DNA from: a virus
IMG/VR virus record: IMGVR_UViG_3300031673_000377
Coordinates: 1 to 27,700 of that record
Length of the DNA stretch: 27,700 nt
Reading direction: 5' to 3' (one strand)
The notes beneath the pieces were generated by a model. The model did not search any database, was not told where the DNA came from, and worked only from the letters and a program-made list of their open reading frames with translations. The translations under genes were made by a program, and so were the position numbers. Shown piece by piece: positions 1 through 27,700 of this stretch (the first letter of the stretch is position 1; every line of letters begins with the position of its first letter).

Positions 1-2
1 GG

Positions 3-398
3 TTGAATAATAAAATGGGTAGTTTCATTGATGGTTTACCATTAGATATTAACATTCGTTTTGCTAAGAAAGCAACTCAATTAAAAAATAGTGGTATCAA
101 TCAAGCTGAAATGCAAATAAACTTACTATCTGCTAATCAAGATTTAATGCCAAAAGTAAAAGGTGTTAATAGTGTAGATAAAAAAGGGCTTGAAGCTAAA
201 GCAATGAAAAAACCATTTGTTACTTATGAGGGCAATATTTATGTAAATATAGATACAAATAAGCCAGGTACTTCTTATATTAGATTTAATAATGGTAAAT
301 TTGATTCGGATGAAAACTTTACTGCATACAATGTAGCTTATAGCCCTTCATCTACAACGCAAGCTGATATTAACGAAAACAAAAAGAATTGTAACTAA
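3..398 (+). CDS. Unknown protein, probably 5'-truncated by the window edge
   Basis: The frame is open from the left edge. The first possible start is a TTG at 3-5, with an in-frame ATG at 15, so the gene probably begins upstream of the window. The visible 131 residues are polar, rich in Asn and Lys, with no signal peptide, membrane segment or motif I recognise. The stop overlaps the next start as TAATG (396-400), so it is translationally coupled to the large virion-associated gene and belongs to the same late operon. The function is unknown; a structural or packaging role is guessed from position only. Confidence 0.6.
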   Translation: MNNKMGSFIDGLPLDINIRFAKKATQLKNSGINQAEMQINLLSANQDLMPKVKGVNSVDKKGLEAKAMKKPFVTYEGNIYVNIDTNKPGTSYIRFNNGKFDSDENFTAYNVAYSPSSTTQADINENKKNCN

Positions 399-3300
399 TG
401 GCTAATTGTCCTAACAAATCTCACCCAGATTGGAAAGCTCTTGTTGAAAAACATGGAGAGAATGGTGCTTGGAAAAGGTTCATAGATAATGATTATCAAA
501 TCCCTAATGCAGATAGTAGTATTTCTGATAAAAGAAAGAAAATATCAATCAAGAAAAGTATTGATGCTATTGGAGATTTCTTTTCTTCTAAATCTACTTT
601 AGATACAATAGAAAAAAATCCTCAATTAGCTGGAGAGATTATTGATGAAATGAGAAGATTATTTCCTTGGGTTAATATCAATAAAGAGTTTATTGTTGAC
701 GAACAAGGAAATAAAGTTCAGATACCAGCAGGTAAAAAAGGAATGCATTATCGTAGTGCTTTAACCTCTGCAATAGCTTATGCAAATGATTCTTATTTAG
801 AAACAGTACCACACGAATATGCTCACGAGTATATTGATATGTACAGAAATACTCCTTTAGTTCAAAAGGCTATCGCTAAGTATGGGGAAGAAAGATTAGT
901 TACGTTGATTGGTAGAAAGTATGCAGGTCAAAAAATGTCTAATTCATTTGAAAAGTTCATTAATGAGTTTTGGAAAATGGTAAGAAGAACATTTGGCGCT
1001 CCGAGTGTTGTAGATATTTTAACTGATTCGTTTGCTAAAAATGAAGCTTTAGGTACTCCATTAGCGAGAGGTAGTGCTATCTATAATTATCAAGATATTC
1101 AAAAACCATTAACAGGTAGAGAAAATATTACTGATTATAATGAAGCTATAGAAAATTCTCAGAATGATAATGTTTCAGTTACTAACGATGAAGCAGAAGC
1201 TAAAATCTATAAAGAACTAAATAAAGAGTTTGATACAGAAGCTAATGATGATGAACAACGTGCAGGCTTTAGAAGATGGTTTGAGCAACTAAGAGATATT
1301 ACTAATTTAAAAGATAACAACGAGGGTGTTGACCAAAGTTTAGTTAAATTTATAAGCAATGTAATTTCAGATGATTCATCGTTAAGAAAAATTATAGCTA
1401 AATTAAAAGGAGAGAATATTGAGTTTACTTCTGATGAACAACAAGCTTATGATTTTCTTATTGATTTAAAGAAGTCTTATATACATAGACAAATTGTAAA
1501 CAATTCTTATTTAAATCAAGAATCGAAAAAAATTGTTGATAAACAAGTGATTGACGAAGTTCTTGACAATGAAATAGGTAGCACAACTACAAAAAGATTA
1601 GCTAACTTAAAATCAAAGAATAAAGTTGTACAATGGGCTGCAGAACAAATAAACAAACATCTATCAAAGATTACAAATACAAGGTTATGGGCTAAGTATT
1701 TGTCTGGTTCAGAAAATTCTTTATTCTCAAATATTCTTTATAAAGGATTAAATAATGGTAGGGTAGATTACTCTAATTTCTTTAATAGTTTTCAAGACTT
1801 TTTTAAAGCTAAACCACAAAGTTATTTTAATGGCTCTACATTCCATAATAAAGATGCTTCAATAAATGAGCTTGATACTCAAACAATAACGCTTGACAAG
1901 ACTATAAATGGAGATATAGATGAAACTCAAATACAACTTACAAAAAGTGAAATGTTAATGATTCACTTAATGGCCAGACAAAGTGATGGAATGAATAAGT
2001 TAAGGAAGGGAATTTATCTTAATGAAATAAAAGGTCGTGATGTAAACTTAAATAATAAGTATAAACTTACAGAATCTCAAATACAAAGCATTTCAAATCA
2101 AGTTGCTAACGATAGTGAAATACAACCATTTATTGCTGAAATGGATGAAGCTATGAATTATAGCCATACTGAAATAAATAAAGTACATACTCAATTAGAG
2201 GGTTATGATTTGAGAAAGATTGAAAATTACTTTCCAATGTTTCATGGGCCTCAAAATAAAGAGCAAAGAAAATCTAAGAATGTTATATCTGATATGCGTT
2301 CATTTAGAAAGAGAATGGGTGAAGCTGATGCTTTAAGATTGGAAGATCCATTTAAAACTTTGTCTAATCTTAAAATGAGTAACGCTTCTTATTTTGCTTA
2401 TGCTATTCCTATACACAATGCTAAAAACGCAATCAAGGCTGTTAAGGGTAAATATAAGACAAAAGATAACGCTAATTTTATAACTGAATTAGAGGGTACT
2501 ATAGATAAAATTCAGGATAGTGGTTTGCTGTTTGCTACACAAGGAGAAACCAAAACAAGCCAAATGATTAATAAGCTTCAAGGAAACTTTGCTGTTGCCT
2601 TACTTGCTAAGAATTTAGGTGTTGTATTTAAACAACAAATATCTTTAGAAACTGCTGCTACAGAAATTAATCGTAAGTACATTAGAAAGACTGGTGCAAG
2701 TTTAGGTGGACTAAACTTTATCAATCCTATTGATTTAGTGAAAAGATTATCTGTTACTGGTATTAAAGGTGGTAAAACTATGATGCCTATTGAGTGGACT
2801 CAGATTACAGAAAATGAAGGGTTTAAAGAGTTAATTAAAAATCCTTTATTCAGAGATAGACTTCAAGGTATGATATCAAGGGAAAGTGGAGAAGCTATTA
2901 TGGGGGAAATGGCTAATGAAGATAAGATTAAAGTACCTTTTATAAAAGATTCTAATGGAAACCCAATAGAGATTACTAAAAGTCGTTTAATGATGGGTAT
3001 TACAATAATGGATACGCTAACTATATTAAGGCTTTATAATGCCGTTAAACTGGAAACACAAGACAGAATGAGTGAGCCTACATTTGCTAACCTAACAAAA
3101 GAGCAAATAGAAACTCACAATATAGCTCGATTACAAGAAATTGTAGATAAAACACAACCTACTTTCGACCAAACCAATAGAACAGGAATGGCGAGAAATA
3201 GCAACCCAATATTTAGAGCATTGACAATGTTTAGTTCTGCTACACAAAAGATGCAAATGCAAATGCTTGATACTATTGTTGATTACTTTAATAACCCTAC

Positions 3301-3727
3301 CTTAGAGAATAGAAATAAAATGGGAATTAGATTTTTCCATACAGCAGTAACTACTTCTGTTATGCTTACTACAATAGATATTTTATGGTATGGATTAAGA
3401 CATGGTTGGGATGATGATGATTGGTTAGAAAATCTTCCAGAAAAATATGCTTTAGGAGCAGGTAAAACTACGCTTGGTTCTATTCATGGTTTTGGTTCTG
3501 CTTACAATGTAATGGTTTCTCAATTAGATAGTAACCCTTGGTATCAAACTATACAAGACCCTTATCACGCAGTAATACAAGAGGGTGCTGAAAGTGCCGC
3601 AAACTTAGCAAAAGGTAATTTTCTTAAAGCTACTAAGGGTGCTTTTAATACTTCTATGAAAATTGTTGGTGCTCCAATAGTTCCGGTTAATAATACTTTA
3701 GGAATAATTGAAACTCTAACTGATTAA
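398..3727 (+). CDS. Large virion-associated (polyvalent-type) protein with zincin HExxH motif
   Basis: A 1109-residue protein that starts in a TAATG overlap with the previous gene. The N-terminus has a short motif (about residues 1-38, with Pro-Asp-Trp-Lys and Gly-Glu-Asn-Gly-Ala) that I associate with very large multidomain phage proteins. Residues 139-143 read HEYAH, the HExxH zinc-binding signature of zincin metallopeptidases; a Glu in the helix near 165 could be the third ligand. The long middle is helical and charged. Near residues 980-1000 there is one hydrophobic segment (TSVMLTTIDILWYGL) followed by an acidic DDDDW patch. I infer an internal virion or ejection-type protein of the kind called large polyvalent proteins, with an N-terminal peptidase domain. 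It sits directly upstream of the tail/fibre genes. The ORF and the motif are certain; substrate and location are inferred. Confidence 0.6.
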   Translation: MANCPNKSHPDWKALVEKHGENGAWKRFIDNDYQIPNADSSISDKRKKISIKKSIDAIGDFFSSKSTLDTIEKNPQLAGEIIDEMRRLFPWVNINKEFIVDEQGNKVQIPAGKKGMHYRSALTSAIAYANDSYLETVPHEYAHEYIDMYRNTPLVQKAIAKYGEERLVTLIGRKYAGQKMSNSFEKFINEFWKMVRRTFGAPSVVDILTDSFAKNEALGTPLARGSAIYNYQDIQKPLTGRENITDYNEAIENSQNDNVSVTNDEAEAKIYKELNKEFDTEANDDEQRAGFRRWFEQLRDITNLKDNNEGVDQSLVKFISNVISDDSSLRKIIAKLKGENIEFTSDEQQAYDFLIDLKKSYIHRQIVNNSYLNQESKKIVDKQVIDEVLDNEIGSTTTKRLANLKSKNKVVQWAAEQINKHLSKITNTRLWAKYLSGSENSLFSNILYKGLNNGRVDYSNFFNSFQDFFKAKPQSYFNGSTFHNKDASINELDTQTITLDKTINGDIDETQIQLTKSEMLMIHLMARQSDGMNKLRKGIYLNEIKGRDVNLNNKYKLTESQIQSISNQVANDSEIQPFIAEMDEAMNYSHTEINKVHTQLEGYDLRKIENYFPMFHGPQNKEQRKSKNVISDMRSFRKRMGEADALRLEDPFKTLSNLKMSNASYFAYAIPIHNAKNAIKAVKGKYKTKDNANFITELEGTIDKIQDSGLLFATQGETKTSQMINKLQGNFAVALLAKNLGVVFKQQISLETAATEINRKYIRKTGASLGGLNFINPIDLVKRLSVTGIKGGKTMMPIEWTQITENEGFKELIKNPLFRDRLQGMISRESGEAIMGEMANEDKIKVPFIKDSNGNPIEITKSRLMMGITIMDTLTILRLYNAVKLETQDRMSEPTFANLTKEQIETHNIARLQEIVDKTQPTFDQTNRTGMARNSNPIFRALTMFSSATQKMQMQMLDTIVDYFNNPTLENRNKMGIRFFHTAVTTSVMLTTIDILWYGLRHGWDDDDWLENLPEKYALGAGKTTLGSIHGFGSAYNVMVSQLDSNPWYQTIQDPYHAVIQEGAESAANLAKGNFLKATKGAFNTSMKIVGAPIVPVNNTLGIIETLTD

Positions 3728-3767
3728 TTATTATGATTATATATTTATAAATACTATTTTTGTTATT

Positions 3768-4673
3768 ATGGTTTTAAATTCAGATTTTGAAATATGTCAA
3801 GTAGACTGTGAAACGTTTAATTTTTTAGATACTACTTGCTTTCATAAGTATTCAAATCCCTACTTGTGTACTGATGGATATAATATTCCTAATGGAGTTG
3901 ATGTAAATGATTTAGGAATTCCTTTGTTTAATTGGATTTTACCTAATGGAAATACTTATCAAGATATTGATTTAGGTTATCAAGTAGGAACTAAAGCAAG
4001 AGGAAATTTTTCTTTAGATTCTGGTACAAATGGAATATCAAGAGTTAAAGTTGGTGGTGTTGTTATTGGTCTTGCTATATTTGATACAGATGTAGATACT
4101 ACAGTAAGTAGCCTTATAACACTAATAAATGCTAATTCAGAAACTTCAAGATGGCAAGCTTTTCAATTGCCTGGTGCGGCCAATAATGAATTAACAGTTG
4201 AGTGTCTTGATTATGGTGTTATAAACAATAATAAGCAAATCACTTTTGATTCGTTAAGTGGAGATTTAGTTTTTGGTTTTACTTCTGATCTAACTTCTGG
4301 TGCTAATGGTTTTACTGATACTTATTGTTTTGGTATGGCTGAGATAACAGAAGTTGACTGTCTTGAATATGAAATTCCTACGGGAATACATAAAGTTACT
4401 TATAGAATAATCGATAACCTTGATACTGAGATAAGCAGAGTAACTAAATATGTTTTAGTTGATTACTCTATTCGTAACGCAATTAAAGAGTGGGTTTTAT
4501 TAACAACACAAGATAGTTGTAGTTGTTCTGATAAGATAGATGAAAGAGTTGCTGAATTGAGATTAATGCACGAGAAAATAAAGGTTCAATTTGATTGTAA
4601 AATGTTTGAGTGTGCTCAAAAAACAATTGAAAAGACTATTAAATATATGAATAATATTTGTTTAGATTGTTAA
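3768..4673 (+). CDS. Cys-rich putative tail protein
   Basis: A 301-residue protein with Cys clustered at both ends: the first 35 residues (CQVDC, TTCF, YLC) and the last 60 (SCSCS, FDCKMFECAQ, ICLDC). The middle is beta-rich with many Gly, Asn, Thr and Asp residues, like a fibre or tail-surface protein. There is no signal peptide or membrane segment. It is the first of four neighbouring genes sharing unusual Cys content, with only 3 nt before the next gene. The 40-nt gap upstream contains TATTTTTG (3755-3762), which fits the Bacteroidota -7 box TAnnTTTG, but I see no matching -33 box. I do not recognise the family; a tail role is inferred from neighbours and composition. Confidence 0.5.
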   Translation: MVLNSDFEICQVDCETFNFLDTTCFHKYSNPYLCTDGYNIPNGVDVNDLGIPLFNWILPNGNTYQDIDLGYQVGTKARGNFSLDSGTNGISRVKVGGVVIGLAIFDTDVDTTVSSLITLINANSETSRWQAFQLPGAANNELTVECLDYGVINNNKQITFDSLSGDLVFGFTSDLTSGANGFTDTYCFGMAEITEVDCLEYEIPTGIHKVTYRIIDNLDTEISRVTKYVLVDYSIRNAIKEWVLLTTQDSCSCSDKIDERVAELRLMHEKIKVQFDCKMFECAQKTIEKTIKYMNNICLDC

Positions 4674-4676
4674 AAA

Positions 4677-5246
4677 ATGGCAGCACCATCTACTACAGCT
4701 GAAGGGCAATTTAAAATAGATACTCAAAGGTATCTTAAAGGTATAGATTGTTGTACTGCTATTGAGTATGGTTCATACTATACTCAAAACTTCCTTATAC
4801 CAAATCAACCATATATTACTACAATAGAACTTTTTAAAGAAGATTGTTGTGGTAGAAGAACTTGTTTAGGGATTAGAACTGATATACCTGGAACAACAAC
4901 TCAAATATTTAGTAACTTATTAGGTGATGGAAAATATGTTTTAGTTGTTTCTTTTTATGATGCTGCTCTTGATGTAATATACACTACTGAAATATGTGCT
5001 GATTTAGATTGTTGTGATAAGAAAAGGATTTCTTTAGCTGATAGTATAGCTTGTAAAATGGCTTCAATATCTTGTACAATATGTAAATATTCTTCTGTTG
5101 GTAGAAATATAAAAACATTAAAGAAAAACTACTTAAAACTAAGTAACTTTTTATACGTATTAAATAGTTGTGGTTGTGCTGGAAAGATACCTTTGACTTG
5201 TCAAGAGGTTGAATTAATCAAATGTAAATTTAAAAAAATAAAATAA
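4677..5246 (+). CDS. Cys-rich small putative tail protein
   Basis: A 189-residue protein with 16 or so Cys residues, including three CC pairs (GIDCC, EDCCGRR, LDCCDKK) and a C-terminal cluster (ISCTICKY, NSCGCAGK, LTCQEVELIKC). The first two thirds look beta-rich and the last third helical and basic. It starts three bases after the previous stop, with only AAAA before the ATG and no Shine-Dalgarno sequence. So many Cys residues in a protein without a signal peptide suggest metal coordination or disulfide cross-linking after release from the cell. The family is not recognised. Confidence 0.5.
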   Translation: MAAPSTTAEGQFKIDTQRYLKGIDCCTAIEYGSYYTQNFLIPNQPYITTIELFKEDCCGRRTCLGIRTDIPGTTTQIFSNLLGDGKYVLVVSFYDAALDVIYTTEICADLDCCDKKRISLADSIACKMASISCTICKYSSVGRNIKTLKKNYLKLSNFLYVLNSCGCAGKIPLTCQEVELIKCKFKKIK

Positions 5247-5247
5247 G

Positions 5248-5877
5248 ATGTGTGATTGTACTAAAAAATGTGGATGTGAAGACAAGATATTTTCAAGTGG
5301 TGTAAACTATGATGGTGCAGCAGTACCTTGTTTAGATTTAGCTGGAAATATTATTCCTCCTTATACTGGACTTAATGACTTGTTAGAGTTAATGGCACAA
5401 AAGCTTTGTGAGCTTAATTCAAGAGTTGCATCTTTTATAAATTCGTATATAGAAGTATTAACTGCTATTGATCTTGGTGTTGGTGATGCTAATTGGAATG
5501 GAGATAATTCTTGGTTTATACCAACAGCATACAGCACATTAACATATACTAATAATAGTGGTATTCAAAAATCTTTTTTTATTCAAGTAAACTATTCAAA
5601 TGGTAAAAATGATATTGCGGTTGGTACTTATGGTTTATCTGATGTAGATTCGGGATTGTTTTTAAATAGTGATTTATTGAATCCTATTTATGATGTTTCT
5701 TCTAAGATTAAAATTAATGATGGTGGTGTTCCAACTTTATATCAAATAAATCAAAATAACACTTATTTTAAAAAAGTAACTCTATCAGATGGAGAGGGTG
5801 TAACCGTTCAGTTTAAAACTAAGTCAATTGGTACAGGACATTTGCAAAAGGCTCAGATGTTTGTTAAAGAATTATAA
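5248..5877 (+). CDS. Putative tail/fibre protein with N-terminal Cys module
   Basis: A 209-residue protein. The first 12 residues hold four Cys (MCDCTKKCGCED). Residues 16-60 form a module (SSGVNYDGAAVPC, then a helix ending QKLCELNSRV) that resembles residues 20-75 of the next gene (DDVKYVGSSLVC, then a helix with ATVICALLN), so the two share an N-terminal module. The rest is beta-rich (Asn/Ser/Thr/Tyr/Gly), typical of a fibre or receptor-contact domain. It begins 1 nt after the upstream stop. I infer that it is anchored to the tail through the shared Cys module. Confidence 0.5.
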   Translation: MCDCTKKCGCEDKIFSSGVNYDGAAVPCLDLAGNIIPPYTGLNDLLELMAQKLCELNSRVASFINSYIEVLTAIDLGVGDANWNGDNSWFIPTAYSTLTYTNNSGIQKSFFIQVNYSNGKNDIAVGTYGLSDVDSGLFLNSDLLNPIYDVSSKIKINDGGVPTLYQINQNNTYFKKVTLSDGEGVTVQFKTKSIGTGHLQKAQMFVKEL

Positions 5878-5895
5878 AATTAAAAATTAAAAATT

Positions 5896-7089
5896 ATGAG
5901 TTGTTCAAGTTGTGGTACCTCAGCATGTAGCTGTACAAGTAAGTCTCCTTGTGGGATAATTATATCAGATGATGTAAAATACGTTGGTAGTTCATTAGTT
6001 TGTGGACCTTCAGATACACCAGTTATAACAGAAAACCAAAATGGAACGCAAGTTTTATATCAGTTAGCTACTGTTATATGTGCGTTATTAAATGCTGATG
6101 TTACATTGCAAAATAATATTGATGCAATAATTCAAGGTCATGCAATAGAAGATGAAGGTATAGCTTTACCTCAACAAAACATTATAAACTTTATTGGTGA
6201 TGGTGTAACCGTAACAGATTCGGGTGGAAAAACAGTTGTTGATATTCCAGCTATTGCAGGTGCGGTTGGACCACAAGGTTTATCTTTTAGATATGGTGCT
6301 GGTGTTCCTTCTCCTGCTCTTGGTAGTGATGGAGATACTTATGTAGATTTAGCTACTTTAGATTTATATACTAAAGCAGGTGGTGTTTGGACTAATACTG
6401 GATTAAATTTAAAAGGTTCTACAGGTGCACCAGGTACAAATGGTACAAATGGAACTAATGGAACTAATGGTGTTGATGGATTGAATTTCTATCAAGGAAT
6501 TGGTATTCCTTCTGCATTATTAGGCGTTGATAATGAAAGCTATTTAGATAGTGCTTCTGGTGATTTATATAAGAAAAGTGCAGGTGTTTGGGGTGTTACA
6601 GGAAATGTTTATACTGGCGCTCTTGTTGGAATATCTTATTTATTTAATGCTCAAAAAACAATAGAACAATTTATAGATGTTGGAGTTATTCTTGATTTTC
6701 AAGCAGAATTTTCTGATGATATTTCTGTTGGAAGATTTGATTATGGTAATAATTGGATAACTGATGTTTGGACTGCTGATCAGATACTAACAGATATTTC
6801 TTTTGGATATATTCTAAATTTTGAAGTTACTGGTGATGAAAATGCTGGTGCAGGTATTAGAACTTTAGATATTATATTAAAAAAGAATGGTGTAGCATTT
6901 GATACTAATTCTATTGATGTTGCAGGTAAAACTACTGGCGAACTTATTAATATAAGTTATAATTCAGTTGGTGCTGCTTATGCTTTAAGTGATATAGTAA
7001 CAATGGAAGTTTCTTATAGTATATCAATACCAAATACTTTTGCTGCTAAAATGTTGACTAATTCAATATTTTTCAATACACAACTTTAA
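5896..7089 (+). CDS. Collagen-like tail fibre protein
   Basis: A 397-residue protein. The N-terminus is a Cys-rich knot (six Cys in the first 19 residues) followed by the module shared with the upstream gene. The middle contains two copies of a short domain (pattern G-x-G-x-PS-x-LG-x-D, then Y-x-D, LY-x-K, GVW, TG), at about residues 130-170 and 200-240. Between them lies a collagen-like Gly-X-Y stretch starting near residue 175 (GSTGAPG then GTN repeats). The C-terminal 150 residues are beta-rich with FDYGNNW and could be the receptor-binding head. Collagen-like repeats form triple helices in phage fibres, so a trimeric tail or host-contact fibre is likely. The upstream spacer repeats AATTAAA-type heptamers just before ATG. 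Confidence 0.65.
   Translation: MSCSSCGTSACSCTSKSPCGIIISDDVKYVGSSLVCGPSDTPVITENQNGTQVLYQLATVICALLNADVTLQNNIDAIIQGHAIEDEGIALPQQNIINFIGDGVTVTDSGGKTVVDIPAIAGAVGPQGLSFRYGAGVPSPALGSDGDTYVDLATLDLYTKAGGVWTNTGLNLKGSTGAPGTNGTNGTNGTNGVDGLNFYQGIGIPSALLGVDNESYLDSASGDLYKKSAGVWGVTGNVYTGALVGISYLFNAQKTIEQFIDVGVILDFQAEFSDDISVGRFDYGNNWITDVWTADQILTDISFGYILNFEVTGDENAGAGIRTLDIILKKNGVAFDTNSIDVAGKTTGELINISYNSVGAAYALSDIVTMEVSYSISIPNTFAAKMLTNSIFFNTQL
6433..6468 (+). repeat. 9-bp coding repeat in the collagen-like region
   Basis: Four consecutive 9-bp units (two GGTACAAAT, two GGAACTAAT), each coding Gly-Thr-Asn, inside the collagen-like part of the fibre gene. Nearly identical units could expand or contract by slippage without breaking the frame, changing fibre length. 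Confidence 0.8.
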
Positions 7090-7143
7090 AAAGTAAATAA
7101 TAATCTCTAATTTAGTGCATTATTAATTTATATAAAATATACC

Positions 7144-7650
7144 ATGGAAAAAGAAAAAGAAGCTACTAAGGATGTAGCGAAAGAAAAGAAAGACAACTTA
7201 GTTAGTATTGCTGACTGTTATGCTTTAAATCAAGCTATTTATGATTTATCAGCAAGTTGTCCTACAATGAAAGGTAAAATTGTGTTTGCTCTTGCTAAAA
7301 ACGAGGGTAAATTAGAGTCAGTTTTAAAGAAAGCTGATAAAAAACAGACTGAAATCATTAACAAATATGTTAAGATTGACAAGAATGGAGATTATGTTTT
7401 AACCAAACCTACTGATGAAGAAATTGGAAAAGGTGCAAGACCAGAGTACATTTATAAAAGTAAAGAGGGTAAAGCTGCTGCTGAAAAAGAGATCAAAGCA
7501 TATTTTGAAAGTGAAGTAGAGGTTGATTTCCATAAGATATGGATGAATGATTTTGAAAACTTAGACATTTCTCCGGCAAGGAATACCCGAATAGGATTAT
7601 TCATAGAGTATTTAGTAACCGAAATAAGAGATTTGCGAGCTATGAATTAA
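7144..7650 (+). CDS. Unknown phage protein, charged and helical
   Basis: A 168-residue protein rich in Lys and Glu. It has a disordered N-terminal 18 residues (EKEKEATKDVAKEKK) and a helical body with a short YVKIDKNGDYVL hairpin near residue 75. The C-terminal half is acidic with an FHKIWMNDFENLDISP segment. Size and layout are loosely like the DUF1617-type accessory proteins of other phages, but similarity is weak and I would not assign it. It follows the collagen-like fibre after a 54-nt AT-rich gap and is followed by an intrinsic terminator, so it closes a transcription unit. Confidence 0.5.
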   Translation: MEKEKEATKDVAKEKKDNLVSIADCYALNQAIYDLSASCPTMKGKIVFALAKNEGKLESVLKKADKKQTEIINKYVKIDKNGDYVLTKPTDEEIGKGARPEYIYKSKEGKAAAEKEIKAYFESEVEVDFHKIWMNDFENLDISPARNTRIGLFIEYLVTEIRDLRAMN

Positions 7651-7679
7651 GATGTTAAAAAACAAACTATAAAGACAAG

Positions 7680-7720
7680 ACCTTTTCGTTTACATTAGTA
7701 GATGGAAAGGTTTTTATTTT
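7680..7720 (+). terminator. Intrinsic terminator after the first late block
   Basis: Stem ACCTTTTC (7680-7687) pairs with GGAAAGGT (7704-7711), 8 bp including one T-G pair, with a 16-nt loop. It is followed on the + strand by TTTTATTTT up to 7720. It lies in the 90-nt gap between the 168-residue gene and the DUF5675-like gene; no other gene is visible in this gap. Confidence 0.65.
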
Positions 7721-7740
7721 ATGACTAATTGTAATAGAAA

Positions 7741-8220
7741 ATGGAAATAGTTGTTAAAAGATTTGCAGACAATACTAAAGCTTCAATGAGTTTGTTCTAT
7801 ATTAATGGAATATGGGAAACTTTTGGTATTGAGGATGAGGAAAGAGCTATTAAAGTTAGTGGTGAAACAAGAATCCCTAATGGTATTTATAAAATAGCTT
7901 TAAGATCTGAAGGTGGTTTTCATGAAAGATATAAGGCCAAATATGGTGATATGCATAAAGGAATGCTTTGTATTTATAATGAAAAAAATTGGAAGATTGT
8001 AAAGGATGGAATGGAATTTCAGTATATTTTAATACATACTGGAAATACAGAAAAACATACTGCCGGCTGTTTACTTTTAAATGATGCTGTAAGTGGTAAA
8101 ACTTTTTCTGGAAGTTCAAGCGTTGATGCTTATAAAAGAGTTTATCCTAAGATAGCTGATGCTATTTTAAAAGGTGAAAACGTAACTATTGAATACATAG
8201 ATATTGAAGAAGGAAAATAA
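7741..8220 (+). CDS. DUF5675 / L,D-transpeptidase-like protein
   Basis: A 159-residue protein whose second half carries IHTGN (His99) and TAGCLLL (Cys110). This His-then-Cys pattern, with the upstream TRIPNGIYKI element near residues 43-52, is typical of the DUF5675 family, which resembles the YkuD L,D-transpeptidase fold. Such proteins in phages are thought to act on cell-wall peptides, either as a lysis factor or as a tail-associated wall enzyme; neither is proven for this family. There is no signal peptide, so export would need a holin or virion packaging. It is the first gene after the terminator near 7700 and begins the second late block. Confidence 0.65.
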   Translation: MEIVVKRFADNTKASMSLFYINGIWETFGIEDEERAIKVSGETRIPNGIYKIALRSEGGFHERYKAKYGDMHKGMLCIYNEKNWKIVKDGMEFQYILIHTGNTEKHTAGCLLLNDAVSGKTFSGSSSVDAYKRVYPKIADAILKGENVTIEYIDIEEGK

Positions 8221-8239
8221 TTAAATAAAATTCATTAAA

Positions 8240-9064
8240 ATGGCAAAATTATCAGATAAAATAAAACAAAGCTCAGTATCAGACAGAATACGAGTAGCAA
8301 TTCTTGCAGAGTTAGAAAATATTGCGGCAGGTGGAAGTACTACTGGTTTAGCAACAGAAGCTACAGCTTTAAACATTTTAAATGCTATTGTAGCTTCAGG
8401 TCAAGATATTGAAGTTTTATTGGTAAGAGATACTGGAGACAGTGATAAAGTATTACAACAAATTACAGATTATATAAATAATACAACTGTATATAAAGAT
8501 GTAAATGGAAACATTGTGGTTCCTGTTGGTCCATTAGAATATTTAGATCCTTCTGCAGTATTGAATTTAATACTTACACAATTACAAGTATTAAATGCAG
8601 GTGGACAATTATTAACAGAAGCTACATTTGTTGCAGAGGATTTTGCAACAGAGACTACCTTAAAAGCAGTAGAAGTTTTAACTACTTCTGCAAATGCTTT
8701 ACTTACTCTAATGACCAGTGATCTTGCAGGAATTAACACAGAAATACAATTAACTAATATTGAACTTAGCAACATTAAAGTAGACACAGGTAATATAGCA
8801 ACAGATACGTCTACTTTAGCTACACCTGTTACAGCATTACCAGTAGCTATGTTAAGAGTAAACGTTGCAGGCGCAGGCTCTATAACACCTGGAAAAAGAA
8901 GAGTTTCTTTCTTTAATGCTGGAAATACAGATGCGCAAGTAGCTGGAGCAGTTCTTGAAAGAGGAGAAACAGTTACATTTTCAGCGGATGGTTTAAGAGA
9001 TACTTTAGCAGGAATTATTTATGATTCTTTAACAAGTGAATTATTAATTACAACAGTAGGATAA
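8240..9064 (+). CDS. Putative tail/appendage protein with helical repeats
   Basis: A 274-residue protein, rich in Ala, Thr, Leu and Asp. Residues 30-190 contain repeated amphipathic segments of the type ATEATALNILNAIV, TEATFVAEDFATETTLKAV and TGNIATDTSTLA, as seen in trimeric fibre shafts. The C-terminal 70 residues form a compact beta domain (GSITPGKRRVSFFNAGNTDA onward) that looks like an appendage or adaptor. It ends in a TAATG overlap with the large fibre gene, so the two are co-translated. I infer an adaptor or short fibre; the family is not named. Confidence 0.5.
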   Translation: MAKLSDKIKQSSVSDRIRVAILAELENIAAGGSTTGLATEATALNILNAIVASGQDIEVLLVRDTGDSDKVLQQITDYINNTTVYKDVNGNIVVPVGPLEYLDPSAVLNLILTQLQVLNAGGQLLTEATFVAEDFATETTLKAVEVLTTSANALLTLMTSDLAGINTEIQLTNIELSNIKVDTGNIATDTSTLATPVTALPVAMLRVNVAGAGSITPGKRRVSFFNAGNTDAQVAGAVLERGETVTFSADGLRDTLAGIIYDSLTSELLITTVG

Positions 9065-10611
9065 TGAGTGATATAACGAGATTTTTACCGAAAGACCAAT
9101 ACGATGCAGCTTTAGGAGCTAATAGCCCTTCTGCATCAAACGTATTTGCTACAATGTTTGATTTAGCTGGGTTAGGCTCAGGTATTTATGGTGGCAGTGG
9201 TGCACTTCAAGCAGGAGATACAACTGTTACAATGGCCGCAACAGATAAGTTGTTGTTCAATTCTTTAAATGGACCTTATGATTTATTTACCATAGATGCT
9301 GTAAATAATAGAATAGGTATAGGAATTGCAAGTCCTGGACATACATTACACATGGTTGCTGGAAATATGTTTATTCAAGATGGTGTTGCTGCAATAGGAA
9401 CAACAACTCCATCAGCAGGTCAGATGCTTAAAATATCTGCAGGTGATAGCCAAATTTCGAGTAGCTTATTACAAGGAGTTAGAATAGATTTAAGTCCTTT
9501 AGCAAGTGCTGGAGCATTAAATGCTTGGGGTGTTGATGTAAGACATGATGATGCAAGGTCTGGCTCTGGAACTAAACAGTTCTTTATGTTTGATGCAAAC
9601 TACACAGGTAGTAGTGCATCTGCAGGTACACATACTAATTATGGTATTCGTTCAAGAGCTACAATGACTGTTGGTGGTACTGCAAACGTAACAAATATTG
9701 GTGGATATTTTGAAGCTGCAAATGGTACAAATAATTACGCAATACAAATTGTAGATGGCTCACAAGGACTAAACAAAGTATTACGTTCTGATGCAAATGG
9801 TGTAGGTTCTTGGGTTGATATAAATACTTTAGTAACTCCTGCTACTACATTATATAATGGTAATGGTACAGTAGGTGCTGGTAGAGTAGCTACTCTTACA
9901 GACACATTATTATTTAGTGGTGGAGAAGTAACAATTAAAGGTTTCGGTAATACACCTGGAGGATTTGGATTAATAGTTGAAAATTTAGCAGGAACAGATT
10001 GCCTTAAAGTAGAGGATAATGGAGTTGTGACACTTCCTAATGTGCAAAATAATCAAGAGTGTTTAGTATTAGGTATTAGTACGTTTAAAGCAGGTATAGC
10101 TTTTAATACAGGTTACGGTACGTATTCTAAAATATATGATAGGAACGATGGTACTCATAATTTAGGGCTTACATTACAATCGAGAACAAGCGTATTTGAA
10201 TTTATAAGTAATACAGGAGTAACCTCTAATGCTAAGATATTAGTAGGGGAAATTTCATCTTTAAGAACGATTACAGGGGATTTAGTTACGCCTTTAATTA
10301 TTCAGGGTGCAACTACTCCAAACGATGCTAATGATGGTATAAGATTACAGACGGCAGACAGCTTGAATGCTATGTTTGATAGGTTTCAAATTGAGGCTGA
10401 TAATATTTTACCTGCTTTGCCTAAAGGTTACTTTACCAATGTTAGCGGTATTGGATTTGGAACTACAGCAGTTAGTTCAATGGTTACTGTAGGCGGAGAT
10501 ATTGAAACTTTAGGAAACACGAAAGGATTAGTTGTTCTTGACAGAACAGACACAAACAGATACAGAATATACACCGATGCAGGTGTTTTATATACAGAAT
10601 TAGTACCTTAA
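9064..10611 (+). CDS. Tail fibre protein
   Basis: A 515-residue protein, almost entirely beta-type with Gly, Asn, Thr, Ala and Ser. It contains the NRIGIGIASPGHTLHM motif near residue 81, a short module common in tail fibres and bacterial appendage proteins that end in an S74 chaperone, but no S74 domain is visible at the C-terminus here. A related element recurs near the end (YFTNVSGIGFGTTAVSSMVTVGG). The final residues (TDTNRYRIYTDAGVLYTELVP) look like a closing strand module. The start overlaps the stop of the previous gene. It is likely a trimeric tail or receptor-binding fibre. Confidence 0.6.
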   Translation: MSDITRFLPKDQYDAALGANSPSASNVFATMFDLAGLGSGIYGGSGALQAGDTTVTMAATDKLLFNSLNGPYDLFTIDAVNNRIGIGIASPGHTLHMVAGNMFIQDGVAAIGTTTPSAGQMLKISAGDSQISSSLLQGVRIDLSPLASAGALNAWGVDVRHDDARSGSGTKQFFMFDANYTGSSASAGTHTNYGIRSRATMTVGGTANVTNIGGYFEAANGTNNYAIQIVDGSQGLNKVLRSDANGVGSWVDINTLVTPATTLYNGNGTVGAGRVATLTDTLLFSGGEVTIKGFGNTPGGFGLIVENLAGTDCLKVEDNGVVTLPNVQNNQECLVLGISTFKAGIAFNTGYGTYSKIYDRNDGTHNLGLTLQSRTSVFEFISNTGVTSNAKILVGEISSLRTITGDLVTPLIIQGATTPNDANDGIRLQTADSLNAMFDRFQIEADNILPALPKGYFTNVSGIGFGTTAVSSMVTVGGDIETLGNTKGLVVLDRTDTNRYRIYTDAGVLYTELVP

Positions 10612-10624
10612 TAAATAAAAAGAT

Positions 10625-10987
10625 ATGATACAAATAAATGTAGCAACAACAACAAGAGGTGGATTACCAATACCATCTGGTTCTTTGTTAAATGTTAAGC
10701 CAAAGTTTATTGACTATGTTGATGAAAATGGATTAACAAAATATGATATTACTTATGATGTTGATATCTATGAAGATATGGCTGAATATCAAGCAAAAAA
10801 AATACTTGTTAGAGATTATGTTGTGAATTACGATATAGCTTATGTAGCTAAAGATGTAAATATTCAGTTATTAGATAGCGTAAGTGCTCTTTTAGATATT
10901 TACAAAACAGTAATTGAAAATGGTAGTGAAGGTTATCCTGGTGTTGGAGTTGGGAATACTGCTTTAGTTTACCCTCCAACCGTATAA
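10625..10987 (+). CDS. Small unknown protein in the fibre cluster
   Basis: A 120-residue protein. The first half is beta-rich (QINVATTTRGGLPIPSG), followed by DYDVDIY-like strands and a helix, then a GYPGVGVGNTALVYPP tail. It sits 13 nt after the large fibre gene and 10 nt before a second fibre-type protein. No known domain is recognised. From position it may be a fibre-associated structural protein. Confidence 0.45.
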   Translation: MIQINVATTTRGGLPIPSGSLLNVKPKFIDYVDENGLTKYDITYDVDIYEDMAEYQAKKILVRDYVVNYDIAYVAKDVNIQLLDSVSALLDIYKTVIENGSEGYPGVGVGNTALVYPPTV

Positions 10988-10997
10988 AATATAAGCT

Positions 10998-11471
10998 ATG
11001 GGATTACAACATTTAACAACAGATGATAAAGGTGCTAATAATGGTGTTGCATCGTTAGATGGTTCTGGAAAAGTACCCTTAAGTCAGCTTGCAGGTGGTG
11101 GAAAATCTATGGTAGTATCTTTTGCTGCAAGAACAGATATGTCTTTATCAACATCTACTGTTGGCTATGTTGAAAAAGCAAATATGATTTATGCGGGATC
11201 TTCTACTGTTGGACCTATTGTAGCAATTAAAGCTACTATATGGAAAAATAGTGCAAGTGGAGCAACAGGACAAATCAAAATAATAGATAAGTCTAATGGA
11301 AATACTATTTGTGAATTAACAGGTATTACAAATTTAGATGATGCTGTTGTTTTAGACTTAGGTGCTTTAACTAATATTCCTACAGGTCCAACTACATTTG
11401 AAATTCAAATGGGAAGAAGTACCGGTGGAAATAGAAGAATAGAATGTTCATCAATAGAAATAGAATATTAA
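10998..11471 (+). CDS. Short fibre / receptor-binding-type protein
   Basis: A 157-residue protein whose N-terminus contains NNGVASLDGSGKVPLSQL. That 'G-x-A-x-LD-x-x-GKVP-x-x-QL' motif is very common at the start of distal modules in phage tail and head fibres. The remaining 115 residues are a beta-rich domain (IVAIKATIWKNSASG, TTFEIQMGRST) compatible with a trimeric knob. It lies between two small unknown genes. I infer a receptor-binding tip or a decoration fibre. Confidence 0.6.
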   Translation: MGLQHLTTDDKGANNGVASLDGSGKVPLSQLAGGGKSMVVSFAARTDMSLSTSTVGYVEKANMIYAGSSTVGPIVAIKATIWKNSASGATGQIKIIDKSNGNTICELTGITNLDDAVVLDLGALTNIPTGPTTFEIQMGRSTGGNRRIECSSIEIEY

Positions 11472-11474
11472 GAT

Positions 11475-12011
11475 ATGGATAAGTACAAACTATACAACGA
11501 AACTAAAAATATTTGGGAGTGCGTTATTGCTTCTGCAATCCCAACTATTTTACCAGACAATCCTGGAGATACATTAAAGCCAAATTCACAAGTAATTATT
11601 CTTGCTGATGTGAAAACTAATAGCGAGGGTATTGCTGTTGATGCTAATGTTTCATTAGCTGATTACAAGGCTCTTAAATACAAAGCTATTGATTATAAAA
11701 CTGGTGAATTAGTATTGGCTGGTTTTGAATATCCTGCAAGTAGTGGAAATATGTTTTCTCTATCTCAAAATGCACAGATTAATATCTCAGCATTAAATCA
11801 AAGTAGAGATGATATAGCTTATCCAATAATATATAATACACTTGATGACATCAATTCATATAATGTAGTTGATGCTACTGATATGCATAATATCTATTTG
11901 ACAGCTTTAGCTACTAAGAAAACAAGCATTGATTCTGGTTCTGCACTTAAAGGTCAAGTGAGAGCTGCTGTTGATAGAGCAGAAGTTGATGCCGTAATAG
12001 ATAATAGATAA
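11475..12011 (+). CDS. Putative fibre-assembly-like protein
   Basis: A 178-residue protein. The N-terminus (DKYKLYNETKNIWECVIAS) is followed by a short beta region with SADYKALKYKAIDYKTGE-like elements. The C-terminal half is helical (DDINSYNVVDATDMHNIYLTAL onward). The arrangement of a small N-terminal strand region and a C-terminal helical tail just after fibre genes recalls DUF4376/tail-fibre-assembly-type proteins, but this is only layout. The last codons run into a 7-bp tandem repeat. Confidence 0.45.
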   Translation: MDKYKLYNETKNIWECVIASAIPTILPDNPGDTLKPNSQVIILADVKTNSEGIAVDANVSLADYKALKYKAIDYKTGELVLAGFEYPASSGNMFSLSQNAQINISALNQSRDDIAYPIIYNTLDDINSYNVVDATDMHNIYLTALATKKTSIDSGSALKGQVRAAVDRAEVDAVIDNR

Positions 12012-12028
12012 TAGATAATAGATAATAA
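11994..12028 (+). repeat. Heptanucleotide tandem repeat at a gene boundary
   Basis: Five 7-bp units: one GTAATAG, three ATAATAG, one ATAATAA. They cover the last codons and stop of the upstream gene and the whole spacer up to the ATG at 12030. Because the unit is 7 nt and each carries TAA or TAG, every reading frame meets stops in it. Confidence 0.85.
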
Positions 12029-12029
12029 A

Positions 12030-12269
12030 ATGGACTCGTCTATAGTAATAAATGAGAAAGCAAGAAAAAGATTGCTTAATCAAGCTAAAGGTGCTGCCAT
12101 TCAACTTATAGGTTTAGAAGCAGGTAAAACATTTATGAGAAACTTTGGTTCAGAAATGAACTTGTACGTTGAAGTAGATAGGCAGCCTCTTATAGATGGT
12201 ATTAACAATTCTGGTGAAACTCAATTATTTAAAGATACATTAACAGGAATATTAGATATAACTTATTAA
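12030..12269 (+). CDS. Small unknown protein
   Basis: A 79-residue protein with a basic N-terminus (NEKARKRLLNQAKGAAIQLIGLEAGKTFM) and an acidic C-terminus (GETQLFKDTLTGILDITY). Its only spacer is the end of the heptamer repeat. No motif is recognised. It is followed after one base by a membrane protein gene, so it belongs to a block of small genes between the fibres and the lysis cassette. Confidence 0.5.
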   Translation: MDSSIVINEKARKRLLNQAKGAAIQLIGLEAGKTFMRNFGSEMNLYVEVDRQPLIDGINNSGETQLFKDTLTGILDITY

Positions 12270-12270
12270 T

Positions 12271-12651
12271 ATGCTTAGTTTTTTGTTGTTTATATTATCA
12301 TTTATTTTAGTAGCTGTATTTGCACCTTTAGGAATAATGTTTACTATAATTAAATCTGCTATTTTGTTAGATATAGATTATATTAAGAACTACTTTATTA
12401 AAATGGCAATATCATTAGATCAATTTGGAAATGTTTCTATGGCAAGACTATTTAATATCTTATTGATTACGAGTCGTTCAGAAAATTTATTCGGAAATCC
12501 TGATGAAACTATTAGTTCAGTCCTTGGAAAAAACAAAATAAATCATACCTTAGCACCTTTAGGAATCGCTTTAGATTCTATATTAAATAGGTTAGATAAT
12601 AACCATAGTATTAACTCAATAGAAAAAGACGAAGAAAATGAAAAAGATTGA
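12271..12651 (+). CDS. Conserved phage membrane protein
   Basis: A 126-residue protein. Residues 1-32 form one or two membrane segments (LSFLLFILSFILVAVFA then GIMFTIIKSAILL). The rest is soluble with FGN-x-x-x-ARLFN, FGNPDETISSVLGKN, and a late NHSINSI motif. I know this combination (LFN ... FGN.DETISS..GKN ... NHS..SI) as a conserved but unexplained phage protein placed near lysis genes. It could be a holin-related or membrane accessory protein. The end overlaps the next gene by 14 nt. Confidence 0.55.
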   Translation: MLSFLLFILSFILVAVFAPLGIMFTIIKSAILLDIDYIKNYFIKMAISLDQFGNVSMARLFNILLITSRSENLFGNPDETISSVLGKNKINHTLAPLGIALDSILNRLDNNHSINSIEKDEENEKD

Positions 12652-12946
12652 AATTAAACAGATTGAAATTACCGGACCTGGCAAAGAAAAAGATTCAGTT
12701 AGAAACATGAATTATGCTGACTTATGTATGATTAACTTAAACTATATGCCACAAGAGGGTTTATTACCTACTCAAATGGCTGAGAGAGTTAATATTATAA
12801 ATAAGTTCAAAGACGCAGAAGTTGATAGTGTAGTTGAACTTGATGAAAAAGAGTTTGAAACATTAAAGTCTTGTAACGAAAAAACAAGATGGCAAATGAT
12901 GCATGAGGATATTATCGAATTTAATACTTATATCTCAGAAATTTAA
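12638..12946 (+). CDS. Small unknown protein
   Basis: A 102-residue soluble protein with Lys/Glu-rich ends and MNYADLCMINLNYMPQEGL near residue 25. It overlaps the upstream membrane-protein gene by 14 nt, so it is probably translated by coupling. Size and content resemble small scaffold- or chaperone-type phage proteins, but no family is recognised. Confidence 0.5.
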   Translation: MKKIEIKQIEITGPGKEKDSVRNMNYADLCMINLNYMPQEGLLPTQMAERVNIINKFKDAEVDSVVELDEKEFETLKSCNEKTRWQMMHEDIIEFNTYISEI

Positions 12947-12957
12947 AATTATATAAT

Positions 12958-13380
12958 ATGCTTTCTATTTTGTTACAAGTTACACAACAACCTATTAACG
13001 GTATGACAGATGTTGTATTTGGTGTTAAAGATATATTTACAATTGGTGGTGGTATTATTGCAACAGTAACAGCATATTTAACTCTTAAATTTGAGCTTAA
13101 AGCTTTTAAAGAAGCTACTTTAAAAAAATTAGATGATGTTGATAAAACTCACGATAAAGAATTAGCTTTTATTAAAGAAGAATTAATGAATGCTAAACGT
13201 GGTAGAAATGCTATTAAGCGTGAATTATTAGATGATATTAAGGATAAGAATGAAACAGCTATGAAGCGTATTGATAAAACTCAATTAGAAATGAAAGAGT
13301 ATGTCAATACAACTAATGCTGAGTTTAAAGAAATTAACAGTAAACTTGATAGGATATTAGGGAAAATGGAAGAGAAGTAA
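12958..13380 (+). CDS. Membrane-anchored coiled-coil protein
   Basis: A 140-residue protein. One membrane segment lies near residues 27-45 (IFTIGGGIIATVTAYLTL). The rest is a long charged helix with heptad-like spacing (residues 46-138), ending NSKLDRILGKMEEK. Such one-anchor coiled-coil proteins near lysis genes include haemolysin/XhlA-like and holin-accessory proteins. The topology is visible; the function is inferred. It ends the block before a 50-nt AT-rich gap containing TATATTTG (13389-13396). Confidence 0.5.
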   Translation: MLSILLQVTQQPINGMTDVVFGVKDIFTIGGGIIATVTAYLTLKFELKAFKEATLKKLDDVDKTHDKELAFIKEELMNAKRGRNAIKRELLDDIKDKNETAMKRIDKTQLEMKEYVNTTNAEFKEINSKLDRILGKMEEK

Positions 13381-13430
13381 AAAATACTTATATTTGTTAT
13401 TCATTAATTATTAATTAAATACATAAAATC

Positions 13431-13559
13431 ATGGCATTCAGTACTAAGAAAAAACCAAGTGGTAAAACAAATGCTTCTGCTAAAGTAGCACCTAAATTAC
13501 CAGCTACCAATTCAAGTAGCAAGAAAAATTCAACTTACATCAGACCTCAATCTAAATAA
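13431..13559 (+). CDS. Tiny Lys-rich basic protein (42 aa)
   Basis: ATG at 13431 to TAA at 13557-13559, 42 residues, beginning MAFSTKKKPSGKTNASAK and ending YIRPQSK. It is strongly basic, low in complexity (Lys, Ser, Ala, Pro, Asn) and probably disordered. The ATG follows an A-rich leader typical for this host type. The gene lies in an otherwise empty 368-nt stretch together with a second Lys-rich ORF. It could bind nucleic acid or act inside the virion, but no family is known to me. The stop codon lies in the loop of a hairpin. Confidence 0.5.
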   Translation: MAFSTKKKPSGKTNASAKVAPKLPATNSSSKKNSTYIRPQSK

Positions 13560-13571
13560 GATTGGGGTTTT
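13545..13571 (+). terminator. Hairpin over the stop of the 42-aa gene, weak terminator
   Basis: CCTCAATCT (13545-13553) pairs with AGATTGGGG (13559-13567), 9 bp with one T-G pair and a five-base loop holding most of the TAA stop. Four T residues follow (13568-13571). The short U-tract suggests partial termination or 3'-end protection rather than a strong stop. Confidence 0.5.
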
Positions 13572-13585
13572 AAATTATATCTATT

Positions 13586-13744
13586 ATGGCAATGTACGGT
13601 AATAATAAAAAGTCAAAAGCCGCTAAGGGCAATGGTAAAGGTATGCCGAAAACTCCAAGAATTGGAACCGGTACTGTTAATAAACCTATGAGTGGTAAAG
13701 CACCTAAAACGGGCAAAAGAGTAACTACTAAAAGAATTTATTAA
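13586..13744 (+). CDS. Tiny Lys/Gly-rich basic protein (52 aa)
   Basis: ATG at 13586 to TAA at 13742-13744, 52 residues, beginning MAMYGNNKKSKAAKGNGKG and ending KTGKRVTTKRIY. It is highly basic with Gly, Lys, Pro and Thr and no predicted fold. It ends 4 nt before the holin-like gene, so it is probably the first gene of the lysis operon transcript. It shares only composition with the 42-aa protein upstream. A small nucleic-acid-binding or virion protein is possible. Confidence 0.5.
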   Translation: MAMYGNNKKSKAAKGNGKGMPKTPRIGTGTVNKPMSGKAPKTGKRVTTKRIY

Positions 13745-13748
13745 TTCA

Positions 13749-14057
13749 ATGAGTTATTTATCTACAATAAAAGATAGTTGTGGTGGATCTGATAAAACAT
13801 CTTCTAAAAGAGTTGTTATGTATCATTTTGTTTATATAGCTATATTCATGGTATTAATACAAGCTTTATTTACATTGATATTAATTTGGAAGTGGTCGAA
13901 CTCTGTAGGTATGAAAACTTTAGAAGTTCATAGTATTTTTCCAGATGTTGTTTGGTATTGTGTGTTTGGAATAATAGGAGGTATTGCTGGTGTTAATGGC
14001 GTTCAAAATGGTTTTGGTAAAAAAGAACCTGAAAAAATAAAAGAAGAAATTAATTAA
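13749..14057 (+). CDS. Putative holin (two membrane segments)
   Basis: A 102-residue protein with two membrane segments, roughly residues 22-46 (VVMYHFVYIAIFMVLIQALF onward) and 68-84 (WYCVFGIIGGIAGVNG), and a charged C-terminal tail (FGKKEPEKIKEEIN). Size, topology and position just before a spanin-like pair fit a holin. It starts 4 nt after the Lys-rich gene and ends 1 nt before the next gene. It could instead be another small membrane protein; there is no signature motif. Confidence 0.55.
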   Translation: MSYLSTIKDSCGGSDKTSSKRVVMYHFVYIAIFMVLIQALFTLILIWKWSNSVGMKTLEVHSIFPDVVWYCVFGIIGGIAGVNGVQNGFGKKEPEKIKEEIN

Positions 14058-14058
14058 G

Positions 14059-14361
14059 ATGTTACAAAGTAAAGCTATAGTTTATATTCTTATCGCAGTA
14101 TTTTCTTTAAGTACACTATCTACTATTGTTAGTAATGTTAAAGATTACTTTAAAGAATCTACATACAGTAAGGAAGCTGTTGAATTAATGTTAAAACATG
14201 CTAAGTTAAAACAAGAGATTGAAGATTTAAAGATTGAAAATAAAATAATAGAAAAGGACAATGAAAGACTTAAACAAAATATTACTACCGATAGTACTGT
14301 TATTTACAATAGTAGCAGGGAGTATAGAGACAGCTTACGGGCAGTCCTCTTTGCCAATTGA
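14059..14361 (+). CDS. Rz-like inner-membrane spanin candidate
   Basis: A 100-residue protein. One N-terminal membrane segment (residues 7-27, VYILIAVFSLSTLSTIVSNV) is followed by a long charged helix (YSKEAVELMLKHAKLKQEIE onward) and a C-terminal SREYRDSL segment. This is the layout of an Rz-type i-spanin, which spans the periplasm and pairs with an outer-membrane partner. The next gene starts inside this one in another frame (overlap 14261-14361), the classic Rz/Rz1 arrangement. Confidence 0.55.
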   Translation: MLQSKAIVYILIAVFSLSTLSTIVSNVKDYFKESTYSKEAVELMLKHAKLKQEIEDLKIENKIIEKDNERLKQNITTDSTVIYNSSREYRDSLRAVLFAN

Positions 14362-14656
14362 TACTAATTGTATATGTTATACTGATGCTATGGATAAAAA
14401 GGCTTTAGAGTGCCTTGTAAATGCTCCTAAAAAGGATAGCTTAATTTCCAACTACTCCCTTCAAATAGCTAACTTTAAAAGTATTGTTATCAAGCAAGGC
14501 ACTCTTGTGTCAAGTTTGGAAGCAGATAATCTTTCAAAAACAGAAGAAAATCAAAAATTAAATTTACATTTGGAGAGAAGTAAGAGAACAACAAAGATTT
14601 TTGGTGTTGGTGGTGTTTGTGTTGGCTTTGTTGGTTGTTTAATGATTTTAAAGTAA
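14261..14656 (+). CDS. Nested spanin-partner candidate, signal peptide plus C-terminal anchor
   Basis: A 131-residue protein in the +1 frame relative to the i-spanin candidate, whose last third it overlaps. Residues 1-28 form a signal peptide (KILLPIVLLFTIVAGSIETA) with a probable cleavage near AYG-QSS. The mature part has CICYTDAMDKKALEC, a coiled-coil (residues 55-105), and a C-terminal hydrophobic segment (IFGVGGVCVGFVGCLMILK). No lipobox Cys follows the signal peptide, so it is not a standard Rz1 lipoprotein. It probably acts with the preceding protein in outer-membrane disruption; the C-terminal anchor is unusual. Confidence 0.5.
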   Translation: MKDLNKILLPIVLLFTIVAGSIETAYGQSSLPIDTNCICYTDAMDKKALECLVNAPKKDSLISNYSLQIANFKSIVIKQGTLVSSLEADNLSKTEENQKLNLHLERSKRTTKIFGVGGVCVGFVGCLMILK

Positions 14657-14661
14657 AGGTT

Positions 14662-14889
14662 ATGTATAAAGAGTTTGAGGTAAATACGATAGGGTATGAT
14701 GGTAAAGATGTTCCAACTACATTTAGTAGAGGGCAGATTAGTTACTATAGAGCATTTGTAGAAAGTTCTGATAAAATGGGTGATAAACCTAAATTGATTA
14801 CAATGGTATATTTAGTGGGTTCAGTTAAGGGTACTAAAGTAAATTGTAGTTATGATGAATTTAAGCGTAGAATAAAAGCTGCAGAATAA
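14662..14889 (+). CDS. Small unknown protein at the end of the late block
   Basis: A 75-residue protein (MYKEFEVNTIGYDGKD ...). The open frame extends 15 codons upstream inside the spanin-like gene, but the ATG at 14662 right after that gene's stop is a better start. It is soluble, with several strands and a helical KINCSYDEFKRRIKAAE-type end (the visible residues are NCSYDEFKRRIKAAE). No family is recognised. It is the last + strand gene before the bidirectional terminator. Confidence 0.5.
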   Translation: MYKEFEVNTIGYDGKDVPTTFSRGQISYYRAFVESSDKMGDKPKLITMVYLVGSVKGTKVNCSYDEFKRRIKAAE

Positions 14890-14935
14890 TATTTAAGATA
14901 AAAACTTTCCTTTCCCTGGTACGAGTTTTACAAAG

Positions 14936-14982
14936 AAAAAGAGTAACACTAAGTCAATGACTAAAATGTGTTACTCTTTTTT
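14936..14982. terminator. Bidirectional terminator between convergent halves
   Basis: A-tract (14936-14940), stem GAGTAACAC (14941-14949) with GTGTTACTC (14968-14976), then a T-tract (14977-14982). On both strands it reads as stem then T-run, so it stops + strand late transcripts and - strand early transcripts. The inner loop contains a second short pairing (AGTCA/TGACT). The right arm also encodes the last codons and stop of the - strand gene ending at 14971. Confidence 0.85.
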
Positions 14983-15159
14983 GATTATAGTAGTATTGTT
15001 TAATTTATACATAGAAACTTTAATAGCTTTCATGTATTCAAAAATAGATGCTTCCATACATTCTTTTGTTGGATATGGACCAAACTTAACTAAAAACCCA
15101 CTACTGTCTTTGTAGTGGGCTTTGTATTCCTTTTCTTTTGTATAATTAACTGTTATCAT
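14971..15159 (-). CDS. Small unknown protein, last gene of the early strand
   Basis: A 62-residue basic protein (MITVNYTKEKEYKAHYKDSS ...), with a GPYPTKECMEA segment in the middle and a Lys-rich C-terminus. Its start overlaps the upstream stop as ATGA (15156-15159). The last codons lie within the bidirectional terminator. No family is recognised. Confidence 0.5.
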   Translation of the reverse strand: MITVNYTKEKEYKAHYKDSSGFLVKFGPYPTKECMEASIFEYMKAIKVSMYKLNNTTIIKKE

Positions 15160-15521
15160 TCTGTAAATATACGTAAGTAGTCAATAGGGTTTTTGTGTAG
15201 TACCATATTTTGTAGGTGGTATTGCCATTCAGGCTTATTAAAAAATGATCCACAAGAATACCTATATGTTGGACTACCGAAATCATCAAACTCTCTATTC
15301 ATGTTTTCTCCATCTCCAAAGAAAGCTTTAACAAAGTCGTGGTTAAATATTAAGCCATAGCAATCTTTAGGCGAAAAACCTGTAGGATGGTAAGTTTCTC
15401 CATGCCTAAGTTTTATTCTTGCGTATGTTTGATAAAATGTTCCTTCATCAACAACTTTATGATTCATTCCTTTTTTAAGTGCTATATTGATAGCTTTTTT
15501 TAATACGTCTTGATCTGTCAT
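15156..15521 (-). CDS. Unknown phage protein
   Basis: A 121-residue protein (MTDQDVLKKAINIALKKG ...). The N-terminal helix is followed by an RHGETYHPTGFSPKDCYGLIF segment region, then FVKAFFGDGENM and a Trp/His-rich WQYHLQNMVLH C-terminus. This pattern is known to me from unassigned phage early proteins, without a function. It is preceded by a 12-bp hairpin and a tRNA-like element and is coupled to the next gene by ATGA. Confidence 0.5.
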   Translation of the reverse strand: MTDQDVLKKAINIALKKGMNHKVVDEGTFYQTYARIKLRHGETYHPTGFSPKDCYGLIFNHDFVKAFFGDGENMNREFDDFGSPTYRYSCGSFFNKPEWQYHLQNMVLHKNPIDYLRIFTE

Positions 15522-15585
15522 ATTTTTAATAATGTTTTTTAATTATTGACCAGTCTTAAAGTTTTCATAATATTTTAGTTTAAAT

Positions 15586-15613
15586 AACAGAGAGGACCGA
15601 AGTCCTCTCTGTT
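15586..15613 (-). terminator. 12-bp hairpin with UUCG loop after the tRNA-like element
   Basis: Perfect 12-bp inverted repeat: arms 15586-15597 and 15602-15613, loop 15598-15601. Read on the - strand the loop is UUCG closed by C-G, the very stable tetraloop. It begins two bases from the 3' end of the tRNA-like element and is followed on the - strand by TATTTAAAC. On the + strand it is followed by TTTTT. It probably ends the upstream - strand transcript or marks a processing site. It belongs to the hairpin family of this half. Confidence 0.7.
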
Positions 15614-15614
15614 T

Positions 15615-15694
15615 TTAGTTGTTATGGATTCGAACCATAGACTTCTCAATTATTTCTAATTACCGATTTCACCAACCATCGGATAATACAACTA
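15615..15694 (-). tRNA. tRNA-like element, non-canonical middle, identity uncertain
   Basis: On the - strand TAGTTGT (15694-15688) pairs perfectly with ACAACTA (15622-15616), followed by a discriminator A. The T arm is perfect: TATGG, loop TTCGAAT, CCATA (15639-15623). A D-arm-like hairpin CCGAT...ATCGG contains the expected GTTGG. The middle is abnormal: A instead of T at position 8, five bases before the D stem instead of two, and no good anticodon stem. The best reading is a TTAGAAA loop (anticodon AGA) on a stem with a mismatch and two G-T pairs. There is no encoded CCA. It may be a decayed tRNA or a tRNA mimic. Confidence 0.45.
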
Positions 15695-15724
15695 ATTTTA
15701 CTGTTCAATTACAACAGAATATTA

Positions 15725-15841
15725 TTAATTCTTTTTTTTCTTAAAATAATCAATTAAAGATATGATTATTAAAATTACAGAAGCTACAATGAAAATCATA
15801 GCTTCTGTTACATTTGTAGGATTCCACACAAACATCATCAT
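15725..15841 (-). CDS. Small single-span membrane protein (38 aa)
   Basis: ATG at 15841-15839 overlaps the stop TGA (15840-15838) of the RecE-like gene as ATGA; stop TAA at 15725-15727. The 38 residues have one membrane helix (MIFIVASVILIIISLI) and end DYFKKKKN, so the C-terminus is probably cytoplasmic. Further in-frame ATG codons follow the first. The tight coupling and clear membrane helix support a real gene. The function is unknown. Confidence 0.55.
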   Translation of the reverse strand: MMMFVWNPTNVTEAMIFIVASVILIIISLIDYFKKKKN

Positions 15842-16695
15842 ATGCTTCCCATTTCTAAGTAACTATCAATTAACTTAGGATTGTTAATAAAGTGTAATTT
15901 ATACGCATCTAACGCATCTTGATACTGAATCTGACCTTCTTCATAAGAATCAGGAGAAAGTTCAGCTAAACAAACCGTATAAGGGTACGTTTTCTCTTGA
16001 ACTAAAAACCAAAATGAATCCACACCAGTAATATCTCTATAAAATGCACCTTGTCTTGGATAGCTATACTTTTTAGCGCTATAAGAAAAGTTTCTTAATG
16101 TAGCTGGCTCTCTTGTAGTTTTGTAATCTAAAATAAAGTTAGAAGGATTGATAGCATCAACTTTGCATTTTGTATTTATTCCTCTAATGTTTTTAGAATA
16201 AATTACTTCTCTTTTACTTGCTGATTCAACAAGCTCTCTTACTTGTGAATAACTCATAGCTTTATCAACCATATTATTGATAGCTGTAAAATCATCTAAT
16301 GATAATAGTTGTCTATGAGTATTTTCAGATTTAATCTTGTCAAGCCATTCTTTGTAAGCATTTGTTGCTGTAGGTCTTTTACCACCTATGTCATTACAAA
16401 TCTCACTATCATCTATTGAATAGAATCTTTGATTGAATGCTTCTGGTTCTAATAAAAGACAATGTGCAGCTCTACCAAAAGCAAAGGTTGCTGTATCTTC
16501 TTGTCCTCTTTCGTAATAAGATTTTAAATATTGTGGCCCACCTTTAATAAGTTGGCTTAAATGTGAATTGGTAACATGAGTTTTATCATTATAATACCAA
16601 TTATCATCTTTATCGATTATACGACTTTCATTTTTGTCGTAATTCTTTTGGTGATCCATAAAATCTTCTGCTTCTGTACTTGGAATAAGTGTCAT
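15838..16695 (-). CDS. PD-(D/E)XK nuclease, RecE / exonuclease VIII-like
   Basis: A 285-residue protein. It shows FGRAAHCLLLEP (His78), KREVIYS (Glu163), CKVDA (Asp180), ILDYKTT (Asp190, Lys192) and YPRQGAFYR (Gln215, Tyr219). This His, Glu, Asp, D-x-K, Q-x-x-x-Y order is typical of RecE/exonuclease VIII C-terminal and RecB/Cas4-type nucleases. The likely role is processive resection of DNA ends to give single strands for an annealing recombinase. The Sak4-like ATPase and SSB-type protein upstream in the same direction would use those strands. The length fits a nuclease domain without extra modules. Confidence 0.7.
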   Translation of the reverse strand: MTLIPSTEAEDFMDHQKNYDKNESRIIDKDDNWYYNDKTHVTNSHLSQLIKGGPQYLKSYYERGQEDTATFAFGRAAHCLLLEPEAFNQRFYSIDDSEICNDIGGKRPTATNAYKEWLDKIKSENTHRQLLSLDDFTAINNMVDKAMSYSQVRELVESASKREVIYSKNIRGINTKCKVDAINPSNFILDYKTTREPATLRNFSYSAKKYSYPRQGAFYRDITGVDSFWFLVQEKTYPYTVCLAELSPDSYEEGQIQYQDALDAYKLHFINNPKLIDSYLEMGSI

Positions 16696-16698
16696 AAA

Positions 16699-17028
16699 TT
16701 AACGTTTTTTTGGTTTAATAAGTTTCTTTTTCTTTTTTGGTCGTATTTCATTCCATTCAGGTTCTCCATACAACTTCCAATCATACCCCCTAATTAGTGC
16801 AAATTTTACAAATTCAATAATATCTATTTTGTAAACATCTTTTTTCAGTGTTACAATTTTGTTGAGCCATGGAATAAATGATTTGATTTCTTTTGTTTCT
16901 ACAAACGAAAGCTTATGTGCTTTATATTTTAGAAACATCTTCATTATTACTTCCTTTTGCTCATTACATAGTATTACTCCTTTTGTTCCATAATCATCAA
17001 TTAGATAAATTTGATTAGCGTATCTCAT
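16699..17028 (-). CDS. Unknown basic protein
   Basis: A 109-residue protein if read from the ATG at 17028, which overlaps the upstream nuclease stop by 14 nt. An upstream ATG at 17079 would add 17 residues and a longer overlap. The protein contains LIDDYGTKGVILCNEQKEV and a very basic C-terminal tail (RPKKKKKLIKPKKR) that may bind nucleic acid. Three bases separate it from the RecE-like gene. No family is recognised; a helper of the neighbouring nucleases is possible. Confidence 0.5.
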   Translation of the reverse strand: MRYANQIYLIDDYGTKGVILCNEQKEVIMKMFLKYKAHKLSFVETKEIKSFIPWLNKIVTLKKDVYKIDIIEFVKFALIRGYDWKLYGEPEWNEIRPKKKKKLIKPKKR

Positions 17029-17587
17029 TAATAAATTTTGATAAAGATTTTGGTCCAATTGGTTTCTTTTTAGTTCCATAATTAATTGCTCTTGGTCTAA
17101 ATGTTTTATCGGTCATTAAATATCTATCAGGTGTAAATGTCTTTTTAAATATTGTTGGTACTTTAATTAAGTTTACATAAATATTGTATCTGAAATACAT
17201 AAACTTTATGTTTAAAGTAGCAAGTCTTGTCATATTACCCATATCAAAAGTACCTTTTGTTTCAACTATAGATATTCCTTCTGAATCGCATATAAAAGGA
17301 GTTACTATTTTGTTTTTTGTATTGTTAATATCTTGAACAAATATTCCATAAGCTTTTTTATTCCAAAATATTTTAAAATCTGGAGTATAAGAAGATGGAG
17401 AAAGAATAGTTTGCATTAATTCTACATCCTCAATTTTTTTCATTTTTTTAATATATGTATGAGATAAACCATCCGTAAGCTCATAAGCTATTTCTATTTT
17501 TTTCCAATTATCAATATATTTTCTTTCTTTAAGTTCTTCTAAGTACCATGAAAAATACTTTTCTTCATTACTATCAAAATGTATCAT
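17015..17587 (-). CDS. PD-(D/E)XK endonuclease, DUF1064/resolvase-like
   Basis: A 190-residue protein. The N-terminal helix EEKYFSWYLEELKERKYID is followed by TPDFKIFW (Asp70) and VETKG (Glu109, Lys111). These make a PD...E-x-K core, with an N-terminal acidic residue (Glu8 or Glu9) completing the site. This layout matches small phage PDDEXK nucleases of the DUF1064 or Holliday-junction-resolvase type. It probably cuts branched or replicated DNA in the recombination pathway with the RecE-like nuclease. It is preceded by a 9-bp hairpin 15 nt before the ATG. Confidence 0.6.
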   Translation of the reverse strand: MIHFDSNEEKYFSWYLEELKERKYIDNWKKIEIAYELTDGLSHTYIKKMKKIEDVELMQTILSPSSYTPDFKIFWNKKAYGIFVQDINNTKNKIVTPFICDSEGISIVETKGTFDMGNMTRLATLNIKFMYFRYNIYVNLIKVPTIFKKTFTPDRYLMTDKTFRPRAINYGTKKKPIGPKSLSKFINEIR

Positions 17588-17602
17588 ATCTATATTTAAA
17601 TA

Positions 17603-17626
17603 TCAAGGAGCAACAAAGCCCCTTGA
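17603..17626 (-). terminator. Start-proximal intergenic hairpin
   Basis: On the - strand TCAAGGGGC pairs with GCTCCTTGA (9 bp, one G-T), loop TTTGTT, followed by TATTTAAATATAG and then the ATG at 17587. There is no proper U-tract. It is a member of the hairpin family of this half and may be a terminator, a processing site or a translation-modulating leader. Confidence 0.55.
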
Positions 17627-17630
17627 ATAG

Positions 17631-18062
17631 TTATTTTAGTTTTTGCAATATATCGTCTAACTCATTAAGTTCAGCAGTTTTGTTAAGGTGTCCTTCTCCA
17701 AATCTATTGTTAAAGTCCTCTGCAATTAATATTGCTTTATTTAATGCGTTCAGATATTGTTTTGGTGTTTGTCTTATTCTTAACTTTTCATTCAATTCTT
17801 CAATATGCTTTACCATATCGATAGTTCTTAAAAATGAAATAGTTATTCTTGTCCTACCCTCATCTTCTAACGTGGTAAGTTTGGTAATGGTAAATTTTTG
17901 TAGAGAGAAGTTTAAAGACACTTCTTCTTCAATTTCTTTTTCAAATGGTTCTAAGTTTCCAGGAACAGATAACTTTATAGTTTTCAGGATTGGTCTTAGC
18001 TCATTATTTGCTTCAATGATAGATTTTATTATGTAATTTCTTTGTTCTTCACTTAATATCAT
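17631..18062 (-). CDS. Unknown helical protein
   Basis: A 143-residue protein from the ATG at 18062, which overlaps the end of the 36-aa ORF by 14 nt. A TTG start at 18095 would add 11 residues but is less likely. It begins MILSEEQRNYIIKSIIEAN and is helical, acidic-basic mixed, with no motif I recognise. It lies between the 115-aa gene and the resolvase-like nuclease. Confidence 0.5.
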   Translation of the reverse strand: MILSEEQRNYIIKSIIEANNELRPILKTIKLSVPGNLEPFEKEIEEEVSLNFSLQKFTITKLTTLEDEGRTRITISFLRTIDMVKHIEELNEKLRIRQTPKQYLNALNKAILIAEDFNNRFGEGHLNKTAELNELDDILQKLK

Positions 18063-18159
18063 ACTTTTCAAATAGTTTTTTAAGTTTATACTCAAACTCC
18101 ATAAATAGAAGTTCTATTTCCAATTCCCCTGCTTCTATAATATCTTCAATTTTATCCAT
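18049..18159 (-). CDS. Small acidic helical ORF (36 aa)
   Basis: ATG at 18159 overlaps the upstream stop as ATGGATAA; stop TGA at 18049-18051 overlaps the start of the next gene by 14 nt. The 36 residues (MDKIEDIIEAGELEIELL ...) form one amphipathic helix. Fitting exactly between two coupled genes argues for real translation, perhaps mainly to pass ribosomes to the next start. The function is unknown. Confidence 0.4.
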   Translation of the reverse strand: MDKIEDIIEAGELEIELLFMEFEYKLKKLFEKYDIK

Positions 18160-18499
18160 TGATATTAGTATTATTCATTTCAGCTCTTAGCCAACTTACT
18201 TCACTTCTCATAATGTCTAAATTCTTGTATCCAGCTTCCATCACTCTTCTAAGCATATACATTTCTGGGTATCTAAAATTACATTCATTTTCAGCTTTAC
18301 TTACAGGCATTAAACGATTGTTAATCAATAAGAATTTCTGTCCTTCAAATTTCTTTTGAATATCAGCCCTATGCTTTTCTAAAAAGAAAAGATTAGCAGC
18401 CAATGTTCTTGCCATATTTAATAACCCTTCAGGATGGTGTCCGTCAGAACTATTATAATCTTCAATGATTGTTGTTATTTTATCTAATATTTCATTCAT
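18152..18499 (-). CDS. Unknown phage early protein
   Basis: A 115-residue protein. It begins MNEILDKITTIIEDYNSS, has HHPEGLLNMARTLAANLF near residue 21 and a FLLINNRLMPVSKAENECNF beta-type centre, then a helical end. The pattern of a helical protein with a central hairpin recurs in phage replication regions, but no function is known to me. It is preceded by a UUCG-loop hairpin about 19 nt before the ATG and followed directly by a 36-aa ORF. Confidence 0.5.
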   Translation of the reverse strand: MNEILDKITTIIEDYNSSDGHHPEGLLNMARTLAANLFFLEKHRADIQKKFEGQKFLLINNRLMPVSKAENECNFRYPEMYMLRRVMEAGYKNLDIMRSEVSWLRAEMNNTNING

Positions 18500-18517
18500 A
18501 TTTATATTTTAATTACA

Positions 18518-18537
18518 GAGAGTACCGAAGTACTCTC
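18518..18537 (-). terminator. Start-proximal hairpin with UUCG loop
   Basis: GAGAGTAC (18518-18525) and GTACTCTC (18530-18537), an 8-bp perfect stem. The loop on the - strand is UUCG closed by C-G. It is followed on that strand by TGTAATTAAAATATAA and the ATG at 18499. Loop and flanks closely resemble those of the hairpin at 15586. The U-tract is weak. Confidence 0.6.
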
Positions 18538-18546
18538 CATAGTTTT

Positions 18547-19161
18547 TTAGAATGGTAAATCATCATCATCATTAGATGGTGCTTCAACTGGTGCAGCATT
18601 ACTTTGTTGTGGTGCAGCTCCTGCAGGAAAATCACGCATCCACTTAGCAAGCTCTCCTTCAAATTTATTTCTATCAGAATCTCTCAATGCTGAAAATAAA
18701 TAAGATTGATTACCATTGATAGTTCCATCAGCTTTACCACTAAAAGAATATTCAATTTTAGTTCTTACTTCTGGTTTGTTGTTGTTGTTTTTATCGTAAC
18801 CGATATATTCAACTTCTTTAAACAAAGCTTGAACTTTTCTTGTAACTGCAGATTTAATTACTTGCTCTCCTTTTAAGGTAAAGTCTGCTCCTGCATTTTC
18901 AAGTAATTCTTTTAATCTTTTGTTTTTATATTCAATAGTTTCTGGACTATCTGTTTCTCTTACTCTATACAATCTTGTTGTATTAATTTCTTTTGCTGCA
19001 TTAGCAGTTTCAAATGTAAATTCAATAAAAGGACATCCTTTATGATCTGCTGGAGACATTTTATATCCTTTAATAGTTACTAACTCAACACAAGCCTTAG
19101 AAATATAATTACCTGTTGTTTCTGCATTTTTGACTGCATTCATTTCATCTTCAAAACTCAT
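18547..19161 (-). CDS. Single-stranded DNA-binding protein
   Basis: A 204-residue protein. The first 150 residues look like a beta-rich nucleic-acid-binding domain (VELVTIKGYKMSP, FIEFTFETANAAKEINTTRL). A Gln/Pro/Ala/Asn linker then leads to the acidic tip DDDDLPF (residues 198-204), the hallmark of SSB C-termini that recruit replication and repair partners. It is not a standard bacterial SSB in its core, so a phage OB-fold SSB is the best call. It lies next to the Sak4-like ATPase, a family known to work with its cognate SSB. Confidence 0.65.
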   Translation of the reverse strand: MSFEDEMNAVKNAETTGNYISKACVELVTIKGYKMSPADHKGCPFIEFTFETANAAKEINTTRLYRVRETDSPETIEYKNKRLKELLENAGADFTLKGEQVIKSAVTRKVQALFKEVEYIGYDKNNNNKPEVRTKIEYSFSGKADGTINGNQSYLFSALRDSDRNKFEGELAKWMRDFPAGAAPQQSNAAPVEAPSNDDDDLPF

Positions 19162-19191
19162 ACTCTTAATTTTTTAAATAAATAAATAATT

Positions 19192-19896
19192 TTACTGTTC
19201 TTCAGTTTTTGTTTCTTCTTTTGGAGTAGTTTCTGTAACTACTTCTTCTTCTCCATTAATATACGATTCTACATACTTAATAACTTCATTTATATCGTTA
19301 TCAATAGTAGGTGGTAACATATCCATTGGAGATTTTGCTGATACATGCTCAAAACCTTTTTGTTTATTAGTTATGAATCTATACTGTGGTGTACCATCTT
19401 CCTTAGTAATCATATCACTAAATAAGACTATTACAAACTCTTTCTCTACTTTCTTCTTCCAACTACCTTCAACTGCAATAAAACGTTCTTCAACGCCATT
19501 ACTACCCTCTAATACTTGGTCAATTCCAGTAAATACAATATACTTATCAGTACCTTTTGATTTGAGTAGCATTTTACCTATTTCTTCTTTGTAGTTACCC
19601 CACAAATCAAAACCAGTATAATACTTTCCTGAATCACGATATTGATGCTCTACCAAAGAAGTAAATGATTCTATAACAATTACTTCAATACCTTCTTTTC
19701 CAATTGCTTTATTAAAAGCTTTATGAAAAGCATCCATATCAGCAATAGGAACATTTAATTTAAATTTTCCTGCACCTTTAAATGGTAGTGCTTTCATTTC
19801 AGTATTCAATACTATTGTAGTATCTGGATTAAGATTTCTTAATGATGAACTTTTGCCGGTACCACATGGTCCGACAATAAAAATGTTTGGCTTCAT
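19192..19896 (-). CDS. Sak4-like RecA-fold ATPase (single-strand annealing recombinase)
   Basis: A 234-residue protein. Walker A GPCGTGKS is at residues 9-16 and a Walker B-like EVIVIESFTS at 71-80. The C-terminus is an acidic Glu/Thr/Lys tail. Size, N-terminal Walker A and adjacency to SSB fit the Sak4 (AAA_24) group of phage annealing proteins, reduced RecA-like ATPases that promote SSB-dependent annealing. It would act with the RecE-like nuclease on resected ends. It ends 30 nt before the SSB gene, and its own ATG follows the stop of a small gene by 2 nt. Confidence 0.65.
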   Translation of the reverse strand: MKPNIFIVGPCGTGKSSSLRNLNPDTTIVLNTEMKALPFKGAGKFKLNVPIADMDAFHKAFNKAIGKEGIEVIVIESFTSLVEHQYRDSGKYYTGFDLWGNYKEEIGKMLLKSKGTDKYIVFTGIDQVLEGSNGVEERFIAVEGSWKKKVEKEFVIVLFSDMITKEDGTPQYRFITNKQKGFEHVSAKSPMDMLPPTIDNDINEVIKYVESYINGEEEVVTETTPKEETKTEEQ

Positions 19897-19898
19897 GT

Positions 19899-20168
19899 TT
19901 AATTTTTATAGATTAGAAATTGTGTTCCTTTAATGTCTTCAATCTTATCAAGAATGTCTTGATGGAAAGATTTTGTTTCAACATTATCGTAACTTTTAAT
20001 TGTTTTACGCTCCATATTTACCATATCACAAGCACTTTTCACATTATTATCATTGTCTATGCAGTTTATTACATTTACAGTATTCATAATGTAGCTCAAA
20101 ACTTCGTTTTGGTTAAGCTTTTTATGTGGTGGTGCGATTAAAATAATTCTACTGTTTATATTAGTCAT
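19899..20168 (-). CDS. Small unknown protein
   Basis: An 89-residue protein from the ATG at 20168; the open frame extends 9 codons upstream without a better start. It begins MTNINSRIILIAPPHKKLNQ and ends IKGTQFLIYKN. The opening strand then APPHKK recalls a nucleotide-binding beta-alpha start but no P-loop is present. The 40-nt gap upstream carries TGTACATTTACA, which could be part of a promoter. The function is unknown. Confidence 0.45.
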   Translation of the reverse strand: MTNINSRIILIAPPHKKLNQNEVLSYIMNTVNVINCIDNDNNVKSACDMVNMERKTIKSYDNVETKSFHQDILDKIEDIKGTQFLIYKN

Positions 20169-20208
20169 AATGTTGTAAATGTACAAAAAATACATAACAT
20201 AAAAAAGT

Positions 20209-20481
20209 TTATTTTTTACTCTTTTTTACATAATTATACTTTTGGTCTTTTCTTCTTCTAAGATTAATGTCTTTACCTTTTTTTTCTATTAGTTTTTTGT
20301 AAGTGTAATGCATTTTTAATATGAAAAAGCCTTTAATATTCACTTCTTCGTTTCTTCTTATGATAATACGAATACCATTATAGAATTTACGTATTATCAA
20401 ATGTATTACTCTTATATCTATTCCTGTTTCATCAGAAATTTCTTTAACTATTTTGCTATGGTAATACTTTTTTCTACTCAT
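20209..20481 (-). CDS. IHF/HU-like DNA-binding protein
   Basis: A 90-residue protein from the ATG at 20481, which overlaps the DnaB stop (CATGAGTAG). It is basic, with an N-terminal helical pair (HSKIVKEISDETGIDIRVIH) and a beta hairpin including NEEVNIKGFFILKMHYTYKK. The second matches the 'G-x-F-x-x' region of the HU/IHF fold, and the end is a Lys/Arg-rich tail. It could bend DNA at the replication origin or act in recombination. The similarity is by layout and motif, not search. Confidence 0.5.
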   Translation of the reverse strand: MSRKKYYHSKIVKEISDETGIDIRVIHLIIRKFYNGIRIIIRRNEEVNIKGFFILKMHYTYKKLIEKKGKDINLRRRKDQKYNYVKKSKK

Positions 20482-21904
20482 GGTCAAAATTAGTGTTTGG
20501 GTCAATTCTCTCGAAATGCTCTCTTTTTAGTTCTTCATAACTATTTCTCTCAATACTAATAAATTTAGTAAATTTAGATTGATAAGCTACTTCTACTGTT
20601 CCCATTCCTGTTGAACGACCTTTGGCAAATATTAGTTCTGCGTGTTCTGTTTCTGGAATACCATGTTGAATATTAAAGTATGCTGGTCTATGTACAAATG
20701 CTACTATATCAGCATCTTGTTCAATAGCTCCTGATTCTCTTAAATCTCCCAATGTAGGTCTTTTATCAGCTCTTGAATGTATTGCTCTATTAATTTGAGA
20801 TAATGCTATTATTGGTATTCCTAATTCTAAAGCTAAACTTTTAAGTTCTCTTGATATGATAGCCACTTCGTTTTCTCTATTACTTGGCTTACCAACATCA
20901 CAGCTCATTAATTGAAGATAATCAATTATGATTAATTTAGCTTTATGTCGAATAACAAACTTTCGTATCTTATTACAGATATGCGATATTTTTCTTGATT
21001 TATCATCAATCCAAAACTTTTTACCTTCAAATTGACCCATTGTAGAATGAAGTCTATCTCTTTCTTCTTTAGAGAATAGTTTTGACCTCAATTTAGATAG
21101 TTCAACTGTAGATTCAGCAGCATACATTCTGTTTAGTAATTGAATAGTGCTCATTTCTAAACTAAAAAATACAGCTTCAACTCCATTTATTATTTGGTTC
21201 TTAAAAATCTCTAATGCAAGAGAAGTTTTACCCATAGATGGTGCTGCAGCTAATATAAATAGTTCTGTTGGTTCAATAGAATAAAGAAATTTATCTACAT
21301 TCTGAATGTAAGTCTTAATAGAGTTGTCATTATCTTTTTTAGCATCCCAACTTGCGAGTACTTCTTTATTTGCTAAATTTAAATCAAACTCTACTACATC
21401 GCCCATTTCTTGAATATCAACAACTTTATCGCTAATCTTATTAATTACTTCTGATGGATCTACTTGATTATTACAATCAGCTCTTATCTCATCTGATAAA
21501 GTCATTAACTCTCTACGTTTAGCATATCCATTTAAAATAGAAACATGTTCTTCTAAGTGATAATCAGATTCAATACGTTCACACATATCATTAAGATAAA
21601 CAACAAGGTCAAAACCTCTTTTTTGTTTCATCATAATATCAACATACTTTCTCTGCATCAGTTTATCAGTAACAGTAGCTATATCTATTTTAGAAACTTC
21701 TGCAAGCTCTTTAACAGCTAAATAAATGTATCTTGTTTCTGTAGATGAAAACTCTCTAACGCTTAATTGTTCAGCAACTTTAAAGTAGGATTCAGGAAAA
21801 TTAACAAACGTAGCTAACACAAGTTCTTCAATATCGATATTTGATTGACCAATAAAGTCGCTTTGACTCATTAGTGAAAACTGTAAATCTTTTCTTTTAT
21901 CCAT
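20474..21904 (-). CDS. dnaB: Replicative DNA helicase DnaB
   Basis: A 476-residue protein from the ATG at 21904; an upstream TTG start at 21925 would lie in the terminator-like hairpin tail. The N-terminal domain (to about 160) includes FVNFPESYFKVAEQLS. Walker A is APSMGKTSLA (about 219-226), Walker B LIIIDYLQLM (about 323-334), and SQINRAIHSRADKRPTLGDL with SGAIEQDAD follow as motif H4 and later DnaB signatures. It unwinds duplex DNA ahead of the phage fork as a hexamer. No primase or polymerase is seen in the window, so the host or genes outside must supply them. It follows a strong intrinsic-terminator hairpin and overlaps the HU-like gene. Confidence 0.9.
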   Translation of the reverse strand: MDKRKDLQFSLMSQSDFIGQSNIDIEELVLATFVNFPESYFKVAEQLSVREFSSTETRYIYLAVKELAEVSKIDIATVTDKLMQRKYVDIMMKQKRGFDLVVYLNDMCERIESDYHLEEHVSILNGYAKRRELMTLSDEIRADCNNQVDPSEVINKISDKVVDIQEMGDVVEFDLNLANKEVLASWDAKKDNDNSIKTYIQNVDKFLYSIEPTELFILAAAPSMGKTSLALEIFKNQIINGVEAVFFSLEMSTIQLLNRMYAAESTVELSKLRSKLFSKEERDRLHSTMGQFEGKKFWIDDKSRKISHICNKIRKFVIRHKAKLIIIDYLQLMSCDVGKPSNRENEVAIISRELKSLALELGIPIIALSQINRAIHSRADKRPTLGDLRESGAIEQDADIVAFVHRPAYFNIQHGIPETEHAELIFAKGRSTGMGTVEVAYQSKFTKFISIERNSYEELKREHFERIDPNTNFDHE

Positions 21905-21923
21905 ATAATTATATTTTAAAAAC

Positions 21924-21959
21924 AAAGAGCATCAAAGCACAACGGCTTTGACACTCTTT
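21924..21959 (-). terminator. Intrinsic terminator before dnaB
   Basis: Two-part stem: AAAGAG (21924-21929) with CTCTTT (21954-21959), and TCAAAGC (21932-21938) with GCTTTGA (21945-21951), separated by a small internal loop. On the - strand the hairpin is followed by GTTTTTAAAA. This is the clearest intrinsic terminator of the hairpin family. It ends the transcript of the 134-aa gene, and the dnaB ATG lies 20 nt beyond. Confidence 0.75.
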
Positions 21960-21966
21960 CTTTAAA

Positions 21967-22371
21967 TTAATTCTCTTTAGTGTATCCTACTAAATAACTA
22001 CACCAATCTAAGTATTCTTTTTTTGATTTAAAATAAGTATCATGCCTATGTCTTACATTCTTTATTGAACTAAATCCATTTATTACATCTTCAACTGTAA
22101 ATGGCATTTCTAATTCACCATCTTTAGGTCTTTTTCCTTCTTTTGGAAATTCTCTAAAATTAGGTGGGCCACTCCATCTGAATGGAACAGAATGAAATCC
22201 AATAGATACAATTTCCTCTCCTTTAAAAAATACAATTGATTCAATATAATTATCATTTTTGTTATGATAAACCTCTATACTATTATCCTTTGCAATAACT
22301 TTATCTGCTAAATTTTTCAGATTGTCATTGTTTCTAATGCTTCTTGCGTGTCTTGCTTCAAAATATCCCAT
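21967..22371 (-). CDS. Unknown early protein
   Basis: A 134-residue protein (MGYFEARHARSIRNNDNL ...). There is a beta-rich middle (YIESIVFFKGEEIVSIGFHS), a PFRWSGPPNFREFP loop, and a C-terminal HRHDTYFKSKKEYLDWCSYL segment. It is probably soluble, with no known motif. It ends 8 nt from the terminator hairpin that precedes dnaB. Confidence 0.5.
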   Translation of the reverse strand: MGYFEARHARSIRNNDNLKNLADKVIAKDNSIEVYHNKNDNYIESIVFFKGEEIVSIGFHSVPFRWSGPPNFREFPKEGKRPKDGELEMPFTVEDVINGFSSIKNVRHRHDTYFKSKKEYLDWCSYLVGYTKEN

Positions 22372-22397
22372 GTTATTATAATAATTTAAATATTAGA

Positions 22398-22667
22398 CTA
22401 TGGAAATGTATATCCTAATGCTTTTCTTATTTTTTTTGTTAAACTACCTCTATCTTTAGGCATCTTTCCGTTAATACGGTCTTGAATCCATGCCCCACTT
22501 AAAGCTAAATAATCGCTAAATTTTTCAATATTATTTTGAAATTGATACATACTATCTTCTGGATTATCTTTGATAAACTCATTAGTATCATCAACTATTT
22601 TTCTCCAAAGCCTATCAAATGTAGCTTCGTGCTGTTTCATTCTCTTTATGTATGCTTTTTTAGTCAT
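22398..22667 (-). CDS. Unknown helical protein
   Basis: An 89-residue protein. The helical body is followed by GAWIQDRINGKMPKDRGSL and KKIRKALGY, a conserved-looking C-terminal block I have met in phage proteins of unknown role. Its start overlaps the upstream stop by 8 nt (ATGACTAA), so it is coupled to the 63-aa gene. The Arg/Lys content could allow nucleic-acid binding. Confidence 0.5.
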   Translation of the reverse strand: MTKKAYIKRMKQHEATFDRLWRKIVDDTNEFIKDNPEDSMYQFQNNIEKFSDYLALSGAWIQDRINGKMPKDRGSLTKKIRKALGYTFP

Positions 22668-22851
22668 CTATATCCTCCCTTTTTGTTATTGCAAATGAAT
22701 ATTCTTCATCTTCATTTTCATCTCTACCCATGTGGTAGCCTTCTTTTAGTTTTTGAAACACTTGGTCTAATGAAAGTTCAAAGCCCGAGTCGTTTATTTC
22801 AACATCTTCACAAGTTATTTCTATTTCTATTGTGTATTTTCTTCTACTCAT
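22660..22851 (-). CDS. Small acidic protein
   Basis: A 63-residue protein (MSRRKYTIEIEITCEDVEIN ...), acidic, with an N-terminal strand pair and GRDENEDEEYSFAITK at the end. Its start overlaps the ArdC-like gene stop as ATGA, and its own stop overlaps the next start. Small acidic proteins beside antirestriction genes can act as DNA mimics, but that is speculation here. Confidence 0.45.
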   Translation of the reverse strand: MSRRKYTIEIEITCEDVEINDSGFELSLDQVFQKLKEGYHMGRDENEDEEYSFAITKREDIDD

Positions 22852-23732
22852 GCTGCTTCATTTAAGATTCCTAAATATTCAATAGCTTTAAATGCATCTT
22901 TCATTGCATCATAAACTAACATTTTATCATTCTTTAATGCTCCAAGCCAATTTTGAATATATGCTGCATTGTTATCAATAACATCATTTTCAATACCTGC
23001 TTTACTACATAAAAATGCTGAGGTAAGCTCTGCTACTAATTCTTCTTTAGCATACTTTTGACTTCCTTTTTCAACTCTATCTACAATACCAGGCCTTGCA
23101 AGTCTATCTTGATGTCCTGTTGAATGAGCCATTTCGTGAAACAAAGTAGCGTAATACCCTTGTTCTGAATGAAATCTAATCTTTTTAGGCATAGATATTA
23201 TATCAGCTGATGGCATATAGTATGCTCTACCATCGTGATGATTTTCAATAGTAGGAACTTTATCCATAAATGATTTAACTAATTCTTCACAAGATTCAAT
23301 ATTATTAAAAGCAGAAGGTCTGTTAAGACTATCTATTTTTTCTTGAAAAGGATTTTCTATTCCCTCACATTGTTCTAAATTAAAAACTGTAGAACGCTTT
23401 ACTAAAGGAATTACATAAGACTTTCCATCATCATCTATTTTATCTAAAAATTGAAAATAAACAATACTGGTACCATTTTCTCCCTTCTTTACTTTTCCAC
23501 CTAATTGTTGAGCTTGTTTAAATGTAACCCAAAGAGGTGTTTCTCTATCTTCAAATAATGTATTAAAGAAATTAGCTCCTTTATATACTTTTTTTGAAAT
23601 CATATTTTTAGGATAACCGAATTGAACTGACTTCCATGGTTTTTTCCAAGGTATTTCTCCTTGTTCTAATTTGCTGATAATTTTATCAGTAAGCATTTGG
23701 TAAACATCTATTTTATTCTTTGTCTTTTTCAA
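22848..23732 (-). CDS. ArdC-like antirestriction protein (ssDNA-binding plus zincin)
   Basis: A 294-residue protein. The N-terminal part (YQMLTDKIISKLEQGEIPWK, then PKNMISKKVYKGAN and LWVTFKQAQQLGGKVKKGE) is the ArdC N-terminal ssDNA-binding domain. The C-terminal part has LFHEMAHSTGH with HExxH at 199-203 and EELVAELTSAFL with the expected Glu ligand near 230, a zincin domain. ArdC proteins are carried by plasmids and phages and are reported to protect incoming DNA from restriction. The start is TTG at 23732, inside the preceding 45-aa gene. An internal ATG at codon 13 would cut the conserved domain. Confidence 0.75.
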   Translation of the reverse strand: MKKTKNKIDVYQMLTDKIISKLEQGEIPWKKPWKSVQFGYPKNMISKKVYKGANFFNTLFEDRETPLWVTFKQAQQLGGKVKKGENGTSIVYFQFLDKIDDDGKSYVIPLVKRSTVFNLEQCEGIENPFQEKIDSLNRPSAFNNIESCEELVKSFMDKVPTIENHHDGRAYYMPSADIISMPKKIRFHSEQGYYATLFHEMAHSTGHQDRLARPGIVDRVEKGSQKYAKEELVAELTSAFLCSKAGIENDVIDNNAAYIQNWLGALKNDKMLVYDAMKDAFKAIEYLGILNEAA

Positions 23733-23850
23733 TTTTTGAGATTTTAATTAAGTTAAAAGATGATATTGCTCCAATCATCATAGCTAAATAAACAGAACCT
23801 CCGAGCCAATGCCAAAAATCCTGAAATAAGAATTGTAATACTTCGTACAT
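23713..23850 (-). CDS. Small membrane protein (45 aa) upstream of the ArdC-like gene
   Basis: ATG at 23850, stop TAA at 23713-23715. The 45 residues (MYEVLQFLFQDFWHWLGGSV then a YLAMMIGAISSFNLI span) end in a charged KISKIEKDKE tail. One membrane helix is preceded by a Trp/Phe-rich amphipathic stretch. It overlaps the ArdC-like start by 20 nt and lies 20 nt behind a hairpin with an A-rich leader, a good start context for this genome. The function is unknown. Confidence 0.6.
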   Translation of the reverse strand: MYEVLQFLFQDFWHWLGGSVYLAMMIGAISSFNLIKISKIEKDKE

Positions 23851-23869
23851 AAATTTATTTTTAATTAAC

Positions 23870-23903
23870 AAAGAGCAACAAAGCACGAAGCTTGTTGCCC
23901 TTT
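23870..23903 (-). terminator. Start-proximal intergenic hairpin
   Basis: On the - strand AAAGGGCAACAA (23903-23892) pairs with TTGTTGCTCTTT (12 bp, one G-T), with an inner GC pair and TTCGT loop beside a bulged T. It is followed by GTTAATTAAAAATAAATTT and the ATG at 23850. Its 3' arm and flank (CTCTTTGTT) are identical to those of the hairpin at 21924. Confidence 0.65.
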
Positions 23904-23906
23904 ATT

Positions 23907-24113
23907 TTACTCTACATCAGAATGAGCTTCATAGAATAATGATATATGATATTCTAAATCTCTTATTTTAGCTTTTAAACTAATAATAGCATTATTATTG
24001 TTTTCATTAAAACACCCTTTAAATTGTCTGGAATTGGTTATTTTTTCGATTCTTTCTAATTCTAAAGATAAGTTATTCTTTTCTCTTTCAAGTACTATTA
24101 TTGAATACACCAT
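23907..24113 (-). CDS. Small coiled-coil protein
   Basis: A 68-residue protein (MVYSIIVLEREKNNLSLELE ...). Nearly the whole length is a helix with heptad-like Leu/Ile spacing, broken by QFKGCFNENNN. It follows the ThiF-like gene by 3 nt and precedes a hairpin, so it ends the PRTRC operon. No family is recognised. Confidence 0.45.
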   Translation of the reverse strand: MVYSIIVLEREKNNLSLELERIEKITNSRQFKGCFNENNNNAIISLKAKIRDLEYHISLFYEAHSDVE

Positions 24114-24116
24114 AAT

Positions 24117-24875
24117 TTAAATTTTCATAGGCCTTGTTGTGCAAGTTTCTGTATTTATATAACCACCATGATGAGTGATTACAAAATCTTTAAGAAGCCT
24201 CCAAATTAAACTCATGCCTGATGTTACAAGTATTGAGTTAATAAATAAGTCTTGTTTTTGGAGAGCTTCGTATGTGCTACAACTTGGGCTGTTAAGTTCT
24301 TCATTTTCTTCCATATTTGGAAATAAATCAATAACATTTTTTAATTTAGATATTGTTTCGTGTTTACCATTTGGCTGCTCTATTTCTGTAGAACCTAATA
24401 TGAATTGACCAAAATCTTTACCATTACCAAAATCTAACCAATAATAAGGTATTTGATATGGTTGAGTTCTTTTTGCTGAAATAAATGCATCTTGAACTTC
24501 TTTTCTTGTTTTAACATTGTCAACACACGTAATAACAATGTTTACATTGATTAGTCCTACTCTCCTTTTAAATTTCTCTGGTATTGATACCCAATTAGTT
24601 CCATAAAATCTATTTAATCGAGTAATTAATGCTGATGCTTTATAAGTGCCTAAATCAGCTTCAGAGAACTTTTGTCTTCCGATATTTGGTTGCTCTACAA
24701 TATCATCATCTACTGCTTGAACAAACAGTCCGGGATGCCCTAAAGCTAATAGACTACTATTTATTTTTGCTAAGTCTGTTAAGACTTGTGTTCCATTACC
24801 ACCTACACCTATTACCATAACGGTAATAGGGTGTAGTGGTTCCATAAAATATGCTGGTGCATAATGTATATTCAT
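24117..24875 (-). CDS. PRTRC system ThiF-family (E1-like) protein
   Basis: A 252-residue protein. The nucleotide-binding motif VIGVGGNGTQ (Gly23, 25, 26, 28), VDDDIVEQPNIGRQKF (Asp56-58, then Asn-x-x-Arg-Gln) and ITCVDN fit the E1/ThiF/MoeB adenylating fold. SPSCSTYEALQKQDLFINS holds Cys199, placed where PRTRC-type ThiF proteins have a conserved Cys. E1-like enzymes activate the C-terminus of a ubiquitin-like protein by adenylation. The wording of the motifs matches the PRTRC ThiF branch known from plasmids and mobile elements. Its start overlaps the E2-like gene stop as ATGA. The substrate is not known. Confidence 0.8.
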   Translation of the reverse strand: MNIHYAPAYFMEPLHPITVMVIGVGGNGTQVLTDLAKINSSLLALGHPGLFVQAVDDDIVEQPNIGRQKFSEADLGTYKASALITRLNRFYGTNWVSIPEKFKRRVGLINVNIVITCVDNVKTRKEVQDAFISAKRTQPYQIPYYWLDFGNGKDFGQFILGSTEIEQPNGKHETISKLKNVIDLFPNMEENEELNSPSCSTYEALQKQDLFINSILVTSGMSLIWRLLKDFVITHHGGYINTETCTTRPMKI

Positions 24876-25558
24876 AATAAATCCTCTAATTTTTTACCAA
24901 ATGGTTTTAAAACATTATTATCAAATATTTTATTGTTATTAATTTGGTCTTTAATAAATGTGTTTAAATTTCCTTTTACTGGGCTTCCTTGTGCTTGTAA
25001 ATGACTAAACTTAGATTGGAAAAAAGCTTTTTCCCAATTTTTCATCATTTCACTAACTTCATTTGAACTGAATATTTTAGCGTTACCCATACAAACATTT
25101 CCATTGCTATAAATATTGTGCATAGGTGCATGATATAGCTTACTATTTAGTTTAGGCTTTTTTGTTTTTATTGCGTAAACAGATAGTTCATCCCTTTGAA
25201 GTTTAAAGATTAATGTAGGTAGATGCATTAGCCCATCATTAATGTTTAATTTTTTAATAAAAGATAGATTATGCCAACCCGATTTAATATACCATATAAT
25301 AGTTGGTACTGCATCATCATTATTGTATGCTAATAAGTTTTCTGGAAGAAATCCGTCACAATAAATTCTTTCTAATTTTATAGGATCTATCTTATCTAAT
25401 ATTTCAGCAATAGCTTTTTTTGTTAAAGGAGTTCCTTCTAACATTTCAAAACCAGATACACCCTTTTTTATTCTTCTTGATTCTAAATAATAATTACTGT
25501 TTTTTTGCTCGTAAGCTATAAGTGCTACTTTAGGTATTAAATTATCTTGTAATTCCAT
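24872..25558 (-). CDS. PRTRC system protein B (prokaryotic E2-like, family D)
   Basis: A 228-residue protein. Its best block is LYHAPMHNIYSNGNVCMGNA (residues 141-160: His143, His147, Asn148, Cys156), followed by WEKAFFQSKFSHL and PVKGNL, which together are the core of PRTRC protein B. This family is classed with prokaryotic E2-like proteins, where the Cys would carry the activated modifier. The adjacent E1-like gene, joined by ATGA, fits a two-step conjugation-type pathway. The role in phage or plasmid biology is not settled. Confidence 0.75.
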   Translation of the reverse strand: MELQDNLIPKVALIAYEQKNSNYYLESRRIKKGVSGFEMLEGTPLTKKAIAEILDKIDPIKLERIYCDGFLPENLLAYNNDDAVPTIIWYIKSGWHNLSFIKKLNINDGLMHLPTLIFKLQRDELSVYAIKTKKPKLNSKLYHAPMHNIYSNGNVCMGNAKIFSSNEVSEMMKNWEKAFFQSKFSHLQAQGSPVKGNLNTFIKDQINNNKIFDNNVLKPFGKKLEDLL

Positions 25559-25560
25559 AT

Positions 25561-25827
25561 TTAAACATAAAAATCATTCATAATCTTATCTGCGTAATAA
25601 GAGGTCATATTGTCCTCTAAATACATTTGTAGCTTAAACTTATCTACAAAACTAAATATAGCCGATTCTTTAACATTTTCTGTTTTATAATCATAAAACC
25701 TAACTACAATTCTTTCATTATCTTCATAATGAACTTTAACTGTACCGTAGACACAACATTCTCCAATGTCATAAGTTCTTTTCATTACTCCAGTATGTGT
25801 ACTAATACCATTTGCATTTCCAAACAT
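25561..25827 (-). CDS. Unknown small protein in the PRTRC operon
   Basis: An 88-residue protein from the ATG at 25827. The open frame continues to a TTG inside the upstream hairpin, which is a worse start. It contains GISTHTGVMKRTYDIGECCV, VHYEDNERIVVRFYDY and a C-terminal helix with MYLEDNMTSYYADK. It is beta-rich then helical. It does not match the ubiquitin-like PRTRC protein C as I know it and has no C-terminal Gly-Gly. It lies 2 nt before the E2-like gene, so a partner or target of that pair is possible. Confidence 0.5.
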   Translation of the reverse strand: MFGNANGISTHTGVMKRTYDIGECCVYGTVKVHYEDNERIVVRFYDYKTENVKESAIFSFVDKFKLQMYLEDNMTSYYADKIMNDFYV

Positions 25828-25854
25828 ATATTTAAGTTTTAAATTAATAGTAAA

Positions 25855-25869
25855 GAGGCTCAAAGCCTC
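25855..25869 (-). terminator. Short hairpin at the stop of the frameshift-candidate gene
   Basis: GAGGCT (25855-25860) and AGCCTC (25864-25869), 6 bp with a 3-nt loop. It overlaps the TGA stop (25862-25860) of the upstream gene and is followed on the - strand by TTTACTATTAATTTAAAAC. It may be a weak terminator or a leader hairpin for the 88-aa gene. Confidence 0.5.
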
Positions 25870-26996
25870 CTAACTATTTTTTCTATTTCAAAAACACTAT
25901 TAAGTACATCCATATAGTGAATTGGAAATTGAGATATTTTAACATTTTCATTGTTTATAATTTTCTGTCTAAACGGTAGTGTTCCACCTTCATTCCAATA
26001 GGATTGTATGTCTTGATTTAAAAACCAAGATACTCTATTACCACAATCTTCATCATAATCCCATCCAAACATCATATATTGAAAAGGATATACAGCGTAA
26101 GAATCTTCTAATTCTTTATTTGTAGTGTGAACAAAATCAAAAAAGCTACATTTATAATCAAGTAAGTTTAATCCTTTCTCTAATAAATTAAAAACACTAT
26201 TCTCTAATTCTGTTTTTGGTTTAAATGATTTCACTTTAGATTTTAATTGTCTTAATGTTGTTTTTGAATTTTTGATATATTCTCCATAAACGTAATAAGT
26301 TCCAGAAGTGTAGCAATCAATATTTTCTTGATAACCACATATATCATCTTCGTCTCCATTTTCTTTTAATTCCTCAAAATCATCTTTTGCATGCTCTAAT
26401 GCATTTTCATGGTCAGAACAATTAAAGTAAAAAGGAATACTAAGTTTAGCATGGAACAAACCAAACAAATCTATAAGCAAACCAAAACAATTTAAATCTT
26501 TTTCTTCAATAGTTTCGAGGAACTTTAATTCTGCTGAATAACCACTATCGGGGCAGTCATAATCATAAAATATTTCAAGATCATATTTTTCGTCTTCATA
26601 TAATATATCCCAATTATCTTCACAAACTTCATTAAATGAATTTATCATCCAACTTAAAAACTCTATTGGTTTTGTTTCTTCTGTAAAGTTTTTTGTATGC
26701 AAGAATATAGATACATCATTTTTTATGTATGGATATATTTCTTTAATTACTTGTTCTGGAGTTTGGTTTTCACTAAATAATCCTTTTTTTAATATAAACT
26801 GATATTCTAAGTTGGTAAGTTCTTTTAGATTATTGGTTCTATAAAAATTGGTAAAGGCAACATTCTTGAATGATTTTTTTCTATTCCTTGTGATACGTTT
26901 GTTTTTGCAGATTCGATTATTATTGAAGCTATCGAATTGTGTTCTCTTTCTTTTAGAGTTTTTATTTTTGATTGTTTTTTTGGTTGTTTCTTGCAT
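25860..26996 (-). CDS. PRTRC-associated helical protein, true N-terminus probably in another frame
   Basis: This frame codes 378 residues from an internal ATG at 26996, but the first 40 are Lys/Arg/Asn-rich and look untranslated. From about residue 44 the protein looks natural: NLKELTNLEYQFILKKGLF, EQVIKEIYPYIKND, YDYDCPDSGYSAEL, and a C-terminal DYDEDCGNRVSWFLNQDIQS then WNEGGTLPFRQ. Length and position just upstream of the E2-like and E1-like genes suggest the PRTRC F-type or alpha-helical partner, an uncertain guess. A better start is the ATG at 27025 in the neighbouring frame, joined by a -1 shift at an A7 run (26880-26874), giving about 388 residues. Confidence 0.5.
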   Translation of the reverse strand: MQETTKKTIKNKNSKRKRTQFDSFNNNRICKNKRITRNRKKSFKNVAFTNFYRTNNLKELTNLEYQFILKKGLFSENQTPEQVIKEIYPYIKNDVSIFLHTKNFTEETKPIEFLSWMINSFNEVCEDNWDILYEDEKYDLEIFYDYDCPDSGYSAELKFLETIEEKDLNCFGLLIDLFGLFHAKLSIPFYFNCSDHENALEHAKDDFEELKENGDEDDICGYQENIDCYTSGTYYVYGEYIKNSKTTLRQLKSKVKSFKPKTELENSVFNLLEKGLNLLDYKCSFFDFVHTTNKELEDSYAVYPFQYMMFGWDYDEDCGNRVSWFLNQDIQSYWNEGGTLPFRQKIINNENVKISQFPIHYMDVLNSVFEIEKIVRRL

Positions 26997-27025
26997 AAGA
27001 AATCAAAATATTGGTCTGCGTTCAT
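26825..27025 (-). CDS. Upstream frame with the probable real N-terminus of the 25860 gene
   Basis: ATG at 27025 follows AAAAAAAATAGAAAA, a good initiation context here, and a hairpin. The frame reads MNADQYFDFLCKKQPKKQSK and then SIASIIIESAKTNVSQGIEK, and would stop at 26825 after 66 residues. At 26881-26873 the codons GAA AAA AAT contain A-AAA-AAT, which fits X-XXY-YYZ. Stepping back one base there joins the 25860 frame without a stop. Either a programmed -1 shift, a recent frameshift mutation or a homopolymer sequencing error is possible. It is not an independent gene in my view. Confidence 0.4.
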   Translation of the reverse strand: MNADQYFDFLCKKQPKKQSKIKTLKEREHNSIASIIIESAKTNVSQGIEKNHSRMLPLPIFIEPII

Positions 27026-27048
27026 TTTTCTATTTTTTTTAACAAAGA

Positions 27049-27084
27049 GAAAAAAAGTTCTTTTTCGCCCATTGAAACGGGCGA
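27049..27084 (-). terminator. Double hairpin before the PRTRC-type operon
   Basis: Hairpin 1: TCGCCC (27065-27070) with GGGCGA (27079-27084), an 8-base loop. Hairpin 2: GAAAAA (27049-27054) with TTTTTC (27061-27066), sharing bases with the first. On the - strand the second is followed by TCTTTGTTAAAAAAAATAG and the ATG at 27025. The CTCTTTGTT flank equals that of the hairpins at 21924 and 23870. It could end the cassette transcripts entering from the right. Confidence 0.55.
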
Positions 27085-27172
27085 TAACATGTTTATATAA
27101 AACATAAAAGATACTTTTTTTTCTTTGTTTGTTGTTTTTTTTGTTTACGTTTCATATAAACGTGTTATATGC
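27081..27172 (-). repeat. Long palindrome, attC-like site B
   Basis: Arms 27081-27103 and 27149-27172 are inverted repeats differing at two bases plus one inserted base; the 45-nt loop is T-rich on the + strand. On the - strand it starts two bases after the stop of the 104-aa gene with GCATATAACAC and ends GTTATCGC. This is the order RYYYAAC-type box, long stem, GTTRRRY-type box seen in integron attC sites, though the boxes fit that consensus only partly. Confidence 0.5.
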
Positions 27173-27174
27173 AA

Positions 27175-27489
27175 TTAGCCTTTGTGCTTTGGTATTCCAA
27201 GTGCTACATTTACAAATTCTACATCTTTATACCATTCAGCAATAATCTTATCAACTCGCTTTAGTATTTCAATATCGTATTCAAGTTCTTTACTCCAAAC
27301 TTCTAATAGTATGTCTATCTCATAGTTTATCGCTCCTAATTCATCTCTTTGTATTGGTTCTTCTTCATAATCTCTATCAAGTTGCTCAATAGTTTCTTGC
27401 ACTATATCAATAGTTTTTTGTGAGGTTTTACCCATATTTGTAAATACATCACTATCAATTTTTCTAAGTTCTTCTAAATGTTTATTCAT
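27175..27489 (-). CDS. Unknown acidic helical protein in a cassette-like unit
   Basis: A 104-residue protein from the ATG at 27489; the open frame runs to a GTG at 27528 inside the palindromic box and is less likely there. It begins MNKHLEELRKIDSDVFTNMG, is acidic and all-helical, and ends VEFVNVALGIPKHKG. No family is recognised. It is flanked by complementary 11-bp boxes (GTGTTATATGC upstream, GCATATAACAC downstream on the - strand) and directly followed by a long palindrome. This is exactly how an integron cassette gene sits before its attC. Confidence 0.55.
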   Translation of the reverse strand: MNKHLEELRKIDSDVFTNMGKTSQKTIDIVQETIEQLDRDYEEEPIQRDELGAINYEIDILLEVWSKELEYDIEILKRVDKIIAEWYKDVEFVNVALGIPKHKG

Positions 27490-27517
27490 CTTATTGTTTT
27501 TAGTTATTAATATAAAA

Positions 27518-27587
27518 GCATATAACACTACCTATATGCAAAACTTCGTTGCACTACGTTCAGCACATAGCCAAACCGTTAGCAACT
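27518..27587 (-). repeat. Imperfect palindrome, attC-like site A
   Basis: On the - strand it begins at the stop of the right-edge gene with AGTTGCTAAC (27587-27578). The inner stem CTATGTGC pairs with GCATATAG (one G-T), over a 23-nt loop, and it ends with GTGTTATATGC (27528-27518). The 70-nt length and box-spacer-stem-loop-stem-spacer-box order are as in attC sites. The rest of the 96-nt gap up to the ATG at 27489 is AT-rich leader. Confidence 0.5.
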
Positions 27588-27700
27588 ATTTTTTTCTTTC
27601 TAATGCTTTATCAATGTCGTCAAACATTTTTTTTGCTTCTGGAGTTAAAGTATCTCTACTTATACAAGAACAGTTGCTAACATTAAATAAATTCCATATT
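27586..27700 (-). CDS. C-terminal end of an unknown gene, cut by the right edge
   Basis: The frame is open from 27700 to a TAG at 27588-27586 on the - strand. The visible end reads IWNLFNVSNCSCISRDTL then TPEAKKMFDDIDKALERKK. The SNCSC segment could belong to a lipoprotein or small secreted protein if a signal peptide lies to the right; this cannot be seen. The stop is inside the attC-like box, as for a cassette gene. The start and size are unknown. Confidence 0.5.
   Translation of the reverse strand, partial: IWNLFNVSNCSCISRDTLTPEAKKMFDDIDKALERKK

Follow-up and report, generated by a model that had tools for sequence, protein, structure and literature searches.

Gene cassettes with an upstream hairpin at the right end of a viral contig, probably moved between phages by site-specific recombination

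The window, by which we mean the whole 27.7 kb virus record analyzed here, ends in 620 bases that on the - strand read as an alternation of short boxes, palindromes and single genes. The question raised by this locus is whether these are integron-like gene cassettes, and if so, which unit moves and by what means. The boxes and palindromes were found at the places and in the order given by the sequence-only reading that first described them, on the - strand throughout. First on this strand comes the 3' end of a cassette gene whose ORF runs off the contig end (27586-27699), closing with ..LFNVSNCSCISRDTLTPEAKKMFDDIDKALERKK and the stop codon TAG at 27588-27586. The opening box GTTAGCAAC (27681-27673) has no gene after it; it lies within this ORF and is read in frame as Val-Ser-Asn, and in-frame GTT boxes are common in relatives with a start codon in the upstream hairpin. 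The closing box GTTGCTAAC of the contig-end gene (27578-27586) is the reverse complement of GTTAGCAAC. Palindrome A, a 51-nt attC-like hairpin body recognized by our scanner and from relatives (27527-27577), forms the first part of the next cassette. It is followed by the opening box GTTATATGC (27518-27526), seen also in the palindrome-A relatives, by an A+T-rich leader which comparison found to be partly common to other palindrome-A cassettes (27490-27517), and by a 104-aa gene (27175-27489) for which searches gave no confident family match. Pairing of the boxes identified the closing box GCATATAAC, the reverse complement of that opening box, at 27164-27172, with the putative cassette boundary at TAA|C. 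Palindrome B, the hairpin body at the array border (27089-27163), the box GTTATCGC bordering on the phage genes (27081-27088) and a small hairpin CGCCCGTTTCAATGGGCG after it (27083-27066) complete the layout. The 11-bp match reported between GTGTTATATGC and GCATATAACAC is indeed complementary, but it is really a 9-nt box plus two spacer bases.

In the window alone the box matching is near chance, and it is the relatives that establish the feature. Eight GTT-anchored 9-mer inverted pairs occur in the whole window, two of them in the last 620 bases, compared with 4-9 pairs for other anchors, so that they are not commoner. The hairpin scanner found two bodies in the whole window, both in the right-end array. 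Searching with the 20-mer TTGCTAACGGTTTGGCTATG and with a degenerate pattern of the hairpin retrieved related loci, 21 of them viral and 6 in bacterial genome assemblies, the latter mostly Bacteroidota MAGs. Several viral contigs carry long arrays, one of 71 kb (G026) having about 35 hairpin bodies. Over 688 kb of related contigs the layout scanner counted 130 bodies, as against 7 in the reversed sequence. This density is not a survey figure because the contigs were picked for carrying such hairpins. Body lengths cluster at 38-56, 75-84, 102-119 and at least 177 nt. An attC-like form, with outer boxes, an unpaired spacer of about 5-7 nt, inner paired arms and a loop, is present. The complementarity of an opening box to its own closing box, a mark of integron cassettes, was found for 87 of the 130 closing boxes, which have their reverse complement at most 1.5 kb upstream (9.9 expected for random AAC 8-mers). 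The sequence GTTRRRY, expected of an integron R' box, fits 8 of 123 boxes, below the background of 12.4%. It had also been suggested that the 104-aa gene be sought in other arrays; no relatives of its protein were found in viral contigs. A blastn search of the window end against plasmids gave matches at chance level only.

A phage about 97% identical to the window across the phage part (L009/L043) keeps palindrome B and its flank. The neighbor of palindrome B there is a 44-aa gene flanked by GTTAGCAAC and GTTGCTAAC, and upstream of this gene lie two more cassettes, one with a 19-bp inverted pair. The point at which the two sequences part is TAAC, on the side of palindrome B that faces the gene; palindrome B therefore appears to belong to the phage border, with exchangeable cassettes adjoining it. 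The arrays of a second pair that was compared (L016/L022) do not differ. We consider it probable that a gene-cassette array has its border at the right end of the window and that its cassettes are moved by site-specific recombination.

The exact position of the junctions was determined in 16 isolated phages, namely Polaribacter phages P12002L and P12002S and 14 Flavobacterium phages (Muminvirus, Lillamyvirus and Hattifnattvirus), by extracting distinct, clean indels of at least 120 bp without assuming any motif. Twenty such indels were obtained, drawn from related genomes and not all independent, and TAAC of the closing box was in the junction of 19 of them, whereas it occupies 1.7% of random 6-nt windows. 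The end boxes of 17 of these 19 units are complementary over at least 9 nt (9-10 nt), against control means of 3-6. In this region mumin6-1 and mumin6-3 are one 506-bp cassette apart. All 14 Flavobacterium phages share a fixed border, TATAAC|TACAATATTACATG (also written TATAAC|TACAATATT), at which six insertions end. A 68-bp element, AACGGATAAAACAAGTTTTACC.., ends two arrays of P12002L and one of P12002S in identical copies (L042 29172-29239 and about 37265; L118 36608-36675), and is possibly an attI-like site.

These junctions bear on a rival explanation, in which the phages' own machinery for homologous recombination or single-strand annealing exchanges cassettes at short conserved motifs, the boxes being no more than points of similarity. 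Sak4-like and RecE-like genes are present in the window phage, and a Sak4-like annealing protein and an exonuclease were matched in the scanned set that includes the window proteins. The homologies at the indel junctions are short (5-12 nt), and the one odd junction of the 20, that of a 1093-bp indel in P12002S, falls in TGTAT about 10 nt inside a hairpin and resembles a product such as homologous recombination would give. However, the same TAAC recurs in 19 of 20 junctions despite the many other short shared words, and annealing leaves the complementary boxes flanking each gene unexplained. We therefore regard this explanation as unlikely.

The moving unit is an upstream hairpin together with the gene that follows it, opposite to the gene and following hairpin of an integron. 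P12002L and P12002S are nearly identical, and P12002S has one extra unit consisting of a hairpin, an opening box, a methyltransferase gene and a closing box, with both junctions at TAAC|G. If a gene with its attC had been inserted at G|TT, the old hairpin would have stayed behind the upstream gene and the new hairpin would precede the downstream gene. Since P12002S shows the reverse arrangement of hairpins, such an insertion is contradicted. The polarity first proposed, a gene with the attC that follows it, thus has to be turned round, as both the relatives and the indels indicate that the upstream hairpin is the one that moves. The palindrome A module, for example, precedes many unrelated genes, with identity that sets in at TAAC and takes in the opening box and some 30 nt of leader. 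Among 161 pairs of similar bodies at different places, 83 agree exactly in the opening box and 6 in the upstream closing box; with the palindrome-A family set aside, the corresponding numbers were 6 and 0 of 71 pairs.

Ordinary integron cassettes, that is, a gene followed by attC, cut at G|TT by IntI and taken from host integrons, would account for the attC-like layout of boxes and hairpins. Integrons and attC clusters (CALINs) have been described in phage genomes including P12002L (Qi et al. 2023, PMC9892861). In the same work IntI1 was shown to recombine one P12002L site with attI1, and the directions of the P12002L sites were called divergent. The reversed polarity of the P12002S/L and Flavobacterium indels nevertheless contradicts this explanation, the GTTRRRY form is rare among the boxes, and neither the phages nor 249 genomes from a single flavobacterial family yielded an IntI. 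It is accordingly quite improbable.

The long hairpins contribute to the proteins themselves, as they encode the start codon and N-terminal codons of the cassette gene. Where bodies of at least 102 nt have an ORF, the start codon lies inside the body in 27 of 38 cases, and for 20 of these 27, translation reads the box's GTT as Val. One 183-nt body coding for a conserved N-terminal peptide (G026:5876, L007:4237 and L027:448) continues, from the junction at GTTAGC, into a different and unrelated C-terminal sequence in each of the three contigs. Inheritance of a unit is not always complete, since some hairpins, among them this 183-nt body, are shared while both neighboring genes differ.

Extrahelical bases are the usual strand mark of attC sites. 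In 118 distinct bodies they were in excess on the left arm in 40 cases and on the right arm in 19, and were absent or equal in 59, so that half of the hairpins have no net extrahelical base and it is the G-T wobbles that mark the strand instead. G was on the left arm of the gene-sense strand in 214 of 290 wobble pairs (vs 76), and these wobbles frequently occupy two positions separated by about 5 bp. With A-C mismatches at the wobble positions in the opposite strand, it is the sense strand that folds better. It would therefore act as the bottom strand of an integron, with the genes inverted relative to classical cassettes; on structural grounds, the gene-sense strand would then correspond to the classical attC bottom strand. 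That the hairpins are RNA elements, either 5' leaders or terminators, with the cassette look a by-product of gene turnover, is very improbable, for although the wobbles favor folding of the sense strand as in RNA and the bodies precede or contain start codons, this leaves the complementary boxes and the closing-box junctions unexplained, and an Rfam search gave no credible match.

As to the enzyme, no integrase had been noticed in the window, and a search for tyrosine recombinases (PF00589) agreed, finding none in 37 phage and viral records, several of them fragments. A shared phage recombinase was considered and rejected, as no gene is common to ten array phages. The TIGR02249 model at E<=1e-45 was run on 249 genomes belonging to the same family as G002, a MAG that carries an array and is titled Aequorivita, and found no integron integrase; there were zero matches at all in these genomes, though the same model gave matches in 395-genome samples. 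These "phylum" samples contained many intact integron integrases in GC-rich genomes and were kept out of the host evidence. The regions around 20 IntI genes contained four similar-hairpin matches, which look like attI regions of another kind. With no tyrosine recombinase, IntI or common gene found, a host enzyme is the simplest idea. Most likely, the host would provide a tyrosine recombinase in trans, either XerCD or an unrecognized relative of IntI, and this enzyme would move the cassettes by working on a folded strand.

XerCD comes into question since it is widespread and since folded phage DNA is its substrate in the CTXphi system; naming it as the moving enzyme is a guess, with a modest chance of being right. 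XerCD-using phages of the CTXphi type integrate folded single-stranded DNA at dif (see also PMC3089051). A TATAATTTATATTATGTAAA-type site, present once per genome in 43 of 60 genomes from the family of G002 and never in the reversed control, is probably the chromosomal dif of flavobacteria. This putative dif resembles the boxes in the TATAA/TTATG core only, and a search for a dif-like site in the window gave one weak match, at chance level.

A bolder reading, which we hold to be less likely than not, is that these cassettes form a system of their own without descent from host integrons. In it, lytic phages of Bacteroidota would swap hairpin-plus-gene units, some of them N-terminal coding modules with interchangeable C-termini, by means of a host recombinase such as XerCD acting on folded single-stranded phage DNA. 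In our preferred explanation, the probable one given above, a cassette consists of the hairpin, the opening box GTTANNNNN, a leader, one small gene or else the rest of a gene whose start codon sits in the hairpin, and the closing box NNNNNTAAC, the reverse complement of the cassette's own opening box. Gain, loss and reordering would come from site-specific recombination within the closing box, at TAA|C (or G|TTA when the opposite strand is read). Were a cassette excised as a circle, its closing box, hairpin and opening box would come together into one complete attC-like stem, and recombination would take place on the folded single strand, with the gene-sense strand as the presumed bottom-strand equivalent.

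Most of the 87 cassette proteins are without any match. The recognized cargo is often a DNA methyltransferase (C5, N6 and MT-A70 types occur) and includes also a Mom protein and an RtcB, and the likely use of the system is phage-to-phage exchange of anti-restriction and other small genes. In the study from which the Flavobacterium phages come, which says nothing of cassettes or integrons, reduced plating on strain LMO6 was tied to the absence of one methyltransferase (PMC7077304). As methyltransferase genes vary among the Flavobacterium phages within the cassette-indel region, cassette content may set host range. Among the other genes of the window, those at 24117-25558 (-) are adjacent and match Prok-E2_D (prokaryotic E2 family D, 1.8e-32) and ThiF (2e-11), which makes them a phage-borne E1/E2 pair of the ubiquitin-like type, and that at 22848-23732 (-) matches the ArdC anti-restriction N-terminal domain and a zincin-like metallopeptidase. 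The 71-kb viral contig (G026, L060-L063) has matches to the anti-CBASS protein Acb1, PrkA, SpoVR and APS kinase.

Base-exact exchange of cassettes thus takes place between virulent phages of the same waters, the polarity of the unit is liable to be misread by searches built on a gene followed by attC, and the moving enzyme in integrase-free genomes becomes testable with cultured phage-host pairs. What had been called integron-like cassettes in a phage can be kept as far as the units' own inverted boxes, the hairpins between them and whole-cassette gain and loss are concerned, but membership among true integrons is not borne out by the boxes or by the search for an integrase. Compared with classical integrons (IntI, attI and attC), the system shares single-gene units, an end box complementary to the opening box and one fixed border that takes several insertions; it differs in its inverted genes, in having no IntI found and a candidate attI only, and in long bodies that start translation inside the hairpin. 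It is a variant of the published phage attC clusters. Like those of Qi et al., it comprises small-gene arrays, hairpins with R- and L-type arms and methyltransferase cargo in virulent phages without an integrase, P12002L being in both data sets. Unlike them, it has the upstream hairpin plus gene as its unit, hairpins that may hold the start codon, boxes of the GTTANNNNN type in place of GTTRRRY, and base-exact gain and loss between near-identical phages. In the literature searched, with preprints absent and subscription papers scarce, four points appear to be new: the inverted unit, the evidence from the junctions, the hairpins that code for protein and the larger set of phages. The proposed likeness to XerCD use of the CTXphi type is that a host tyrosine recombinase working on a folded phage strand would need no enzyme from the phage.
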